The position numbers were made by a program, and so were the translations under genes. Shown one piece after another: positions 1 through 64,000 of a stretch of DNA of 64,000 nucleotides. The DNA lies in the IMG/VR virus record IMGVR_UViG_3300006990_000013, positions 1-64,000 of that record, one strand, 5' to 3'. Source of the stretch: a virus. The notes below the pieces were generated by a model. It was not told the origin of the DNA. It was given only the letters and a program-made list of their open reading frames with translations, and did not search any database. Numbering within the stretch: the stretch's first letter is position 1; each line of letters starts with the position of its first letter.

Positions 1-971
1 CGACCAACAATGGTTTGATACTTGTATGCATAGTTGTCCATTGGTCTCTTAACATCTTTAATTAACGCTTCAATGTTTGAGGTCAATGCACAGAAACGTG
101 CAATCAAGAATTGAATTTCTTCTAATGAGGGATTTGCAAAGAGACCCACTGCATAATCAAACAACGCCTTGATCTTGTCAGTGAGACCCTTCTTATTCTC
201 GTCGTTAAGAATACTGGTCACTTCGTCTTTGATCTTTAGTGCCTTTTGAACCACATGCTGATCGATGTATGTTGCAATATCACCAATTGTTTGTTCTAAA
301 TCAAAATTTTGTACTGCAGACTTTACACTCTCCCAAGTCTCTTCAACAACTGCAGTCATCTTTTCTTTGATTGCCTTTATAAGTGATGTAACTGTAACCT
401 TTTCAATAATTGCTTTGATAGGATCTTCAAGGTTTTTTAGTTTAGTGAGGAATGATAATGCATCGTTAATCAAACCTGCAACGCTACCAATAATTGTAAA
501 GAACCCACCAATCGCTGCAAATGCCTGAGGCATCATTTTACAGAACCCACCAAGAATACTTCCATTTGAATCTCTGTAGTAACTATTCAAATTAGGAAGA
601 ACTGCACCACCACCTTTTTTAATTTTAGGTGGAGTGTAATTATAAGAACCAATAAAATCTGCATATTCAATTGCAGATATTGGCCCTGATTGATATCTTT
701 GATTTAATTCTGGATAATCGGATAACTGAGAACTATTCAAAAGTTTATTCAAGGATTCTAGTGAATTATAGAATTCATCCCCATACAATCCAACTGCAGT
801 CTGCACAGGATCGAAAATAGAATCTTCTTGAATACCTTCAAGGAAATCATTCTTATATTGATCGACTGCATATATGTTTAATTCCCCATTGGGTTTCACA
901 ATAGGGGCAGGAGTCAGTTTAGACCTTGTCTGTACTAATTGATTACTTAAGTCTATACACTTACTACTCAT
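1..971 (-). CDS. Baseplate-region structural protein, C-terminus outside window
   Basis: An open frame starts at the ATG whose A lies at 971 and runs off the left edge, giving at least 323 residues. The ATG overlaps the TGA of the gp5 gene by four bases, so the two are probably translationally coupled. The middle holds a glycine- and alanine-rich hydrophobic stretch (about residues 135-165), followed by long Lys/Glu-rich helices. I do not recognise the family. Its place directly after gp5 in a baseplate operon suggests a virion or baseplate assembly role, which is inference from position only. Confidence 0.75.
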   Translation of the reverse strand, partial: MSSKCIDLSNQLVQTRSKLTPAPIVKPNGELNIYAVDQYKNDFLEGIQEDSIFDPVQTAVGLYGDEFYNSLESLNKLLNSSQLSDYPELNQRYQSGPISAIEYADFIGSYNYTPPKIKKGGGAVLPNLNSYYRDSNGSILGGFCKMMPQAFAAIGGFFTIIGSVAGLINDALSFLTKLKNLEDPIKAIIEKVTVTSLIKAIKEKMTAVVEETWESVKSAVQNFDLEQTIGDIATYIDQHVVQKALKIKDEVTSILNDENKKGLTDKIKALFDYAVGLFANPSLEEIQFLIARFCALTSNIEALIKDVKRPMDNYAYKYQTIVG

Positions 972-2377
972 CGTGGGCCTCCGCCTGCGTCTTTAGAAGG
1001 ATCCGATGAGTCGTCAGTCGCCATCGTTCCTATACCGTTCATAGATGCAATTTCTCCATTTACAATCGATGTAGACTTCGCAGGTGGTTCAGGCATTTCT
1101 GTCTGATTTGCAACAACTGCATCAGTCGCTTCCGCTGGATCTACATCTTCACTCGCACCATTTGCAAGATCGATGATACCACTGCCAGGATCTGCAAAGA
1201 TATTATCACCCGCTTTCATTGATATATCTGCATCACTTTGGAATCTAATTGTATCCGTACCTTTGAAGTTCATTCCAACATCGCCTTTTGCTTCTTGGAA
1301 TAAACCACCTTCACTTTCAAAACGAATAACTCCACCAGCTTTCATACTGTGGACTTGAGACTGTTGAGTAAACATTTTCTTAGACGATACGTTAATATCG
1401 ATATCAGATCTAATGTTAAGTTCTTTCTTTGCGAACAGTTCCATCGTAGACACGTTTGCGTCTAACATTACATCTGCACCACGCATCTGTAACTGGTCAC
1501 TTGCGTTTACAAAGAACGATCCACCAACACCAAACTGCGCATTACCACGAACAATCATGTTGTAATCGCCTTCGATCTCTTCAGTCTTATTACCTTTCAC
1601 ATAAACATATGCATCATTATCTATGGTAACTATACTAGGGCCTTTAATATAAACATGGTGTTGTCTATCATTTATTTCATATTTGTCACCAACAGACTTA
1701 TGAGTTGTCGTTCCCCTTGAGTCAATTTGGATGTAAGAACCTTCTTTATGTTTAACCATAATACGTTCTGCGCCTGGCGTATCGTCAAGTTCAATACTAT
1801 GTGTCGCAGTCTCTATGACACGGTTGTATGGATACTTTGTACCATATGCAGGGTTGGGTTCACTCCACGTTATTCTTTCGTCTTCAGGCACATCTGCCTG
1901 ACCTGCAATGTACACATCTTCAACACGATTCATCTCTTGTTGTAGAACATATGTTTCTTCTAAGTTCTCACCACGTGCAAGTCGAGAGTTCTGTGGTTGA
2001 CCAAAATCTTTTGGTGCAGTTCCTCTTGCATTAATATGACCATGAAACTGAGGATATACTCCCCACCCATTCTTCTCTGGATCGATTGGTTCCATGTATG
2101 GTGAAGGTATCAAACCAAGCAACATAGGGTGTTGTGCAGTTCTACCATCTAAGAACATTCCATAGACAAAAGAGTTCAAGGGTGGTGGCAGACCATTTGG
2201 ATCATAGTCACCCTTTACAACTGTTGCCCAAGGTAGATCTGGTGTGGGTACTTCTTTGTTGTCTCCATGTATAGAGAATGCACGAACCTGCACTCGTCCC
2301 TCTAGTTGAGGATCGATGTTGTTCTCCACTACTCCCACAAAAAATAGTGGGTTGGTTATACCAATACCTGATTCCAT
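968..2377 (-). CDS. 5: gp5-like baseplate hub/central spike protein without lysozyme domain
   Basis: 469 residues. The N-terminal 100 or so residues form the OB-fold typical of gp5/VgrG spikes (FVGVVE, GRVQVRAF, PWATVV, VYGMFLDG). The last 250 residues are the repetitive beta-strand pattern of the gp5 C-terminal beta-helix (for example VHSMKAGGVIRFES). T4 gp5 carries a lysozyme domain between these parts. Here the intervening stretch is short and shows no lysozyme motif, so wall digestion at entry must come from another protein. The product would trimerise at the tip of the tail tube. Start ATG overlaps the TAA of the upstream hub gene by one base. Confidence 0.88.
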   Translation of the reverse strand: MESGIGITNPLFFVGVVENNIDPQLEGRVQVRAFSIHGDNKEVPTPDLPWATVVKGDYDPNGLPPPLNSFVYGMFLDGRTAQHPMLLGLIPSPYMEPIDPEKNGWGVYPQFHGHINARGTAPKDFGQPQNSRLARGENLEETYVLQQEMNRVEDVYIAGQADVPEDERITWSEPNPAYGTKYPYNRVIETATHSIELDDTPGAERIMVKHKEGSYIQIDSRGTTTHKSVGDKYEINDRQHHVYIKGPSIVTIDNDAYVYVKGNKTEEIEGDYNMIVRGNAQFGVGGSFFVNASDQLQMRGADVMLDANVSTMELFAKKELNIRSDIDINVSSKKMFTQQSQVHSMKAGGVIRFESEGGLFQEAKGDVGMNFKGTDTIRFQSDADISMKAGDNIFADPGSGIIDLANGASEDVDPAEATDAVVANQTEMPEPPAKSTSIVNGEIASMNGIGTMATDDSSDPSKDAGGGPR

Positions 2378-3777
2378 TACGGTGCGACCTCCAATTCACG
2401 AAAATCCCCGCTCCAGTCGTACTTTGCGAGAACTATATTTGTATTCATAATATCATTTTTCAATTGATGACTTGTAGACAGCACCAAATAATTACCAGAC
2501 AACTGTTGATTATATGGATCTTCTGGTGACTGTTCGATTGTAAACTTTGGAACCTTCACAGAAATAATCTTGCCAGGCGTAATATCTAATCTACCTACTA
2601 GACTCGCTTGGACAACCGTTCTTCCAAGGTGTGCGCCATACACGGTTCTATTTACCAAGATCTCTTTGAAGTGTTGGTCTGCACGTAACGTCTCACCATC
2701 TTCATCATAGTAATCTTTAAACACCAAGAAACGTCTTGCATTTTCTTCAGTGAATGTCTCATTAATAAATTCTTCTGTATGTGGACTTGTTCTGACCGTT
2801 GCTTTCTTACCAGACATATCAATGTAGTCTACATCTTTAACATAGTCGTAGTTAGTGACATTAACTCTTCTTCTTGTAAAGTCCACTTCATATACTTTGT
2901 TTCGATATGCACCACCCACTAGATCACCCGCTGTATCAACACGTTGTCCCTGTGTGAATGAAGTAAGAGTGTTTGTCTGTATTTCTGTACCATCATTAGG
3001 ATCTTGACTGTTCATTGCGTTGAATGCAAATACTTCTACATCCCTAGTGTTATCCATACCACGTTTAACAAGAAACTCATCAGTCACATAGAAAAAACCA
3101 TTGATAGTTTCAAAGAATCGATATGAACATGAAGGCGAGTTTTTACTGAAAGATCTCTGAGAAAGAAAGTTCATTGCATCACTAGGTGTCAAAGACGGCA
3201 TCACCGCTCGCATTCTGCCTTCTGATGGTTGTAAGTAGAAGTGTCTTCCTTTTGAGTTTCGAATCTCAAACTTTTTGGCATCGAAAGGAAGTTCTTCTCT
3301 TCTTTTGATCGTGGATGAACCAGAGGCAGATAACTTCGAATAGTATTTTTGAAATACCGTTCGTGCACACTCAGATGCTTTCATGTCTTTGAATGACTCA
3401 CGCACCCTTCTCTTACCAGCTTCGTAACTTAGTTTTGAAATGAAATTAAGTTGAAAGGCCAAACCTGTCAAGTTTTGTGTGGGAACAACATCAGTGACTG
3501 ACAACACATGACATTTAAGTTCGATTGGTTCTTCCAACTTTAAATCATATGTTTCTAACGTCAGTGTTAAGGTTTCCTCACCTCTTAATTTAAAAGTATT
3601 ATTTTCCAACATGCCTGTGGAGTCGACACACTTGATTGACCCCGACCACGAATCCGAATTGATACTCTGACTCAATTCAAACTGAGTAGTAATACCAGTA
3701 AGGTCAAGGAGTTGATCCCCATTAAAGGATTCAATCTCCACCTTTGCGATTGCATATGAGGGGTTAAAGTCTGCCAT
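2377..3777 (-). CDS. 27: gp27-like baseplate hub subunit
   Basis: 466 residues, somewhat longer than T4 gp27 (391). The N-terminus (MADFNPSYAIAKVEI, then SINSDSWSGSIKCVD and LTLTLETYDL) follows the tube-domain pattern of gp27-type hub proteins. The C-terminal half includes TPGKIISVKVPKF, as in hub proteins of the gp27/gpD class. It sits immediately upstream of gp5, whose trimer docks on the gp27 ring in T4. Stop and start codons of the neighbours overlap on both sides (TAATG), indicating a compact operon. The exact gp27 assignment is by fold-like pattern and context, not by strong identity. Confidence 0.72.
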   Translation of the reverse strand: MADFNPSYAIAKVEIESFNGDQLLDLTGITTQFELSQSINSDSWSGSIKCVDSTGMLENNTFKLRGEETLTLTLETYDLKLEEPIELKCHVLSVTDVVPTQNLTGLAFQLNFISKLSYEAGKRRVRESFKDMKASECARTVFQKYYSKLSASGSSTIKRREELPFDAKKFEIRNSKGRHFYLQPSEGRMRAVMPSLTPSDAMNFLSQRSFSKNSPSCSYRFFETINGFFYVTDEFLVKRGMDNTRDVEVFAFNAMNSQDPNDGTEIQTNTLTSFTQGQRVDTAGDLVGGAYRNKVYEVDFTRRRVNVTNYDYVKDVDYIDMSGKKATVRTSPHTEEFINETFTEENARRFLVFKDYYDEDGETLRADQHFKEILVNRTVYGAHLGRTVVQASLVGRLDITPGKIISVKVPKFTIEQSPEDPYNQQLSGNYLVLSTSHQLKNDIMNTNIVLAKYDWSGDFRELEVAP

Positions 3778-4040
3778 TAGGTTTCGTCAGCACGTATAGT
3801 TTCTTTGAACTCTCTCGTAATCTGAGGGAGAAATCTGTTATCAAAAAGAAATATTTCTTTCTTGGATTCGTTTCTGTCTTTTTCGTAATCGTAGATACGG
3901 TATTCAATCCATTCTTCTGGAATGATACGTTTAATAATGATCTTACGACCCTGTTCTGTTAGGAGAATAACTCTGTCTTCTCTACGCAAGTAAATCGTTC
4001 TGAACGATTCTGGTGCAAGAATTACCTGATCAACTGCCAT
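3777..4040 (-). CDS. Small baseplate-operon protein, unknown
   Basis: 87 residues, charged, beta-rich N-terminal half (VILAPESFRTIYLRRED, ITVILL-like strands) and an acidic/basic C-terminus. I do not recognise it. It lies between gp53 and the hub gene with a 3-bp gap on one side and a one-base stop/start overlap on the other, so it is part of the late baseplate operon and is probably a structural or assembly factor. Confidence 0.65.
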   Translation of the reverse strand: MAVDQVILAPESFRTIYLRREDRVILLTEQGRKIIIKRIIPEEWIEYRIYDYEKDRNESKKEIFLFDNRFLPQITREFKETIRADET

Positions 4041-4043
4041 CTG

Positions 4044-4421
4044 TTATACCTCTTTATAATAATAAACGATATTATCAGTGATAGTATCATCTTTAGTCCA
4101 GTCAACAACATCGTCGCCTGTTTCACCAGATAGTTCTTCATACTTGGCGATAAGATAGTTATTAAAGGTTTCTTCGTCCATTGGCCATTCATAGTACGGA
4201 TCAACAATTTGATTCGCCATGTACACCAACCAACTATAATCTACAGAACCATAATAGAACTGCGCAATATCTTCTGCACGTTCATTTTGTTTTACTGTAT
4301 ATGGAAGAAACAACATTGGGTTAGTCGTGAGCGTTTTGACGAGTTGATTACGTCTTGTGATGTCACGCATAACTTTACCGTTGTATTCAACGATTGGAAA
4401 GTTTTCAAAATATTTTGCCAT
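4044..4421 (-). CDS. 53: gp53 baseplate wedge subunit
   Basis: 125 residues. The segment around residues 45-80 (AEDIAQFYYGSVDYSWLVYMANQ, ending in DPYYEWP) matches the gp53 wedge protein, which carries a LysM-like fold. T4 gp53 is longer (196). In T4 gp53 clips neighbouring wedges together around the hub, and its gene lies beside gene 5 as it does here. The gene follows gp48 with a 15-bp gap. Confidence 0.85.
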   Translation of the reverse strand: MAKYFENFPIVEYNGKVMRDITRRNQLVKTLTTNPMLFLPYTVKQNERAEDIAQFYYGSVDYSWLVYMANQIVDPYYEWPMDEETFNNYLIAKYEELSGETGDDVVDWTKDDTITDNIVYYYKEV

Positions 4422-4436
4422 GTCTTTACCTTTTGT

Positions 4437-5537
4437 TTAGAAACTATCAGGCAACTGATTCGCTTGTGCGTTGATTGCTGCACGATCAAGACTTTGATCT
4501 ACATCTTCTCTTGTGTGTGCAGACATTTCTGAGAATTCCATATTCAATGTTACAGAACCAGGCGCACCACCCTGCATGATAGGAACAGTACCTGCTGCAT
4601 TTTCATAACTTACGTTTACTGCTTTAATCATACATGGTTTGAATTTAGGAAAGTACTGGTTGTTAGTTCCGATTAGTTTAATTTCTACGACAGATGGATA
4701 CCTCAAGAATGTACGTTCAAATACGCCTGGCACAAGATCCTGAACTTCTGGTAGGGCATTACGTTTACATGTCTTGATAATCTGATCGATTGTTTGTGTT
4801 TCAGTTGCATTAGAAGGATAGAGTTCCCATGAAAAACTATAGTTCTTCATATCAACACCTTCAAACGCAAGTGCTTCTTTAGGGTTGACAACATTACCTT
4901 GGACGAGATCAATAGTTCTTGCAACGTCTCCACCAAGTTTACTAACTATACCTCTCATTAAGTATGCAGCCGCAGATGTTGCCGCTGTACCTTCGATACC
5001 TGCTACTTTACCTAATACATCACTTACTGCATTGGTGAAAGTACCCATTGCATTTTTACGACCTTCCGCAGTCGCCATACTAGCCCCTGCCGTTTGTATC
5101 GCACCTGCAATATCGCCTGCGGCGCCTGCGAGTCCTGATCCTATTGACCCCAGAGTTCCATCACCCATACCACCACCTGTACCTTTGTATATTGCATTGG
5201 TAACCGCTTCAGTGATTGCTTCTCTTTCAAATGCATTGAGTCTCACGGATGTATTGTCTTGTAACTGTTTTGGAAAAGGCAACTCGACAGAACCAAAAGA
5301 ACTAATGGACGTACTGATTGCTCGGTTTCGATCTGCAATAGATCTACCGACTCCACGTTGTCGTGTCTCAAAATATGATGCATTATTGTTTTGTCTTGTA
5401 TACCCACTATAGTCGTATTCCTTGAAAACGAACATGATAGAATGCGCCGTTTTATTTTCTGGAAACGAGAATAGAGTAGGGTTACGTCTGTACGCATCTT
5501 TAAGACGTGCAACCTCTGGTCTGTAACTTCCTGCCAT
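4437..5537 (-). CDS. 48: gp48 tail tube cap/baseplate-tail tube junction protein
   Basis: 366 residues, essentially the length of T4 gp48 (364). The N-terminus (RRNPTLFSFPE, HSIMFVFKEYDYSGY) and C-terminal part (YSFSWELYPSNATETQTIDQIIKTCK, LNMEFSEM) follow the tail-tube fold shared by gp48, gp54 and gp19. The middle 80 residues are Gly/Ala-rich. It is the first gene of the leftward baseplate operon and begins about 35 bp downstream of a leftward late promoter box at 5572-5579. Confidence 0.85.
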   Translation of the reverse strand: MAGSYRPEVARLKDAYRRNPTLFSFPENKTAHSIMFVFKEYDYSGYTRQNNNASYFETRQRGVGRSIADRNRAISTSISSFGSVELPFPKQLQDNTSVRLNAFEREAITEAVTNAIYKGTGGGMGDGTLGSIGSGLAGAAGDIAGAIQTAGASMATAEGRKNAMGTFTNAVSDVLGKVAGIEGTAATSAAAYLMRGIVSKLGGDVARTIDLVQGNVVNPKEALAFEGVDMKNYSFSWELYPSNATETQTIDQIIKTCKRNALPEVQDLVPGVFERTFLRYPSVVEIKLIGTNNQYFPKFKPCMIKAVNVSYENAAGTVPIMQGGAPGSVTLNMEFSEMSAHTREDVDQSLDRAAINAQANQLPDSF

Positions 5538-5550
5538 TTTGTTTAAACCT

Positions 5551-5558
5551 TATAAATA
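5551..5558 (+). promoter_or_regulatory. T4-type late promoter box for gp4
   Basis: Exact TATAAATA on the plus strand, 42 bp before the gp4 start codon. This is the sequence recognised by gp55-RNA polymerase with gp45 in T4. It forms half of a divergent pair with the leftward box at 5572-5579. Confidence 0.8.
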
Positions 5559-5571
5559 CACTGTGTAAACC

Positions 5572-5579
5572 TATTTATA
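5572..5579 (-). promoter_or_regulatory. T4-type late promoter box for gp48 operon
   Basis: Reads TATAAATA on the minus strand (TATTTATA on the plus strand). The predicted leftward start site falls about 20 bp before the gp48 ATG. It is separated from the rightward box by 13 bp, so the two late transcription units start inside each other's promoter region. Confidence 0.8.
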
Positions 5580-5599
5580 ACCAAAATGTGAAATTGAAA

Positions 5600-6061
5600 A
5601 TGGCATATAGTGGAAGATTCCGCCCGAAGAACCCTAGCAAGTACAAAGGCGACCCATCTAAGATTATTTATCGTAGTATGTGGGAAGTAAAATTCTTTAA
5701 GTGGTGTGACGAACATCCTGATACAATTTGGTGGCAATCTGAGGAATTGATGGTTCCTTACATGTCTCCATTAGACAATAAGATGCATCGATACTTTCCA
5801 GATGTAATTGTAAAAATGAAACAACGTGAGGGTGCACCAAAGACGATCATGGTTGAAATAAAACCATACAAACAAACGAGACCACCAGATCCAAGGAAAA
5901 AGAATGCAACCCCTACTGGACGTGTCTCTCGTAGATATCTTAACGAGGTTAAGACTTGGGGTGTAAATGATGCGAAGTGGAAGGCAGCGAGAAGGTTCTG
6001 TCACCAACGTGGATGGGAATTTGTAATAATGACGGAGAAAGAACTCAACATCAAGTATTAG
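5600..6061 (+). CDS. 4: gp4 head completion protein
   Basis: 153 residues from the ATG at 5600, close to T4 gp4 (150). The sequence YSGRFRPKNPSKYKGDPSKIIYRSMWE followed by KFFKWCD and a nuclease-like core (YFPDVIVKM, MVEIKPYKQ) is characteristic of gp4. It completes filled heads before tail joining and resembles a restriction-endonuclease fold (D and E-x-K residues at FPDV and VEIKP). It is the first gene of the rightward late operon. Confidence 0.88.
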   Translation: MAYSGRFRPKNPSKYKGDPSKIIYRSMWEVKFFKWCDEHPDTIWWQSEELMVPYMSPLDNKMHRYFPDVIVKMKQREGAPKTIMVEIKPYKQTRPPDPRKKNATPTGRVSRRYLNEVKTWGVNDAKWKAARRFCHQRGWEFVIMTEKELNIKY

Positions 6062-6069
6062 GAACGACC

Positions 6070-6492
6070 ATGAACAGGTGGCCAAGGTACACACTATATG
6101 ACGATAACGATAAAGTTGTGTTAATTACCACATACAAAGAAATATATAATGAATACAAGAAAAGAAACGCAAAGGCAGAAGACATGATCAGATTAACAAA
6201 GTTTATCGACGAGGGAGTCAAATTAAAACTCATTCGTGGAAAAGATCAGGATGTTCTGAAGATGTGGAACAAGGGAGATCGTAAGTGGGTTGAACTGAGA
6301 GGAAAGCCTGGATTCGAAAGAAAGTACGATCCAAAGGATCCACTCCATCGTGCAATTACCGCCTTAGGAAAATCTGCAAGTATATCAGACTTTGTGAATG
6401 GTACTGAGGTTAGTATAAACCCGAAACACCCAGATGGCAAGCGTGCATTAGATACAATAAAGAAATTAATGGACGAACATGCAATCAGATAA
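6070..6492 (+). CDS. Conserved-type phage protein of unknown function
   Basis: 140 residues from ATG 6070, the start chosen because it directly follows the gp4 stop and begins with a plausible N-terminus (MNRWPRYTLYDD). Strongly basic and helical, with WVELRGKPGFERKYDPKDPLHRAITALG in the middle. I do not recognise a domain. It lies in the late head/tail operon, so a morphogenesis role is likely. Its last codons overlap the start of a tiny cysteine-rich gene. Confidence 0.7.
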   Translation: MNRWPRYTLYDDNDKVVLITTYKEIYNEYKKRNAKAEDMIRLTKFIDEGVKLKLIRGKDQDVLKMWNKGDRKWVELRGKPGFERKYDPKDPLHRAITALGKSASISDFVNGTEVSINPKHPDGKRALDTIKKLMDEHAIR

Positions 6493-6598
6493 ACCCATTT
6501 GCACAACCTGTGGACACCCATGTCATCGTGGTAAAGATTGTCCCGATTGTATAAATGACGTTTGTTTTAAATGTAAATGTAAAGACTGTAAGGACTAG
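6479..6598 (+). CDS. 39-residue cysteine-rich putative zinc-binding protein
   Basis: ATG at 6479 lies inside the end of the preceding gene and the frame closes at TAG 6596-6598, two bases before the next ATG. The 39-residue product has nine cysteines (positions 8, 11, 15, 21, 24, 29, 32, 34, 37) in CxxC-type pairs, plus two histidines, as expected for a small zinc-binding fold or zinc-cluster peptide. No hydrophobic core is visible otherwise. The tight fit between two genes supports it being real. Function unknown. Confidence 0.55.
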   Translation: MQSDKPICTTCGHPCHRGKDCPDCINDVCFKCKCKDCKD

Positions 6599-6600
6599 AA

Positions 6601-7209
6601 ATGGCAGCATCATTATTTAATGATATACTTTTAAGAGGTATTCGTTCGGGACAAGTGCCTGCACGTACTGATGCCGCACGTAAGTGGTACAGAGATACTG
6701 CGCAGAAGTCTGTTAAGAATGGCCCGATAAATGCAGGTAGAGTGGAACGTGAATTAAAAGACAGAGGTGCAAACACATCTGCAGTAGGTAATATGTACTT
6801 CTTTGCGTATGAGGCAAAACATGCAAAGACATTACCTTACTACGATAAGTTCCCTCTGATATTCCCAATTGGCCCTGCACCAAAAGGATTCATGGGCATC
6901 AACATGCACTATTTACCACCTATTTTACGTGCAAAGTTAATGGATGGTCTTTACGACACCATTACAAACGATAAGTATGATACGAGTACAAAATTAGATT
7001 TATCATATAAACTTTTAAACAGTGCGTCTAAGTTCAGAGAATTTAAACCCACTATCAAACACTATCTGAATGCTCAGACAAGATCAAGGTTTTTTTATGT
7101 TAATCCTGTGGAGTGGGACATTGCATTGTTCCTACCAACTGCGAACTTCGTTGGTGCAAGTAAAAACAAAGTATACGCTGATAGTCGTAAAATCATAAGG
7201 AACGGATAA
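6601..7209 (+). CDS. Late virion protein, possibly DNA end protector gp2
   Basis: 202 residues. Distinct segments are SGQVPARTDAARKWYRDTA near the N-terminus and LPYYDKFPLIFPIGPAPKGF with GINMHYLPPILRAKLMDGLYD in the middle. In T4 gene 2 (DNA end protector) sits next to gene 4, and the size and position here fit, so gp2 is my best guess. I cannot confirm it by motif alone; an unassigned head or neck protein is the alternative. The stop shares one base with the next ATG. Confidence 0.5.
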   Translation: MAASLFNDILLRGIRSGQVPARTDAARKWYRDTAQKSVKNGPINAGRVERELKDRGANTSAVGNMYFFAYEAKHAKTLPYYDKFPLIFPIGPAPKGFMGINMHYLPPILRAKLMDGLYDTITNDKYDTSTKLDLSYKLLNSASKFREFKPTIKHYLNAQTRSRFFYVNPVEWDIALFLPTANFVGASKNKVYADSRKIIRNG

Positions 7210-7988
7210 TGGCATTTCGCATATCGGAATTCAAATCAACATTTGATCAGTTTGGTGGCCCTGCACATGCGAACTTGTTTCAAGTTACTATAACAGGTTA
7301 CCCAAACAATGTCAACTCATTGTTGGGATCAAAAGAACTCACGTTCTTCTGTAAGACGGCACAGATTCCCTCTGTAAGTCTTAATGTTGCAAACTACGAG
7401 GCAGTTGCAAGTCTTCCTAAACAGTTCCCTATGTCTGTTCAGAATACACAAATCAATACAATTTTTATGATTGATAGTGATCATGAGATATTGAAGTTCT
7501 TCCACTCTTGGATGCAGAATGTAATCAATATCGGAACCGCAGGTGGCAACCTGTCTGAAGACAATGGTAAACTTCCGTATGAGATTGGATACAAAGATGA
7601 GTATTCATGTCGTCTAAGTATACGTCACTTCTCAACGGATCACGATCCAAGTAGATTCTATGAAGTAATACTAGACAAAGCATGGCCTTCTCAGATTGGT
7701 GATCTGGATATGGCATGGGAAACAAACGATCAGTTCCTCACACTTCCAGTTGCATTTTCATATGATAGAATCGAATACTCTGGTTTGAGGCCAGGCTCAC
7801 CAACATCAAGACTAGGACGTGGTTCTGGTTTCTTTGATATCCTTGGTGCAGTTGCAGGTTTTGCTGGAGTGGTACAACAAACCGTTAATCAAGGGTTTTC
7901 TAATGTATCAAGTATACAAGATGCTGTGAACAGGTTCCAGCGTGTTAATAATTCCTTCGACAATTTGAGTCGGAGTATAGGTCTATAG
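7209..7988 (+). CDS. 54: gp54-like baseplate tail tube initiator
   Basis: 259 residues. The order of segments follows T4 gp54: N-terminal strand (ANLFQVTITGYP), FFCKTAQIPSVSL, INTIFMIDSDHEILKFFHSWMQ, then AWPSQIGDLDMAWETND with LTLPVAFSYDRIEY, and a Gly/Ala-rich hydrophobic tail. This is the tail-tube fold shared with gp19 and gp48. gp54 primes tube polymerisation on gp48. A good ribosome binding site (AAGGA) precedes the ATG. Other tube-fold paralogues are possible. Confidence 0.65.
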   Translation: MAFRISEFKSTFDQFGGPAHANLFQVTITGYPNNVNSLLGSKELTFFCKTAQIPSVSLNVANYEAVASLPKQFPMSVQNTQINTIFMIDSDHEILKFFHSWMQNVINIGTAGGNLSEDNGKLPYEIGYKDEYSCRLSIRHFSTDHDPSRFYEVILDKAWPSQIGDLDMAWETNDQFLTLPVAFSYDRIEYSGLRPGSPTSRLGRGSGFFDILGAVAGFAGVVQQTVNQGFSNVSSIQDAVNRFQRVNNSFDNLSRSIGL

Positions 7989-8003
7989 TAAGGAGAATAT
8001 ATT

Positions 8004-8705
8004 ATGGCTTTACCTAAAATTGATCTACCACTTTTTGAATTGAAACTTCCTTCAACTGGTAGAAAAGTAAAATACAGACCGTTTACGGTCAAAGAAGAAA
8101 AGATTCTTTTGGTTGCACAAGAGTCAAATGACCGTGAACAAGAACTACTAGCGGCAAAACAAATTGTGAATAACTGTCTGGTTAAAACAGATATTTCTAA
8201 ACTCGCAATGTTTGATTTGGAATATGTACTTCTTGTGCTACGTTCAAGATCTGTAGATAACGCAATTAAGTTTACTATCGGAGATCCTGATACAAAAGAG
8301 AGAGTTGAGATGGAAATCAACATTGACGATGTTAAAATTGTCAAGGATAAAGAGCATTCCAAACGTGTAAGAATTAATGATGAATATACTTTGTTTTTAA
8401 AGTATCCTACCATCGATCAGTTCACACAAATCATTACAATGGATGCAACTGACCCTCTTGTAAACTATTACATTATGACATCTTCGCTGGATCAAATTGC
8501 ATCTGAAGAAGAAACGCACAAGTTCTCTGACTATTCGCAAGAAGAGGTTGATGACTTTATGAACGATATGACGGCAGATGTGATGAAAGAAATTCAAAAG
8601 TTCTTTGAAACAATGCCTAAACTTCGTCATGAAATGAAGTATACCAATAGTGAAGGTACTGAAAAGACATTTGTAATAGAAGGAATGAGATCTTTTTTCG
8701 CCTAG
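8004..8705 (+). CDS. 26: gp26 baseplate hub/tail assembly protein
   Basis: 233 residues, starting after a strong AAGGAG site. LPLFELKLPSTGRKVKYRPF then TVKEEKILLVAQESNDRE matches the T4 baseplate gp26 family. The last four sense codons read through a TTTTTTC heptamer (8693-8699) in the correct phase for -1 slippage, six bases before the TAG, and the -1 frame is open into the next ORF. Gene order (this gene, small overlapping ORF, tape measure) matches the chaperone/frameshift/tape-measure order of other long-tailed phages. Confidence 0.85.
   Translation: MALPKIDLPLFELKLPSTGRKVKYRPFTVKEEKILLVAQESNDREQELLAAKQIVNNCLVKTDISKLAMFDLEYVLLVLRSRSVDNAIKFTIGDPDTKERVEMEINIDDVKIVKDKEHSKRVRINDEYTLFLKYPTIDQFTQIITMDATDPLVNYYIMTSSLDQIASEEETHKFSDYSQEEVDDFMNDMTADVMKEIQKFFETMPKLRHEMKYTNSEGTEKTFVIEGMRSFFA
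8693..8699 (+). promoter_or_regulatory. Candidate -1 ribosomal frameshift site
   Basis: T TTT TTC fits the X XXY YYZ slippery rule with gp26 zero-frame codons TTT TTC. After -1 slippage translation continues CGC CTA GTG and stays open to 8887. No convincing ribosome binding site precedes either possible start of the downstream ORF, which favours a fusion. I see no strong hairpin immediately 3' of the site. Confidence 0.6.
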
Positions 8706-8887
8706 TGCTGTGTCACATGAGTCTGAAAGAATATTATCAAATAGTCTTTTCATTGGTGCAGCATCATAAATACTCAATATCAGACGTAGAAAATTTATTA
8801 CCTTATGAACGTGACCTTTATTTTGCGATGTTAGTACAGTTTTTAGAAAAACAAAAAGAAGAACAACGAATGCAGTCGGGAAAGTAA
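8705..8887 (+). CDS. Small tail-assembly ORF, gp51 position, possibly expressed as gp26 fusion
   Basis: About 60 residues if begun at GTG 8705, 56 if at ATG 8717. The sequence SLKEYYQIVFSLVQHHKYSISD plus VENLLPYERDLYFAMLVQFL is helical and resembles the short C-terminal partners of tail-assembly chaperones. It occupies the position of T4 gene 51 (baseplate hub assembly, 249 residues) but is far shorter. It lacks a good ribosome binding site and lies in the -1 frame relative to gp26, so a gp26-ORF fusion of about 293 residues is likely. It ends directly before the tape measure gene. Confidence 0.65.
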   Translation: MLCHMSLKEYYQIVFSLVQHHKYSISDVENLLPYERDLYFAMLVQFLEKQKEEQRMQSGK

Positions 8888-10738
8888 ATGGCAATAAGTG
8901 CAGAAACAGAAGCGATCATTGATCGTTTAAAAGCAGAAGGTCAGTTGACTCGCAATAGCGGTAGTCACTCTATTCGCTCTGTCAAAATACAACTCGAAAA
9001 GTTCGAAGGTGTATTCAATTCCATCTCTGGAAATATTGCGGAACAGACACAACTGTTGCGCAAACAGATGGGCATTCAAGAAGAAGCAATCGAAAGACAA
9101 CAGAGAAGAGACGACCTCAACGAGTTACAACCACCAGTTCAACCCGAAATCGAAGAGACTGAAACAGATACAACTATCACTGATAGTGATGGTAAGAAGT
9201 CAAAAGGTCTCATAGAAATGATTTCTGGATTTGGTGGAAGTCTTCTAGGAATGATGAAACCACTTCTTCTTGGTTCTGCAGGTTTGTTTGTTGCATATAA
9301 CTTTGCAAAAGGATTTATTGACGAGAAGACAGGTGGTGGATTCACTGCCTTTGAAACCTCAATGATCAAGACCTTCAAAGAAGTTGACTGGTCTGCACTT
9401 GGAACTTCTTTTGTAACCTTTGCAACCAAAATTCCAGAAGCAGTTACTGCAATCACTGATTTTATCTCAAGTCCATTAGGGATGATTCTTGCAGGCGCAG
9501 GTTTGACTGCCGCAGGTATCATGTCTGGATTTGCAGGCGGTTCACTTGCAAAAGGTGTTACTGCTGGTATTATTCAAGGTGTATTAGGTGCTGGCGGTGG
9601 TGGAGGCCCTGCTGGACAAGGTGCGCCTGCAGGGTTGTTGAACCTAAGAAAAGTATTAAAGGTTTCTGCACTGGGTGCGTTAACTGGTGCACTTGTTTTC
9701 TATGGAGAAGATATCAGTAATTGGTTACAAACTCAAGGCATGTCAGAAGGATGGGCAGATTTCGCTGTTGATAGTGCGACTGCAATATCTGGAGCACTCA
9801 CACTTGGTGCAATGTTTGGGCCGCCAGGGTTGCTTGTTGGTGCAGTAGCAGGTATTGCGTATGTTGCAGGGAAGACCTTATACAATTGGTTTAAGAGAAA
9901 CCAAGCGGATGCAGAGAAAAAACTCGCAGACCGACTTGCACTTGCAGATATTCTAGAAGGTAATCTTGGATCATTAGAAAATTATGATGATGCTGTATTA
10001 AGAGCTGCAAGAATGAAAAGACCAAATACAGAAGGCGTAGCTGGATCTGCAAGCGCAGACAAGTTTACCAAAACAACTGATGCAGAACAAATGGCAATCG
10101 CTGCTAACTTGTACGACGACTTTGATGAAACACTTAAACAGGCTGCAGAAGGGGATAAAGCTGCTGTTAATGATGTAATCAAGATGTTAGATCAAGCGAC
10201 CATTCAAAGATTCATCGACAGATTTGGCCCAATGATGGCGGCACAAAGAGGTCAACTTACGATGTTGGGTGACAATCTAGGTGAAGTTGAAGGTGATGAG
10301 GCGTACAATAAATTCTTTAGTCAACTTGAAGAGTTGAATAAGTTTGTTGAACTGTCTGGTAACGATACGGCGATCTTAACCATGCGCAACGAATTGCGTA
10401 ATGGTATACTGAGATCGTTCCAAGGCATTACGTCTACTTCTGAAGACTTCGAATTCCTAACAGATGATCAAAAGAGAATACTCAAAGCGCTGGAAGAAAT
10501 AATGAACGGCGGGCCTGCGGCACAAAAACTGAGTTCACTGGCAGGAAGTGCCGCTACACAACAGATGTTAGCAGATGCCGCCATGGGGAATAGTGGTACA
10601 AACGTGGTGATTGGAAAAGTTGGTGGGGATACGATCCAAAATACTCAGATCACTAAAGGTGGTGCAGTAAATATTGCAGACGTTAAATCCTACAACCAGA
10701 ATGGCAATCCAATGAGTCCTATGAAACTAAGTGGTTAA
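8888..10738 (+). CDS. 29: gp29-like tape measure/baseplate hub protein
   Basis: 616 residues, close to T4 gp29 (590). N-terminal coiled-coil (about 45-85), then Gly/Ala-rich hydrophobic stretches at about 105-130, 195-240 and 255-330, then a charged helical C-terminus. This hydrophobic-helical build and the position after gp26 fit the tail length ruler. T4 gp29 also has a role in the hub. Start follows GGGAAAG. The stop overlaps the convergent gene at 10735 by four bases. A CATAAATA box at 8765-8772 could add late expression. Confidence 0.8.
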   Translation: MAISAETEAIIDRLKAEGQLTRNSGSHSIRSVKIQLEKFEGVFNSISGNIAEQTQLLRKQMGIQEEAIERQQRRDDLNELQPPVQPEIEETETDTTITDSDGKKSKGLIEMISGFGGSLLGMMKPLLLGSAGLFVAYNFAKGFIDEKTGGGFTAFETSMIKTFKEVDWSALGTSFVTFATKIPEAVTAITDFISSPLGMILAGAGLTAAGIMSGFAGGSLAKGVTAGIIQGVLGAGGGGGPAGQGAPAGLLNLRKVLKVSALGALTGALVFYGEDISNWLQTQGMSEGWADFAVDSATAISGALTLGAMFGPPGLLVGAVAGIAYVAGKTLYNWFKRNQADAEKKLADRLALADILEGNLGSLENYDDAVLRAARMKRPNTEGVAGSASADKFTKTTDAEQMAIAANLYDDFDETLKQAAEGDKAAVNDVIKMLDQATIQRFIDRFGPMMAAQRGQLTMLGDNLGEVEGDEAYNKFFSQLEELNKFVELSGNDTAILTMRNELRNGILRSFQGITSTSEDFEFLTDDQKRILKALEEIMNGGPAAQKLSSLAGSAATQQMLADAAMGNSGTNVVIGKVGGDTIQNTQITKGGAVNIADVKSYNQNGNPMSPMKLSG

Positions 10739-10920
10739 CCACCCACATAGGTTTTATTCTTTGGACGATACCAATTCTTTTGATGATACATCTTGGCCAA
10801 AAGTTCGTTGATAACTTGTTTTTCTTTTGGGTCTGCTGCAAACATGCGAAAACGCAGAGCAGTTTCAATCTGCTCTACGTCACGAACGTTTAGTTTAAAT
10901 TTTTCATTGGGTTTAGTCAT
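10735..10920 (-). CDS. Small basic protein, unknown
   Basis: 61 residues, basic, helical (VRDVEQIETALRFRMFAADPKEKQVINELLAKMYHQK). Not recognised. It converges on the tape measure gene with a four-base overlap of the stop codons, and its start lies five bases past the end of the next upstream gene. It is the leftmost gene of the large minus-strand block. Confidence 0.6.
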   Translation of the reverse strand: MTKPNEKFKLNVRDVEQIETALRFRMFAADPKEKQVINELLAKMYHQKNWYRPKNKTYVGG

Positions 10921-10925
10921 GAAAA

Positions 10926-11099
10926 TTATTTATATAGTTTTTTGATTTCCATCATACACGCTTTCGATTCCTCGTGCATACCCATCCTTGCGAGTTCCGA
11001 AGCCGCTCTGCTGTAACCCATCATCTGGGTATACCGATCTAAGGAAGACCACAATCCCGACAACGGTGAGAAAACATAGTTTGCTACTAATGTTGTCAT
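10926..11099 (-). CDS. Small protein beside DUF1127 gene, unknown
   Basis: 57 residues from the ATG at 11099, which overlaps the TAA of the upstream DUF1127 gene (TAATG); a GTG at 11108 would add three residues. Short N-terminal hydrophobic segment, then a helix (YSRAASELARMGMHEESKACMMEIKKL). Not recognised. Coupling to the DUF1127 gene suggests a related role. Confidence 0.6.
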   Translation of the reverse strand: MTTLVANYVFSPLSGLWSSLDRYTQMMGYSRAASELARMGMHEESKACMMEIKKLYK

Positions 11100-11350
11100 T
11101 AGACCCACCCTCTTAGATTTGTATTAACGCAGTGTTCGATTGTATCTTTTTTACGTGCGATGGAATAAATGTCGCCTCTTGAGATACCGATATCCATAAG
11201 ATCTGCATCTGATAGTTTGCTGAGTGCTTTTTCAGTTTCTCGAATTGCTCTACGTTCAATTCTCCAATTTCTAAAGTCTCTGAAGGCGTTGATGATCAGT
11301 TCGATTGATCTGGTTGTATAACCATGTGCTGCTAGTATAGCTTGTGTCAT
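11099..11350 (-). CDS. DUF1127 (YjiS-like) small protein
   Basis: 83 residues from the ATG at 11350, preceded by GGAG at good spacing. The core RRAIRETEKALSKLSDADLMDIGISRGDI is a clear DUF1127 signature. DUF1127 proteins are small basic proteins common in alphaproteobacteria, some linked to RNA binding and stress responses. A phage copy could adjust host RNA turnover; that is inference. An in-frame ATG at 11428 could extend the N-terminus by 26 residues but lacks a ribosome binding site. Confidence 0.75.
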   Translation of the reverse strand: MTQAILAAHGYTTRSIELIINAFRDFRNWRIERRAIRETEKALSKLSDADLMDIGISRGDIYSIARKKDTIEHCVNTNLRGWV

Positions 11351-11512
11351 TTTGTTCTCCAAATGTATGATAAATGTGTGTGTTAATCCGAGCGTAGGCG
11401 ATCTACATTTTACTCCTTTTCCACACATTTATTTAGTACAGAAATAGGTAAATAACCCTTACCAATTTGGAATAGGCGTTATGCAAATTTGGAAAGTGTG
11501 ACAACTTGTTCG

Positions 11513-11541
11513 CAAAAAAAAGGTCTCCGAAGAGACCTTTG
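11513..11541 (-). terminator. Rho-independent terminator
   Basis: On the minus strand a perfect 9-bp stem (AAAGGTCTC pairing with GAGACCTTT, tetraloop) is followed by a run of eight T. It lies just after the stop of the gene ending at 11544. Confidence 0.85.
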
Positions 11542-11543
11542 AA

Positions 11544-11777
11544 TTATTCTTTTGTATCATCTCGTTTACTAACGAAACTGTACATCTCTTTTGCCTTCTC
11601 CATGAGGTCTTGTACAGAATACATTTCAGTTACTTTCTGAAACTCTTCCATCTGCATCTTGCCTTGATCCATCATTTTCTCAGCGAACTGTACGTTCATA
11701 TGATACTGTTGATCCATGTAGTCTTTTGCAAGTTGCAACATCTCAGAACGGATTTCGAATGGATTTTTATTAGACAT
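11544..11777 (-). CDS. Small phasin-like helical protein
   Basis: 77 residues from ATG 11777, which shares bases with the TGA of the upstream gene. Met- and Gln-rich amphipathic helices (FEIRSEMLQLAKDYMDQQ, QVQFAEKMM-like repeats). It resembles the small granule-associated or phasin-like proteins seen in marine phages, but I cannot assign a function. It ends at a strong terminator, so with the next gene it forms a two-gene unit. Confidence 0.65.
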   Translation of the reverse strand: MSNKNPFEIRSEMLQLAKDYMDQQYHMNVQFAEKMMDQGKMQMEEFQKVTEMYSVQDLMEKAKEMYSFVSKRDDTKE

Positions 11778-11983
11778 CACTTCACCACCTTAGCGAGCAT
11801 CTCGCCTGTTGCATTAGAAAATTCATTGATTTGTTTAAAGGACGCTTTTGTAAATGCGGTTTGAGTGTCGATAAAATCATTCAAGGGTTTACTGAGTGTT
11901 TCATCTTTCACCCAAGTTGATACCCAACCTCGTTTTGCATTCTGGATTGCGTCAATCCACATATTAGACATGTATTCGTTCAT
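11777..11983 (-). CDS. Small phasin-like protein
   Basis: 68 residues after a CAGGAG site. The C-terminal half (FIDTQTAFTKASFKQINEFSNATGEMLAKVV) has the helical pattern of phasin domains that coat polyhydroxyalkanoate granules. Resemblance is modest. It is translationally coupled to the gene below it. Confidence 0.6.
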   Translation of the reverse strand: MNEYMSNMWIDAIQNAKRGWVSTWVKDETLSKPLNDFIDTQTAFTKASFKQINEFSNATGEMLAKVVK

Positions 11984-12006
11984 TTTATTCTCCTGTTTGT
12001 GTGTGT

Positions 12007-12031
12007 AAAAATGGGGGGAATAAATCCCCCC
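12007..12031 (-). terminator. Rho-independent terminator after Hsp20
   Basis: Six G and six C flank a 7-base loop; on the minus strand the hairpin is followed by ATTTTTA. It lies directly downstream of the Hsp20 stop codon. Confidence 0.75.
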
Positions 12032-12042
12032 TGAGTTATTAT

Positions 12043-12492
12043 TTATTCTGTGAGAAGTTCTTCCTTCCCAGCAACTGAACCAATAGAGATCTTTCGAGGT
12101 TTCTTTTCCTCTGGGATCACATTTTCAAGTTCTACGTAAAGGATACCGTTTTGGTATTCAGCACCACGTACTACAATTGTATCCGACAAAGTAAACTTTC
12201 TACGGAACTGTCGTGCACTGATTCCTCTGTGTAGATATTGCGCTTCCGACTTTTCGTCTTTCTTACCCTCTACAGTAAGTACACCGTCCTTGACTTCAAC
12301 ATCAAGTTCATCTTGGTTGAATCCGGCAAGTGCCAGTTCAATGACGTAATTATCGTCATCTACTTTGCGTATATTGTAGGGTGGGTAGTTTGGTTGACTT
12401 GATCCTGTTTGATGCATACGATCTAGTACACGGTCAAACCCAATAAAAAATGGATCATTAAGTAAGTCGGCAGTCATTCTGCGAGTATTCAT
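12043..12492 (-). CDS. Hsp20/IbpA small heat shock protein
   Basis: 149 residues with a complete alpha-crystallin domain (about 38-130): PPYNIRKVDDDNYVIELALAGF, VEGKKDE, and the F-R-R-F-type segment RQFRRKFTLSDTI. IbpA-like holdases keep unfolding proteins soluble. Phage copies are known in marine T4-like phages. It is a single-gene unit with its own promoter (12552-12582) and terminator. Confidence 0.92.
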   Translation of the reverse strand: MNTRRMTADLLNDPFFIGFDRVLDRMHQTGSSQPNYPPYNIRKVDDDNYVIELALAGFNQDELDVEVKDGVLTVEGKKDEKSEAQYLHRGISARQFRRKFTLSDTIVVRGAEYQNGILYVELENVIPEEKKPRKISIGSVAGKEELLTE

Positions 12493-12551
12493 TTGCTATC
12501 TCCTTTATTAAGCAAGATTGATGTTATGTACCCGATAACGGCGTACAATGT

Positions 12552-12582
12552 TATTTATATCACAAATTGAAGGTCATGTCAA
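12552..12582 (-). promoter_or_regulatory. Nested sigma70-like and late promoter for Hsp20
   Basis: Minus strand reads TTGACA, 17-bp spacer, TATAAA. The -10 hexamer is the first part of TATAAATA (12552-12559), the T4 late box, so the same site could serve host sigma70 early and gp55 late. Confidence 0.75.
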
Positions 12583-12590
12583 CCAAAAAA

Positions 12591-12992
12591 TTACTTTCTT
12601 CCTATATTATATTTTACTGTAAGATCCCATTGATCTTTTTCTTTATAAGAAATGATCTTAATGTGATTTAATGGGGCAACTGGATCCTTGGTTTTTTCTT
12701 TATCAACGATCTTGAGTAGTTCCCACTCTTCTAGTAAATTTACAATAGTGTTTCGGCGTGCTTTGTCCTCGTCTGTGAAAGTATTCTGTTTACCATCTAG
12801 TATAAACAGTTCCTTAAAATGAAGGATTGCATATCTGCCTTTTTTGTGTAGGATGTGGCAAGACTGATACAGTCTTTTTTCTTTTCGTGAAGAAATACCA
12901 ATTCTTGTGAGCGTCTCTTTAATTTTTAAAAAACTATCATCAGAGGGTAATTCAATCTCGACACCAACTCCCTTAAAAATATCTTCGTTCAT
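12591..12992 (-). CDS. regA: RegA translational repressor
   Basis: 133 residues (T4 RegA 122). VGVEIELPSDDSFLKIKETLTRIG, then LYQSCHILHKKGRYAILHFKEL, is diagnostic. RegA binds start regions of early phage mRNAs and blocks translation, including its own and clamp-loader mRNAs in T4. It follows gp62 in the same order as T4 (45-44-62-regA). Confidence 0.92.
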   Translation of the reverse strand: MNEDIFKGVGVEIELPSDDSFLKIKETLTRIGISSRKEKRLYQSCHILHKKGRYAILHFKELFILDGKQNTFTDEDKARRNTIVNLLEEWELLKIVDKEKTKDPVAPLNHIKIISYKEKDQWDLTVKYNIGRK

Positions 12993-13078
12993 AATACATG
13001 TTCACCTTTTTTATAATTTATTGTTATGGGTGGTGTTGATCAACATAACCAACGAAAGTATTTATCAAAACGTGTTTT

Positions 13079-13489
13079 TTAACCACCAACAAATAACTTA
13101 TCGTAAACATGTTCCATCTGGTCTTTACTTAGAACCTTGTAATACTGTTTTGCAACTGTTCTGTTGCATTCATAAACCTTCTGGATGGCATCTAGATCTT
13201 CATTAGGTTCTGCCTTGTGCCACTTGGAGAACCGTTTGCGTTTGCGTAGTGATGCACGATAATAATCGAACTGTGCGCCTGCCATGTTGTCTAACATAGG
13301 CCAACGGATGTTCATCTCATTCGCATGAAGAATGGTATCTTCAAAGTAAGAGAACCCACGATTGACAACATAGGAATACGATAAGTATTCTTTCTCTGCA
13401 AGATCTGGGTTCTCTGCCTCACGAATGATATCTTTCTTAGAGTCTGATGCAGCATTCATGAAGTCAAAGGGCGAGAACTCTTTACTCAT
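13079..13489 (-). CDS. 62: gp62 clamp loader small subunit
   Basis: 136 residues from ATG 13489 (MSKEFSPFDFMNAA), with GAGGAG ten bases upstream; a longer start would overlap the neighbour further. T4 gp62 is 187. Context between gp44 and RegA, plus segments such as SYVVNRGFSYFEDTILHANEMN, identifies it. It pairs with gp44 to load the gp45 clamp. Confidence 0.82.
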   Translation of the reverse strand: MSKEFSPFDFMNAASDSKKDIIREAENPDLAEKEYLSYSYVVNRGFSYFEDTILHANEMNIRWPMLDNMAGAQFDYYRASLRKRKRFSKWHKAEPNEDLDAIQKVYECNRTVAKQYYKVLSKDQMEHVYDKLFVGG

Positions 13490-13706
13490 GAAGCATGTGC
13501 TCCTCATCATCTACCATTGCATCATACTGCATCTTCTCACGTTCATACGATCCAACGAATGTCAGTTCCTCGTCATAAGAAACTACATATCCAACTGCAC
13601 GTAAGAAGTCAGTGAATGAAGTAAGAACCTCATCAAGGTCTGCATCTTCATTTAATTTCATTTCAATTGATGAACCATCAATATTATGGGTGTGACTAAA
13701 TTTCAT
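13482..13706 (-). CDS. Small acidic protein in clamp-loader operon, unknown
   Basis: 74 residues from ATG 13706, preceded by a near-perfect GAGGAGG site. Acidic C-terminus (DDEEHMLHE), beta-strand rich N-terminus (KFSHTHNIDGSSIEMKL). Overlaps the gp62 start by eight bases. Function unknown. Confidence 0.68.
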   Translation of the reverse strand: MKFSHTHNIDGSSIEMKLNEDADLDEVLTSFTDFLRAVGYVVSYDEELTFVGSYEREKMQYDAMVDDEEHMLHE

Positions 13707-13863
13707 TTTTCGCCTCCTCAATACCCTGTAAGATTAGATCAAACTCTTTTGCGCATGAAGGACAGACATCATAAGTTGCCTGTCCTTCTGCCATTTCTAC
13801 AGTCATCTTGAATGACTCTTCTTTATCGAATTGTTTTACGCAGTAGAAACATTCTGTCGACAT
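13696..13863 (-). CDS. 55-residue zinc-ribbon-like protein
   Basis: ATG at 13863 shares a base with the TAA of gp44 (TAATG) and the frame closes at 13696-13698, overlapping the next gene's start. The product has CxxC pairs at residues 5/8 and 34/37, typical of a small zinc ribbon. Placement between gp44 and gp62 suggests a partner of the replication or clamp-loading machinery, but this is only context. Confidence 0.65.
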   Translation of the reverse strand: MSTECFYCVKQFDKEESFKMTVEMAEGQATYDVCPSCAKEFDLILQGIEEAKNEI

Positions 13864-14822
13864 TACTTGTATTCACTTTCAATCATAATTTCTGTCAAGT
13901 ACGCCACCATGTTGATCTCACTATCAGAGGCGAAGTTTGCCTTGTACATGTAATCTGCAGTAGTGACTACAAATCCTGGCATACTACGGAACTCTACACG
14001 TTCATCTGCAGCATCATAGATTGCACGAAACATCTCGTTCATATCCTGATCAGAATTACGTGCAACCCACTTGCGCATCTCAGTGAAGTTCTTAGACTTC
14101 AGATAAGAGAACAGTTCATCAACACTTTCTGCTTTCAGATTGACAAAGATACCTTCGTCGATTGAACCTGATGCAGCATAGGATTGAAGTTCGGTAAGTA
14201 CACGACGAAAGTCTGGGAAGTATTTCTGTACAACCTTTGCAATGACTTTCTTGTCGTATGACACACCCTCTTGATCAAGGATTGCAAGAACACGTTTGTA
14301 GAACGCCCCTGCGAGTGCAGGTTTCTCTTCATTGTCAATAGAGAAGTCTATCTCAGAGAGACGTGACCTCAAAGGACTGATGATACGGTTCTTGAAGTTA
14401 CAAGTAAAGATGAACCCACAATTCGAAGAGTACTCCTCAATGAAGTTACGAAGTGCAGGTTGAACATTAGTGGATGGTAGGTAGTCTGCCTCGTCAAATA
14501 TAACATATTTGCGTCCACCTGTCAAGCTGACTGCAGAAGCAAATGTTGAGATATCGTAACGAACGGCATCGATGTTAACGTTGAGTGATCCATTCTTTAC
14601 GATGTAATCACAACCCATCTCTTCAAGCATTGCCTTTGCGACTGTAGTCTTACCTACGCCAGGCCCACCTGTCAAGAGAAGGTTTGGTACGTTCTCATCC
14701 TTGATAAATTTTTGAAAGATTTCTTTTGTTTGTTGAGGAAGAATTGTATCTTCAATCAACTGAGGACGGTATCGTTCCACCCATAATACTTCGTTTACTT
14801 TAGTAGTAAGACCTTCTTGCAT
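13863..14822 (-). CDS. 44: gp44 sliding clamp loader ATPase
   Basis: 319 residues, same length as T4 gp44. AAA+ ATPase with Walker A GGPGVGKT (52-59), Walker B VIFDEAD (107-113) and arginine-finger region SPLRSRLSEIDF. Loads gp45 on DNA with gp62 and thereby also enables late transcription. Near the operon head, a terminator lies between it and the gene upstream. Confidence 0.95.
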   Translation of the reverse strand: MQEGLTTKVNEVLWVERYRPQLIEDTILPQQTKEIFQKFIKDENVPNLLLTGGPGVGKTTVAKAMLEEMGCDYIVKNGSLNVNIDAVRYDISTFASAVSLTGGRKYVIFDEADYLPSTNVQPALRNFIEEYSSNCGFIFTCNFKNRIISPLRSRLSEIDFSIDNEEKPALAGAFYKRVLAILDQEGVSYDKKVIAKVVQKYFPDFRRVLTELQSYAASGSIDEGIFVNLKAESVDELFSYLKSKNFTEMRKWVARNSDQDMNEMFRAIYDAADERVEFRSMPGFVVTTADYMYKANFASDSEINMVAYLTEIMIESEYK

Positions 14823-14849
14823 ATTGCGCCACCATGTTCATATTATAAA

Positions 14850-14886
14850 AAAGACTTTGAGGGGCGGTCTAGAAACCCGCCCCTCT
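14850..14886 (-). terminator. Terminator between gp45 operon and gp44
   Basis: A 9-bp GC-rich stem (GAGGGGCGG with CCGCCCCTC) followed on the minus strand by AAAGTCTTTTTT. It may limit read-through from gp45 into gp44 and set clamp to loader ratio. Confidence 0.7.
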
Positions 14887-14932
14887 GGGTATGTGAAACA
14901 TCGTTGAGTGGTTCTACCCTTCTTGGTATTGT

Positions 14933-15202
14933 TTACTGGACTTTATCTGCCAGTGGAGCGTCTGGTGGGACATCGCCTTCGACGACATCTGCCTCTGCTG
15001 TTGGGTCTGGCACAGGTGTACGTTGGTTCACGTATGCCACAATTTTATTGCGGAGAGCGCCAACTCCCGCCAGTTCCTGACCCTCGAAACCGCCTCGTCG
15101 AGAGACCGCATCAATAATTTGAACTACAGTGGAAATGTCCTGTAGTGTAAGATCGACAGGCTGTTGTGTGCCCATCATTGCTGCTTGCTGTTGTTCGTTC
15201 AT
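14933..15202 (-). CDS. Conserved-type phage protein between gp45 and gp44
   Basis: 89 residues. Central helix VDLTLQDISTVVQIIDAVSRRGG, then FEGQELAGVGALRNKIVAYVN, and a Pro/Asp-rich acidic tail. I have the impression that this type sits beside the clamp genes of marine T4-like phages, function unknown. It follows gp45 by eight bases. Confidence 0.7.
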   Translation of the reverse strand: MNEQQQAAMMGTQQPVDLTLQDISTVVQIIDAVSRRGGFEGQELAGVGALRNKIVAYVNQRTPVPDPTAEADVVEGDVPPDAPLADKVQ

Positions 15203-15210
15203 GGTATTTT

Positions 15211-15873
15211 TTACCCCTTTTTATAAGTCGACTTAGAATCAATTGCCACAAAATAAGTGACATCGTCACCTTCAAACTTAGAGATACCTTTTGAGCAAAG
15301 CGTAACTCTATAGTCTTGCGGCAGTAACTTAAGATTATCGGTCTTGATGATAATCTTAAACTCATCGGCAGTATCACCAATTTCGACACCGTAGTCATCG
15401 GCCCCTTCATTAGTACTATCGATTGCTTTGAGATAACATGTGCCGTTTGAACCGACAAATGCGATCTCACTGAACTGAAGAACTCCTGCAGCCTTCAATA
15501 CAGATTGCATGTCATCCCATGAGACATCGACTTCTACATCCTTAGAAGGGATTTTGACATCCTTCTCAGGTGCTGCGTGAATCATAGAAACGTCTGCGAA
15601 TAGGTATTTAGTTCTGCGTTTGCCTTCAGAAATAATAAAGTATTTATCATGAAACTCCACATCGGCATCTGCATAAAGCGATAAAATCGACAAAAAACGT
15701 GATAAATCGTAGATACAGGCGTCAGATGGAATCTCATCTGGAATGGTTGCGCTAGCAATCAACGTCCGTTCGGGAGTGATTGTCTTGAGGACATTCCCTT
15801 CCTTCATCTGGATAGACTTGTTGATTGTAGCAAAACTCTTAAGAATCGTAAGAGTGCGTTCACTGAATTTCAT
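15211..15873 (-). CDS. 45: gp45 sliding clamp
   Basis: 220 residues from ATG 15873, chosen over the ATG nine bases earlier because AAGGAG then has proper spacing. MKFSERTLTILKSFATINKSI is the T4 clamp N-terminus and the length fits (T4 228). A trimeric processivity factor for gp43 and the mobile enhancer of gp55-dependent late promoters. Confidence 0.93.
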   Translation of the reverse strand: MKFSERTLTILKSFATINKSIQMKEGNVLKTITPERTLIASATIPDEIPSDACIYDLSRFLSILSLYADADVEFHDKYFIISEGKRRTKYLFADVSMIHAAPEKDVKIPSKDVEVDVSWDDMQSVLKAAGVLQFSEIAFVGSNGTCYLKAIDSTNEGADDYGVEIGDTADEFKIIIKTDNLKLLPQDYRVTLCSKGISKFEGDDVTYFVAIDSKSTYKKG

Positions 15874-15903
15874 TATATACATATCTCCTTGTGAGTATTC
15901 AAA

Positions 15904-16773
15904 CTATACTATACCCCAAAACTCATCCTTTGTCAAGTCTTTTCGGCGAATTCTTTGATTATATTTTATCGCCTCCTCAATTAATGAGAAACTTGATTCG
16001 AATTGTTTTGCAGTATGTAATAGGGCTTGTGTGTCTTTGGGGAGACAGTGTCCACCCCAACCACGTTCATCTGTGACAAAACTATGATCATCTCCAATAC
16101 GTTCATCTAAACATAAGTGATACCTGACCTCATTGAAGTCAACGTTTGCTTTATTGCAGAAATCATATAGTTGGTTGAAGTAACTTACCTTCAGTGCAAG
16201 GAATGCATTCTCTGCATACTTGACAGCAATAGCTTCTTCATTCGTGCAGTGGTGGATGCGAATCCGTTTAAAACGTTTTATAAACAAATTTGACCAGAAT
16301 GAATCTGATGTATCATTACCAAGAATCATATACTTCTGGTTTTCGAAATCATGCAATGCAGTTTCCGCACGAAGGAACTCTGGGCTGAATGAAATCTGTT
16401 TGTCTGGAAAAGCGGTTTTAATTTGTTCCCAACCCTCAAGACTAATGGTAGACTTAATAAGGATAGGAACGTCTGGTGAGTCATCAATAACATTTACCAC
16501 ATTGGTAATGTCACAAGAACCATCAGACGATTTTGGAGTAGATACACAGACGATGACACCGTCTGAATCCTGTTTAATAGGGAAGTTCCATTCACGATAC
16601 TGTGGATCCACAATATCATACTTCACTGACTTCACCTGAGAAAAAGCATTAATAACTGCCTTACCCACGTAACCATACCCTGCTACTGTTATGTTTGTAG
16701 TCTTTTTCTTTTGGGATGGTTTTCGGTTTACCGCTTCAAAAGAAGGGTAACCTTTTTCAAATACTGGTTCCAT
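15904..16773 (-). CDS. UDP-glucose/GDP-mannose dehydrogenase family protein
   Basis: 289 residues. N-terminal Rossmann motif GYGYVGKAV (33-41), substrate region SPEFLRAETALHDF, lysine in KYAENAFLALKVSYFNQ, and the catalytic cysteine in GWGGHCLPKDTQAL. Family members oxidise a nucleotide sugar to the uronic acid. It lacks most of the usual C-terminal UDP-binding domain (families run 390-430 residues), so activity may differ. Part of a sugar-related pair with the cytidylyltransferase upstream. The gp45 promoter lies within its 3' end. Confidence 0.85.
   Translation of the reverse strand: MEPVFEKGYPSFEAVNRKPSQKKKTTNITVAGYGYVGKAVINAFSQVKSVKYDIVDPQYREWNFPIKQDSDGVIVCVSTPKSSDGSCDITNVVNVIDDSPDVPILIKSTISLEGWEQIKTAFPDKQISFSPEFLRAETALHDFENQKYMILGNDTSDSFWSNLFIKRFKRIRIHHCTNEEAIAVKYAENAFLALKVSYFNQLYDFCNKANVDFNEVRYHLCLDERIGDDHSFVTDERGWGGHCLPKDTQALLHTAKQFESSFSLIEEAIKYNQRIRRKDLTKDEFWGIV
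15908..15936 (-). promoter_or_regulatory. Sigma70-like promoter for gp45
   Basis: Minus strand TTGACA (15931-15936), 17-bp spacer, TATAGT (15908-15913), 35 bp before the gp45 start. Confidence 0.8.
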
Positions 16774-16775
16774 GT

Positions 16776-17183
16776 TTACCTCTCACATACTCTTTTACGT
16801 AAATCGGACGAAGAGAATCTATGGTCACGTTTATTGTAGTACAATTCGATCCCACGTTTCTTACAAGTTTCATAACCAGTAAAGTTTTTCTCTTTGTATT
16901 CTACGCCTAGGATTCTTACGTCGATTTGATACATGGACAGTATATCATCTAAGTCCGCCTCTGTCAAGTACGGAATGATCTCATCTACGTAACTAATTGC
17001 TTTTAGTTGCGTGTATCTCTCAACAACGGTTTGGATGGGAGAGTTCTTGGACGGACGATCAACCATAGGATCAATCTGAAGTCCACATATCAAATAGTCG
17101 CATTGATCCTTTGCTTCACGTAACATCTGAACGTGTCCAGCGTGAAGCAAATCAAATGCAGATGCAGTAAAACCCACTTTCAT
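16776..17183 (-). CDS. Glycerol-3-phosphate-type cytidylyltransferase
   Basis: 135 residues, the usual length for TagD-like enzymes. HxGH motif in DLLHAGHVQML (12-22) and the C-terminal RFSSSDLRKRV that replaces the ISTT motif. Activates a phosphorylated alcohol or sugar with CTP. Located next to the nucleotide-sugar dehydrogenase, so probably glycan precursor synthesis. Confidence 0.85.
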   Translation of the reverse strand: MKVGFTASAFDLLHAGHVQMLREAKDQCDYLICGLQIDPMVDRPSKNSPIQTVVERYTQLKAISYVDEIIPYLTEADLDDILSMYQIDVRILGVEYKEKNFTGYETCKKRGIELYYNKRDHRFSSSDLRKRVCER

Positions 17184-17374
17184 TTTACCTGCCTTTTCAG
17201 TAATTCATAGACTACGTATAACTCGTCTATACATTTATCCAATATCATGTGAGCAGTTTCATCATCGTTTTTCTCACGTTCATCACGTAACATTTTTATG
17301 CGTACCTGTAAGTACTTCAAAGGGTTCGCAGGGGAAAGAACTTCCCCCATTGGATGAATCGATCTACGTCTCAC
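17180..17374 (-). CDS. Small helical protein, unknown
   Basis: 64 residues from GTG 17374, which overlaps the TGA of the upstream gene (GTGA); ATG 17350 is an alternative. Helical, charged (YLQVRIKMLRDEREKNDDETAHMILDKCIDELYVVYELL). Ends overlapping the cytidylyltransferase start. Not recognised. Confidence 0.6.
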   Translation of the reverse strand: MRRRSIHPMGEVLSPANPLKYLQVRIKMLRDEREKNDDETAHMILDKCIDELYVVYELLKRQVK

Positions 17375-17838
17375 TTCACAAAACGAACCTTGTACTTCTT
17401 ACCCTTTTCAGAAAAGGTAATTATAGAATGAGAATAAACTTCTTTGGTTGTGTTCTCATATGTGGTTTCATTACGACAACGAGTTTCTTGTTTGTAACCA
17501 ACGATCTGATCTTTTCCTCGTTTGTTATCTGCAGCGATCATGCCACCAAGAACCGCACCTGCAGCTGCACCTTGATCATTACCAGATACACCTTTACCAA
17601 GGATACCACCGATAATCAAACCACCAAGGACATCGCCTGCGGAGGCGCCCCCGCCCGTACGCCCGTAGATAGGAACATCTACATCCATACATCTTCGTAC
17701 GGTAGTGGGGATACTTTCTGTAACTGTGCGATAGTGGTCAACCACTGATCCTTTAACTTTGACTGCGTACATCGAATCGTTTGCAAATGCAGTTGTTGCA
17801 CATAATGTTAGGGCGGTTGCTAGACAGAAATGTTTCAT
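17371..17838 (-). CDS. Secreted glycine-zipper (17 kDa antigen-like) protein
   Basis: 155 residues with a signal peptide (cleavage after AFA, about residue 19) and a glycine-zipper segment (DVLGGLIIGGILGKG, AAAGAVLGGMIAAD) of the Rick_17kDa/SlyB type. Such proteins associate with the outer membrane or periplasm. No lipobox cysteine is evident. In a phage it may alter the host envelope, for example in lysis or superinfection exclusion; this is inference. Confidence 0.75.
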   Translation of the reverse strand: MKHFCLATALTLCATTAFANDSMYAVKVKGSVVDHYRTVTESIPTTVRRCMDVDVPIYGRTGGGASAGDVLGGLIIGGILGKGVSGNDQGAAAGAVLGGMIAADNKRGKDQIVGYKQETRCRNETTYENTTKEVYSHSIITFSEKGKKYKVRFVK

Positions 17839-18092
17839 TTCTTTTCTCCATTGTCTTTTTCATTTAACAGTTTGGTGTTATCGTTTTGGATCATCCCTTC
17901 TTTGATGTCGTAAACCATATCACCCTTAATCATACCTATGATCGTATTCGTTAAATCTACCTCTCGCCTCAGAAACCCGATTTTAGTTTCGAGTTTCTCG
18001 ATTTGTTTGAGGTAGAATTCTAATTCTTGTTCTTTACGTAATTTCTGTTCGATGAAATCACTAATAAGGATTATACGCTGTTCTTCACTCAT
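17835..18092 (-). CDS. Small coiled-coil protein, unknown
   Basis: 85 residues from ATG 18092. Heptad-like helix (LISDFIEQKLRKEQELEFYLK, then IEKLETKIGFLRREVDL). Overlaps the following start by four bases (ATGA). Not recognised. Confidence 0.6.
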   Translation of the reverse strand: MSEEQRIILISDFIEQKLRKEQELEFYLKQIEKLETKIGFLRREVDLTNTIIGMIKGDMVYDIKEGMIQNDNTKLLNEKDNGEKK

Positions 18093-18098
18093 TGGCAA

Positions 18099-18971
18099 CT
18101 ATTTTCTTTTAGATTTCTTTTTATAGTTCTTTGGGCGAGACCTTGCGTCTGCTGTGGCAGATACACCAAGAGATCCGATTGCACCCATGTTACCCTTGAA
18201 GATATGCATACCAATGTGGTTTAGTTGCATCCAAGGACACATCCATACACGAAGATCTGCTTTACGTGCCTGTTGACAGAAGAAATAATCTTCCGACAAA
18301 TAACGTCTTGATACAGGATCAATGATGCAGTCAAAGAAGGCAGTGATATTACGTTCACCATCAAAGTTCTCAGTACGTACATGATCTGGTTTGTAACTAT
18401 ATTCTGGATATGTATCACGGTACTTCTCAAGAACCTCACGTGGAATCAACATGAATCCAGTACCTGCTTCAGATACTTCGATTGGTTCACTCAATTTGAA
18501 TTGACCTTTCATTCCCCGAACTGGGTTGAATACGAAGTCTGATGTGTAGTTCTCCAACTGGAATGGGTTTTCGTCACCCTTACCTTGTCGTGCAGCTTCT
18601 GCAACCTTTTCCCACGCAATAGTTTTCTTGGGATAGGGGCCAGTCATGATGTGATACTTTTCTTTATCATGTACCGCAAGACCAAGCAACGCAAGTACAT
18701 CTTTTGCATTGAAGTGGATATCAGAGTCAATGAACATCAAGTGAGAACATTCAGATCGAAGGAATTCGTCTACGACATAGTTACGTGCACGTTGTACCAA
18801 ACTCTCGTTGAAGAGATAGTAAAAACGAATTGGTATACCTGCTTGGGTACACAACATCGCCAGATCGTTACAAGATTTTGTGAAAAGTCCAGAACAGTTT
18901 CCACCGTACATGGGGGTTCCGACAAAAATCGAATATCCCTTTAGTTGTTCTGTTGTAATTTTAATGTCCAT
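18099..18971 (-). CDS. GT-A fold glycosyltransferase
   Basis: 290 residues. N-terminal GTPMYGGNCSGLFTKS, a DxD-type motif in HLMFIDSDIHF (about 75-85), and a later AGTGFMLIPREVLEKY, the usual layout of inverting GT-A enzymes. The C-terminus is very basic (KNYKKKSKRK). Likely transfers a sugar to phage DNA, protein or envelope glycan; the acceptor cannot be told. Good GGAG site before the start. Confidence 0.82.
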   Translation of the reverse strand: MDIKITTEQLKGYSIFVGTPMYGGNCSGLFTKSCNDLAMLCTQAGIPIRFYYLFNESLVQRARNYVVDEFLRSECSHLMFIDSDIHFNAKDVLALLGLAVHDKEKYHIMTGPYPKKTIAWEKVAEAARQGKGDENPFQLENYTSDFVFNPVRGMKGQFKLSEPIEVSEAGTGFMLIPREVLEKYRDTYPEYSYKPDHVRTENFDGERNITAFFDCIIDPVSRRYLSEDYFFCQQARKADLRVWMCPWMQLNHIGMHIFKGNMGAIGSLGVSATADARSRPKNYKKKSKRK

Positions 18972-18981
18972 TATATCTCCA

Positions 18982-20337
18982 TTATACTTTTAAAGGGTTT
19001 CCGCCCAACTTCAGATTGTCTTCTGCAGTTTGAATCACGCCATTTTCGATGGTAGTCTCTCCACCATCCTTGTGTGGATCAACATGTCCACCGTGGTATT
19101 TATTCGTATGCAGTTCAGACATTTCTATCTCTTTACCTTCAGGCGTCATGAAACCAGAGTTAACTGCAAGAACCATTTTGTCTTGTGTACTGTATGTACG
19201 TTTCTTGTCTAACTTTGTTGTGACAGAATCGATGTCGAACACTTCCATGATCAGTTGGTTACGAAGGACGTTATTTGTCTTCTGTAATCCACCAACCATC
19301 GTGCCAAATGATTTTGGATCTTTGAAATCAGCGTGTTCGTAATATTGACCATTTGTTAGAAGTGTAACAACTGCAGTCATGTACTGTTGAAGGAATGAAC
19401 GATTGTCATCAATCTTCATCTTCTTGTCTTTCATTGCACAGTAGATAACAAACAAGTCAAAGACTGAGTTACGATTTGCAATTGCATATGCATCCTCAGA
19501 CATCACATCTTTCATGAAGGCGTTGAATGTTGTACGGAATTTGTTGATCTGAACTTCACCATCAGAACCATCACGATAGAAGTTTTCCATATTTGTTTTG
19601 GAAATAGATTTCTTGATATCATAACAAAATAGGAATGCCAAGTTTGCAATGAACTGATCAATACCACGACGATTGATGTTAGAGTTTGAAAACCACTTGC
19701 CTTGTGTTACAAAGTAATCACCATGTTTGTCTGCCAGTTCACGTACAGTATTTGCAACTGTAGTGGTGTAAGAGTTAAGAATCTCAGGGTGCATCAAAGG
19801 TTTACCATCGTTCACGTTACGGAACAATTCAGATAGTTCTTCACGTGTCGCATCTGTATAAACAGAGATGGTAACAATAGCTTCGTGGAATGCATCTGCA
19901 AGTACAGGATCAAGAGTCTCGTAAGTATCGTTATCTTCATCAACCGTCACAGTTGCACCTTGGATATCATACTTACCATGAACAAGACGTATCTTGTTGT
20001 TCATGAAATCTACGATAACATTGTTACGGTTGTTAGAGTCGACGTTGATATACTTGATACCACGATCTACTTTCTCTTGGAAGTATTTGATATCGCCCTT
20101 GTCGCCACGTTCAACTGCAGCTGCAAGACATTCGTCTGCGTCTGCAAAGATAAACTTGGAAGGTGCTTTACCTAAGATGACAGATCCGATATATGCAGAC
20201 TTCTGCCACCATTCCCAACGAGAATACTTGTTTGCTTGGAATGCAAGGTCTGCTTCTTGGAACTTACCGATTTGATCACGATAAGCATTCATTGTGAAGA
20301 CCGCATCTTTGTAGGACATTTGACGGAAGTAATTCAT
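18982..20337 (-). CDS. DUF262/ParB-like protein with HNH-like C-terminus
   Basis: 451 residues from ATG 20337 (an ATG at 20352 lacks a ribosome binding site). TREELSELFRNVNDGKPLMHPEIL is the DUF262 signature. The C-terminal HTNKYHGGHVDPHKDGGETT and following EDNLKLGGN look like an HNH nuclease core. DUF262-HNH architecture occurs in GmrSD-type restriction enzymes. In a lytic phage this could degrade host or rival DNA, or be a repurposed regulator. Own sigma70-like promoter at 20366-20394. Confidence 0.75.
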   Translation of the reverse strand: MNYFRQMSYKDAVFTMNAYRDQIGKFQEADLAFQANKYSRWEWWQKSAYIGSVILGKAPSKFIFADADECLAAAVERGDKGDIKYFQEKVDRGIKYINVDSNNRNNVIVDFMNNKIRLVHGKYDIQGATVTVDEDNDTYETLDPVLADAFHEAIVTISVYTDATREELSELFRNVNDGKPLMHPEILNSYTTTVANTVRELADKHGDYFVTQGKWFSNSNINRRGIDQFIANLAFLFCYDIKKSISKTNMENFYRDGSDGEVQINKFRTTFNAFMKDVMSEDAYAIANRNSVFDLFVIYCAMKDKKMKIDDNRSFLQQYMTAVVTLLTNGQYYEHADFKDPKSFGTMVGGLQKTNNVLRNQLIMEVFDIDSVTTKLDKKRTYSTQDKMVLAVNSGFMTPEGKEIEMSELHTNKYHGGHVDPHKDGGETTIENGVIQTAEDNLKLGGNPLKV

Positions 20338-20365
20338 AATATAATCTCTCATTAGTTACAGATAC

Positions 20366-20394
20366 AATATAATACATCTACAACGAAATGTCAA
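20366..20394 (-). promoter_or_regulatory. Sigma70-like promoter for DUF262 gene
   Basis: Minus strand TTGACA (20389-20394), 17-bp spacer, TATATT (20366-20371). Confidence 0.78.
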
Positions 20395-20419
20395 GCCCTT
20401 TTTGAAATAAAAACGTTTT

Positions 20420-20674
20420 TTATTTGTAACGATGCTGAGACCACTGAAGTTCATCATATGGAACTTCATAATGTTTCAACCATTCTAAGGTTACATCCAT
20501 GTCTGTGTTGATGTCACGATTTGTTTCTATAATAATTTTATGACCATCTTGTTTCCAAGCGTTCAACTTTTCTATCATAAACACCGCTGGTTGTGCGTCA
20601 TAAATTCCATATTGTTCTTGTGCATGTTCTGCTTTAAATGCCACATCATCAAGTTGTACTTTCACTACATTCAT
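20420..20674 (-). CDS. HAD-like phosphatase relic
   Basis: 84 residues. FMIEKLNAWKQDGHKIIIETNRD and TLEWLKHYEVPYDELQW match the core of small HAD phosphatases of the capsule-biosynthesis type. The N-terminus keeps LDD but the usual nucleophile position (first Asp of FDLDDT) is Gln, and the usual threonine is Val. It may be inactive or have a binding role. Overlaps the sulfotransferase stop by four bases. Confidence 0.6.
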   Translation of the reverse strand: MNVVKVQLDDVAFKAEHAQEQYGIYDAQPAVFMIEKLNAWKQDGHKIIIETNRDINTDMDVTLEWLKHYEVPYDELQWSQHRYK

Positions 20675-21444
20675 GTAAATAAACCTTCCACATCAAAATC
20701 TTCTACTACAGGTTCGCCCTTCTTCCAGTCGAACACATGATTGTATTTCTTATAGGGTTGTGTTGCAAAGAAGTCTTCCATGCACACCACCTCAACATTA
20801 TCAAGTTGTTTGTATAATTCTGCCATCCTTAGATAGTTCAGCTTCAACTGACCTGCAAGGTTTTCAACATATTGACTTTCTGGTTCCACATCCAACTTTC
20901 TCACTACCGCTTCATCATAGTAATCTTCTGCGACATGCATGTTCCAATGAAAATCAACCAGTCGAGGATTACCACTCTTACGACTATGTCTTAGACCATT
21001 CCTACCAAACTCACCGTTAGTTCTTAGTGCAACCCAAGACAAGACCTGCGCCTTCCAGTCACGACGATAGAGTAAGATTACTTTATCTACAGACTTAACA
21101 ATTTCTAAATCAACCTCTCCATGCGGCCAAGGTTTACGTCTCCAAGGTTCGATGACATGATCAGGCATCAACTTAAAACATGTCTGTTCCCCATTCTTCA
21201 AGGCCTTGATATAGTCCTCACGAAATGGGCGTCCCTGTACAAAAGTAGGGATGAGGGGATTGTCTGGATCATCACGTCCCATCTCTAGTTCTTGCCAAAA
21301 TGCTAAATGTCCACCATACGCCCAAGGACGTTCGTGACTGAATAATTCTCCCATGTAAGGAAGATCATATTCTTTTGATTTTAAAAGGGTGAAAGCAGTA
21401 CTACCTGCACGAAAGTTCGTTAGTACACAAACTGTATTGACCAT
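20671..21444 (-). CDS. Sulfotransferase-like protein
   Basis: 257 residues. VCVLTNFRAGSTAFTLLKS is a PAPS 5'-phosphosulfate loop variant and VILLYRRDWKAQVLSWVAL resembles the 3'-phosphate binding region. Family members move sulfate from PAPS to a sugar or other hydroxyl. An APS-kinase-like gene at 29880 could supply PAPS. Acceptor unknown. Confidence 0.78.
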   Translation of the reverse strand: MVNTVCVLTNFRAGSTAFTLLKSKEYDLPYMGELFSHERPWAYGGHLAFWQELEMGRDDPDNPLIPTFVQGRPFREDYIKALKNGEQTCFKLMPDHVIEPWRRKPWPHGEVDLEIVKSVDKVILLYRRDWKAQVLSWVALRTNGEFGRNGLRHSRKSGNPRLVDFHWNMHVAEDYYDEAVVRKLDVEPESQYVENLAGQLKLNYLRMAELYKQLDNVEVVCMEDFFATQPYKKYNHVFDWKKGEPVVEDFDVEGLFT

Positions 21445-21454
21445 CTCAACTCCA

Positions 21455-22561
21455 TTATCTGATAATATCGATATTACTATCTTCAGTCCAAATTTCCAGA
21501 TCGTTTCTTAGACGATCCTCTTCGTTTAGTTTATTGTATCTTTTGGTTGCGAGTTTACGCCACCATTCGATCACATTTTTCTGATAGTATTTATCCCAGT
21601 TTGGAGCCTTAACAATTTGATCAGTCTTACCGTTTACAATGTCAACAAAGTTTTCTACACCGTAGTTTGAGACATAGTAACGTTTCTGTTCTGTCAATGC
21701 CTTGGCATCTTCAATAGTTTTCTTGAACCTGTTGAGTTCATCACCTTTCAGTGATTTCTTTATCAAACCAATAATCGCATTTGTGTATTTCAACTTACGA
21801 CTTGAAGCACCCTCTTTTACAAGCACACCCCTACCAACAATGTTTTCCACATATGCAACTAAATCCAAGAATGGTTTACCATGCATCATAGGAATGAAGT
21901 CTGACATTGTGTTACCTTTGTAACGCAGTAATGGTTTCATACCATCGTACATCGACGCACCTTTTGTATTTCCATACAAGGATGTGGTCTCGAACATTAC
22001 GAGGTTCATACCGTATTTCTTGTTGAGTTTTTCTCTGACTTCGTGTGAACAACACAATGATGCCAGTAGTTTACCACCAAGGTAGTTGTAACCAAATGGT
22101 TGACATGGGACAATAACAAATCCCATAATCGCAGTTCTGTTAAACGTAGAGAGTTCTGGTACGTTACCAAGGAGTTGATTGCGAGGCGCACAGTTGATCA
22201 CTGGCGAACCAAATCGCATGAACCCCACAAACTGTCCAGTGTTTTTCTCACGCACTGCCAGTTTAAGGGCCTTGCCTGGGATTGAAACCATATTACTATG
22301 ACTACTAATCATATTCAAACAGGTATCCCAAGTCATATTGTCAAGTTCGATGACCTCTAGATCCATGTCCTGTGGGGAAATGGAGAAGTCATCAAACATG
22401 TCTGTATCAAAACCAAAGCCAGGCAAAGTTTGAGGTAGTGAACGAATCTGTGCCATCTTCTGATCACGCATATATTGGTCAATCCTTTCGAACTGACCAA
22501 AGTAATTATTGAAGATGTTTGCACAGTGCAATGCCTGATCATTGTTTAGATTGTTAGTCAA
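21455..22561 (-). CDS. DUF4338/DruA-like protein
   Basis: 368 residues from TTG 22561, supported by GGAG upstream; the next in-frame Met would remove 30 residues. KLAVREKNTGQFVGFMRFGSPV, RNQLLG, FNRTAIMGFVIVPCQPFGYNYLGGKLLA and FETTSLYG follow the GNAT-like DUF4338 pattern, the family of DruA from the Druantia defence system. Phage homologues exist with unknown role. The match is by pattern, not by clear identity. Confidence 0.68.
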   Translation of the reverse strand: MTNNLNNDQALHCANIFNNYFGQFERIDQYMRDQKMAQIRSLPQTLPGFGFDTDMFDDFSISPQDMDLEVIELDNMTWDTCLNMISSHSNMVSIPGKALKLAVREKNTGQFVGFMRFGSPVINCAPRNQLLGNVPELSTFNRTAIMGFVIVPCQPFGYNYLGGKLLASLCCSHEVREKLNKKYGMNLVMFETTSLYGNTKGASMYDGMKPLLRYKGNTMSDFIPMMHGKPFLDLVAYVENIVGRGVLVKEGASSRKLKYTNAIIGLIKKSLKGDELNRFKKTIEDAKALTEQKRYYVSNYGVENFVDIVNGKTDQIVKAPNWDKYYQKNVIEWWRKLATKRYNKLNEEDRLRNDLEIWTEDSNIDIIR

Positions 22562-22814
22562 GAGTCAAGTTGCTCCATTTTTTAAGTTTCTCACGTTTTG
22601 CGTCTGCACATGCATCCACATTATTCCAACTAATCAAATCCCATTCGTGTAGTAAGTTCAACATACACATAAGATCACCGACTTCTGACTCCAACTTCTG
22701 ATTGTTGTCATATCCAAATCGGATCATCTTTGCAGCTTCGATTGCAACCTCTGAACATTCTTCCATAAGAATAACCATCAGTTCATCACGCTCTGAAATT
22801 TTATCATTACCCAT
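22554..22814 (-). CDS. MazG-like nucleotide pyrophosphohydrolase (small)
   Basis: 86 residues. EECSEVAIEAAKM and ESEVGDLMCML give the EExxE / ExxD metal-binding pattern of all-alpha NTP pyrophosphatases. Likely removes non-canonical or particular NTPs/dNTPs or alters alarmone levels. Next to a second MazG-like gene. Confidence 0.8.
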   Translation of the reverse strand: MGNDKISERDELMVILMEECSEVAIEAAKMIRFGYDNNQKLESEVGDLMCMLNLLHEWDLISWNNVDACADAKREKLKKWSNLTLD

Positions 22815-22818
22815 TATA

Positions 22819-23175
22819 TCACTCTCCTAAGAATTTGTCAAGCCTTGGTGGTTCCCACCCTTCTGGTTTTAGAACTTTTCCATCTTCACGTTTGCGAACC
22901 TTACCAGTATCTGGATCAATCTTCGCAAAATTTGTTTTCATAACTTCATCCCACGCACCTTGTCCATCCATACCAGCTGCACGAATTGCACCGATAGTGA
23001 CAACAAGAATGTCAATCAATGCATCTAGTTGTTCAACCCTATCGTTTAACATTACTGCGTCTTTAAGTTCACCGAATTCTTCTTCGATCAGATCAAGATA
23101 CAGTGCATAGTTTTCTGGTGAGGGTTCTTGGTCACACGCATTACCAAACTTATTGATATCATCAAACAGTGACAT
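22819..23175 (-). CDS. MazG-like/dNTP pyrophosphohydrolase
   Basis: 118 residues from ATG 23175 (AAAGG upstream). LYLDLIEEEFGELKDAV and LDALIDILVVTIGAIRAAGMD are classic for the MazG/HisE-like dNTPase family of phages. C-terminal GKVLKPEGWEPPRL is also typical. Probably nucleotide pool cleansing before replication; sits upstream of the smaller MazG-like gene. Confidence 0.85.
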   Translation of the reverse strand: MSLFDDINKFGNACDQEPSPENYALYLDLIEEEFGELKDAVMLNDRVEQLDALIDILVVTIGAIRAAGMDGQGAWDEVMKTNFAKIDPDTGKVRKREDGKVLKPEGWEPPRLDKFLGE

Positions 23176-23455
23176 TATATACACCTTTCGTTGTCATGAT
23201 ATATTGTGAGTTAACCGAACGAAGTCGATCCTTACGGAAACTGCGCCAACCATTGGACTCAACATCCCAAACGACAACGACTTCCTCACTCTTTTTGCGA
23301 TTGCGATTGATCTCTTCATCAGTTGCCACTGGTGTTGGGAGAACGGACGGATCCAGTGTCGCTTTCATCTGGCGTACAGTACCATCTGCTTTCACAAATT
23401 CAATATCAACAACTTCAGTTGCAAGTTGTTCCTTTAGTAAGTCAAAATCATACAT
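23162..23455 (-). CDS. WYL_2/Sm-like SH3 barrel protein
   Basis: 97 residues. IEFVKADGTVRQMKATLDPS and VVVWDVESNGWRSFRKDRLRSV are the two strands-rich blocks of the small Sm-like SH3 family common in T4-like phages. It may bind nucleic acid or ligand. Its stop overlaps the MazG-like start region. Confidence 0.75.
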   Translation of the reverse strand: MYDFDLLKEQLATEVVDIEFVKADGTVRQMKATLDPSVLPTPVATDEEINRNRKKSEEVVVVWDVESNGWRSFRKDRLRSVNSQYIMTTKGVYNVTV

Positions 23456-23627
23456 TGACAGTCTCCTTCAAAGTTGTTATCATATCTTTAATTCTAAGTT
23501 TTTCTTTCTTTGCCTTACTGATGTGTTGATCTGGTGCTTTCTCAGCAATCAACGCTTCTACGATGGCATGTTGATGTTTGTGTGCATCTTCAAGATGTTT
23601 CAGTCGGCGTTCTATCTTATCGGTCAT
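23448..23627 (-). CDS. DUF465/YdcH-like protein
   Basis: 59 residues from ATG 23627 with GAGGA upstream; the ATG overlaps the TGA of the polymerase gene. RRLKHLEDAHKHQHAIVEAL and KAKKEKLRIKDMI match the short helical DUF465 family. Function unknown, coupled to polymerase expression. Confidence 0.75.
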   Translation of the reverse strand: MTDKIERRLKHLEDAHKHQHAIVEALIAEKAPDQHISKAKKEKLRIKDMITTLKETVNV

Positions 23628-26161
23628 ACAAAGAAATCCTCTAATGTGTTTACTTTTTCTGGTGCCCACCCGAGCGCCTCTAAGATTGGTTCGATAGGGC
23701 CAAGAAAGACCTTCTCGAACTGTTTCTGGTAATCGATGTAATCATCCAGTCCGAACTCTTTTGGTAGGACGCCTGGGAATGAGATCATGTTCTCTTTCAC
23801 AGGGTTTGGTTGTTTGAGATATAGGAACTTGATCTTGTCACCAGACTGAATCCCTTCAAACTTCTTGTCCAACTTCTTAGTCTTCAGAAACTGATTGAAG
23901 AGAATACACCCACGAACATGCATAGGACAACCCTTCTTGTATCCACCCTTTTCCATGTACTTCTCAATGTTGTCAGTACCAGAGTTCTTGGCGATATCTT
24001 CTGGGGGTAGAGACGTGAACTCGTCTTTGAACTTTGCAATAAATTCTTGTGTGTCTTCTTCAGTACCTTCCATAATAACTTTGAAAGCGTCCTTGAGTTT
24101 ATCACGACAGATCTGAGGAGTAGATGACCGTACGGATTCCAGACCAGTAACACTGATCTTGGGAGTTTCGTAGTGGACACCCTCAGAGTTCAGTGTATTC
24201 ATAATGTAACGTTTCTTCGCAATAAACACTGACTTGTCTGTGATCTTCTCACGTTTCATGAACATCGCTTGACGGTATGCACCCATCTTCTTAGCGAGTT
24301 CCTCATATCCTTTCTCAAGGACGCCTTCAATCTTTGTACCACACACCTGATCAAGGAACTTCTCGCCTTGTTCTCTTGTAATGTCAACAGTCCCGAATAC
24401 TTCTTCGATCAGTGGGCCAAAGTTTACATAGATGGAGTCAGTATCGATATACACGATATAGTCTTCACCTTCTGTCTTCAATAGTTTGTTCAAGTACCCA
24501 TTCACAGACTTCTGTGCATAACGAATAGACAATTGACCAGAGGTGGTAATCGCCTCTGCGAATTCCATAATGTAATACAGGAAGTAGATGTTCGCAGTCG
24601 CACCATACAATGAGTTCATAGAAATCTTGATAGACATCTGTGCATTGTGAAGTTGGGTTGCCTTGGATTTTAGTTTTGCTTTCTTACGTGGATCTGTCTC
24701 GTCTTCCAGAGCCTGTTCCACCTTCAACATCTCTTTCTTAATCAGAGAACGTTTGTTGTAGTACTCGTCAATGATATCTGGAATGATACCACGTCTCTCA
24801 TTTGAGAAACATACACCGTTTGCAGCGACTGACACAGTCTTATCATTGTTTTGATAGTTGTCTTCCAGAACCATCTCCTGAGAGATAGATTCGAGACGTT
24901 GGGGAATGTATGTCTCTGGTGACATGTTGTATTGCAACATGAGGTGTGGGTATAGAGAGTTCAAGTCAAAGGACACCACCCAAGGATGCATCCCGACTTT
25001 AGGATCTTTCACGTAACCACCAACCAGTTCATCACCACGTTGGCCAGGCCCGTGTTTGAGTGGGGGAACAATATTGTCTTTGATCAGACGACGATAGATA
25101 GTGGTCTCCCAATATCCCACCGTACCAAATGCATCACGACAGTTCACACCACCAGTGTACGCAAGAGTCATAACCAATGACATCAACGCTACCTCGTCTT
25201 CAAGACGTTGAATCAACCAAGTGTCTTTGAGGTTATAGTCCAAGTAGAGTTGTGGGTTCTGCTCATAAAGAGTAGTAAGGTTACCGTACTCAGAGTAGTC
25301 AAGTTTCTTCTCACCCAACACAACGTGTGCAATGTGATCCAACTTGTACGTCTCTTGTGTACCGTACTTGTACGCAAACTTCTTGAACGTATCAAGATAG
25401 TCAACGACACTGATACCAGATATCATGTAGGTGTATTGAGTCTTACCGAACATATTAGCGGTGTGTTGTTTGAGGGATCTCCAAGGAGAAAGTTCTTTCG
25501 CCTTCTCTTCACCAAACAAACGGATGATACGAGTGACGAGATATTGCACGTCAAAGAACTCTACGTTCCAACCAGTAACGATGTCGGGGAAGTCATTCGC
25601 CCAGATCTTGATGAAACGGAGTAAGAGTGCATGTTCTGTATCGAACTTCATGAACGCAATGTCATCTGGATCGATCTCAGTTGTAGTAGCGTATTTGTCG
25701 AAGTCCTTACGTCCTAGTAGATGATAGGTGTTGGACTTGGAAGACTTGTATGCGATAGAGGTAATCTCTTTGTCTGCAGTCTCAATGTTAGCGTAACCGT
25801 CAGAGATGTCAACCTCAATGTCAAACGAACAGATGTTGATCTGATCCATGTCATACTTGATGTCGTTGGGGTAATTCTCTTGGATGAACTGTGCAACGTA
25901 ACTCTGAGTACCACAGATACCAAAGTTAGAAACGTCCCTGTAGTCTTCGATGAATTGTTTTGCCTCTGACATAGAGTCAAACTGTTTACGATGAAGTGGG
26001 TTGTTACCATGCAGAGAACGGAACTCTCCACCAGACTTCTGAGTCTGTAAGAATAGAGAGGGTTTGAAGTCAACTTTGCGAGAGAACCGTTTACCGTTCT
26101 TGTAGCCTCGGTGAAGGATCTTGTTACCGTATCGTTCAACCGATGTGTAGAACTCTGCCAC
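23624..26161 (-). CDS. 43: gp43 DNA polymerase (family B)
   Basis: 845 residues (T4 898). Exonuclease motif SFDIEVDI near 112, motif A SFDLNSLYPHL near 405, motif B KISMNSLYGAT, motif C YIDTDSIYVNFG near 590, C-terminal clamp-binding end EKVNTLEDFFV. Complete and uninterrupted, with no intein or intron. Replicates the phage genome with gp45/44/62. Confidence 0.97.
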   Translation of the reverse strand: MAEFYTSVERYGNKILHRGYKNGKRFSRKVDFKPSLFLQTQKSGGEFRSLHGNNPLHRKQFDSMSEAKQFIEDYRDVSNFGICGTQSYVAQFIQENYPNDIKYDMDQINICSFDIEVDISDGYANIETADKEITSIAYKSSKSNTYHLLGRKDFDKYATTTEIDPDDIAFMKFDTEHALLLRFIKIWANDFPDIVTGWNVEFFDVQYLVTRIIRLFGEEKAKELSPWRSLKQHTANMFGKTQYTYMISGISVVDYLDTFKKFAYKYGTQETYKLDHIAHVVLGEKKLDYSEYGNLTTLYEQNPQLYLDYNLKDTWLIQRLEDEVALMSLVMTLAYTGGVNCRDAFGTVGYWETTIYRRLIKDNIVPPLKHGPGQRGDELVGGYVKDPKVGMHPWVVSFDLNSLYPHLMLQYNMSPETYIPQRLESISQEMVLEDNYQNNDKTVSVAANGVCFSNERRGIIPDIIDEYYNKRSLIKKEMLKVEQALEDETDPRKKAKLKSKATQLHNAQMSIKISMNSLYGATANIYFLYYIMEFAEAITTSGQLSIRYAQKSVNGYLNKLLKTEGEDYIVYIDTDSIYVNFGPLIEEVFGTVDITREQGEKFLDQVCGTKIEGVLEKGYEELAKKMGAYRQAMFMKREKITDKSVFIAKKRYIMNTLNSEGVHYETPKISVTGLESVRSSTPQICRDKLKDAFKVIMEGTEEDTQEFIAKFKDEFTSLPPEDIAKNSGTDNIEKYMEKGGYKKGCPMHVRGCILFNQFLKTKKLDKKFEGIQSGDKIKFLYLKQPNPVKENMISFPGVLPKEFGLDDYIDYQKQFEKVFLGPIEPILEALGWAPEKVNTLEDFFV

Positions 26162-26445
26162 TATACTTGTTCTCCCATGTTCTGTGTAATTTCTGTCATC
26201 TTAAGAAGTATATCAGAAACTTCGTTCTCTGTCAAGAACCCTTTTACACTATCATAATCTTCAGTCACCCCATCCAATGGGGTCTGTTCGCCGTGTTTAA
26301 ACACTGCAATCTCATAGAGTCCACTCGCTGTGCCATAGGAAACAGAGTTGCGAACAATGGAAAGTTCGTACTCACCGAAGTTTACTACTGACTGAATGCC
26401 TTTTGGAATGTTTGTGTTTTGAAATTCTAGATCACTGAATTGCAT
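26161..26445 (-). CDS. Small protein upstream of polymerase, unknown
   Basis: 94 residues, beta-rich (VVNFGEYELSIVRNSVSYGTASG, LYEIAVFKHGE). I do not recognise it. Its stop shares a base with the polymerase start and it has the sigma70-like promoter at 26478-26506, so it heads the polymerase operon. Confidence 0.7.
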   Translation of the reverse strand: MQFSDLEFQNTNIPKGIQSVVNFGEYELSIVRNSVSYGTASGLYEIAVFKHGEQTPLDGVTEDYDSVKGFLTENEVSDILLKMTEITQNMGEQV

Positions 26446-26477
26446 AGTATAGTCCTATAATTTTTCACTTAGGACAC

Positions 26478-26506
26478 ATTATACAACTTTTATGGTTGGT
26501 TGTCAA
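26478..26506 (-). promoter_or_regulatory. Sigma70-like promoter for polymerase operon
   Basis: Minus strand TTGACA (26501-26506), 17-bp spacer, TATAAT (26478-26483). It lies within the 3' end of the gene at 26490, 33 bp before the start at 26445. Confidence 0.82.
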
Positions 26507-26684
26507 CCTCTTTCTTCAGTTTATTTTCCCAAGCTTCTTCGAAACCATCTAGGTGATAAACTGTTTCGTGGTTACCCCACATTCTTCTGAAGTAACCATC
26601 ATAACAATCGAACACCGTTTTTTCGTCAGCACCTAAATGGCCCTTGACTATCCAAAACATCCGATAGGCTTCTTTTCGTGTCAT
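26490..26684 (-). CDS. Small protein, unknown
   Basis: 64 residues, aromatic-rich (FDCYDGYFRRMWGNHETVYHLDGFEEAW). Start overlaps the TGA of gp46 by four bases. Not recognised. Confidence 0.65.
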   Translation of the reverse strand: MTRKEAYRMFWIVKGHLGADEKTVFDCYDGYFRRMWGNHETVYHLDGFEEAWENKLKKEVDNQP

Positions 26685-28390
26685 GCAATCTCACTGAAGT
26701 TCTTTACCTTGTCAAATTTGATGTGTGATGTGAACTTCTCTGCAAACTGATCACCACGGTGTGAGATCACAAAGATGTTGTCGTCTGTGTTTAGATTATG
26801 TAATGTTTCGATTAAGTTCTCAATACCCGAACCATCCAACGCACCGTCAAGTGTTTCATCTAACAACAATAAGTTGGTACTGACACTGTTACGCAGTTTT
26901 GCAACAGAACGCCATGCCAACATGATAGACAATGTGATGCGGAGTTTCTCACCCTCAGAGAATGAGGCGTAAGAGAATGCATCACGAAACCTTGATTTGA
27001 TAACTTCATTAAAGTTTTCGTCGAGTTGGAAGTCCACGAATAGATCAAACGCTCCAAGGTATTTATTGATTAGTTTGTTCATTACAGGGATATATTGAGA
27101 AATAATTCTCGCTTTAATACCACCGTCCTTTAATATAGTCGAAAGGACACCTAGAACAGACTGATGATCAAGTAACTCTTTGCGTTCTTCTGTGTAGACA
27201 GATAATTCGTTTTGAAAAGATTCTAACTTAGAAGTGTCAACTTCTTCGACAAGTTGTTCCGCAGCATCCAGTTCATTCTTGTATGACAACAATGCATTCT
27301 TTGCAATCTTAATCTCACCACGAAGTTCTGAGATACCCAAAGTCTGGTTCTGGATGTCTTCTTCTACTTCGCTGATTTCTGCAATTCTGGTTTCGTATCC
27401 TGAGATCTTTCCATCGATTTCAACCATACCCGCTTCAATTTGGATTTTCTTGTCTTCTTTTTCTTTGATAACTGAGTCTTTAAAGTCATGTTCAATTCCC
27501 TGTTTGCATGTAGGACAACTATCATTGTCATGATAAAATTTTAGATCTTTCAAGAAGTTGCGCAAGTTTGTATTCATATCTTTACGAATATCAGATGCAG
27601 TAGCATACTTGTTTGTAACATTCTTCTTGTCAGAGATGGTTGTGTAGAGATTTTCGATGGACTCTTGAATGCCATCAATCTCTGTTTTGCAACCTTCTAT
27701 CTTGTCGAGATGAACCTGCATACGTTCACGGATCTTCTCTACCTCAGTCTCACGTATTTTGCGAATACTGTCGTTGTGTTCCTGTGCACTCTCAATACGT
27801 TGTTTGACCATTTCTGTATTATAGTCATTGTCTGTAAGAGATTGACGATTGTCAGAAATACGATCCTTCGCAAGAAGATTCATAGTACTGAACACTTGAA
27901 TATCAAGTAGATCTTCAATGATGTCACGTCTTGTGCTTGCAGGGAGTTCCATAAAAGGAACATAGGTTGCACTACCAAGGACTACGATCTGGTTGAAAGA
28001 CTTGTAGTTAATACCCAGAATAAATTCTTCTAGATATGACTGGTAGTCTTTTACAGCCGCAGATTGATCAACGAGTTGACCGTCCTTGATTATTTCAAAT
28101 AGGTTTGGTTTGATTCCACGACGAATGGTATATGAACTACCGCCCACACTGAAATCAATTTCTACCAACAAATCTTTTTTGTTGATACTGTTAAGCAACT
28201 GTCCTTTATTGATCTTACGAAAAGGTTTACCATATAACCCAAATGTCAGTGCGTCCAGTAAAGTAGATTTACCACTACCGTTTGAACCACTGATTAGAGT
28301 TGTAGGTTTTCTATCTAGATCAATTTTTGTGAATAGGTTGCCAGTTGAAAGTATGTTCTTATAGCGAACTTGCTTAAACTGTATTCTCAT
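26681..28390 (-). CDS. 46: gp46 recombination endonuclease ATPase (SbcC/Rad50-like)
   Basis: 569 residues (T4 560). Walker A SGSNGSGKST (34-43), long coiled coils with zinc hook CPTC (about 290), signature ASFSEGEKLRITLS and Walker B NLLLLDETLDGALD. Works with gp47 to resect DNA ends and degrade host DNA. Adjacent to gp47 with a four-base overlap. Confidence 0.96.
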   Translation of the reverse strand: MRIQFKQVRYKNILSTGNLFTKIDLDRKPTTLISGSNGSGKSTLLDALTFGLYGKPFRKINKGQLLNSINKKDLLVEIDFSVGGSSYTIRRGIKPNLFEIIKDGQLVDQSAAVKDYQSYLEEFILGINYKSFNQIVVLGSATYVPFMELPASTRRDIIEDLLDIQVFSTMNLLAKDRISDNRQSLTDNDYNTEMVKQRIESAQEHNDSIRKIRETEVEKIRERMQVHLDKIEGCKTEIDGIQESIENLYTTISDKKNVTNKYATASDIRKDMNTNLRNFLKDLKFYHDNDSCPTCKQGIEHDFKDSVIKEKEDKKIQIEAGMVEIDGKISGYETRIAEISEVEEDIQNQTLGISELRGEIKIAKNALLSYKNELDAAEQLVEEVDTSKLESFQNELSVYTEERKELLDHQSVLGVLSTILKDGGIKARIISQYIPVMNKLINKYLGAFDLFVDFQLDENFNEVIKSRFRDAFSYASFSEGEKLRITLSIMLAWRSVAKLRNSVSTNLLLLDETLDGALDGSGIENLIETLHNLNTDDNIFVISHRGDQFAEKFTSHIKFDKVKNFSEIA

Positions 28391-29451
28391 CCAAGATTCA
28401 TAGCCTCAATATATAATTCATTCACCAACGTCTTCACCTTTTGTTTGTCGACTTTCGTATCCAGTCCATCGATATACTGATGCAAGATTTCTTTGGTATC
28501 TTTGGTCTCATCCATAATTTCTTCTGCGCCGACACTTTCTAAGTTCATTGCATCGTCAATTGACTTGATGTCAACTGCGCCACTCTCTGACAACTTGTTC
28601 ATGAACAGATCGTACAGATAGTGATTAGTCCGATTTTTCACAATGACTTTGACATATGCATTTTCCAAAGCACTAGTATCAAGGTCTTGAATCTGATCGA
28701 CAGTCAAGTCTTCGTCATCGTAATCAATCTTATGGAACATTCTATACGGATTTGCCACCTTTGTCAAGTCTTTTGTTTCAGTGTCAAAAATATGAAATCC
28801 ACGGTCACCATTATGATCAGACCATGTCATCTCATAAGGCGCACCAAGATACTTGATATTTGAATGTTGTGAGGGGTGGTGGAAATGTCCAGACCAGACA
28901 TGTTCAAAGTTAGAGAATCGTTTCATCTCTAAACCATGTGTACATACGTGTCCACGCATCATCTCGAAACCTTTGACTTCAAGGTGACCACATAGAACAT
29001 CTGCATCTGACATATCAATAGACGCCATAACTGAGTCGTAGTTCGACTTGGTAATCCAAGGAACCATAAGGAACTTTGTAGAACCTTTGGTCAACTCAAC
29101 AGCATCATGTTGGTACAGAGTAAAATTACTATACTCTTGCAACAACAGGTTCATACTGTTTACGTCATTTGTATTTGTGTAGTACGTTGTGTGGTTACCC
29201 ACCAAAGCATGATATTCGATATTTCGTTTTGCAAGTTCATCGAAAAAGAACTCCTTACCTCTCTTGAGGCTTTGATAATTGATGTACTTCCGCCGATCAA
29301 ATGTATCTCCTAGATCAAATACTGTTTTGATATCGTTATTGTCTAGGTAGGGGAAGAAAACGTTTTTAAAAAATGTTTCCTGATGATCAAGAAATACTTG
29401 ACTATCCCCTCGCACACCAATGTGCATATCTGTAATTATTGCTATCTTCAT
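28387..29451 (-). CDS. 47: gp47 recombination nuclease (SbcD/Mre11-like)
   Basis: 354 residues (T4 339). Metallophosphatase motifs ITDMHIGV, DLGDTFDRR, ALVGNHTTYY, CGHLEVKG and WSGHFHHPSQ. Nuclease partner of gp46. Confidence 0.96.
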   Translation of the reverse strand: MKIAIITDMHIGVRGDSQVFLDHQETFFKNVFFPYLDNNDIKTVFDLGDTFDRRKYINYQSLKRGKEFFFDELAKRNIEYHALVGNHTTYYTNTNDVNSMNLLLQEYSNFTLYQHDAVELTKGSTKFLMVPWITKSNYDSVMASIDMSDADVLCGHLEVKGFEMMRGHVCTHGLEMKRFSNFEHVWSGHFHHPSQHSNIKYLGAPYEMTWSDHNGDRGFHIFDTETKDLTKVANPYRMFHKIDYDDEDLTVDQIQDLDTSALENAYVKVIVKNRTNHYLYDLFMNKLSESGAVDIKSIDDAMNLESVGAEEIMDETKDTKEILHQYIDGLDTKVDKQKVKTLVNELYIEAMNLG

Positions 29452-29870
29452 TCAAGTTGCCCTGTTTCCCTCATGGACTTTCGTATCTTAGTTGCGCTGA
29501 TCTCATGAATCTCTTTACCAAGATCATGTTCAGTAAAAGTATACCCCACACCACGTCCATAACTGATGTCTACGATGTTTGGAACTTTCATTATAACATA
29601 CTCTCTACCATATGTAAAGCCCTCTTGTATAAGAGACATTTCTATTTCGTCGTAGACTTTGTCGAAATTAAATGGATTGTCATCTTGAGTTGCAGTACGT
29701 CCAGCGCCTACATCCTCACCAACGATACCACCCACATCACGAATCATGATAACTACTTGGCCTGTGATTGCAAGTGCACGTTTAAATAATTCTTGATGTC
29801 CTTTGTGCCAAGGTTGCCACCTGCCTAACATCTGTACAGTTGGTTTGTTCCAATCGAAACCGATACTCAT
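29448..29870 (-). CDS. Nucleotidyltransferase (HxGH family)
   Basis: 140 residues. LGRWQPWHKGHQELFKRAL carries the HxGH motif and EISATKIRKSMRE the C-terminal signature of cytidylyl/adenylyltransferases. Substrate is unclear; NadR/PPAT-like or CDP-sugar-like roles are possible. It lies between gp47 and an APS-kinase-like gene. Confidence 0.8.
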   Translation of the reverse strand: MSIGFDWNKPTVQMLGRWQPWHKGHQELFKRALAITGQVVIMIRDVGGIVGEDVGAGRTATQDDNPFNFDKVYDEIEMSLIQEGFTYGREYVIMKVPNIVDISYGRGVGYTFTEHDLGKEIHEISATKIRKSMRETGQLE

Positions 29871-29879
29871 TACTACTCC

Positions 29880-30314
29880 TTATCGACAATAATCTAAGTC
29901 GAGATATTTTTCTAAAACTTCAGCTAATTGTTGATGGGTATCATTGAACCACTTACACACGTGATAATCATACTCATCGATATGAGGTTGTTCAAATATT
30001 TTATTTGTATCCTCAAACCTTCCCTCTTGAATTGTATCCATCCATACTGCAAAATCTGCATTGAAGAATATACGGGCTTCAGCGGTAGGACAGATGAAGT
30101 CTGCAACTGCAACCTTACCTGCTTTCACTACACCATCTGATAAGAACTTCATACGCATCGCTTGACGCATACGTCCCTCTGGTGTGAAGTCCCAGTCATT
30201 GTACTCTTCACGTACCCTGTCTGCGTTTAAATGAACACCGTTGACGAGTTTCGCCAACGGCTCTGCAAGAGTTGATTTGCCAGATCCTGGCAAACCATAT
30301 ACTAGAATTTTCAT
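29880..30314 (-). CDS. Adenylylsulfate-kinase-like P-loop kinase
   Basis: 144 residues. P-loop GLPGSGKST (7-15), HLNADRVREEYNDWDF and VAVADFICPTAEAR recall APS kinase, which makes PAPS. It is shorter than canonical CysC and lacks a clear RDPKGLY-type motif, so another small-molecule kinase is possible. A sulfotransferase at 20671 gives it a plausible partner. Confidence 0.7.
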   Translation of the reverse strand: MKILVYGLPGSGKSTLAEPLAKLVNGVHLNADRVREEYNDWDFTPEGRMRQAMRMKFLSDGVVKAGKVAVADFICPTAEARIFFNADFAVWMDTIQEGRFEDTNKIFEQPHIDEYDYHVCKWFNDTHQQLAEVLEKYLDLDYCR

Positions 30315-30317
30315 TTA

Positions 30318-30953
30318 TTACTCCTCGTCAAAAACCTTTCCGTTTTCATCGCAAGGTTTTAATGTTATTGGACAATTGATATAGAATTCACAACCGACAT
30401 CCAAGAAGTCCAAGTTTTCGACTGATTCGTAACCGTCTTCATCCCAAGCTTCTTGTACATTTTCTAAGTATGCATTCATTTCATCTTCATCAAGATATCC
30501 ATCGGCATCGTCTGTCACATGTTGACGGATTGACCAGTCTTCCCAACATCCATCCCATGTTTCTATCATTTCCGCATCATAATCACTAACCTCATGGAAG
30601 GTACAAGCTTCAGAAGTATCTGGCGTGAACACGTCTATGAGTTCGATTATCTGTTCATCTGATTCTTCACAGTCTCCAGAACAATAATCGTCATACACCT
30701 CTTGAATGTTTTTATAATATGGATCTTCCTGATCATCGCCGCCAAATCGTCTGTTAGCGAATGTCATGATTTCTTCTTCTGTCTCTGGAATAGTGACTAA
30801 CCAAGATCCCCATCTCCAACCAACTTCAAGGGTTGCCCATAGAGAGTTTTTATATTGAGAGTCACTTTGCCATCCACCATCAATATCTTTTTTAAATACT
30901 GTCTCTTCCGCAATCGACTTTTTATAAGTCGGTTCCATAACAAAATACTTCAT
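30318..30953 (-). CDS. Acidic protein, unknown
   Basis: 211 residues, strongly acidic (many Asp/Glu through the middle and C-terminus) with a Trp-rich segment near residue 45 (LWATLEVGWRWGSWLV). Six or more cysteines. Not recognised; charge makes DNA mimicry conceivable but unproven. Directly downstream of gp55 with no gap. Confidence 0.65.
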   Translation of the reverse strand: MKYFVMEPTYKKSIAEETVFKKDIDGGWQSDSQYKNSLWATLEVGWRWGSWLVTIPETEEEIMTFANRRFGGDDQEDPYYKNIQEVYDDYCSGDCEESDEQIIELIDVFTPDTSEACTFHEVSDYDAEMIETWDGCWEDWSIRQHVTDDADGYLDEDEMNAYLENVQEAWDEDGYESVENLDFLDVGCEFYINCPITLKPCDENGKVFDEE

Positions 30954-31448
30954 CTACGATTGTTCCTTCTTTGCTTTGAGTTTACCTTCAAACTCTTCTA
31001 TAAAATCATTGATATATTCTGGGGGTTCGGACATTTGAATTCCGTTACCCATTCCATCCATTGCACCCATACTTGTCATTGCTTTCTGAGATGACTTGAA
31101 TCGGATGTAAAGTTGTTTCTTTTCTTTCTGGATCCTTCTTAGAAATGCATACCATATAATCTGTGTGAAATATGCAAAAGGGTTCTTTGATTTTTCTGGA
31201 TCAAAATTGTGAATGTATTGTAAACAGTTCTCAATCCCATCTGAAATCATATCATCTTTATAGGAATATCCAGAGAAGTTTGGTTTCGTCGCAAGACGAT
31301 TCGCAATCTTGAAGATGCACTCTCCCACATAATTTGGTACTCGTGGAATCTCTTCCCCTGCATCTTCCGCTTCCTTGCACTCTTCCTTATATTGAATAAG
31401 TGCCTCCAGAAGGTCTTTGTTGTTTACGTAGTTTCTTTTCTTAGCCAC
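30954..31448 (-). CDS. 55: gp55 sigma factor for late transcription
   Basis: 164 residues (T4 185). MISDGIENCLQYIHNFDPEKS and NPFAYFTQIIWYAFLRRIQKEKKQ are the sigma70 region-2-like core of gp55. Directs RNA polymerase to TATAAATA boxes, many of which occur in this window. I see no gp33 gene here. Confidence 0.93.
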   Translation of the reverse strand: MAKKRNYVNNKDLLEALIQYKEECKEAEDAGEEIPRVPNYVGECIFKIANRLATKPNFSGYSYKDDMISDGIENCLQYIHNFDPEKSKNPFAYFTQIIWYAFLRRIQKEKKQLYIRFKSSQKAMTSMGAMDGMGNGIQMSEPPEYINDFIEEFEGKLKAKKEQS

Positions 31449-31483
31449 ATGTAGGTTCCCTCTGTTGTGTTGAAATTAGGTCT

Positions 31484-31512
31484 ATTGTACACTATGTTGA
31501 TAGGGTTGTCAA
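31484..31512 (-). promoter_or_regulatory. Sigma70-like promoter for gp55
   Basis: Minus strand TTGACA (31507-31512), 17-bp spacer, TACAAT (31484-31489), 36 bp before the gp55 start. The 165-base gap 31449-31613 holds this promoter and nothing else I can identify. Confidence 0.8.
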
Positions 31513-31613
31513 GCAGATAATTTTTTTCATCTTTTTTGAAAATAGTTCTTGCCTTTCCTGATCAACGTTGTTATAATCGATTTATCGCTTTAAAAGATAC
31601 CTTTATGGCTGCT

Positions 31614-33104
31614 TTAGATGTCAACCGTGTACACCTTAAATGGGAACTCTTGCGCCCCATAGATCTCAATTCTCTTTCTAAAATGTTTTAATGTATAATT
31701 TTGGAACGATCCTGTAGAGAGATCGTCAGCGATATCATACAGCGTAGCGTGATCGGCATCGTTTCCTTTTCTTAGGGTTCTTCCGATTGACTGGAGAACC
31801 TTGATCTCAGACTTTGAACCAGAGGCGAAAATCACATTGTCCAACTTCTGTAGGTTCACCCCTGTCGAAAAGACTCCATAGGATGCAAGGATATCATGTC
31901 TCTTCTCTTTGTCTTCTTCAACCATGTGTCGAATCGTTTCACGTTCATCCCCTTTCGTTCCACCATAAATGAAATGCAAGACTCTGTCTTCCTTGCGAAG
32001 CAAGGGTTCTAGGATCTTTCCGTGTTTCTCAACCAGATCAAAAAGGATCAGATTGTTCTGACCTTCCAGTGACCAGACGAGATTACGGATGAACATATTT
32101 CTCTTCTCGTGGTTCGTCAAGAACTCACGTTCTGCAGGGTACTTTTTCTGAGGCGCATCAATCTTCTTGAATGCATCCTTGAAAGATTTCTTTGTCTCTT
32201 TATTATAGTTGAGTACAATTGCTTTGACGTTGAAGTCTGCAACTGTCCCTGCGTCAATAAGGTTCTTAGTTGTAACTGCACGTTTGACAGATCCGAAACA
32301 ACCTTCCAAAACCATACGGTGTGTCTTTGACTCCGAAGACTTTAGGGTTCCAGTGAATCCATGTCTATACTTACAGTCAGATAATTTTTCTAGGATAGTA
32401 GTAAGTGACTTCGCAGCAAACAGGTGCGCCTCGTCTCCAAGTACAACATCAAACTGATCGAACCATGCTTTGGGTTGTTTGATGAGTGATTGCCATGTCG
32501 ATATTACAACAGGCGCCTTGGTGTGTTTGTCAACACCACCTTGAATTTTGTAGATCTCTTCCTTACATCCATAGTCAACAAAGTCACCTGCCATCTGATG
32601 GACAAGACCAATCGTCGGGACAATAATCAATGTCCTGTGATCGAACGTGTGCCAATAATGTTGTTGGAGTAGGTAGATGATAAGAGACTTACCTGACGAA
32701 GTAGGAGATACACTGAGTGTTCTGTTATTCGCAATCGCATTACAGATATATTCTGACTGATAATCACGTGGTGTGTATTTACAGTTAATATGTTCTGCAA
32801 GCGCAGTTGGATAATCATCCACACATACATCCGAATCATATTCTTTTGTTTCTATATTAAGTTCGTATTCTCTAACGTCACAGAATTCTTTTAACTTACC
32901 CAACAACCCAACATAGAGTTTAGGTCTCATAGGTTGATAAAGTCTAATGACTCCATCCCACATACGAGTTTTTACCTTTGGGTGATATTGCCACCCTTCT
33001 GGTTTAAAAGAAAAGAAATCTGAGATCTCTTGTCGTGTCGACGGTTCTGCAAGAACTTTCATATGAACATGATCAAGAAATTCAACTGTTACAGTATCTG
33101 TCAT
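31614..33104 (-). CDS. uvsW: UvsW RNA-DNA/DNA helicase
   Basis: 496 residues (T4 503). N-terminal WQYHPKVKTRMWDGVIRLY, helicase motif I SPTSSGKS, motif II LGDEAH, motif III HGFTGTL, motif VI SIGRTLRKG. Unwinds R-loops and branched DNA, switching origin-dependent to recombination-dependent replication. Confidence 0.95.
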   Translation of the reverse strand: MTDTVTVEFLDHVHMKVLAEPSTRQEISDFFSFKPEGWQYHPKVKTRMWDGVIRLYQPMRPKLYVGLLGKLKEFCDVREYELNIETKEYDSDVCVDDYPTALAEHINCKYTPRDYQSEYICNAIANNRTLSVSPTSSGKSLIIYLLQQHYWHTFDHRTLIIVPTIGLVHQMAGDFVDYGCKEEIYKIQGGVDKHTKAPVVISTWQSLIKQPKAWFDQFDVVLGDEAHLFAAKSLTTILEKLSDCKYRHGFTGTLKSSESKTHRMVLEGCFGSVKRAVTTKNLIDAGTVADFNVKAIVLNYNKETKKSFKDAFKKIDAPQKKYPAEREFLTNHEKRNMFIRNLVWSLEGQNNLILFDLVEKHGKILEPLLRKEDRVLHFIYGGTKGDERETIRHMVEEDKEKRHDILASYGVFSTGVNLQKLDNVIFASGSKSEIKVLQSIGRTLRKGNDADHATLYDIADDLSTGSFQNYTLKHFRKRIEIYGAQEFPFKVYTVDI

Positions 33105-33319
33105 GTTTGAATATCCACATTAGACCCGACAGGTTTTGGAGAGTCTACTAATTCACCGTTTCTATTGTATAGAGTATATCCCAATTCAGAAACACGTATT
33201 GCGCCATTCACCACTTGGTGTTCGACGTGAGTTGTAACCAAGTCCTCGCCCACGTAAGCGGTGCGAGTGTAGTTACTTACAATTTGTGTTGGAAGGATGG
33301 GTGGGATAGACTCTACCAT
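33101..33319 (-). CDS. Small protein between UvsY and UvsW, unknown
   Basis: 72 residues, beta-rich, Val/Thr-rich (TRTAYVGEDLVTTHVEHQVV). Four-base overlap with the UvsW start and a two-base gap to UvsY. Not recognised. Confidence 0.65.
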   Translation of the reverse strand: MVESIPPILPTQIVSNYTRTAYVGEDLVTTHVEHQVVNGAIRVSELGYTLYNRNGELVDSPKPVGSNVDIQT

Positions 33320-33321
33320 AA

Positions 33322-33756
33322 TTAATAATCACCTGCTTGGAACTTCATAACATCGATCATTGATTTGATTACGAAGTTACGAGAGTGTATTGTTTTGATA
33401 ATATCCTCAAGATAACTTGCACGTTCTTTGTGATAATCTATCTTGAGAGATAACCTGATAATATCTTTATCGCTCTGTATGTATTTATCTACATCGTTGC
33501 GAAGAACTTTTAACTGGAATGGTTTCCATCCCTTTTCTTTCATTGTTTGTTCGTCTAAGTGACCAGTATAGTATTCCAGTTTATCTCTTTTTAATTCTGC
33601 GAGTACTGCGAGGTTTTTCTTCACAGTCAATGCTTCTTTATAGTACATACCATAATATTTACTATGCAATTGTGGTATGCGTTTACTTTCATTCACCAAA
33701 TTGGTTTCATCGATGGGAGCGTCTTTCGCCCACATCTCATTAATATCATCATTCAT
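33322..33756 (-). CDS. uvsY: UvsY recombination mediator
   Basis: 144 residues (T4 137). N-terminal DINEMWAKDAPIDETNL and central LKRDKLEYYTGHLDEQTMKEKGW are typical. Loads UvsX recombinase on gp32-covered DNA. UvsX and gp32 are not in this window. Confidence 0.88.
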   Translation of the reverse strand: MNDDINEMWAKDAPIDETNLVNESKRIPQLHSKYYGMYYKEALTVKKNLAVLAELKRDKLEYYTGHLDEQTMKEKGWKPFQLKVLRNDVDKYIQSDKDIIRLSLKIDYHKERASYLEDIIKTIHSRNFVIKSMIDVMKFQAGDY

Positions 33757-33763
33757 TTTATAG

Positions 33764-34351
33764 TTACCTTATTGGTATAATGTCACAGTTAAAGGAAAAG
33801 ATTGTCCTTGGTACTTTTGTTTTGTTAGGCATAGAGTAATGTAATAGAAGACTAGGGAAGAATATAATCTCACCTTCTTTTATTTCTGGTGTATGTCTGT
33901 AGTCCATCCTATCTAACATATTTTTAAATGGAGCGAAGAACTCAGTTGGGGTATGGTGTCTTGTAAACTCTGCATATAGAACTGCAGAATACCCAGTCGA
34001 TTCGTGCGTATGTGGTTCCATAGACATGTCTTTCCAATACTTTTGTGCCCAGAGTGTTTGGATCCTCATAGTACATTCTTTTTGAATTCTATTGAGAGGT
34101 GATTTTTCTAACTTACTGACAAACGCATTTAATTCTGGTTTCAACAACTGTTTAAAATCGTCGATGTATTTTGGTCTATTATCTTCGTTTTTGAATTGCA
34201 AATAATAGTCAGTAAAATATTCATTGAACATACAATCTTTATTTTTCCAATCAACCATTCCTAATAGTTTTGGTTTTTTCTCTTCCCAGTTTTGTACTGG
34301 TACTTTGAAGAAAGGGAGTAGAAACGGATTCGTCTCTTGCACATTTATCAT
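33764..34351 (-). CDS. Putative 2OG-Fe(II) oxygenase
   Basis: 195 residues. SMEPHTHESTGYSAVLYAEF provides the first His of the iron site and IIFFPSLLLHYSMPNKT with PRTIFSFN gives the distal His and the Arg for 2-oxoglutarate. This layout is common in cyanophage-type oxygenases of unknown substrate. Coupled by overlap to the small gene upstream. Confidence 0.75.
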   Translation of the reverse strand: MINVQETNPFLLPFFKVPVQNWEEKKPKLLGMVDWKNKDCMFNEYFTDYYLQFKNEDNRPKYIDDFKQLLKPELNAFVSKLEKSPLNRIQKECTMRIQTLWAQKYWKDMSMEPHTHESTGYSAVLYAEFTRHHTPTEFFAPFKNMLDRMDYRHTPEIKEGEIIFFPSLLLHYSMPNKTKVPRTIFSFNCDIIPIR

Positions 34352-34545
34352 TTACTAAAATCCCTATCTAAGTCAATGAGTCCTCTTTCGATATCACGAG
34401 CGAGTGCTTTTATGTCGTCTACCATATAACGACATTGTTCTTTATCGTATGTACCTTGCACACGATAACGTTCACGATGAAGTTCAATACCTTTATCGTG
34501 CAGTACTTTAATTTTTGAGTATAGTTCTTCTACCGAATGTGTCAT
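34348..34545 (-). CDS. Small helical protein, unknown
   Basis: 65 residues from ATG 34545 (GAGG upstream). Charged coiled helix (VEELYSKIKVLHDKGIELHRERY). First gene behind the promoter at 34583-34611. Not recognised. Confidence 0.65.
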   Translation of the reverse strand: MTHSVEELYSKIKVLHDKGIELHRERYRVQGTYDKEQCRYMVDDIKALARDIERGLIDLDRDFSK

Positions 34546-34582
34546 TACCACCCTCTCATTGTCTACAATTCATAATGTTCCC

Positions 34583-34611
34583 ATTATAACAGATTTACGT
34601 GTACGTGTCAA
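34583..34611 (-). promoter_or_regulatory. Sigma70-like promoter for oxygenase-UvsY-UvsW operon
   Basis: Minus strand TTGACA (34606-34611), 17-bp spacer, TATAAT (34583-34588). It sits across the stop codon of the tube-fold gene. Confidence 0.82.
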
Positions 34612-35083
34612 CCGTAAAGTTTGTATAACGGAATGCCACAGTCGCTTCTACGTAGTTCGTATCAGTCGCAGTGATGTCTAGTGGTACTGAGGAGATGGAG
34701 ATGGGGAAACAATCTTTGAAATTAAATTTGATGTTTGGGTTCTTGTGATTGTTGTTGAGTACAATCGTTATGTCTGATTGCGTTCCTCTCTCACTCTCTT
34801 TGAGATTCTTGTATTGAGTTTGATTTTCTGGAGCGCCCATACCTTCCATCCAGTTCAGAATCTCCAAATAGTTTTTCATATCCTCATCGACGATAAATGA
34901 CACGTCGAGATCTGAATAGATCAATTGGCTTGGAGTATCATATAAGATCCCAAGTGGTGAGTTCAACTGTTGTGGGTTCCCCGACACATCTGGTATTGTC
35001 ACTTTCTGTGTAAAGAATTCCACATTCGGAAGTCTATCGATAGAAACAAAGAATGACGTTGGAGATAAATAGTTAGTGATCAT
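34595..35083 (-). CDS. Tail-tube-fold (gp19-like) virion protein
   Basis: 162 residues, the length of T4 gp19 (163). FFVSIDRLPNVEFFTQKVTIPD, LDVSFIVDEDMKNYLEILNWME and the closing FPISISSVPLDITATDTNYVEATVAFRYTNF follow the tube-fold pattern. Could be the tail tube or a tube-fold baseplate protein. A late promoter box lies 33 bp upstream, which supports a structural role. Confidence 0.68.
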   Translation of the reverse strand: MITNYLSPTSFFVSIDRLPNVEFFTQKVTIPDVSGNPQQLNSPLGILYDTPSQLIYSDLDVSFIVDEDMKNYLEILNWMEGMGAPENQTQYKNLKESERGTQSDITIVLNNNHKNPNIKFNFKDCFPISISSVPLDITATDTNYVEATVAFRYTNFTVDTYT

Positions 35084-35115
35084 TGAAGTGATTACCTTTC
35101 AAACTTAATAATAAC

Positions 35116-35123
35116 TATTTATA
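35116..35123 (-). promoter_or_regulatory. T4-type late promoter box for tube-fold gene
   Basis: Exact TATAAATA on the minus strand, 33 bp before the start codon at 35083. No opposing box at 21-bp spacing is present here. Confidence 0.8.
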
Positions 35124-35134
35124 TGGAGAATGAT

Positions 35135-35344
35135 ATGCGTGACATCCTACTAGATGCACTTAGAAAACATGCTGAAGGTCATGTTGCAAAACATAAAGCA
35201 AATGTAGAAGTTTACTTGCACTCAACAACAGGTATTGGTGAACACCCTGACATCGTAGAAGCGATGGAAGCGGAACTAATGGAAATCGCAAAATACGATG
35301 ATGTTTTGGAGATGATTGACAAATACTTTGGTAGTGCAGGGTAA
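35135..35344 (+). CDS. Small conserved-type phage protein
   Basis: 69 residues from ATG 35135, chosen over ATG 35123 because GGAG lies six bases upstream of it. ALRKHAEGHVAKHKANVEVYL and GIGEHPDIVEAMEAELMEIA resemble a short helical protein of T4-like marine phages. Function unknown. Confidence 0.72.
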   Translation: MRDILLDALRKHAEGHVAKHKANVEVYLHSTTGIGEHPDIVEAMEAELMEIAKYDDVLEMIDKYFGSAG

Positions 35345-35346
35345 AT

Positions 35347-36060
35347 ATGAATCATAAATCTTTAGATCCCCACAAGATCAGTACCGATGGAATTGATCTC
35401 TCTCAGGCTGCGACTCTTTATAGAGAGTTCTTTATCAACTGTGATTATAACTGGTGGTACGAGGTACTCCCAGATGATATTGTCGTAGATGTCGGTGCTT
35501 GTGTGGGGTTCTTCTCTGCACTGGCATTAGATAAAGGGGCAGAACGTGTATTCATGATTGAACCGAATCGTAATCTTTTAAAAACTGCAATAAACAATGT
35601 TGCAGATTATATAATCGATGATCGTTTGAAAGTTATACCTGTTCATGGTGCAGTCTCAGAAGATTCAAATGACACATTACATGTGTTCGAAGATGATGGA
35701 TCAGACTTCCCGAAATTTAGTTTTATGGATTTTATTCACAAACATCAAATCAGTAATATCGATTTTTTAAAAGTAGATTGTGAGGGAGCGGAATATAATA
35801 TCTTCAAGAAAGAACAGATTGGTTTCTTTGAAAATAATGTTCGACACATGGCAATAGAATGTCACCTTCGAGCCGCAGACGATTCACCTGAAAAGTTTAT
35901 TAAATTTAGAGAAGATTTTCTGAAACACTTTATCAACGCTGGTAAGGTGAAAGTTCAGAACAAGACGGTACTAGATGCGATAAACAATGACTGGTCAATT
36001 AAGAACAGAGACTTTAGGTCTGTCCCTGCAGAGTTCATGATCTACATCACTAATTGGTAA
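35347..36060 (+). CDS. FkbM-family methyltransferase (copy 1)
   Basis: 237 residues. SAM-binding DVGACVGFFSALALDKGAERVFMIEPN and FLKVDCEGAEYNIF are FkbM hallmarks. FkbM enzymes O-methylate sugars or polyketides. It converges on a paralogue with an 11-bp overlap of the ends. Both share the N-terminal layout (DGIDLSQAATLYREFFINCDY / DGLNLLDTNAMLEEFFQRKDY). Confidence 0.85.
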   Translation: MNHKSLDPHKISTDGIDLSQAATLYREFFINCDYNWWYEVLPDDIVVDVGACVGFFSALALDKGAERVFMIEPNRNLLKTAINNVADYIIDDRLKVIPVHGAVSEDSNDTLHVFEDDGSDFPKFSFMDFIHKHQISNIDFLKVDCEGAEYNIFKKEQIGFFENNVRHMAIECHLRAADDSPEKFIKFREDFLKHFINAGKVKVQNKTVLDAINNDWSIKNRDFRSVPAEFMIYITNW

Positions 36061-36757
36061 TATAAACCATAAACGAAGAACCCCAACCGATAGGCCAATC
36101 ACCTAACAGTTTCTCTTCGTTATATGCCAGTGCGTGATCTTCATGTTTCAAGAACCTAAGTTGAGACAGGTCAAACTGTGGTGCGATGTTGTCCCTGAAA
36201 TTAATCCACTCATAAGGTGCTTCCCTGAATGCATCCAAGTGAAATTCTACAGAGATGTGTTTGACGTGATGTTTTAAAAACAACATATTTTCTTCTGAGA
36301 ATACATCAAACTCTGCACCTTCGATGTCGATCTTGAGATAATCTACCCAGTGTATTTGATACTCGTACATCAGTTCCATAAAAGTTTTACGAGGAGCGGA
36401 TGTATCATCACCATAGTAGTTTAGTGCATATCGATCATCTTTACCGATTGCAGCGTGGATAGGAATTACTGGTGATTCTTTGTGGTCGATCCAATGATCT
36501 GCGACATTGTAACAAAGTGTCTTGAGGTGGTTGCGGTTTGCTTCGACTGCATAGACTTTCTTTGCGCCTTGGTCGAGTGCGTGACATGTGAAGAAACCAA
36601 CACATGCACCTAGATCAACAACGACATCATCTGGTTGAACTTTATACCACCACTCATAGTCTTTTCTTTGAAAGAACTCTTCCAACATAGCATTTGTGTC
36701 TAATAGATTCAATCCATCAGTACGCAAATCATAGTGTAGATATTTGGTCACGTTCAA
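36050..36757 (-). CDS. FkbM-family methyltransferase (copy 2)
   Basis: 235 residues. DLGACVGFFTCHALDQGAKKVYAVEAN and YLKIDIEGAEFDVF. Clear paralogue of the convergent gene, with the same closing motif (MVYITN / MIYITNW). A leftward late box at 36787-36794 lies 30 bp upstream, so it is probably late. Its 3' end is embedded in the neighbour's. Confidence 0.85.
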   Translation of the reverse strand: MNVTKYLHYDLRTDGLNLLDTNAMLEEFFQRKDYEWWYKVQPDDVVVDLGACVGFFTCHALDQGAKKVYAVEANRNHLKTLCYNVADHWIDHKESPVIPIHAAIGKDDRYALNYYGDDTSAPRKTFMELMYEYQIHWVDYLKIDIEGAEFDVFSEENMLFLKHHVKHISVEFHLDAFREAPYEWINFRDNIAPQFDLSQLRFLKHEDHALAYNEEKLLGDWPIGWGSSFMVYITN

Positions 36758-36765
36758 CTCCTCAT

Positions 36766-36773
36766 GATAAATA
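36766..36773 (+). promoter_or_regulatory. Late promoter-like box for radical SAM gene
   Basis: GATAAATA, one mismatch from TATAAATA, 33 bp before ATG 36806. It is 13 bp from the opposing box, the same geometry as 5551-5579. Confidence 0.6.
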
Positions 36774-36786
36774 CATGTAACTTAAC

Positions 36787-36794
36787 TATTTATA
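36787..36794 (-). promoter_or_regulatory. T4-type late promoter box for FkbM copy 2
   Basis: Exact TATAAATA on the minus strand, 30 bp before the start at 36757. Confidence 0.78.
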
Positions 36795-36805
36795 GGATGT
36801 AATAA

Positions 36806-37429
36806 ATGTCAGATGAATTCTTCTCACGACGAAGCGTGAATTTAGATTCTACGCACAGGTGTCCTCTGATGTGTCCTAACTGTGCACGCCAGACCTATTA
36901 TAATGATAGAGGTCAGAAAGTCCCAGGCTGGGATATAACTTTAGAAAATTTCACAAAGGTTGCAAAGTTTTTCGACGTGATAAACTTCGAAGGACAATAT
37001 TCTGATCCCGCCCACCATCCAAAATTCATAGACATGTTAAAGATCGCTTACGATAATGCAAAAGCGGTATATGTTCAACATGCTGCGAATAAAAAGAAAA
37101 ACGTGGATTGGTATAGGAGAGCATGGGATGCACATCCATACGCAAGGTGGAGATTTTCTATTGATGGGTTACCGAAAGATAGTCACAAATATAGAATAAA
37201 CCAAGATGGAAAATTTCTTTTCAAAATGATGATCAAATCAAAATTCCATCTTCATAATAAACCAATGTGGCAATATATTGTTTTCAAATACAATCAAGAT
37301 GATATAGACGAGGCAGTTGAGTTAGCAGCGAAACATGATATTGAATTCTACCTGATCCATAGTGGTCGTTGGAAAAGTATAGATGATCCTTTAATGCCAC
37401 GTAAAGAATTTAGAATGAGGACTAATTAA
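36806..37429 (+). CDS. Radical SAM protein, catalytic half
   Basis: 207 residues. THRCPLMCPNCARQ gives CxxxCxxC (Cys19, 23, 26) that holds the 4Fe-4S cluster cleaving SAM. EGQYSDPAHHP and WRFSIDGLPKDSH continue the partial TIM barrel. The usual C-terminal SPASM-like part is missing and is encoded by the next gene, whose ATG overlaps this TAA. Substrate unknown. Confidence 0.82.
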   Translation: MSDEFFSRRSVNLDSTHRCPLMCPNCARQTYYNDRGQKVPGWDITLENFTKVAKFFDVINFEGQYSDPAHHPKFIDMLKIAYDNAKAVYVQHAANKKKNVDWYRRAWDAHPYARWRFSIDGLPKDSHKYRINQDGKFLFKMMIKSKFHLHNKPMWQYIVFKYNQDDIDEAVELAAKHDIEFYLIHSGRWKSIDDPLMPRKEFRMRTN

Positions 37430-37848
37430 TGTCAATAGAAGAGGCAATGAAAAAACTCAATCAGATTGGTGAAGAATCACAAGGACAACCATTAGATCCT
37501 ATGTGTTTCAAAGGGTTTCCATTTGCAGTTACCAATCAGAATATTCTATTACCATGTTGTTACTTAGATACATTAGGAAACATGCAACACGAATCTATGC
37601 AAGATCTTATTGCGGTTAGTAACATAGATGATTATGAAACTATAGACGAAATACTTCTGACTGAACCGTGGCAAAAGTTTTATAAAGACTTAAAGAATAA
37701 TTATGGCCCACCTGCATGTCACCATACATGTTCCCGAAAGAGTGGCCCAGTAAGACAAGATGTCCATATTGACCCCAAGGACAAAAGTAAAAAGAAAACA
37801 GTAAATTTTGGTGATGAATCGTACAATGAACGTGTCAAAGACGAATAA
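37429..37848 (+). CDS. SPASM-like auxiliary Fe-S protein, partner of the radical SAM half
   Basis: 139 residues. Cys26, Cys43-Cys44 in NILLPCCYLD, and Cys97/Cys101 in PPACHHTCSRKSG mirror the SPASM region of the single-chain radical SAM protein at 57525. Starts in the TAATG overlap, so it is coupled. Probably forms a complex with the catalytic half. Confidence 0.72.
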   Translation: MSIEEAMKKLNQIGEESQGQPLDPMCFKGFPFAVTNQNILLPCCYLDTLGNMQHESMQDLIAVSNIDDYETIDEILLTEPWQKFYKDLKNNYGPPACHHTCSRKSGPVRQDVHIDPKDKSKKKTVNFGDESYNERVKDE

Positions 37849-38542
37849 CTATAGAAACTATGAATACACCTTGCAAACTAAAACGAGAGTTATGGTATGG
37901 CACAGACAAGCCATTTACGATACGTTTAAAGTTTTTAAGAATTCAGATTTGGTCATTTGTGATCACCTCGAATATTTCAAGATGGCGTTGATCGCATATC
38001 GACACTTTATAGATGACGATCACGAAATAACATTAGAACCATATCAAGAATTCTTTGGAGAAGATAGAGATGTCTTTAAAGAAGTTGCACGTGCAAAGTT
38101 TAATTCGTTTTGGAAATCTAAAAAAGATGATCCGTTCGAGGACATCAAAGCATCCCCCAGAAAAAGAAAAGGTATCGTTACTTCTCTCATAGAAAGAAAG
38201 TATTGGCACGATGTACCAGAAGATCTGGAGTCAAAAGGATTCCAAGATCCTGATGCAACATTACTTGAGTCAATGTTATCCACACACCCAGACTTCTATA
38301 ATCTAGGTGACTCACGTTCCTTTGAGAACGCAGACGAACTAATCAACAAAATGCAAATCGCAAGAGATGCGAGAATGTACATTGGATCTTGTTGCGCATG
38401 GTCAAACTGGACTGCAGAGAATGGTGTCCCTACGTACATCACATTTAATGCCCTTACTGGTTGTGAACATCACAGTGATACGTTAGTGAAACAAATTCTA
38501 CCCCACCTCAGAAAGGGATATGTTCAACCCATTCTCAAATGA
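37826..38542 (+). CDS. Putative GT-B glycosyltransferase-like protein
   Basis: 238 residues from ATG 37826; the start is uncertain and it overlaps the previous gene by 23 bases. The C-terminal block MQIARDARMYIGSCCAWSNWTAENGVPTYITFN resembles the nucleotide-sugar end of GT-B enzymes such as family 9. The N-terminal half is unfamiliar. Assignment is tentative. Confidence 0.55.
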   Translation: MNVSKTNNYRNYEYTLQTKTRVMVWHRQAIYDTFKVFKNSDLVICDHLEYFKMALIAYRHFIDDDHEITLEPYQEFFGEDRDVFKEVARAKFNSFWKSKKDDPFEDIKASPRKRKGIVTSLIERKYWHDVPEDLESKGFQDPDATLLESMLSTHPDFYNLGDSRSFENADELINKMQIARDARMYIGSCCAWSNWTAENGVPTYITFNALTGCEHHSDTLVKQILPHLRKGYVQPILK

Positions 38543-39229
38543 GTCTAATGCACTGAACCATTCTTTTGCATAGAGTCCATTTTTGTGTTGGGGAAACCAA
38601 GGCCCACCATCTGTATAATGTAAGATCTTTGGAGATCCATCACGAGGTTCTTCGTGTACATTAATCAACCAGTTCCATTCGATATCGAATTCACCGATCT
38701 CCCATTCACACAACCACTGGAACTGGTGAAACCAAATCCCATTATAATCTGTGTTGTTTACTAAGTCTGGTGTGAGAACACGATTTGACGGATGTGCGCA
38801 ATTGAACATAATCAAACTAGACCAGTTCTTTCTCGTTGTGCCGTCTGGTAACATTGGATATCTGAATTTCTTCTGACCATCCATCTTAAGTCCCTCTTCG
38901 AAGTCATAGTTGGGTTTTGCAACCATGATTGCATAATCATCATCTGCCTGATCTAAAAGGGGATTGATATCTGTCAACATCAACATATCACTATCGATGA
39001 ATGTTGCCCATCCCTTATAGTCGTGCAAGTAAGGTACTAGATATCTTGTGAAGGTAAATTCAGTAGCACTCAAAGGATCATCTGGTCTGGTGTAAATACC
39101 CTGACTCCTGAGATCATTGATTTTAAGTGGTAAGACGTTTATGTCTTTACTGTGATTGTAGAGACTCCACTCCATCACATCATAGGCGAGTGATTGTCTG
39201 GAATCCCATCCCATATATAAATTTCTCAT
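38498..39229 (-). CDS. GT-A glycosyltransferase
   Basis: 243 residues. Starts MRNLYMGWDSRQSLAYDVMEWSLYNH, a DxD-type WATFIDSDMLML, and SLIMFNCAHPSN followed by EWNWLINVHEE. This is a GT8-like family seen in marine phages. Ends inside the convergent gene by 45 bases. Acceptor unknown. Confidence 0.8.
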   Translation of the reverse strand: MRNLYMGWDSRQSLAYDVMEWSLYNHSKDINVLPLKINDLRSQGIYTRPDDPLSATEFTFTRYLVPYLHDYKGWATFIDSDMLMLTDINPLLDQADDDYAIMVAKPNYDFEEGLKMDGQKKFRYPMLPDGTTRKNWSSLIMFNCAHPSNRVLTPDLVNNTDYNGIWFHQFQWLCEWEIGEFDIEWNWLINVHEEPRDGSPKILHYTDGGPWFPQHKNGLYAKEWFSALDSFENGLNISLSEVG

Positions 39230-39241
39230 TCAATTCTCCAT

Positions 39242-39268
39242 AAAAAAAGGGCGGCACGAATGCCGCCC
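39242..39268 (-). terminator. Rho-independent terminator
   Basis: 8-bp stem GGGCGGCA/TGCCGCCC with CGAA-type loop, followed on the minus strand by seven T. Ends the gene at 39291. Confidence 0.85.
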
Positions 39269-39290
39269 GTGACCGCCTATATTTAGGTGA

Positions 39291-39698
39291 TTAGAAGTTG
39301 AACGAGACGCCCACTTCTACTTCGCCACGGTCTTCTGAATCGAAGTTCCATGTCGTTTCACCATATGCAGTAACACCGCCACCTAGTGCGATATCTGCAC
39401 CCAACTCTAGAGTTGGTTTGTGTCCATCTTCCCAAACATTCTGAATGGCAAAGTCTGAACCCGATGCGTGTCCAGTTTCGTACACTGTCAATGGTACTTC
39501 TGCCCAAACTGACAGAGGCCCAGCCGCTGGTGTATAACGCAGTTCTGGTTCGATTGTGACGTGATTAGTTTCCGCTTCCACTTTGTGGAATGCTTTAACT
39601 TCTGTGTTGAGTTCCAAACCAGGCACTGGTAGGTCTAACGCCATAGCGGATGTTGAACAACAGATCCCCATGACAAGTGAAGTAATGATCATACGCAT
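39291..39698 (-). CDS. Secreted beta-rich (outer-membrane barrel-like) protein
   Basis: 135 residues. Signal peptide with cleavage after AMA (about residue 20). Alternating beta strands and a C-terminal aromatic (GVSFNF) as in outer membrane barrels, although short for a full barrel. Could remain in the outer membrane and block receptor access; inference. Flanked by terminators on both sides. Confidence 0.7.
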   Translation of the reverse strand: MRMIITSLVMGICCSTSAMALDLPVPGLELNTEVKAFHKVEAETNHVTIEPELRYTPAAGPLSVWAEVPLTVYETGHASGSDFAIQNVWEDGHKPTLELGADIALGGGVTAYGETTWNFDSEDRGEVEVGVSFNF

Positions 39699-39727
39699 TT
39701 AAATTCCTTTCTTATAACATGCATAAC

Positions 39728-39757
39728 AAAAAAAGAGGAAGAGACGAATCTCTTCCT
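39728..39757 (-). terminator. Second minus-strand terminator, no upstream gene
   Basis: 9-bp stem AGGAAGAGA/TCTCTTCCT and a run of seven T on the minus strand. It lies upstream of the secreted protein gene and the nearest gene to its right is on the plus strand, so it may end an unknown short minus-strand RNA. Confidence 0.65.
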
Positions 39758-39904
39758 TCTGATACTATTATTTAGGGTTTTTTCTGCGATGCAGAAGACT
39801 CTTTCGGAAAATCAAAATATCTTGTGGTATATTTGTCACTTAAACTTTTTTCAAATTATTTTATAAGTACTTGTTTTCCTTAGATTCTTTTTTTCGTGCC
39901 GGGC

Positions 39905-39937
39905 TTGACATTTGTGCCCTTTTCGTGTTAGTATAAT
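39905..39937 (+). promoter_or_regulatory. Sigma70-like promoter for metalloprotease pair
   Basis: TTGACA at 39905-39910. The best -10 is either TAGTAT at 18-bp spacing or TATAAT (39932-39937) at 21 bp. The gap 39699-39965 otherwise holds the terminator above and A/T-rich sequence. Confidence 0.55.
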
Positions 39938-39965
39938 CTTGAAGTTAATAGAGAGAGGTATAAAA

Positions 39966-40601
39966 ATGCTTGCATATCCATCATCAATGTCTGCCCAAGT
40001 CGATCAGTGGCGTAACGCAGGTTACGAAACCAACCTGATCCAAGGTTATATCGACTATCTGCAAAAGCAGAAGATGAGTCAGAACAAAGGTACTTACGGT
40101 AAAGATTCCGAAAAGACCAAAACCTACAAATGTGAGTGGGCGTTCCAACGTGAGTATCAAGTAAAAGAGTTTGACACTATCCGTCAAGCGCAGAAACGTT
40201 GTGACCAAATCACCAAGTCTGCCTTGTGGGCAAAGTTGCGTGACGAAAAAGGTCGTGACATAATGCCTGTTTCAGTAAATTCGAAACAACGTAACACTGG
40301 TCGTCACACTGCAGGTTGGGCACGTGGTAACACGATTACTCTTGACCTGATCGTTGGTCTTGACGAATACACTCTGATCCACGAGATGGCTCACTGTCTA
40401 GGTAACTGGCATCATGGTCGTCAGTTTCGTCGTGATCTGTTGAAACTGGTTTCACGTTTCATGGGTGCTGAACCTGCAAAGATCTTGAAGTCCAAGTTCA
40501 AGGAAAAGAAACTTGCATGTGGCGAACAACGTAAACCTTTGGCTTTCGAGAAATGGATCGAAGCAAAAGAACGTATGACTAAAATGAGGAGTGCACAATA
40601 A
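39966..40601 (+). CDS. Zinc metalloprotease-like protein (HExxH)
   Basis: 211 residues from ATG 39966. LIHEMAHCLGNWHH gives HExxH (His139, Glu140, His143) and a nearby His as third ligand. N-terminal half is basic and helical. Resembles SprT/WLM-type minimal proteases. Early promoter and early position suggest action on a host protein. Stop shares a base with the next ATG. Confidence 0.75.
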   Translation: MLAYPSSMSAQVDQWRNAGYETNLIQGYIDYLQKQKMSQNKGTYGKDSEKTKTYKCEWAFQREYQVKEFDTIRQAQKRCDQITKSALWAKLRDEKGRDIMPVSVNSKQRNTGRHTAGWARGNTITLDLIVGLDEYTLIHEMAHCLGNWHHGRQFRRDLLKLVSRFMGAEPAKILKSKFKEKKLACGEQRKPLAFEKWIEAKERMTKMRSAQ

Positions 40602-41014
40602 TGAACTACGTTTACGCAGAAGGTTCGACAAAACTAAAACGTTCGATTGCAGAACAGGTGGTCAGGTTCTGCATTGACGAACTGATGCCTCGTATGCGCA
40701 CGTTAGAGATTGATGTGATCTTGAATAACAAACTGGAATCACATCAATACGGTTACTGTTGCGCAATCGATACTCGTGAGTTCGAACTTGAAGTAAACGC
40801 AAACCTCTCCCTCTCTAAACTGGTTACGACGATCTGTCATGAGATGGTTCACGTGATGCAGTACGCACGTAAGACATTAGATATAACGAATCAGTCTGAT
40901 CATTCGACATATGACGAATATCTGGATCTCTGGTACGAAGTCGAAGCAAGAAAATTTGAGAAAATTTTGACGAAAAAGTTTAAGTCATTGAAAACATTAG
41001 GAAAGAAAATTTAA
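40601..41014 (+). CDS. SprT-like zinc metalloprotease
   Basis: 137 residues. TTICHEMVHVMQYARKTL carries HExxH (His80, Glu81, His84); DEYLDLWYEVEA may give the third ligand. Shorter sibling of the preceding gene in fold, not close in sequence. SprT family members act on DNA-protein crosslinks or stress substrates. Confidence 0.8.
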   Translation: MNYVYAEGSTKLKRSIAEQVVRFCIDELMPRMRTLEIDVILNNKLESHQYGYCCAIDTREFELEVNANLSLSKLVTTICHEMVHVMQYARKTLDITNQSDHSTYDEYLDLWYEVEARKFEKILTKKFKSLKTLGKKI

Positions 41015-41032
41015 AATAATTACAAAAAAGGC

Positions 41033-41061
41033 TTGCCTTTTCCTTGTTTATACCCTATATT
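41033..41061 (+). promoter_or_regulatory. Early promoter cassette A
   Basis: TTGCCT, 17-bp spacer, TATATT, then TATAAGAGTAAGTTGA. Upstream sequence AATAATTACAAAAAAGGCTTG is repeated at 42955-42975. Confidence 0.75.
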
Positions 41062-41089
41062 ATAAGAGTAAGTTGATCGAAAGGACGAA

Positions 41090-41296
41090 ATGATGTTTGA
41101 AGTTGGTATGGGATTTTTGCGCCAGTATCGTGACTACACTGCAAAAGGCGAGATCACATCGATCTCAACAGACGCAGATGATGAGACACTGATCACTGTG
41201 ATGTACACAGACGGTGCGGTAAAAACATACACAGAAAACTGTGTCGAACAAAACTTAGGTCGTCGCATGATCGTAACAGAGGAAGTAATATGGTAA
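41090..41296 (+). CDS. Small early protein, unknown
   Basis: 68 residues (ATG 41090 or 41093). Beta-rich (EITSISTDADDETLITVMYTDG). First of five tightly packed small genes. Not recognised. Confidence 0.65.
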   Translation: MMFEVGMGFLRQYRDYTAKGEITSISTDADDETLITVMYTDGAVKTYTENCVEQNLGRRMIVTEEVIW

Positions 41297-41472
41297 ATTT
41301 TATGAATGATGTCTGGACATGTCAGACTATTGCAGGCGCACCAGTTGTGGAACGCCGTGTGTGTTACGGTTCGGAACCTGATTTCGAATTCGTTACCCAA
41401 CTTCCCAATGGCGAATATAACTTCTATTCTGCCTTTGACATGTATGAAAACAAAACGGAGTATTCGCAATGA
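41290..41472 (+). CDS. Small early protein, unknown
   Basis: 60 residues, acidic and aromatic, overlapping both neighbours by a few bases. Two cysteines (CQT, VCYG). Not recognised. Confidence 0.6.
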   Translation: MVNFMNDVWTCQTIAGAPVVERRVCYGSEPDFEFVTQLPNGEYNFYSAFDMYENKTEYSQ

Positions 41473-41705
41473 TCGTATATAAGAATTACACACAAGAAAA
41501 AATCGCAGAAGGTTTCGATCTTCTAGTAGAGGGCATGAGTAACTGGAAGATGCCTATTAAGACGACAATCAAGTCTGAAGATTTCCAGTGGGCATCAGAT
41601 GCCTGTGTATACTTCACAGGATCTATTCTTGAAAAACAAGTTGAAACATTTGAAGGCGACATCGTCGTCTATGCAGATGGTTACTATAACACGATTGGAG
41701 CTTAA
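41469..41705 (+). CDS. Small early protein, unknown
   Basis: 78 residues (TQEKIAEGFDLLVEGMSNWK). ATG overlaps the preceding TGA. Not recognised. Confidence 0.62.
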   Translation: MIVYKNYTQEKIAEGFDLLVEGMSNWKMPIKTTIKSEDFQWASDACVYFTGSILEKQVETFEGDIVVYADGYYNTIGA

Positions 41706-41707
41706 TC

Positions 41708-42037
41708 ATGGGACTTAATGTATCAGTATATCGCAACTCAGAATTTGGGGAATACGATTGCACAAATGGTGGAATCAGTTCTACAAACAATTGTTTGAAT
41801 GTCGTCAACTGTGACGGCCCTTTTGATCCGAATGATGATCGCCCTGCAGTGATGATCGTGGATGATCGTCCTTGTGGTAGTCCTTATCCTAAACTGGTTC
41901 CCGCCGTGTTCGATGAAATCACTGAGACTTGGGAACGTGCAAAGGGTTGGTTTATGTTTGGTGGAAACTATGGTGGATGTTCAGACAGTCGTTTTGAATA
42001 CAACATTCTTCCTATCCATGATCGTACGGAGGCTTAA
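41708..42037 (+). CDS. Early protein, unknown
   Basis: 109 residues, Asn/Asp/Gly-rich with five cysteines; pattern GLNVSVYRNSEFGEYDCTNGG then VVNCDGPFDPNDDRPAVMIV. This kind of small soluble protein recurs in T4-like phages; function unknown to me. Confidence 0.65.
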   Translation: MGLNVSVYRNSEFGEYDCTNGGISSTNNCLNVVNCDGPFDPNDDRPAVMIVDDRPCGSPYPKLVPAVFDEITETWERAKGWFMFGGNYGGCSDSRFEYNILPIHDRTEA

Positions 42038-42039
42038 TT

Positions 42040-42408
42040 ATGTGGAATCCTAAAAATGCAGTCTGGGGATGTACTCCAGAAACTAGTGAACTTTCGGACA
42101 AGTTGAGTAACCTTGATAACTTCCCTTCAGTTGGTGAAGTATCGAACAAGAAAAAAAATCCTTCGCTTGAGAAGTTTCGCAAGGCGCAGAATGTCGTTTA
42201 CGATATCTTTAACAACGGTCTTGGTAATCGTGGTCGTGAACTTCGTGTTCTGGGTTTGAAGAAACATGAACTTGCACTTGAAGAATGGTGTCGTTACTCA
42301 GGACGCACGATCCGTGAATCCAACTGGGATCAAATCAACGAGATTGTTGAGGTTGCATTTACCCCGATTGTGATGGACGCTTCAAGGGAACAGGGGCTGA
42401 TCTCCTAA
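42040..42408 (+). CDS. Early protein, unknown
   Basis: 122 residues, helical and basic in the C-terminal half (RGRELRVLGLKKHELALEEW). Overlaps the end of the convergent hydrolase gene by 50 bases. Not recognised. Confidence 0.62.
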   Translation: MWNPKNAVWGCTPETSELSDKLSNLDNFPSVGEVSNKKKNPSLEKFRKAQNVVYDIFNNGLGNRGRELRVLGLKKHELALEEWCRYSGRTIRESNWDQINEIVEVAFTPIVMDASREQGLIS

Positions 42409-42910
42409 TAGAGAGGGCTTTATAAGCAGGGTAGAGTTCATAACCTACCTTGTTCTTTTGATTACCACCAAGGATGACATAATAATCTATCCCATCTATT
42501 ATTCTTGTTTCAATGTAAAAACCGACATGTCCTTTCCATGCAGCATCGCCTCTTGGAAAGACGACGATGTCTCCAATCCTTGGTTCCCAAACATCAATCC
42601 CCCAAAACAAAAAACTTCGTGCCATCAGAGGATATTCATTGACAGACTCTGAACCAGCCACGTTATTTAATTTTAGGATAGAGTTCACGAAAGCCGCACA
42701 CCATTCTGTGTGGACTGGATCTACTCCTGTAAGGTCTTTGATCTTTGACCTATCTTTCTTTTCGTGAAGGCCGATGAAACCATGTGCTGCCTTCACGAAT
42801 GCATAATCATCGTGTTTATATGGTGATTGATAATTGAATATCGGATCAGATTGAGGGCCACAAGCGGATAAAAAGTAACCTACCACAACGAAAAAAATTA
42901 TTTTTTTCAT
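42359..42910 (-). CDS. Lipoprotein CHAP/NlpC-P60-like peptidase
   Basis: 183 residues. Lipobox LSAC near residue 17 after a hydrophobic signal. TEWCAAFVNSIL gives the catalytic Cys and KGHVGFYIE the His, as in the TIGR02594/CHAP group. Probably a membrane-anchored wall hydrolase or immunity-type factor. Only minus-strand gene in this early plus-strand block. Confidence 0.78.
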   Translation of the reverse strand: MKKIIFFVVVGYFLSACGPQSDPIFNYQSPYKHDDYAFVKAAHGFIGLHEKKDRSKIKDLTGVDPVHTEWCAAFVNSILKLNNVAGSESVNEYPLMARSFLFWGIDVWEPRIGDIVVFPRGDAAWKGHVGFYIETRIIDGIDYYVILGGNQKNKVGYELYPAYKALSIRRSAPVPLKRPSQSG

Positions 42911-42972
42911 AGAAACTCGCTAAGTGATTGTTTTTGTTGGAAAAGAAAATTTGAAATAATTACAAAAAAGGC

Positions 42973-43001
42973 TTGACATTTGCTGTAAAAAGTACTATAT
43001 T
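42973..43001 (+). promoter_or_regulatory. Early promoter cassette B
   Basis: TTGACA, 17-bp spacer, TATATT, then AGGTAAGTTGA. Near-copy of cassette A including about 35 bases upstream of the -35. Confidence 0.82.
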
Positions 43002-43033
43002 ATATAGGTAAGTTGAGAGAAAGTGAGAAACGA

Positions 43034-43288
43034 ATGTTTAGAATTCCTAATTTTTATGAGATGTCCATGTCCTTTGATGAAGCATGGAAAACTATCCAGA
43101 ACCTTGGTAATGGTGACTGTCTTGAAGGCATGAACGTTATGAACAGTGAATGGGATGCGTATGTCCGTGGTGACAACGATGACATTTTCGATTGTGACGA
43201 TGACTGGTGGGACAACTGGGCATATGAAGCAAACGCCTTTAACGTTGTATACGAAGGCATGAGTCAATTATTTGGAGAGGCTGCATAA
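43034..43288 (+). CDS. Small acidic early protein, unknown
   Basis: 84 residues from ATG 43034. Very acidic and Trp-rich (DDIFDCDDDWWDNWAYEAN). The charge suggests a DNA mimic or inhibitor, which is speculation. Behind cassette B. Confidence 0.65.
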   Translation: MFRIPNFYEMSMSFDEAWKTIQNLGNGDCLEGMNVMNSEWDAYVRGDNDDIFDCDDDWWDNWAYEANAFNVVYEGMSQLFGEAA

Positions 43289-43289
43289 C

Positions 43290-43724
43290 ATGGCATATAT
43301 TTCACAACAAGAGAAAAAAGAACTCGCACCTGCAATCAAAGCAGTATTGAAAAAATATGGTGTGAAAGGTTCTATCGCAATCAACCATCACAGTTCTTTG
43401 GTTGTAAATATCAAATCTGGTGTTCTGGATTTTCTGGGTGCGTCTCAGAAATACAATGATCGTCGTGCAGAGATGCGTGGTGAGACACCTTACAATGTTG
43501 GTGGTTATCTTCAAGTGAACACTAGTTGGTGTGAACAGTGGATGGAAGAGATTGGTGAAACCAAGATCGCAAAGTTCTATGGTGACCTGATCAAAGCGAT
43601 GAAAGGTACACGTTGGTACAACAACTCTGACATCATGACAGATTATTTTGATTACGCATACTACATTGATATCAATGTTGGTAAATGGAACAAAGATTAC
43701 GTTCTGGAAAATAATTCAAAATAA
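43290..43724 (+). CDS. LPD29-like early protein
   Basis: 144 residues from ATG 43290. ALKAVLKKYGVKGSIAINHHSSLVV-type strand-helix pattern (residues 15-45) recalls the LPD29 polyvalent-protein domain. C-terminal half is aromatic-rich. Assignment is weak; gene is clear. Confidence 0.6.
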   Translation: MAYISQQEKKELAPAIKAVLKKYGVKGSIAINHHSSLVVNIKSGVLDFLGASQKYNDRRAEMRGETPYNVGGYLQVNTSWCEQWMEEIGETKIAKFYGDLIKAMKGTRWYNNSDIMTDYFDYAYYIDINVGKWNKDYVLENNSK

Positions 43725-43735
43725 TTGAAAAAAAG

Positions 43736-43777
43736 TTGCCCCAAGGGCTTGACATTTGGGGCAAAAGGTATTATATT
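43736..43777 (+). promoter_or_regulatory. Early promoter cassette C with operator-like dyad
   Basis: TTGACA (43749-43754), 17-bp spacer, TATATT (43772-43777). A perfect 9-bp inverted repeat, TTGCCCCAA and TTGGGGCAA (43736-43744 and 43756-43764), encloses the -35, as an operator would. Confidence 0.75.
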
Positions 43778-43806
43778 AATAAGGTAAGTGAGACAAAGGA
43801 AACGAT

Positions 43807-43992
43807 ATGCAAATAGTTGGTGGAATGATAGTTTTTTCTGGTTTGATGATTATGGCTGGATCTGCAGGTGACTGTGATGGTCAATGTATGGAACTGGCAA
43901 ATTCAACAGGCGAGATGATTCAAGCCCTCGTTATGGGTGGTGCTCTTACCGCTATCGGTGCGTTTTTGATGTCAATGAAAGGAAACCTCTAA
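43807..43992 (+). CDS. Small two-helix membrane protein
   Basis: 61 residues with two hydrophobic segments (2-20 and 39-56) joined by a short loop containing two Cys. Holin-like size, but early promoter suggests an envelope-modifying role. Not recognised. Confidence 0.65.
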   Translation: MQIVGGMIVFSGLMIMAGSAGDCDGQCMELANSTGEMIQALVMGGALTAIGAFLMSMKGNL

Positions 43993-44005
43993 GATGGAGA
44001 TCGTT

Positions 44006-44170
44006 ATGAATGAGTTGGTGAAGGACATACAGGTTCTTGAAGATGCAGTAATTAATCTTACTGAAGGTGCAAGTGATGAGAGACGTATGGCAATATACAC
44101 TCTCGAACAAATGATCGCAGAAAAGTCTGCGATTGTAGATCAATTTGAAATGGAGAATGCATATGCCTAA
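44006..44170 (+). CDS. Small helical protein, unknown
   Basis: 54 residues from ATG 44006, with GGAG six bases upstream; an in-frame ATG 43994 is less likely. Acidic helices (VKDIQVLEDAVINLTEGAS). Stop overlaps the next start. Not recognised. Confidence 0.6.
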   Translation: MNELVKDIQVLEDAVINLTEGASDERRMAIYTLEQMIAEKSAIVDQFEMENAYA

Positions 44171-44381
44171 ATCAAAAGCAATGAAAATCGAAGACATGTT
44201 CGATGATGAAACACTGGACGCAATGGATGACGCCGCAGGCGTTGACCGTTTGACCAAAGACGGAGACTTCAGTCTTTACTACGATCTGGGCCCTGATGCC
44301 CGTGGTTGGACTGAACCAAGTCTAGAAGACTACGGTCTTGACAGTCACGCCTTCTCAACAGGTGGTCTGGACTTCGACTAA
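44163..44381 (+). CDS. Small acidic protein, unknown
   Basis: 72 residues from ATG 44163, with GGAG upstream. Highly acidic (MFDDETLDAMDDAAGVD). Not recognised. Confidence 0.6.
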   Translation: MPKSKAMKIEDMFDDETLDAMDDAAGVDRLTKDGDFSLYYDLGPDARGWTEPSLEDYGLDSHAFSTGGLDFD

Positions 44382-44386
44382 ATATT

Positions 44387-44548
44387 ATGGAATGGATTAT
44401 GGCCTTAGGGTTCATCTTCTTTTTGATGATCCTCTGTTTTTCCTTACTGCGTTTCGCAATAGGTTTTTTATCATGGTCTTGGCGTAATTCATTCCTAATA
44501 CTTGCCAGCATTATAATCTTAATACTCCTCTTAGCTCAGCTGGATTAG
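44387..44548 (+). CDS. Possible small membrane protein running into tRNA-Arg
   Basis: 53 codons from ATG 44387 to TAG 44546-44548. Almost wholly hydrophobic, two membrane spans. The last 24 bases are also the 5' part of the tRNA-Arg gene. No clear ribosome binding site, so expression is uncertain. Confidence 0.4.
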   Translation: MEWIMALGFIFFLMILCFSLLRFAIGFLSWSWRNSFLILASIIILILLLAQLD

Positions 44549-44602
44549 AGCATCTGCCTTCTAAGCAGAGGGTCGTAGGTTCGAGTCCTACAGAGGAGGC
44601 CA
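44525..44602 (+). tRNA. tRNA-Arg (TCT)
   Basis: Seven-base-pair acceptor stem (CTCCTCT/AGAGGAG), anticodon stem TCTGC/GCAGA with loop CTTCTAA, anticodon TCT, T-loop GTTCGAGTC and encoded CCA. Reads AGA, frequent in this genome. Confidence 0.93.
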
Positions 44603-44622
44603 ATATAAGGAAAAACAAACTC

Positions 44623-45498
44623 ATGAGTTTTGAATTCGACTTTACCAAGGAACACCTTGGGGAAATTATTTCTGCAGATGCAGATGATTGGTATGACGCA
44701 CTTTGCGAACTTCTTCCAAAGTACGGTATTACAACTGAACGCAGAGTTGCACACTTCCTATCTCAGTGCGCACATGAATCTGCAGGTTTTAAGAGACTAG
44801 AAGAAAATTTAAACTACTCTGCAAAGGCTCTACGTGCCGTCTTTGGTAGATACTTCGGCGCATCTCCAAAACGTGATGCAGACGAGTATCACAGACAACC
44901 AGAGATGATTGCAAATTATGTGTATATGGACGAGTTCCGTAAATACAAAATGGGCAATGTCAACGAGGGTGACGGATGGTTATTCAGAGGCCGAGGCTTG
45001 AAACAGTTGACTGGCCGTGAGAACTATACACGCTTTGGTAAAACTGTAGATATGACTGCAGAAGAAGCGGCAGTGTACGTTGCAACACCAGCGGGTGCAA
45101 TCGAAAGCGCATGTTGGTTCTGGGACGCAAATAATCTAAACGATATTGCCGATGGTGATGACGTTAAGAAAATGACGAAAAAAATTAATGGTGGATCTAT
45201 TGGCTTGGATGATCGTAAGAAACGTTACATGCACGCTATGGAAGTTCTAGGAATGGACGCAGAAGATCTCGCTGCAGATGATGATGACATCGAAGATATC
45301 ATTGACGATATCGGTGTACTACGTAAAGGTGCAAAAGGCGATGGAGTCAAACTGATGCAAGAAGCATTGGGTATTGGTGCAGACGGAGACTTTGGGCCAG
45401 GCACAGAACGTGCATTGAAAAAATGGCAGTCAGACAATGGATTGACTGCAGATGGTATCGCAGGGCCAGCAACCCTTGCAAAACTGTTTGACGACTAG
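44623..45498 (+). CDS. Endolysin: GH19 chitinase-like domain plus peptidoglycan-binding domain
   Basis: 291 residues. GH19-type core with catalytic Glu52 in CAHESAGF, FRGRGLKQLTGRENYTRFG and SACWFWDANNLND (about 1-200), an acidic linker, then a PG_binding_1 domain (about 212-290; GDGVKLMQEALGIGADGDFGPGT). No signal peptide, so it needs a holin. Cleaves peptidoglycan at lysis. Confidence 0.9.
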   Translation: MSFEFDFTKEHLGEIISADADDWYDALCELLPKYGITTERRVAHFLSQCAHESAGFKRLEENLNYSAKALRAVFGRYFGASPKRDADEYHRQPEMIANYVYMDEFRKYKMGNVNEGDGWLFRGRGLKQLTGRENYTRFGKTVDMTAEEAAVYVATPAGAIESACWFWDANNLNDIADGDDVKKMTKKINGGSIGLDDRKKRYMHAMEVLGMDAEDLAADDDDIEDIIDDIGVLRKGAKGDGVKLMQEALGIGADGDFGPGTERALKKWQSDNGLTADGIAGPATLAKLFDD

Positions 45499-45507
45499 TC
45501 GTCAAGA

Positions 45508-45554
45508 AGGGGCGACATCTCCTTTCTCTTACAACTTACAATGTCGCCCCTTCA
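45508..45554 (+). terminator. Strong hairpin after endolysin
   Basis: 13-bp stem GAAGGGGCGACAT paired with ATGTCGCCCCTTC, 20-base loop. No U-run follows, so it may be a processing or stability structure before the tRNAs rather than a classic terminator. Confidence 0.6.
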
Positions 45555-45559
45555 CTTTA

Positions 45560-45636
45560 CTCAGTGTAGGTCAGTCTGGTAGACCGCTACGTTTGGGACG
45601 TAGATGTCGTTGGTTCAAATCCAGCCACTGAGACCA
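45560..45636 (+). tRNA. tRNA-Pro (TGG)
   Basis: Acceptor CTCAGTG/CACTGAG, anticodon stem CTACG/CGTAG with loop TTTGGGA (anticodon TGG), T-loop GTTCAAATC, encoded CCA. Confidence 0.93.
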
Positions 45637-45638
45637 AT

Positions 45639-45712
45639 AGGAGTGAAGTGTTATGGAAGCACGTTGGATTCCAAATCCAAAAGCTGGGGTTCGACTCCCT
45701 GCACTCCTGCCA
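45639..45712 (+). tRNA. tRNA-Trp (CCA)
   Basis: Acceptor AGGAGTG/CACTCCT, anticodon stem TTGGA/TCCAA with loop TTCCAAA (anticodon CCA), T-loop GTTCGACTC, encoded CCA. Only two bases separate it from tRNA-Pro. Confidence 0.9.
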
Positions 45713-45731
45713 GATTTAATGAATAAATAGT

Positions 45732-45875
45732 ATGACAACAGATCACGAAATTACAATGTTTCTACATTTCTGGGCAAGAAGGGGAATACCTCTACCAGAT
45801 CCAACCCACTACCCTAATTCTTTTATGTGGTATGTAAAGATGTATAGGTACTATCAAAATGACAAAGTTAAGTGA
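45732..45875 (+). CDS. 47-residue phage protein, unknown
   Basis: ATG 45732 to TGA 45873-45875, overlapping the next start by 17 bases. EITMFLHFWARRGIPLPDP and YPNSFMWYVKMYRYY are compact and aromatic-rich. I recall similar short proteins in T4-like marine phages; function unknown. Confidence 0.6.
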   Translation: MTTDHEITMFLHFWARRGIPLPDPTHYPNSFMWYVKMYRYYQNDKVK

Positions 45876-46830
45876 CGAAGAACTCGCACACGTAAGAAAA
45901 TATGGCCCACCATTGGAAGATCCAGTAATAGAGAATTACTTGGATAAGACAGGTCTCAGTAATCCAGACGAAGAGACACGTGAGACCAAAGTAAAACATC
46001 TGCAGTATGGTCTTGACATGGATCAAGAAGTAATACGCAGGGCACAAAAGTGCCAGAGAAATTGGAATTACACCAGAGACATCAATTCATCAGTACGAGA
46101 TCATCTCCTATGGATTGCACAAAATGCACCTTCAAAACAACACGAAGGTTTTTATGACGTTTACTGGTCAGAAGATAGGGACACAATTCAAGAGATGTCC
46201 CGATACACTTGGGGATGTACTCACAGTAGAACCCCACCATCAACTTGGAGAAACGCACAAGCAAATGCAAACATGTATATTTTGTTTGTTGCGAAAGAAC
46301 CATCAGGACAAGAAAACTGTCATGTAGATGGATCCTTAAAAGAAAACAATCGCCCAGAACGTTGGGAAAATGCATATGTCTCTATTGGTATTGCCATGGG
46401 GATGATCTTGTTTACTGCGAACCAATTAGGTCTACAGACTGGGTGTAATAAAAGTCACGGTGATTTTGACGGTGACGATTATTTTGAAAACAAACTTGGT
46501 ATCCTTGAGGATGTCAGATCTGGCAAGAAAAGAATTGCGTATGGGATGGGTATCGGTTATGGTCAAGATGGTAGACCAAGATACGAAACAGATGAAACAG
46601 AGATTGCGCTTGGGGCGGGAAATGGTGACACACTCACTGAATATCCAGACATGGGAACTCATCCAACAACAGGCAAACAGTTCAGACGTGTTAAGGTTGT
46701 AGATACCACAGAAATGGGTGGACAGGAAGTAACTGATTACTACGATAACGTGCACACCGTTCCACACGACTCTAACATAAAGATTAACACGATGCGCCCA
46801 CGTGACATCAAGATTATTGAAATAGAATGA
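45859..46830 (+). CDS. Nitroreductase-fold flavoprotein-like (1)
   Basis: 323 residues. QRNWNYTRDINSSVRDHLLWIAQNAPSKQHEGFYDVYW is a nitroreductase-type N-terminus (PSK-x-H/N replaces PSA-x-N). YVSIGIAMGMILFTANQLGLQTG and RIAYGMGIGYG fit the FMN-binding dimer core. N- and C-terminal extensions are unusual. Four-base overlap with a paralogue downstream. Confidence 0.68.
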   Translation: MTKLSDEELAHVRKYGPPLEDPVIENYLDKTGLSNPDEETRETKVKHLQYGLDMDQEVIRRAQKCQRNWNYTRDINSSVRDHLLWIAQNAPSKQHEGFYDVYWSEDRDTIQEMSRYTWGCTHSRTPPSTWRNAQANANMYILFVAKEPSGQENCHVDGSLKENNRPERWENAYVSIGIAMGMILFTANQLGLQTGCNKSHGDFDGDDYFENKLGILEDVRSGKKRIAYGMGIGYGQDGRPRYETDETEIALGAGNGDTLTEYPDMGTHPTTGKQFRRVKVVDTTEMGGQEVTDYYDNVHTVPHDSNIKINTMRPRDIKIIEIE

Positions 46831-47438
46831 CAGATATAAAAAGCATTGTAGACAGAAGTCAGATATGTACTAGGAACTGGGATCACTCAAAGACGATTCC
46901 AGAAGAACATATTGATATCTTTTTACACGCATTGCAAAACTGTCCAAGTAAACAGAACTTCGCCTTCTATAAAATTCATCTGATTACAGATAAAGAGATG
47001 CAGGCGCAGATCTTAGAAGAGACAAGGATCTTCACATTACCAAATGGTGTGACTGTTACTAATAGTCAAAACATGGCAAATATTCTTATTGTGTTTGAGA
47101 AACCAAACTACAGTGATACCATGTTGAAGAGGAATGAAAAGTATACTTGGTTCAACACCCAACCAGAGTGGGAACTCGACAGAGATTCGTGGATGAACAT
47201 TGGTGTTGCGGCTGGATACTTGAATTACATTGCACATTCCCTTGGTTATGAAACAGGGTATTGTGCAGGTCTGCATCAAGAGAATGTTAAAAATATAATT
47301 GGTTGTGAAAACAATATTGAACTCATGATGGGAATAGGTTTTAGGGATATGGAACTGGATCAAAGAGATCATCACTTTGGTGAAGGCAGGTTCCCCCACT
47401 ACAGAAAAGAACCTATCATCGTAGAACGACATGAGTAA
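46827..47438 (+). CDS. Nitroreductase-fold flavoprotein-like (2)
   Basis: 203 residues, about the usual family length. TRNWDHSKTIPEEHIDIFLHALQNCPSKQNFAFYKI, SWMNIGVAAGYLNYIAHSLGYETGY and ELMMGIGF. Closest relative here is the gene before it. Substrate unknown. Confidence 0.7.
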   Translation: MTDIKSIVDRSQICTRNWDHSKTIPEEHIDIFLHALQNCPSKQNFAFYKIHLITDKEMQAQILEETRIFTLPNGVTVTNSQNMANILIVFEKPNYSDTMLKRNEKYTWFNTQPEWELDRDSWMNIGVAAGYLNYIAHSLGYETGYCAGLHQENVKNIIGCENNIELMMGIGFRDMELDQRDHHFGEGRFPHYRKEPIIVERHE

Positions 47439-48156
47439 TTATGTTCACGTTAGGGAAGGACACGATGTCTATCCGTTCTTCAAAGAACTTTTCCCTGACT
47501 ATCAACCCACAGAAAAGGTTTTAGACTTTGGCGGTAATAGGGGAAATTTACTTTATCACTCTAGTGGTGGAATTACAGACCATAATTATACATCTATTGA
47601 CGTAAGTACTACGGCGCTCGATTTGGGCAAACAGGACTTTCCAAACGCAACGTTTATTCATAACAATAAATGGAACTGGATGTACAATCCAAAAGGTGTT
47701 GAGTTACCTCACTACTGGCCTCTACAGAAGAAGTTTCCAGAGGTTGATTATAGACAGGACTACATCTTTGCATACAGTGTATTCACTCATACTGATCTAA
47801 CTGAGTTTGTTGAGACTTTAGAGTGGTTAAATTGGTTTGATTTCAAAAAACTGGCAGTGAGTGTCTTAGACATCAACAGAGATGAGATCCACAAATTCTT
47901 TTACGATAAAAGGGTAGAGGATTACGGGCATTGTGTTGACCTATCAGAGATGAAAGGTAAAAACATTGCATACCTCTACAACAACGAGACAATCTTATAC
48001 GACAAGATTAGTGCATACAAATTAGATGTTCAACACTTCTTGTCACTATATAACATAGACTTTTTGGTGGAGACGTTGGGTGAGTATGGATTCGATGTTA
48101 CAATCGAAAAGCCAGGCAAAGGAATCATTCCTTTTGTCTGCATGGAAAAAAAATAA
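47431..48156 (+). CDS. Class I SAM-dependent methyltransferase
   Basis: 241 residues. VLDFGGNRGNLLYHSS (motif I), SIDVSTTALDLG and DYIFAYSVFTHTDLTEF (motif IV region). Acceptor unknown. Overlaps the nitroreductase-like gene end by eight bases. Confidence 0.8.
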   Translation: MSNYVHVREGHDVYPFFKELFPDYQPTEKVLDFGGNRGNLLYHSSGGITDHNYTSIDVSTTALDLGKQDFPNATFIHNNKWNWMYNPKGVELPHYWPLQKKFPEVDYRQDYIFAYSVFTHTDLTEFVETLEWLNWFDFKKLAVSVLDINRDEIHKFFYDKRVEDYGHCVDLSEMKGKNIAYLYNNETILYDKISAYKLDVQHFLSLYNIDFLVETLGEYGFDVTIEKPGKGIIPFVCMEKK

Positions 48157-48175
48157 AAAAAGTTTAATTTAACGC

Positions 48176-48204
48176 TTGCCTTTTGAGGCAACAAGTGTTA
48201 TATT
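48176..48204 (+). promoter_or_regulatory. Early promoter cassette D before ncRNA/tRNA-Gly
   Basis: TTGCCT, 17-bp spacer, TATATT, then AACAAGGTAAGACACAG. A short dyad (TTGCC TTTTGA GGCAA) covers the -35. No protein-coding frame follows for 500 bases. Confidence 0.75.
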
Positions 48205-48209
48205 AACAA

Positions 48210-48420
48210 GGTAAGACACAGTGAGTGGTTGTCGACTCCCCCATGCTGAAGTATGGAAAACGACTTTAAGAGATCTGTTGTCTGTGGTAGCCTGTGCCAC
48301 GTTAGAAAATAAGACGGGCCGATATTAAAGCAGTACCAAGAGATAGTGAGTTGCTGAACAGAAGTTGACTGTAAAAAGATTGCAGAAGGTCAACTACTCA
48401 ACTTGAGGGTCACTCTAATT
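48210..48420 (+). ncRNA. Putative structured noncoding RNA upstream of tRNA-Gly
   Basis: No coding frame of note. Hairpins visible: a 6-bp stem with TGAA loop at 48241-48256, a 7-bp stem AGTTGAC/GTCAACT at 48363-48395 with a further inner CTG/CAG, and GTGG/CCAC near 48295. Follows an early promoter. Family not recognised. An 8-bp hairpin at 48429-48452 separates it from tRNA-Gly. Confidence 0.5.
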
Positions 48421-48456
48421 TACTGCACGTTTGATCGTGGTGTTGATCAAACACAT

Positions 48457-48530
48457 GCGGATGTCGTATAGTGGCATTACCTCAGATTTCCAATCTGATG
48501 ATGAGGGTTCGATTCCTTCCGTCCGCTCCA
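48457..48530 (+). tRNA. tRNA-Gly (TCC)
   Basis: Acceptor GCGGATG/CGTCCGC (one G-U), anticodon stem TCAGA/TCTGA with loop TTTCCAA (anticodon TCC), T-loop GTTCGATTC, encoded CCA. Confidence 0.92.
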
Positions 48531-48554
48531 AATTTTTAGTTTTCACTCGACGGA

Positions 48555-48710
48555 GTGGGATTGTGGTGACTGAATAATGGGTGGACGTGCCCATAAAGTA
48601 CTTCTGAAGATGGTTAGCGCCATGTCTTAGCGGATGCAAGAAGGTTCGAAAGCTAGTTTGACAGGAGCGTCCTGTGCGAGTAGATGTCGGTAATCCTTAA
48701 TCCGGCCCAC
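48555..48710 (+). ncRNA. Putative structured noncoding RNA downstream of tRNA-Gly
   Basis: GTGGG (48555-48559) can pair with CCCAC (48706-48710), enclosing hairpins ATGGG/CCCAT (48577-48594) and ACAGGA/TCCTGT (48661-48675). Not a tRNA: no T-loop or anticodon arm fits. No convincing coding frame in the 200-base gap. Family not recognised. Confidence 0.4.
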
Positions 48711-48731
48711 ACCTTATACTATGGAGTTGTA

Positions 48732-49163
48732 ATGAAAGCATATATTACAGGAACTCGTAGGGGCCTTGGATATGAACTATCCAAGGTTTTTGAAACCTGC
48801 GACTCTCTTGAAGAGTGTAATGTATTCATCAACTGCAAACATGATGGCGTAGAACAAGTCCGCCAACTCTACCAAGCGGTAGATCTAGGAGTGAATAAGA
48901 TCATCAATATTGGGTCGAATTCACCAGACTGTTTTCATCCCGAACCAAAACCCTATGCAGTTATGAAGGCGGCACTTGACCATGCTAACGATCAGTTGTT
49001 TCAATTAGGTCATGACACTACTATTATTCGTTATGGATATTTTGATTCCGAAAGAACTGCCCACATAGATGCGCCCAAAATGGAAATAGACTACGCAGTT
49101 TATATGGTGAAGTGGGTTTTACACCAACCTTACAGAGTAAAGGAAGTAACTGTATGCGTGTAG
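48732..49163 (+). CDS. Short-chain-dehydrogenase-like protein, reduced
   Basis: 143 residues from ATG 48732. TGTRRGLGYELS is an SDR nucleotide-binding motif, INIGSNSPD and YAVMKAAL supply the Ser and Y-x3-K positions. Much shorter than usual (about 240). Oxidoreductase role is likely but reduced size leaves doubt. Confidence 0.72.
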   Translation: MKAYITGTRRGLGYELSKVFETCDSLEECNVFINCKHDGVEQVRQLYQAVDLGVNKIINIGSNSPDCFHPEPKPYAVMKAALDHANDQLFQLGHDTTIIRYGYFDSERTAHIDAPKMEIDYAVYMVKWVLHQPYRVKEVTVCV

Positions 49164-49621
49164 ATATTGAAAGAATTCTTTTTGAAATAGAAAGTCTCCC
49201 CAAGTTTAAAGAACAGATCATGTTGCAGAGTGTAGAACCTGGCGATGATCCTTTCTATGGAACAGGACGAGTGACTGAGATCTCTCATAAAGAATACGAG
49301 TTCGTCCATCCTACCTTTGATCACATTCCATATCTAAATTCTATTATAGAAAAACTTGGTTTAAAAAGAACTCGTCTTATGAACCTATCTCCAAGAACGT
49401 GTTACACGTATCATATGGATTATACGCCTAGAGTTCACATCCCCCTAATCACAAACGAACGTTGTTTCCTAGTCCTCGACGACGAAGTACAATACATGCC
49501 TGCAGATGGTACTGTGTATCTGGTCGATACTAGACTAAAACACACTGCCATCAATGCTTCTAAAGAGGATAGAATACACCTTGTTGGTATCGTCCCTGCT
49601 GACTATGTTCTGCCTGAATAA
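49154..49621 (+). CDS. Aspartyl/asparaginyl beta-hydroxylase-like 2OG oxygenase
   Basis: 155 residues from ATG 49154 (AAGGAAG upstream). TYHMDYTPRVHIPLITN gives HxD and an Arg, VYLVDTRLKHTAINAS the distal His of the cupin. Substrate unknown. Confidence 0.75.
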   Translation: MRVDIERILFEIESLPKFKEQIMLQSVEPGDDPFYGTGRVTEISHKEYEFVHPTFDHIPYLNSIIEKLGLKRTRLMNLSPRTCYTYHMDYTPRVHIPLITNERCFLVLDDEVQYMPADGTVYLVDTRLKHTAINASKEDRIHLVGIVPADYVLPE

Positions 49622-49627
49622 ATAGAT

Positions 49628-49656
49628 TTAACCCTTCTGGGTTTCTTTTATTATTA
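49628..49656 (+). terminator. Short terminator-like hairpin
   Basis: AACCC TTCT GGGTT followed by TCTTTTATTATT, directly after the oxygenase stop. Confidence 0.55.
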
Positions 49657-49669
49657 ACAGGAGAATATA

Positions 49670-49846
49670 ATGACACTACATGAACAAATCGAACAGGCGT
49701 TCGCAGACTACGTGAAAGAGACTGAGTCTTTTGAAGAGAAGGGTGTGAAAGCATCCGCTGCACGTGCAAGGAAAGCACTATCAGAAATCACAAAACTCGC
49801 AAAAGACAGGCGAGCGGAAATTCAGAACGCAAAGAATGCGGCATAA
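49670..49846 (+). CDS. Histone H1-like (Hc1-type) small basic protein
   Basis: 58 residues after AGGAGA. VKASAARARKALSEITKLAKDRRAEIQNAK matches the Ala/Lys-rich helix of Hc1-like proteins. May bind DNA. It has its own short unit between two hairpins. Confidence 0.7.
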   Translation: MTLHEQIEQAFADYVKETESFEEKGVKASAARARKALSEITKLAKDRRAEIQNAKNAA

Positions 49847-49873
49847 AAAAAGGGGATCTTAGGATCCCCTTTC
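49847..49873 (-). terminator. Bidirectional terminator
   Basis: GGGGATC/GATCCCC stem between convergent genes, with seven T on the minus strand and TTTCTCGTTT on the plus strand. Confidence 0.78.
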
Positions 49874-49904
49874 TCGTTTAGAGTACCGTTTCTACTCTTC
49901 TATA

Positions 49905-50876
49905 TTATAATCCGTTTGGAACAATAATATAATGTATCATCAGAACAAGTGCAACTGATGCACCAAGTCCTACCATCATCTTACCAAAGTCTTTGGCAAC
50001 CAATGGGAATACTGATTTAGTTTTCTTCTTACCGAAGTACGTTGCCATTGCAAGTTCACGCCCTGCAAGCAAACCAACGAACACCCATGTTGTACTCATA
50101 GGAATATCATTCAATTCCTTAAAGAAGTACAGACACAACCAATAGAACAAGTCAATCAGTGTTGCAGATCTCACGTAACGAGTGTTGTGTTTCTCTAATA
50201 CGATCTTCTGAATCTTACCACCCTTTTCTCTGAACATAAAGAACAGTCCAGCGACAAATACAAATGATATGAATATCATCAAATCAACTGGTACTTGACG
50301 TGGTAAGAATACTGCGATGTTTGCCATGTCATGTGACAACCATGTCCACCACAGTCCACCTGTTGCAACCCACTGGGCGATGCGCCAGAACTTCTTATTA
50401 CTTTCGGTGACTGGTTGAGTCTCATCAAACCACTTACCTGTATACTTGTGTATTGCGAACCAAATTGCATATGCAAATGCGGCTGCAACACCATATCCCA
50501 TGATAGACTTCATCAACATCTTCTCAAGAACAAATGTACTTGCAAAGACTGACAATACTAGGAATGAAGTTGATACTGGTACACCTATTCTCGTTAGTAA
50601 TACGAGGATTGCAGGTGCGGCTGCATGATACCATTGAACCTCTTGCCAAGGTATTTTGTTTAGTCGTTCGTAACTGATGTCTCCACCATTTACACTCCAC
50701 CCATACCACAGGGTTGCAAGTAACACTGCACTTGCGGCTGCCCATAGTGTTCTGTAGTGGAATCTCTCATTGTTTGATGCCATCCATGTGCCGAGAGTTT
50801 GCACTGAATCGTTTGCGATAACGGCATACGCCGCCAGTAGGAACCCAATGAGGCTCCACATAGTAAGTAGTTCCAT
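49905..50876 (-). CDS. PiT-family inorganic phosphate transporter
   Basis: 323 residues, about nine membrane spans. NDSVQTLGTWMAS and a second repeat TRIGVPVSTSFLVLSVFAS, LSHDMANIAVFLPR follow the PiT/Pho4 signature (ND near each half). Shorter than many PiT proteins. Would raise phosphate uptake of the infected cell, a common limit in the sea. Leader RNA at 50885-50947 looks structured. Confidence 0.8.
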   Translation of the reverse strand: MELLTMWSLIGFLLAAYAVIANDSVQTLGTWMASNNERFHYRTLWAAASAVLLATLWYGWSVNGGDISYERLNKIPWQEVQWYHAAAPAILVLLTRIGVPVSTSFLVLSVFASTFVLEKMLMKSIMGYGVAAAFAYAIWFAIHKYTGKWFDETQPVTESNKKFWRIAQWVATGGLWWTWLSHDMANIAVFLPRQVPVDLMIFISFVFVAGLFFMFREKGGKIQKIVLEKHNTRYVRSATLIDLFYWLCLYFFKELNDIPMSTTWVFVGLLAGRELAMATYFGKKKTKSVFPLVAKDFGKMMVGLGASVALVLMIHYIIVPNGL

Positions 50877-50884
50877 TTCTTTCT

Positions 50885-50947
50885 CCTTATGCTTGCAGGC
50901 TTTACCCCTGCGCTCGCTTGGATGACAAGCGAAACGGACTTGTCGGG
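50885..50947 (-). promoter_or_regulatory. Structured leader of phosphate transporter with alternative stems
   Basis: On the minus strand GACAAG can pair with CTTGTC, or CGCTTG with CAAGCG; both use the same CTTG bases and so exclude each other. A further GCAGG/CCTGC hairpin precedes the AAGGAG ribosome site. Confidence 0.5.
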
Positions 50948-50958
50948 AATATTTAGGC

Positions 50959-50987
50959 TTGACTTATGAAATAACTGGGTGTATAAT
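50959..50987 (+). promoter_or_regulatory. Sigma70-like promoter for SleB-like gene
   Basis: TTGACT, 17-bp spacer, TATAAT, 31 bp before ATG 51018. Confidence 0.78.
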
Positions 50988-51017
50988 TGTTCTACAAATG
51001 ATCAATAGAATCAACAA

Positions 51018-51545
51018 ATGAGAGCAGAAATGAAAAAATTAGTTATGGCTGCAGTAGCGGCATCAATGATGTTATCTGGTGCAGTACCTGCATCTGAGTC
51101 GTCTACCGATGTAGATTGGGAAGAGATGAAATGTCTCGCATTGAACGTATACTATGAGACACGTTCAGATAGTCTCGCTGGTCAATACGCAGTGAGTGAT
51201 GTTGTGTTGAATCGTGTGGCGAGTGATCGTTATCCAAACACTGTCTGTGAAGTTGTACACCAAGGAAAACAAAAACCTTCTTGGAAAGATCCAAGTAAAA
51301 TGGTTATGGTTCGCAACATGTGTCAGTTCTCTTGGTACTGTGACGGTAAGGCAGACAAACCAAAAGACGAACAATCTTGGTCAAGCGCCCAAATGGTCGC
51401 CTTTTCTATTATGATATATGGGAAGTATAGAGGATTGACCGAAGGTGCAACACATTATCATGCGAAGTATGTCACACCTTCATGGTCTAAAGATTTATAT
51501 CAGATAGGTCGTATTGGTCAACATATCTTCTATAGGTATTACTGA
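51018..51545 (+). CDS. Secreted SleB-like cell wall hydrolase
   Basis: 175 residues (163 if started at ATG 51030). Signal peptide MKKLVMAAVAASMMLSGAVPA. CLALNVYYETRSDSLAGQYAV, VVLNRVASDRYPNTVCEVV, CQFSWYCDG and ATHYHAKYV are the Hydrolase_2 (SleB) pattern with catalytic Glu in YYETR. Secreted to the periplasm, unlike the GH19 endolysin. Confidence 0.85.
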   Translation: MRAEMKKLVMAAVAASMMLSGAVPASESSTDVDWEEMKCLALNVYYETRSDSLAGQYAVSDVVLNRVASDRYPNTVCEVVHQGKQKPSWKDPSKMVMVRNMCQFSWYCDGKADKPKDEQSWSSAQMVAFSIMIYGKYRGLTEGATHYHAKYVTPSWSKDLYQIGRIGQHIFYRYY

Positions 51546-51872
51546 TTACTTTTTACGGAGAGCGTCTGCTCCAAAGAATGCAGCAACCAATGCAGAGATA
51601 GCAACAAAATATGTTGGAGCAATATCACCAACAATACCTGCGGCTGTCTCTAGTCCAAAGTACGCAGTAAGTACGATGGCGAATGGATACAACAGCATTC
51701 CGAAAAGGGCGAACCAAGTCATATTACGCATTGCATCACGCTGTGCGTCTTGGTCTTCTAGCGCTTTTCTTTTAAATTCTAGGTACATGGCTTTTTCTTC
51801 TTCGTCTACCGAACCATCACCGTTTACGTCTGCAGGGTGGTAACCTGCTTTCTTCATATCTTCTTCAGACAT
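51546..51872 (-). CDS. EF-hand, two-span membrane protein
   Basis: 108 residues. Calcium loop DVNGDGSVDEEE (about 15-26), a helical spacer, then two membrane spans (about 50-70 and 82-102) and a basic end. Holin-like topology with a calcium sensor is unusual. Late box upstream. Confidence 0.72.
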   Translation of the reverse strand: MSEEDMKKAGYHPADVNGDGSVDEEEKAMYLEFKRKALEDQDAQRDAMRNMTWFALFGMLLYPFAIVLTAYFGLETAAGIVGDIAPTYFVAISALVAAFFGADALRKK

Positions 51873-51922
51873 AGGAAACTCCTTGGATAATTAAAGATGC
51901 ATGCCGAAGAATTCACTTACAT

Positions 51923-51934
51923 TATTTATAAATA
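51923..51934. promoter_or_regulatory. Palindromic bidirectional late promoter
   Basis: TATTTATAAATA is a perfect palindrome that contains TATAAATA on both strands (51927-51934 plus, 51923-51930 minus). It could serve the EF-hand gene leftward and the small genes rightward. Confidence 0.65.
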
Positions 51935-51947
51935 GTCTTATTGGGTA

Positions 51948-51976
51948 TTGACAAGTATAAAAAAATGTCGTATAAT
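51948..51976 (+). promoter_or_regulatory. Sigma70-like promoter before small genes and tmRNA
   Basis: TTGACA, 17-bp spacer, TATAAT, 31 bp before ATG 52008. No other promoter is evident before the tmRNA. Confidence 0.8.
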
Positions 51977-52007
51977 AATGATGTAAAAACAAAATTGGAA
52001 ATGAAAT

Positions 52008-52181
52008 ATGTGGTTGTTAACACTAATTGCACTCGAACCTGTGGATGGTCATGTTTTGAATCCACATAAGATTTTAGGTTTCAAAGATGAAGAATCTTGT
52101 AAGGCTGTTTCCTCTATGGATGCAGTCTATGTAGACGGTGTTTACTGGAAGGTAGACGCACCCTGTTTAGATGTTTCATAG
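52008..52181 (+). CDS. Small protein, unknown
   Basis: 57 residues from ATG 52008 to TAG 52181. Short hydrophobic start (MWLLTLIAL), then a Cys pair (C37-like and C53-like positions). Not recognised. Confidence 0.6.
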   Translation: MWLLTLIALEPVDGHVLNPHKILGFKDEESCKAVSSMDAVYVDGVYWKVDAPCLDVS

Positions 52182-52193
52182 AAGGAAGATTAG

Positions 52194-52382
52194 ATGCAGA
52201 GAAATAGTAGACTACCAAGAAAACCTATGAACTCTGGTGATGAATGGGATGTGCTCACGGACGCACGTGAGTTCTACTGTTATACACAAAGATCTAAAGT
52301 TTGCAAAAAGATCAAGAAAGCGTATAACAAAAAAGAGCGCAAATGGTTAGACAAAGAATTCTTAGTCATGGACATGGACTAA
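52194..52382 (+). CDS. Small basic protein, unknown
   Basis: 62 residues, Lys/Arg-rich (RSKVCKKIKKAYNKKERKW), with GAAGGAAG before the ATG. It immediately precedes the tmRNA. Not recognised. Confidence 0.62.
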   Translation: MQRNSRLPRKPMNSGDEWDVLTDAREFYCYTQRSKVCKKIKKAYNKKERKWLDKEFLVMDMD

Positions 52383-52389
52383 GTAAAGA

Positions 52390-52675
52390 TGTAATTGTTG
52401 AAGCAAAGCGAATACGAACTGGACTGGGGGGCAGTACCCCACATCTCCACCATAAGCACATTCACTGAGTGTTTTTATGATGGGGATGAACTAGGATCGA
52501 CAGGCGGGCTAGTTGAGTGGAGATTACCGTGGTGACCTACGTTATTCGGTCAAAAACTATAAGTGCAAATGATAATTTCGCACCATCTGAGTTACGCCTA
52601 GCAGCGTAGCCGCAGGGGGTATGGGTTCCACCTAGCAACAGAAAGGGCCTGTTTTACATTTGGCATAAATATTTT
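52390..52675 (+). ncRNA. ssrA: Circularly permuted (two-piece) tmRNA
   Basis: The acceptor piece comes first: T-arm TGGGG/CCCCA (52425-52441) and 3' strand CATCTCC-A-CCA ending at 52452. After a 29-base spacer the coding piece begins GGGGATG (52482), pairing with CATCTCC, followed by GAACTAGGATCGACAGGC, a tmRNA hallmark. The tag frame 52565-52606 encodes ANDNFAPSELRLAA before TAG. Outer boundaries are approximate. Tags stalled proteins for proteolysis; permuted order is typical of alphaproteobacteria. Confidence 0.9.
52664..52671 (+). promoter_or_regulatory. Late promoter-like box for fibre-type genes
   Basis: CATAAATA, one mismatch from consensus, 45 bp before ATG 52716. A second CATAAATA lies near 53833, about 45 bp before the next paralogue. 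Confidence 0.55.
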
Positions 52676-52715
52676 GAGACCCATAATAGATAACAAACTC
52701 TAAAGGAAATATAAA

Positions 52716-52901
52716 ATGGCTTTCAAAGTTGGAACAGTTACTGTTATCGACAACTCCAAGGAACTCGAAAATATTGAGGCCACGGATGCGGTAACAGTAG
52801 AAACGATTGAAGACGCAATAAGAGAAGCGGCTAATAAAATCATCATTTATGATTCGGCGGGTAATGTGTTGAAAACAGTATTTGGCCCACCAGAAGCATA
52901 A
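52716..52901 (+). CDS. Small virion-type protein
   Basis: 61 residues (MAFKVGTVTVIDNSKELENI start resembles N-termini of marine phage fibre proteins). Ends FGPPEA. Probably a structural or attachment module; inference from its neighbours. Confidence 0.62.
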   Translation: MAFKVGTVTVIDNSKELENIEATDAVTVETIEDAIREAANKIIIYDSAGNVLKTVFGPPEA

Positions 52902-52916
52902 GAGAGGGCAAAGACT

Positions 52917-53870
52917 ATGGCTGTGAGAAGACCTCTTTACTGGACAGGTGATGGCCTCAGGCCCATGTCCGATGCGATGATAGATGATATCGTTGATCGT
53001 GCTGTTGCGTTGTATAATAACAACCCTTCAGTCACGTTAGACGTGGTAAGTGATAATGGTAATTTACGAACGATGAATGACACACGTTTCGAAGCAGGTG
53101 ATGCAACAAGAAGATCTGGTAGATATGCGACTGAAGCTGAAACTCCAGATATCGAAGAAGTTGTAATCTATAACGATAGGATTGATCAAACGGTTGCATC
53201 TGGCACATCGTATCCTACAAACACTGACAACATTGCGTTTCCCACTTATCAAACAGGGTCTGATGTGCGAACAATGACACGTGGTGATTTTGTAGACACA
53301 TTCATTAAACCTGCGATTGATAAGTTATTGACATCAACTGTTGCAGGGTATACAGTAATTTCTGATGCTGCGACAGCACCCAACACCGTAGAAGCTGTTG
53401 ATAATACTCCAATCTTTATAAACACGATTGCAGATGTTAGTAAGTTCACGGCGGTTGGTATTCCAGAAACTAAAGATCAACCAGAAACTGTGGACTCATA
53501 CAAACTTTATCGGTACAAGAATACAACACCAGCAGCGTTATCACAAAAACCTCTGAAACTTACAAGTAGAACTGATCCACATATCCAACAGATGTCAGAT
53601 ACAGAATTGAATGATCTTTTAGAAGACACTATCAGACATACAGCCGCAAATGATACTGCAGCTGCACACAGAATTAGGTATAACATAAATGTGGTTGGTG
53701 GGACTAATCGTGGTGCACCAATGCTTGATACAAGACTTAATGGAACGTCTGCAGCAGGATATACTCAGAAACCTTTGGGGATCTATGACAACTATTACGA
53801 AACTCAGGAGTTTCCGAACGGTATTGAAACTACCATAAATACATATAACTTAACTATTACAAAATCTTAG
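52917..53870 (+). CDS. Virion/fibre-type protein, tandem paralogue A
   Basis: 317 residues, Thr/Asp-rich, beta-prone. MAVRRPLYWTGDGLRPMSDA and the closing DTRLNGTSAAGY, YYETQEFPNGIETTI are shared with the next gene, so the two arose by duplication. No known domain. Late-type position. Confidence 0.7.
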   Translation: MAVRRPLYWTGDGLRPMSDAMIDDIVDRAVALYNNNPSVTLDVVSDNGNLRTMNDTRFEAGDATRRSGRYATEAETPDIEEVVIYNDRIDQTVASGTSYPTNTDNIAFPTYQTGSDVRTMTRGDFVDTFIKPAIDKLLTSTVAGYTVISDAATAPNTVEAVDNTPIFINTIADVSKFTAVGIPETKDQPETVDSYKLYRYKNTTPAALSQKPLKLTSRTDPHIQQMSDTELNDLLEDTIRHTAANDTAAAHRIRYNINVVGGTNRGAPMLDTRLNGTSAAGYTQKPLGIYDNYYETQEFPNGIETTINTYNLTITKS

Positions 53871-53885
53871 AGGGAAATTTTTAAA

Positions 53886-54863
53886 ATGGCAGTGCGAGCA
53901 CCCTTATACTGGGATGGAACCGAAGTCCAAGAAATGTCAATTGCGCAGGTTACTGCGATTTGTGAACGCATGAACAATGCGTACTCTGGTAACGAGACCG
54001 TAACGCTCTCTGTTGTTGCATCCGCAGGTACATTGACTGCGATGGATGATACGAGATACCAAGCAGGTACTTTCACAACAGGTACAACTGCATACGCAAA
54101 CGAAGCATCGACACCAGATATCTCCACGATCACCACGACATTTGATAAAATCTCTCAGTCAAAATCTAGTCCCGCTTCATATCCAGTAGATGTCAATAAA
54201 AGTTATCCTTGTTATTGGGACACGGCGACTGGTGAGATCAGAGCGATGACTCAACAGGACATGATCGATACTTTTGTTGATCAGGCGACTGATTTACTTG
54301 CGGCAGGGAACACAGAGGCGGACACCTCAAAGAAGGCAGGTTCTTATACAATTAGTACAAGTAACTCACTTGCAGGCGCAACTCTTGTAGATGCAGCCCC
54401 AATATATACAGATACACGTGCAGATGCAGATGTGTATACATCTGGTGGTATTCCAGAAGCGCAAGACCAACCAGAAGACGTAAACAACTACTATCTACAC
54501 CAGTGGAATGGTGATGCAGCTGCAGGCGCAGATGTGCCACTCATGATAAATATAACTGGTGGCGTAACAGACTTACAAACATACTCAGATACGGACTGGG
54601 ACTTTATCCTATCGGAATACATTCGATACGCAACTGAGAATGAAACTGGTCAACGAATCAACTTTGAAATATACGAAGTTGGCAGTGAACCCGCTGGTGC
54701 AAACCTCTGTGGAACTGCAATTGTTGATACAACGCTTGACGGATCGTCTGCCAGCGGGTATACTACACGTCTAGTAAATGCAAACGACTATAGAACACAG
54801 GAATTCCCGAATGGGGTTCCAACAACAATTAAATCATATGGTTTATATGTCACTAAAAGCTAA
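53886..54863 (+). CDS. Virion/fibre-type protein, tandem paralogue B
   Basis: 325 residues. MAVRAPLYWDGTEVQEMSIA, DTTLDGSSASGYTTR, YRTQEFPNGVPTTI. Same start and end blocks as paralogue A, divergent middle, as if the centre is under selection. Confidence 0.7.
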   Translation: MAVRAPLYWDGTEVQEMSIAQVTAICERMNNAYSGNETVTLSVVASAGTLTAMDDTRYQAGTFTTGTTAYANEASTPDISTITTTFDKISQSKSSPASYPVDVNKSYPCYWDTATGEIRAMTQQDMIDTFVDQATDLLAAGNTEADTSKKAGSYTISTSNSLAGATLVDAAPIYTDTRADADVYTSGGIPEAQDQPEDVNNYYLHQWNGDAAAGADVPLMINITGGVTDLQTYSDTDWDFILSEYIRYATENETGQRINFEIYEVGSEPAGANLCGTAIVDTTLDGSSASGYTTRLVNANDYRTQEFPNGVPTTIKSYGLYVTKS

Positions 54864-54882
54864 CTGAAGGAGTGAATTGAAA

Positions 54883-55395
54883 ATGGCTGAATTTAGTAAC
54901 AACATTATTGATGTGTATTTTTTCGATCAGGAAAAGTCAATTATCAATGTTGAATGGAGAGGATCTGATGATAAGATCCGTAGGTTTTTCGTAAACGTCG
55001 ATGAGACTGATGCGAACTATCAAGACCTCATTGCAGAGGGTTGGAACGAAACTAAGGTAGAACAGTCTACCAAAGAGTATCGTCGTCGTGCACGTAAAGC
55101 ATTCGAGAAAGAATGTATGTTGATTGCCGCTCGTGAAGGCATCATTGATACTTCTGAACTTGGTTTCAAAAAGATCTACAACTTCCTAAAACTTGAAGAA
55201 GACAAGATCGAAGCGGAAAAACTTTTCAAGTTTAAGATTGAAGCGTTTGATGAAGAAGCAGTCGTCCAGTGTGAAGACACTTCTGTAAAACGTGCAATCC
55301 GCCAAGCGAAAACCTACAAAGAGGTTATCGATCTAGTTATTGCTTTGGGTGAACCTGAAGGAGCGGATGAGTCCGACACAGAATCGGAAGATTAA
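54883..55395 (+). CDS. Conserved-type protein, unknown
   Basis: 170 residues from ATG 54883 (GAAGGAG ten bases upstream). NNIIDVYFFDQEKSIINVEWRG then helical YRRRARKAFEKECMLIAAREG; acidic tail. Similar to proteins in marine T4-like phages by impression; function unknown. Confidence 0.7.
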   Translation: MAEFSNNIIDVYFFDQEKSIINVEWRGSDDKIRRFFVNVDETDANYQDLIAEGWNETKVEQSTKEYRRRARKAFEKECMLIAAREGIIDTSELGFKKIYNFLKLEEDKIEAEKLFKFKIEAFDEEAVVQCEDTSVKRAIRQAKTYKEVIDLVIALGEPEGADESDTESED

Positions 55396-55399
55396 AAAT

Positions 55400-56098
55400 A
55401 TGAAAATTTTTGTTGTGAGAATCGGGAACAAATATGGGCCCGAATATGAAGACTATATTGAATCGAAACTAGGAGACGACTATGAAGTCGTCTGGATTCG
55501 TGAACCTTACGATAATCGTGTAGAACTACAATGGAACAAGATGTCTGTAATGGATATGGACATCGATGAACCAGTGTGCGTAATCGATATCGATCTTCTT
55601 CTGATTAACGACTACAAAAAGTGTTTTGATTTTCCTGTGGAACGTGGACAGTTTCTTGCTATGCGAGCATGGTGGAGAGACACTCTGCATCCAGACTATT
55701 CTTTGAATGGTGGTTTCTACAAATACTATCCGAATGATTGTCGGTACATCTACGAGAAGTTTATGACAGACGTAGAACACTGGCAGAAATTCTACATTCG
55801 TGCAGGCATCACAAGTGGGCCTGTGAACGGTGAACAGTATTTTGTTGAGGATGCGGTTAAAGAAGAACTGGAACTGATCTATCTACCATCTGCATGGCAG
55901 ACACGGTGGTTGAGTCAGAATGATGTACTTCCTGATCTATACACTGAGTGGCAAAACCGTTTCAATAAGAAATATGAAGCCGTTACTGGTAATGAGTATG
56001 CGTGGTTTGGTGACTTTCATGAAGACATCAAGTTAGTACACTTTACGCATGAAATGAATCTACCCCACACATGGAAGTATTATAAACAATACACCTAA
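55400..56098 (+). CDS. GT-A glycosyltransferase-like protein (island 1)
   Basis: 232 residues from ATG 55400. DxD-type VCVIDIDLLLIND, SLNGGFYKYYPNDC, GPVNGEQYFVEDA and KLVHFTHEMN. Same family as the gene at 62224, which keeps each motif. Acceptor unknown. Confidence 0.75.
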   Translation: MKIFVVRIGNKYGPEYEDYIESKLGDDYEVVWIREPYDNRVELQWNKMSVMDMDIDEPVCVIDIDLLLINDYKKCFDFPVERGQFLAMRAWWRDTLHPDYSLNGGFYKYYPNDCRYIYEKFMTDVEHWQKFYIRAGITSGPVNGEQYFVEDAVKEELELIYLPSAWQTRWLSQNDVLPDLYTEWQNRFNKKYEAVTGNEYAWFGDFHEDIKLVHFTHEMNLPHTWKYYKQYT

Positions 56099-56119
56099 AC
56101 GGAAGAACCTTCCTATATT

Positions 56120-57535
56120 ATGAAAATTAAAACTGAAAAAGAAAAACCAGATCTTATCGCTCTAAAAGATCATGATGCTGATGCGTATGCGTCTACTCCT
56201 CATGATTACTTCAAGAAGGGTGAACCTGATCTGAACTATATGTTAGATGAAGTCATCAAAGATAAAGGTGATTTCTTCTGCTCCCAGCCTTGGGTTCATA
56301 TGTACATGCCAACATATGGATTCCAGCATATTTGTTGTAATACAAGTATGAGTGTGAAGAAACATATTTCCCAAGCAACCTTTGAAGAACTTTACAACGA
56401 ACCAGAGTTCACCAAACTTCGTGAAGAGATGGTTGGTGGCCACAAGGATCGTGAAAGAACTCTGAAGACGTGTGTTAGATGTATTCAAACAGAACATCGT
56501 GGGTTTCCTTCCCTGCGAGAGTCCTATAATAGATCTGCAAACAGAAACACCCAAACAAAAGACGAGATGGGTAAACTCGTTAGTAAAGTCAAAGAAACTG
56601 GCGATGGGAATATTGGGCTACCAGAAAAACTTCACACGGTTGAACTCAAAGTGTGGGGAAACTATTGTAACCTTCAGTGTCTAATGTGTTCTGTAGAGGA
56701 CTCGTCTTCTGTTGCAGAAGAACAGATGGCACTGGGTGAGATAGATGCAAAGGGTATTAAAGAACGTGTAACATTGCGTACAGGTATTGAACCACCCTTT
56801 ACCCCACCTTTGATTCGATATCAAGACAACTACATCGATGAAGATCAGTACTGGGGCATTATTGATCGTGCAGTACGTATCAAACTTATCGGTGGAGAAA
56901 CTTTTCTTCAAAAACAAAATATTCAATTGTTAGAACATCTTGTCAAAACAGGCAAGGCGAAGGATAAAGAACTTATCATCTTCACAAACAACTATGGATA
57001 TCCACGTATGGAATACGTGCGAGACCTTCTACGCAACTTTAAATCAATTGCGTACAAATGTTCTATGGAGTTATGGGGTGAGAAGAATGATTACATTCGT
57101 TACCCATCAAAGTGGGATGAAGTACATCGTAACATGAAAATGATGGCGAAGATCCCTCAGTTACAAGTGTTGCCAACTTGCACACTAAATCCAATAACAA
57201 TAGGATATGTACATGAGATCATCGATGGGGCGGCACAGTTCTCAGATGTCATGCCAAACTTCTCATCTGTATCAAGACCAAAATGGTTTACTGCACACTG
57301 CATTCCAGATGATGTCGTGGATTTCTATCTGGACAGATATTATAGTCTACCGTACGAGATGATTCACCTTTGCACAAAGGCGATTGAAACTCTGGAACAA
57401 CGTGATTTCAAAGAAGACAAGTACAAGAAGATGATCAACCATATCACACGTAGAGATAAACATCGTAAAGATAACATCTTGAATTTCTTTCCAGAGTGGA
57501 AAAACCATTTCAAGGATCCTTATTATGATAATTGA
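56120..57535 (+). CDS. Radical SAM protein with N-terminal twitch-type Fe-S region
   Basis: 471 residues. WGNYCNLQCLMC (Cys183, 187, 190) is the CxxxCxxC site. Before it, Cys54, Cys72-73 and TCVRCIQTE (118/121) look like an auxiliary cluster, as in twitch-domain enzymes. Substrate unknown. Overlaps the next radical SAM gene by 11 bases. Confidence 0.82.
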   Translation: MKIKTEKEKPDLIALKDHDADAYASTPHDYFKKGEPDLNYMLDEVIKDKGDFFCSQPWVHMYMPTYGFQHICCNTSMSVKKHISQATFEELYNEPEFTKLREEMVGGHKDRERTLKTCVRCIQTEHRGFPSLRESYNRSANRNTQTKDEMGKLVSKVKETGDGNIGLPEKLHTVELKVWGNYCNLQCLMCSVEDSSSVAEEQMALGEIDAKGIKERVTLRTGIEPPFTPPLIRYQDNYIDEDQYWGIIDRAVRIKLIGGETFLQKQNIQLLEHLVKTGKAKDKELIIFTNNYGYPRMEYVRDLLRNFKSIAYKCSMELWGEKNDYIRYPSKWDEVHRNMKMMAKIPQLQVLPTCTLNPITIGYVHEIIDGAAQFSDVMPNFSSVSRPKWFTAHCIPDDVVDFYLDRYYSLPYEMIHLCTKAIETLEQRDFKEDKYKKMINHITRRDKHRKDNILNFFPEWKNHFKDPYYDN

Positions 57536-58568
57536 TAATCAGTTCAATTTAAAAAAGATGGACTCTGAGATTACTAATAGATGTAATGCTGCATGTACAT
57601 TGTGTCCACGTACGGGCACATATCCAGGCGGGTTGGGTAAAGAAGTTTATAACTCAGGCCCATTGGATATATCTCTGGATGTGATAGAAGAATGTCTTGG
57701 TTGGCCAATTAAGAAGTGGCAGTATTGTGGTAACTACGGTGATCCGATGGCCCATCCAAAGGTGTTTGACATTGCAGAGATGGTATCCAAATCTACAGTA
57801 GATGCACAACAGTTCGACACAAATGGTTCTATGAGATCCACTCAATTCTGGAAAGAGTTGGGTGGACTTCCTAATAATATGATAGTGAACTTTGCACTTG
57901 ATGGACTAAGTGATACAAACCACATCTACAGAACCAACACCAACTTCGAAAAGATCATTGAAAATGCAAAAGCATTCATGGCAGGTGGTGGTATTGCACG
58001 TTGGATCTTTATTGTTTTCAACCACAATGAACACCAAGTAGAAGAAGCCAGAGACATGGCAAGGAAACTTGGGTTTGATAACTTTGCTTTCAAAAAGACT
58101 TCTAGACAACTAGAAAAAGGTTCGACAACTGCAAAGAAAGAATATAAGAAGTCGTCAAAGTCTGAGACAGTTACCAAATCAGTAACTGCAACTAAGAGAC
58201 CAGAGTTCCAAGCGGATACGATCAAGAGAGGTGTTGTTGAACATGTTGTCTCTTGTAAGGCACTTGGACAGAAGAAAATGTATGTGACTCCAAAGGGACA
58301 ATTGATTCCCTGTTGTCACGTTCACCAAGATCTCTTTAAGAACGAATACAATCCAGAATTCCGTAGTAAGAACGATGAGATGAACTTCACAACTTGGCTG
58401 GATGAAAACAACGTCAAGTACGATCTCAATAAGTATACCATATTTGAAGTGATGAAGTCTTACAGAGAAAACCTTGACTCGATTGAAGACAGGTGGTTTA
58501 GAAGATCTTTACGTTCTTGTAATAAAAAGTGTGGGAGCAATCTAAGAAATGAAGTCGTTAATTATTGA
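57525..58568 (+). CDS. Radical SAM-SPASM protein
   Basis: 347 residues. NRCNAACTLCPRTG (Cys20, 24, 27) and SPASM-like Cys in VVSCKALG, IPCCHVHQD, and RSLRSCNKKCG. Single-chain counterpart of the split pair at 36806/37429. Probably modifies a peptide, carbohydrate or small molecule. Confidence 0.82.
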   Translation: MIIDNQFNLKKMDSEITNRCNAACTLCPRTGTYPGGLGKEVYNSGPLDISLDVIEECLGWPIKKWQYCGNYGDPMAHPKVFDIAEMVSKSTVDAQQFDTNGSMRSTQFWKELGGLPNNMIVNFALDGLSDTNHIYRTNTNFEKIIENAKAFMAGGGIARWIFIVFNHNEHQVEEARDMARKLGFDNFAFKKTSRQLEKGSTTAKKEYKKSSKSETVTKSVTATKRPEFQADTIKRGVVEHVVSCKALGQKKMYVTPKGQLIPCCHVHQDLFKNEYNPEFRSKNDEMNFTTWLDENNVKYDLNKYTIFEVMKSYRENLDSIEDRWFRRSLRSCNKKCGSNLRNEVVNY

Positions 58569-58662
58569 CTATTATTATAATATCAAAACATATTTTGTGG
58601 GTTGGTATTATAAAGTATCTAAGAAAGAAACTGATGATGAATTTATTTACGAGGATGATTAA
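58549..58662 (+). CDS. 37-residue ORF, unknown
   Basis: ATG 58549 overlaps the radical SAM end, and TAA 58660-58662 forms TAATG with the next gene. Aromatic (DYYYNIKTYFVGWYYKV), acidic tail. Real by context, function unknown. Confidence 0.5.
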   Translation: MKSLIIDYYYNIKTYFVGWYYKVSKKETDDEFIYEDD

Positions 58663-59378
58663 TGAGTCTTTTTGATCTGATCGAAGAAAAACGTAGACAC
58701 GTTAGAGAATATATGACAAAGGTGCCTCCAAGGGAAATTGTTGAGGACTGTCTATGGAAAGCGTGGAAAACATCTCCTTCTAAAAACAACTTCATGGCAT
58801 ATCGTGTGGACGTTTATGGGCCTGATAAACAAGAAGAGAAAGAGATTATCTGGAACCTTGTTCTGAAGAATCACATTCGTGCAGAAGAACGTGCACAACG
58901 AGATGGTAGAATAGAGTTTACTCAGAAGGGTGAACCAAATCCTTTCTACGAACATGTAAAACTCAATCCCTATTTGTTTGTTCTCCACAGTAGAGTGGCA
59001 AAGAAAGCGAATAGGTTCTACGCACATCAAATAGAAAGAGGTCACTTTGCAGATCAGATGTATCCAGATCTAGTCGAAAGACTGGTGGATTCTGTGGCAG
59101 TTGACTGTGGACTATTCTTATCTAACCTTACCGCTGCACTTCTGGAACACGACATAGACGTTTCTTACAATTCTTGTTTCCTCAGAGATCCCGCCATCTG
59201 GCGTTCTGCTGGACTTGATCATGTTGAGTATCGTCCTATCGTTATGATGAGTGCAGGGTACGCTGCAAAATATAGACACGAGTGCCTCACTGAATGGAAC
59301 ATGGATGGATGGGATGTTAAACCAGACATCGAAGAAGTTATAAAATGGGTGGGCGAAGATGTTACTAACACTGGGTGA
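58662..59378 (+). CDS. Nitroreductase-fold flavoprotein-like (3)
   Basis: 238 residues. KVPPREIVEDCLWKAWKTSPSKNNFMAYRVDVYGPD and VAVDCGLFLSNLTAALLEHDIDVSY. Paralogue of the gene at 60183. Overlaps the SGNH gene by 20 bases. Role unknown. Confidence 0.7.
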   Translation: MSLFDLIEEKRRHVREYMTKVPPREIVEDCLWKAWKTSPSKNNFMAYRVDVYGPDKQEEKEIIWNLVLKNHIRAEERAQRDGRIEFTQKGEPNPFYEHVKLNPYLFVLHSRVAKKANRFYAHQIERGHFADQMYPDLVERLVDSVAVDCGLFLSNLTAALLEHDIDVSYNSCFLRDPAIWRSAGLDHVEYRPIVMMSAGYAAKYRHECLTEWNMDGWDVKPDIEEVIKWVGEDVTNTG

Positions 59379-60171
59379 TAGTTTTACCGTAAAGAGATAT
59401 GACGGTGATAAACCTTGGTCTGAACAACTTGCAGAGAAACTGGGTATGGAATTACTCAATATATCTCACGAAGGCGAGTCCAACTCTTATATGTTCCGTA
59501 ATGCGATATGGGCATTGACAACACAAGATGTTGAACTATGTGTCATATCTCTGACAAACTGGGACAGGTTTGAACTTCCGTACTCAGACTATGGTCTAAA
59601 GGGTTCTGGAATGTACGACAGAACAAAAACATTTAAACCAAAAAACTGTTGGGATGAAGATAATCCCTATTCAAAGCTTTACATTGCATACTATTCTATG
59701 TTATACTACGTAGATACAACCTCTTCGTATATCATTGCGATTGACAACTTGTGTAAGGCAAAGGGCATTCCTCTGATCTTTACACAACCTCTGTTGCCTT
59801 TCAACGTGAGAATCAAGGCGGTTAAAACTGGAGAACTGGACTTTTTGTTTTCAAAGAATATGAATGCTATGGGTGAAGACTACATTGAAAATATTTCGTT
59901 GTTCCGTCATGTTGATAAATCACTATTCTGCATGTTCAAACCAACTGCGCAAACAATACTCTTTGGTAAGGAAGATGGTATATCTGAAAAGACTTACGAC
60001 AACATGTTCAGTTTCTTCACAAGGAACCATCCAGAATATGTGATGGGTTATCATAATAAATACATTTATAAAGGTGGGCAGGCTTTTAGAAAATCATGGG
60101 ATGGTCATCCTAATTTGAAAGGTCACCAAATGATATCTAATATTGTTTATGATCACTATATGAATATGTAA
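59359..60171 (+). CDS. SGNH/GDSL-like hydrolase
   Basis: 270 residues. Block I LTLGDSFT (Ser) at the N-terminus and DGHPNLKGHQMI (Asp, His) near the end give the catalytic set. Could remove or transfer acyl groups on a glycan. Sits between two nitroreductase-like genes. Confidence 0.78.
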   Translation: MLLTLGDSFTVKRYDGDKPWSEQLAEKLGMELLNISHEGESNSYMFRNAIWALTTQDVELCVISLTNWDRFELPYSDYGLKGSGMYDRTKTFKPKNCWDEDNPYSKLYIAYYSMLYYVDTTSSYIIAIDNLCKAKGIPLIFTQPLLPFNVRIKAVKTGELDFLFSKNMNAMGEDYIENISLFRHVDKSLFCMFKPTAQTILFGKEDGISEKTYDNMFSFFTRNHPEYVMGYHNKYIYKGGQAFRKSWDGHPNLKGHQMISNIVYDHYMNM

Positions 60172-60182
60172 AGGAGAACTAC

Positions 60183-60887
60183 ATGTCTGTTGCAACAACG
60201 TATGCAGATCGAAATCAAACACGTTACTTTGATCAAAACGAAGTTCCTGATAAAGAACTAATTGAAAAGTGTCTACTCAAGACTCATGAAATTGTCATGT
60301 CAAAACAGAACTTGATGCCGTATCAGTGCCATATTTTTGGCCCTGATGATTATGATATCAAAAGACGGTTCTATGAACTGGCAAGTACGGTAGAGTACGC
60401 TGATCCTGAGAAGAGACAGTTCTACCGAATGGAGAGATTAGAGAAACATGAACGTTTCTTTGATAAACAAAAAAGATTCCCGAATGGTAACAGTCAATTG
60501 TTTGCGCCGTGGGTTCTTGTATTCTCACCACGTAAACCAAAACCAAACAAACTAGTTCAAGACTACCTTGAAGGTCAACACGAGATGAACTATGAGGACA
60601 TCAAAAACTATGACAGTGGTGCATCCAAGATGGAGATTGGGATGTTCGCTGCGTTGTTGGGTGGTGTATGTGTAGATGAGGGTCTGAATGTTAGTTACAC
60701 TGGGTGTATCAACTCACGTGCATTGGTCGAAGAGTTTACATGGTGTAAGTCACAACCTGCAATTTCAGTAAGTATTGGGTATCCCCATACTGAACTTAAT
60801 GATCGTTACCTTTATAATAAAGTATTCTTCAAAAACAAAGGTGAAGATAAACCTAAGCCGGAAGAAATATTTCACTGGATGGATTAA
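60183..60887 (+). CDS. Nitroreductase-fold flavoprotein-like (4)
   Basis: 234 residues after AGGAG. EVPDKELIEKCLLKTHEIVMSKQNLMPYQCHIFGPD and SKMEIGMFAALLGGVCVDEGLNVSYTGC. Most like copy 3 (PSKNN/MSKQN, then shared VSYNSC/VSYTGC). Confidence 0.7.
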   Translation: MSVATTYADRNQTRYFDQNEVPDKELIEKCLLKTHEIVMSKQNLMPYQCHIFGPDDYDIKRRFYELASTVEYADPEKRQFYRMERLEKHERFFDKQKRFPNGNSQLFAPWVLVFSPRKPKPNKLVQDYLEGQHEMNYEDIKNYDSGASKMEIGMFAALLGGVCVDEGLNVSYTGCINSRALVEEFTWCKSQPAISVSIGYPHTELNDRYLYNKVFFKNKGEDKPKPEEIFHWMD

Positions 60888-60889
60888 AA

Positions 60890-62227
60890 ATGTTTGATGT
60901 GGTAACTGGAATCTCAGAAGGATTCCATGACGCCTGTAAGACTATTATCAAAGATGGTAAGATTGTCTATGCAGGTCATGCGGAAAGATATTCTCGCATA
61001 AAGAATGATAAACACCTACACCCTGATATGCCTGAGACAGAAGGTGTAACTGTATTTTATGAAAAACCTTTCCTAAAAAATACCAGAAGATTATATGCAG
61101 GTCAGTCTTGGAAGAAACGTGGTAAGTATGACTTCACGGTTCCCCATCACTGGTCACATGCGTCTGCAGCTTATTACACTCGTCCCTTTGCTTTAAAGGA
61201 ACCAGTCTGCGTTGTTATTGATGCGATTGGTGAGTGGGACACTGCATCTATCTGGTGGAGAAAGAAAAAGGTTTGGAGTATGAAGTACCCTACATCACTG
61301 GGACTTTTCTACTCTGCGATAACACGTCACATTGGACTTAAACCAAATGAAGACGAGTTTATCACAATGTGTCTCGCAGCGATGGGTGACAGAAACAAAT
61401 ATGACTTCGATCCCTATCTGTACTATCACAAGGGATATGACTTTGGTAAGGGTCGTAAAGAAGATATCGCCGCATCCGCCCAAAGAATACTTGAAGACGA
61501 AATCCTGAAGATCATGGAGAAAGCACGTTCTTACTCTCCTTATCTTTGTTATGGTGGTGGGGTTGCACTAAACTGTGTTGCGAACACAAAAATTAAAAAA
61601 ATGTTTGATGATATGTGGATCTTCCCAAACCCATCAGATGGTGGTAGTTCTTTGGGTGCAGCGATATCTGCACTAGACCTTGGCCCGTACAGAACGTTGC
61701 AGATTGATAACATGTTCCTTGGACATGAAATAAAAGGCGAATTAGATGTTGCCAAAGTGGTACAAAATCTGGTACAATATAAAACATGTGGAGTAGCAAA
61801 TGGTAAAGCAGAATTTGGCCCTCGTGCTCTTGGTAATCGTTCTCTCTTGGCCGATCCTAGAGTGGACAATATCAAGGACGTGGTTAATAAGGTTAAAAAT
61901 AGACAAGGTTATAGACCGTTTTCGCCAGCGATACTAGAAGAATATGCGTCTGAGTATTTTACTGGCCCTATGAATGAGTACATGCAATATGTCTCTCATG
62001 CGGAACATGATTACCAAGGGGTGATGCATGTTGATGGTACGTCTAGAGTCCAAGTCGTTAAAGACGATGGAAGCAACATGCGTAGAGTCCTAGAAGCGTG
62101 GTATGAAAAAACTAAATGCCCTATGTTACTAAACACATCACTTAACATAAAGGGTAAACCTATCGTGAATAATGAACGAGATGCAAAAGAATTTGAAAAG
62201 GTAACAAAGGTTCCAGTAGTAACATGA
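60890..62227 (+). CDS. NodU/CmcH-type carbamoyltransferase
   Basis: 445 residues. HHWSHASAAYYTRPF (metal-binding His), YGGGVALNCVANTKI, GKAEFGPRALGNRSLLADPR and YRPFSPAIL are signature motifs. Transfers carbamoyl to a hydroxyl; Nod factor 6-O-carbamoylation by NodU is the model. Slightly shorter than NodU (about 560). ATGA overlap with the next gene. Confidence 0.88.
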   Translation: MFDVVTGISEGFHDACKTIIKDGKIVYAGHAERYSRIKNDKHLHPDMPETEGVTVFYEKPFLKNTRRLYAGQSWKKRGKYDFTVPHHWSHASAAYYTRPFALKEPVCVVIDAIGEWDTASIWWRKKKVWSMKYPTSLGLFYSAITRHIGLKPNEDEFITMCLAAMGDRNKYDFDPYLYYHKGYDFGKGRKEDIAASAQRILEDEILKIMEKARSYSPYLCYGGGVALNCVANTKIKKMFDDMWIFPNPSDGGSSLGAAISALDLGPYRTLQIDNMFLGHEIKGELDVAKVVQNLVQYKTCGVANGKAEFGPRALGNRSLLADPRVDNIKDVVNKVKNRQGYRPFSPAILEEYASEYFTGPMNEYMQYVSHAEHDYQGVMHVDGTSRVQVVKDDGSNMRRVLEAWYEKTKCPMLLNTSLNIKGKPIVNNERDAKEFEKVTKVPVVT

Positions 62228-63012
62228 TGCACATCTTAACACTAAAGGTTGGGAAAAAATATAGTTCACAATACGTGAATAAATTATACTTGTCTCTTAA
62301 AGACAACTCAACTGCTCCTTTTAAGATGTACTGTTACACAGATGATCCAGAAGGTCTAATAGAAGACGTAGAAGTAATTTACAATCCGTTCATGAAGTTT
62401 CTACTTCAGTGGAACAAGGTGGAGTTTCATTCCGCAGAATTTGGTGACATCCCACAAGGCGAACATTGTCTTATCATGGATATTGATCAGATTGTCATTG
62501 GAGACTTTGATCCAATACTAACTCACCAACTTGAAGAAGGTCAGTTCGGATGTATGCGTAGATGGTGGTCTAGACTACAGGAAGACTGTCCAATCAACGG
62601 TGGATTTCAGATGTTCCGTAAGGGAGACACTGATCACATATGGCAGAAATTTAATGCAGACTCAGATTTTTGGCAACAATATTATCTGAAGAATGGTCTG
62701 GCATTCGGTAAAGTAAATGGTGAACAGAACTTTATTCACCAGTTCGCACAAGAGAACAGACATTGGTTTCCAAAAGAATGGTTTGGGAAGTATGACTCTG
62801 ATCAAATGGAAGTGATACAGAAACAATGGATGGAAGAGGTCAATACATATGAACCGTTCTATCTTGGCGACGAGTTTGCTGAATCAGTTAAGTTGGTTCA
62901 CTTCGCCGCCTCATATAATATGATGCATAAACAAAACCTCTATATTGTTAGAAAGTATTGGGGTGCAGGGGAATTTGATGCTAAGAGTTATTTGCGTACG
63001 CACAGGAAGTAA
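62224..63012 (+). CDS. GT-A glycosyltransferase-like protein (island 2)
   Basis: 262 residues. LIMDIDQIVIGDFDPI, INGGFQMFRKGD, KVNGEQNFI and VKLVHFAASYN. Paralogue of the gene at 55400. Four-base overlap with the carbamoyltransferase. Confidence 0.78.
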   Translation: MMHILTLKVGKKYSSQYVNKLYLSLKDNSTAPFKMYCYTDDPEGLIEDVEVIYNPFMKFLLQWNKVEFHSAEFGDIPQGEHCLIMDIDQIVIGDFDPILTHQLEEGQFGCMRRWWSRLQEDCPINGGFQMFRKGDTDHIWQKFNADSDFWQQYYLKNGLAFGKVNGEQNFIHQFAQENRHWFPKEWFGKYDSDQMEVIQKQWMEEVNTYEPFYLGDEFAESVKLVHFAASYNMMHKQNLYIVRKYWGAGEFDAKSYLRTHRK

Positions 63013-63556
63013 GTATGATGAGTGGTATGAACACAACCTAAAACATATGGTTGACACGTACTCTGGTTTGAAGTATGATGAGTTCGTCTGTATTGATGAA
63101 GATCTCTATGATGACGAACGTGGTGTTTTTAACAAACTTCAAATGTTTGATAAATATAAGGACGGTCAAAACATCTTTTTTGATTTGGACGTTGTAATTA
63201 AAGGCGATTGTAATCACTTCTTGAGAGATGAGTTTACATTGTGTCACGCACATTGGCGTGAACCATTTCATACTCCTCTGAATAGTTCCATAGTTTCATG
63301 GAATGGAGATGCATCTCACGTAACTGAGGCATTTCACAAGGATGAAGAGTATTGTCTATTATTTTACAGAAGAGGAATCGATCAGTATATTTTTGAGAAT
63401 ACAAACTACGATATGTACTCAATAGAAGATAAATACGTATCATACCAAACTGTATTAGAAGAGACTGATGCGCCGGTATACTTATTTAACCAAAGATACA
63501 AAAACATGCAGAGAGATAAAGCATGGTTCTCAAAGTATCTATTAGAGAGAAAGTGA
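62978..63556 (+). CDS. Short GT-A glycosyltransferase-like protein (island 3)
   Basis: 192 residues from ATG 62978, AGGGGAA upstream. NIFFDLDVVIKGDCN and LNSSIVSWNGD keep the DxD and downstream loop. Shorter version of the preceding two. Overlaps the gene before by 35 bases. Confidence 0.7.
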   Translation: MLRVICVRTGSKYDEWYEHNLKHMVDTYSGLKYDEFVCIDEDLYDDERGVFNKLQMFDKYKDGQNIFFDLDVVIKGDCNHFLRDEFTLCHAHWREPFHTPLNSSIVSWNGDASHVTEAFHKDEEYCLLFYRRGIDQYIFENTNYDMYSIEDKYVSYQTVLEETDAPVYLFNQRYKNMQRDKAWFSKYLLERK

Positions 63557-63561
63557 AATAA

Positions 63562-64000
63562 ATGTTTGAGACACTAGTTGTTGCAATACTGATCGGGATA
63601 GTGTGGAGTGAAATCATCTCTCACTTCGGCGCATCTATATTGTTGCACCGATACTACTGTCATAAACAATTCAAAGTCCCTGTCTGGTTTGAATGGGTTG
63701 GTTTGTTTATGTTATCTGTGGCGTACATTAGGACGCCTATTGGTTGGATTGCATCACATAGAATGCATCACCATCATTCAGATTCAGATAAAGACCCACA
63801 CAGTGCAAAGCATGTAGGGTTTTGGAAAGTACTATTGACAATATGGGACATCCCAAGCATACCAACAAAGTATGCAAAAGATTTGTTTGCAAACCCTAGA
63901 CTTGTTTTCTTTCACAATCATCATTTAAAAATTCTTATCGCACATAACGTTGTTGCGTTTCTAATCAGTCCTTACTTCTGGGTGGCATATGCACTTGTTC
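63562..64000 (+). CDS. Fatty acid desaturase, 3' end outside window
   Basis: At least 146 residues. Di-iron His boxes LLHRYYCHKQF and SHRMHHHHSDSD, hydrophobic spans around them, as in membrane acyl desaturases. Would change host membrane or lipid anchor unsaturation. Runs off the right edge. Confidence 0.82.
   Translation, partial: MFETLVVAILIGIVWSEIISHFGASILLHRYYCHKQFKVPVWFEWVGLFMLSVAYIRTPIGWIASHRMHHHHSDSDKDPHSAKHVGFWKVLLTIWDIPSIPTKYAKDLFANPRLVFFHNHHLKILIAHNVVAFLISPYFWVAYALV

Follow-up and report, generated by a model that had tools for sequence, protein, structure and literature searches.

Does a T4-like phage carry a genuine tmRNA of the permuted two-piece type, and, if so, what would such an RNA do during infection? 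The question was raised by the window, namely the whole stretch of 64,000 nucleotides analyzed here (positions 1 to 64,000 of IMG/VR record IMGVR_UViG_3300006990_000013, a virus record of 117,770 bases), for which the original prediction had proposed a permuted two-piece tmRNA in the alphaproteobacterial order and had suggested an alpha-tmRNA covariance search. The search indeed found matches: the window scored 105.9 bits against RF01849 (52344-52653, E 6.6e-28; cut-off 50) and 116.5 bits against RF04321 (52390-52609, E 4.6e-22; cut-off 47), and the acceptor piece precedes the coding piece. The gene is, therefore, confirmed as a circularly permuted two-piece tmRNA of the alphaproteobacterial type. 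Its RF01849 score is far below those of the bacterial genes fetched (143-313 bits) because of its divergence and the shortened segment following the tag. The parts of the gene are as follows:

52388..52452, plus strand: acceptor piece with the 5' strand of P2 (covariance models and covariation; predicted 5' end)
52425-52441, plus strand: T-arm in the acceptor piece, with the loop GGCAGTA (covariance model, covariation)
52442-52448, plus strand: acceptor 3' strand CATCTCC, followed by the encoded ACCA at 52449-52452
52453..52481, plus strand: intervening segment of 29 nt, presumably removed as in known two-piece tmRNAs (PMC3985003)
52482..52650, plus strand: coding piece (covariance models and covariation; predicted 3' end), with, in order, the acceptor 5' strand GGGGATG (52482-52488), the D-region, the 3' strand of P2, PK1, the tag frame, and the 3' pseudoknot
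52528..52552, plus strand: PK1 (52528-31/52538-41 and 52533-37/52548-52), drawn from the window sequence
52565..52609, plus strand: tag reading frame ANDNFAPSELRLAA with the resume codon GCA and the stop codon TAG (reading of the sequence, relatives)
52614..52650, plus strand: 3' pseudoknot around the conserved AGCAACAGAA, with its stem at 52623-52628/52645-52650 in the window phage

The gene order is hence that of alphaproteobacteria, with the acceptor end ...CATCTCC-A-CCA, CCA being encoded, upstream of GGGGATG. These two acceptor strands pair at 7 of 7 positions, including G3-U70, which is the alanine identity pair. The frame read as ANDNFAPSELRLAA and closed by TAG also stood as predicted; it starts with an alanine resume codon and ends with a hydrophobic -AA degron. 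In contrast, the T-loop GGCAGTA, which had been regarded as a departure from the usual form, is what alpha-type tmRNAs ordinarily have: RF01849 has GGCgGUA as its consensus there, and nearly all of the viral and bacterial alpha-type relatives have either GGCAGTA or GGCGGTA. The oddity of the T-loop was accordingly rejected. ARAGORN did not call the tmRNA of the window, while it called the homologue with the same tag in a sister phage, L073. Among the matches listed, furthermore, ARAGORN called a tmRNA in 75 of the 124 viral loci with the permuted-tmRNA pattern or a model match (L002-L120 and L215-L220), and surveys based on ARAGORN probably undercount phage tmRNAs.

The phage was predicted to be T4-like, and this is borne out by the presence of gp43, gp46/gp47, UvsW, a gp5-like baseplate hub lysozyme, the tube cap, gp32, and UvsX; its gp43 is 44% identical to those of cyanomyoviruses. 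A T4-type portal or major capsid protein gave no model match in the 117.8-kb record, which is possibly incomplete, in a search run without a positive control. The RNA families above threshold in the window were tmRNA and tRNA and no other, with four tRNA genes (Arg, Pro, Trp, and Gly). SmpB was not detected in the record, and the phage tmRNA would thus use SmpB of the host. Through gp43, 47 partial records were retrieved, and six of them had a permuted tmRNA, which lay a few kb from gp43 where coordinates were compared; L073, added on account of its tmRNA, is outside this count. A single common tmRNA locus among these relatives was rejected, as its place varies between phages. Separately, the genes at 56120-62227 and in L226-L228 encode radical SAM proteins, two Nol-like carbamoyltransferases, an aminotransferase, a cytidyltransferase, glycosyltransferases, and a sulfotransferase-like protein, which looks like a set for glycan or small-molecule modification by the phage.

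Is the RNA maintained as a structure? The minimum free energy of the precursor was only mildly below that of shuffled sequences (z -2.2), and the case for the structure thus rests on covariation. We aligned 40 distinct viral relatives, taken from among the matches listed and found mostly through one DNA pattern that matched at least 119 viral stretches, and the hand-drawn structure was counted against shuffles and against the same structure slid along the alignment. Paired cells amounted to 83.5%, compared with 63.7% in shuffles and 35.8-46.0% upon sliding; cells with two-sided changes numbered 337 against 126 in shuffles, and the covariation score was 0.502 against 0.155 (shuffled) and at most 0.132 (slid). 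Well supported by covariation were the outer P2 helix (five pairs), the T-stem, and the 3' stem, and in the region of this 3' stem, 84% of cells were paired, with two-sided changes in 7 of 7 pairs across the 40 sequences. PK1 forms in the window sequence, but only 42-62% of its cells were paired across the relatives, which are poorly aligned there. While G3-U70 was kept in all of the 40 relatives, the search pattern forced it for nearly all of them, and the invariance of GGGG/CTCC, largely imposed by that pattern, was excluded from the evidence.

The tag frame is conserved as a peptide, because its variation falls mainly on third codon positions and the same peptides have alternative encodings: across 30 distinct tag sequences of 14 codons, entropy averaged 0.37 bits at the first codon position, 0.41 at the second, and 1.16 at the third, and for seven of the tag peptides there are two or three distinct coding sequences each. 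These patterns suggest that tmRNA function is maintained in phages, and comparison with relatives places structure and tag under strong selection. They also bear on the idea that the phage RNA is a decoy titrating SmpB or AlaRS and thereby lowering trans-translation of the host, as is reported for the tag-less tmRNA-like RNA of phage DS6A. That form indeed inhibits E. coli tmRNA (PMC11915505), but a decoy has no need of a tag, and the tag frame in the window is intact and under peptide-level selection; we thus regard a decoy as very unlikely. As a separate observation, codon 12 of the viral 14-codon tags (Leu before the final Ala-Ala) is nearly always CTA, with only 0.21 bits at its third position, whereas the third positions of the following two codons vary freely.

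Comparison with L073, which has homologous sequence on both flanks of its tmRNA, points in the same direction. Over the stretch that begins with the acceptor piece and ends at the tag stop, the RNAs of the window and L073 are 91.4% identical, whereas two downstream genes, of 61 and 317 aa, reach 73.7% and 61.8%, respectively. Both phages encode the same tag peptide despite two synonymous changes and a TAG versus TAA stop. Function therefore appears to have been maintained, given the same tag despite synonymous changes and an RNA more conserved than the neighboring genes. This is hardly expected of a passenger picked up recently from a host genome and playing no role in the phage, even though tmRNA genes are integration sites of prophages and ssrA fragments occur in prophage genomes (PMC9004378). 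Indeed, when the cores of alpha-type tmRNAs from 50 viral and 70 bacterial loci were placed in a tree (196 columns), the viral and bacterial labels were split across one branch (95/92; 94% of bootstrap trees), and the window stood beside L073, L061, and L046, all of which are viral. Together with the synteny in L073 and the dedicated promoters of viral tmRNAs described below, this leaves only the slimmest chance for a passenger. The tree left out 33 bacterial loci that did not fit the parser, and its viral loci came mostly through the one DNA pattern, from among the matches listed; the separate viral branch of alpha-type tmRNA is hence a lead rather than proof.

The viral RNAs are shorter in the 3' domain as well. 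From the tag stop to the end of ACAGAA, the distance in viruses is about 34 nt, mostly 31-47 (three larger values were probably mis-parsed), versus mostly 74-81 nt in bacteria, with five values at 38-45. The separation of the sampled viral alpha-type tmRNAs from the 70 bacterial ones and their shorter post-tag segment look new.

The tags themselves raise another alternative: the phage tag might replace that of the host and alter the fate of tagged proteins, for example by degradation of host proteins for amino acids or by the preference of another adaptor or protease. Such redirection had been suggested in the original prediction, and amino-acid recycling is proposed in PMC9004378. In its favor, many viral tags are of a different length and have different residues in the middle, and an exact-codon pattern for ANDNFAPSE and part of the next codon (GCA resume required) hit none of 84,980 bacterial/archaeal species genomes; a looser tag pattern (GCA resume required) hit one MAG, with the tag ANDNFAPVELRAVA. 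Assignment of a host from the tag was rejected on these same scans. The window tag nonetheless keeps the ANDN front and the -LAA end as bacterial tags do, and tags are not always phage-specific: ANESYALAA is shared by a viral locus, L067, and a bacterial one, L317. Since the degron has the usual ANDN...LAA form, ordinary tagging is more plausible than an altered fate, and we consider retagging improbable. Among bacteria, we also noted unusual and very long predicted tags in six alphaproteobacterial loci (L264, L279, L313, L319, L322, and L325), with 24-38 residues and, in many cases, a high content of Arg/Asn or Asn/Ala.

How is the gene expressed? We inspected the upstream regions of 87 distinct viral tmRNA loci from among the matches listed. 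In 55 of the 87, a promoter of the sigma70 type (10 or more of 12 matches) has its -10 element just before the start of the acceptor piece, whereas random positions in these contigs, scored identically, gave 1.3%. The exact T4 late motif TATAAATA was located at the start of the acceptor piece in 37 of these 87 loci, compared with 0.3% at random positions and 0 of 76 bacterial tmRNAs. A perfect TTGACA was present upstream in 30 of the 37, giving TTGACA-N17-TATAAATA, and the spacing was 17 bases in 35 of the 37; at other TATAAATA sites of the same contigs, a perfect TTGACA was so placed in only 3 of 182. TATAAA is also usable as a plain sigma70 -10 element, and for this reason we only infer the late reading, which is favored in that 34 of the listed promoters have TATAAATA in full. 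For RB49 and S-PM2, an overlap of early and late promoters has been put forward as the basis of middle-mode expression (PMC2984593). The composite promoter TTGACA-N17-TATAAATA at the start of the acceptor piece looks new; no description of it or of the separate viral branch was found in the openly searchable literature.

The window phage differs from the loci with the composite promoter in that it has TATAAT as the -10 element and a late motif apart from it, both lying at a distance from the tmRNA:

51923..51934, both strands: TATTTATAAATA, with the T4 late-promoter motif TATAAATA on each strand; also upstream of the L073 tmRNA
51948..51976, plus strand: sigma70-type promoter TTGACA-N17-TATAAT, 12 of 12 matches (promoter listing, L073 comparison)
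51987..52379, plus strand: insert of about 393 bp between promoter and tmRNA, absent from L073
52008-52181 and 52194-52382, plus strand: small ORFs in the insert (57 and 62 aa), with no Pfam match
52664..52671, plus strand: CATAAATA, a late-type motif before the downstream 61-aa gene; the same in L073

In L073, the promoter is TTGACA-N17-TATAAG with a largely different spacer and adjoins the tmRNA, and TATTTATAAATAG lies farther upstream. The element at 51948..51976 is the probable promoter of the tmRNA transcript in the window. As the listing has no promoter-like site on the plus strand from 51977 up to the tmRNA, the tmRNA would probably be the end of a transcript from this promoter, with a 5' end in need of processing. 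A partial repeat occurs at both edges of the insert (TAATAATGATGTAA on the left and TAAGTAAAGATGTAA on the right), which may reflect the arrival of the insert. The late motif of S-PM2 is NATAAATA (PMC2984593).

We are quite confident that the window encodes a genuine phage two-piece tmRNA performing ordinary trans-translation with host proteins and freeing ribosomes during infection, and we infer the following course. The host-type promoter would give a precursor transcript, from which cleavage, probably due to RNase P and the 3' tRNA nucleases of the host, would release the acceptor piece with its encoded CCA and the coding piece; the two pieces would be held together by the acceptor stem and P2. 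Host AlaRS would charge the RNA via G3-U70, and host SmpB and EF-Tu would deliver it to stalled ribosomes, which resume on GCA and append ANDNFAPSELRLAA, with the -LAA end leading to ClpXP-type proteolysis. The fit of the phage RNA with SmpB, AlaRS, and ClpXP of the host is assumed. As messages are degraded in infection, ribosome recycling could be sustained for phage translation alongside the phage tRNAs. In T4 infection, host SsrA is stable while host tRNAs are degraded, and the authors suggested a need for rescue (PMC9697503).

More tentatively, and with slightly less than even confidence, we propose that the two-piece tmRNAs of T4-like phages form a long-lived lineage of their own, separate from the bacterial alpha tmRNAs sampled, in which the 3' domain is shortened, most tags are specific to phages, and the composite promoter is frequent; this promoter might be read by both the sigma70 polymerase of the host and the phage late machinery, its start site would set the 5' end of the acceptor piece, and rescue would thereby be supplied throughout infection. 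The comparative result turns a single-phage curiosity into a common, regulated phage gene, and phages with their own rescue RNA offer a test of whether trans-translation limits infection as messages are degraded.

Among known systems, phage-borne tmRNAs also occur in other phage groups, namely mycobacteriophages of cluster C, Bradyrhizobium elkanii phages (PMC12656738), and Sinorhizobium phage Phosso. The Phosso tmRNA (PV764938.1; L216, 2538-3140) is permuted but unannotated, with the tag ANDNVSTKVALAA and an unusually long intervening segment of 410 nt. With the alpha_tmRNA family RF01849 (Caulobacter), the window shares the gene order, the acceptor stem with G3-U70, the T-loop GGCAGTA/GGCGGTA, the conserved AGGATCGAC and GCAACAGAA elements, and a tag of the ANDN...LAA type. 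Alphaproteobacterial tmRNAs differ from it in the tag, most commonly of 12 residues in the bacterial sample versus 14 in the window, and in the longer segment from the tag stop to ACAGAA; the promoter of the window is, moreover, of a phage type.

Also among the nearest systems are Methylophilales phage Melnitz and marine T4-like phages related to it, in which, as in the window, a permuted alpha-type tmRNA is carried by a T4-like phage. The Melnitz tag is ANDNYVPVDYALAA instead of ANDNFAPSELRLAA, its genomic place is different, and its intervening segment is 142 nt instead of 29 nt, the latter length being shared by L073. Melnitz has a glutamine riboswitch (PMC9004378), whereas none was above threshold in the window, and its promoter, the TTGACA-N17-TATAAATA composite, is at the gene start, whereas the insert separates promoter and tmRNA in the window phage. 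In the Melnitz paper, the promoter is called early, and the suggested roles are to maintain translation or to tag host proteins (PMC9004378); the composite early/late promoter questions this published guess of early action. The rarity implied by the original prediction was overstated, given the 53 two-piece tmRNAs counted in phage genomes in that paper and at least 119 viral stretches matching one DNA pattern here; also, 79 unique phage tmRNAs are reported in the source of the RF04321 model (PMC11915505). Phage two-piece tmRNAs have thus already been published with Melnitz (PMC9004378), and the gene in the window adds one more.
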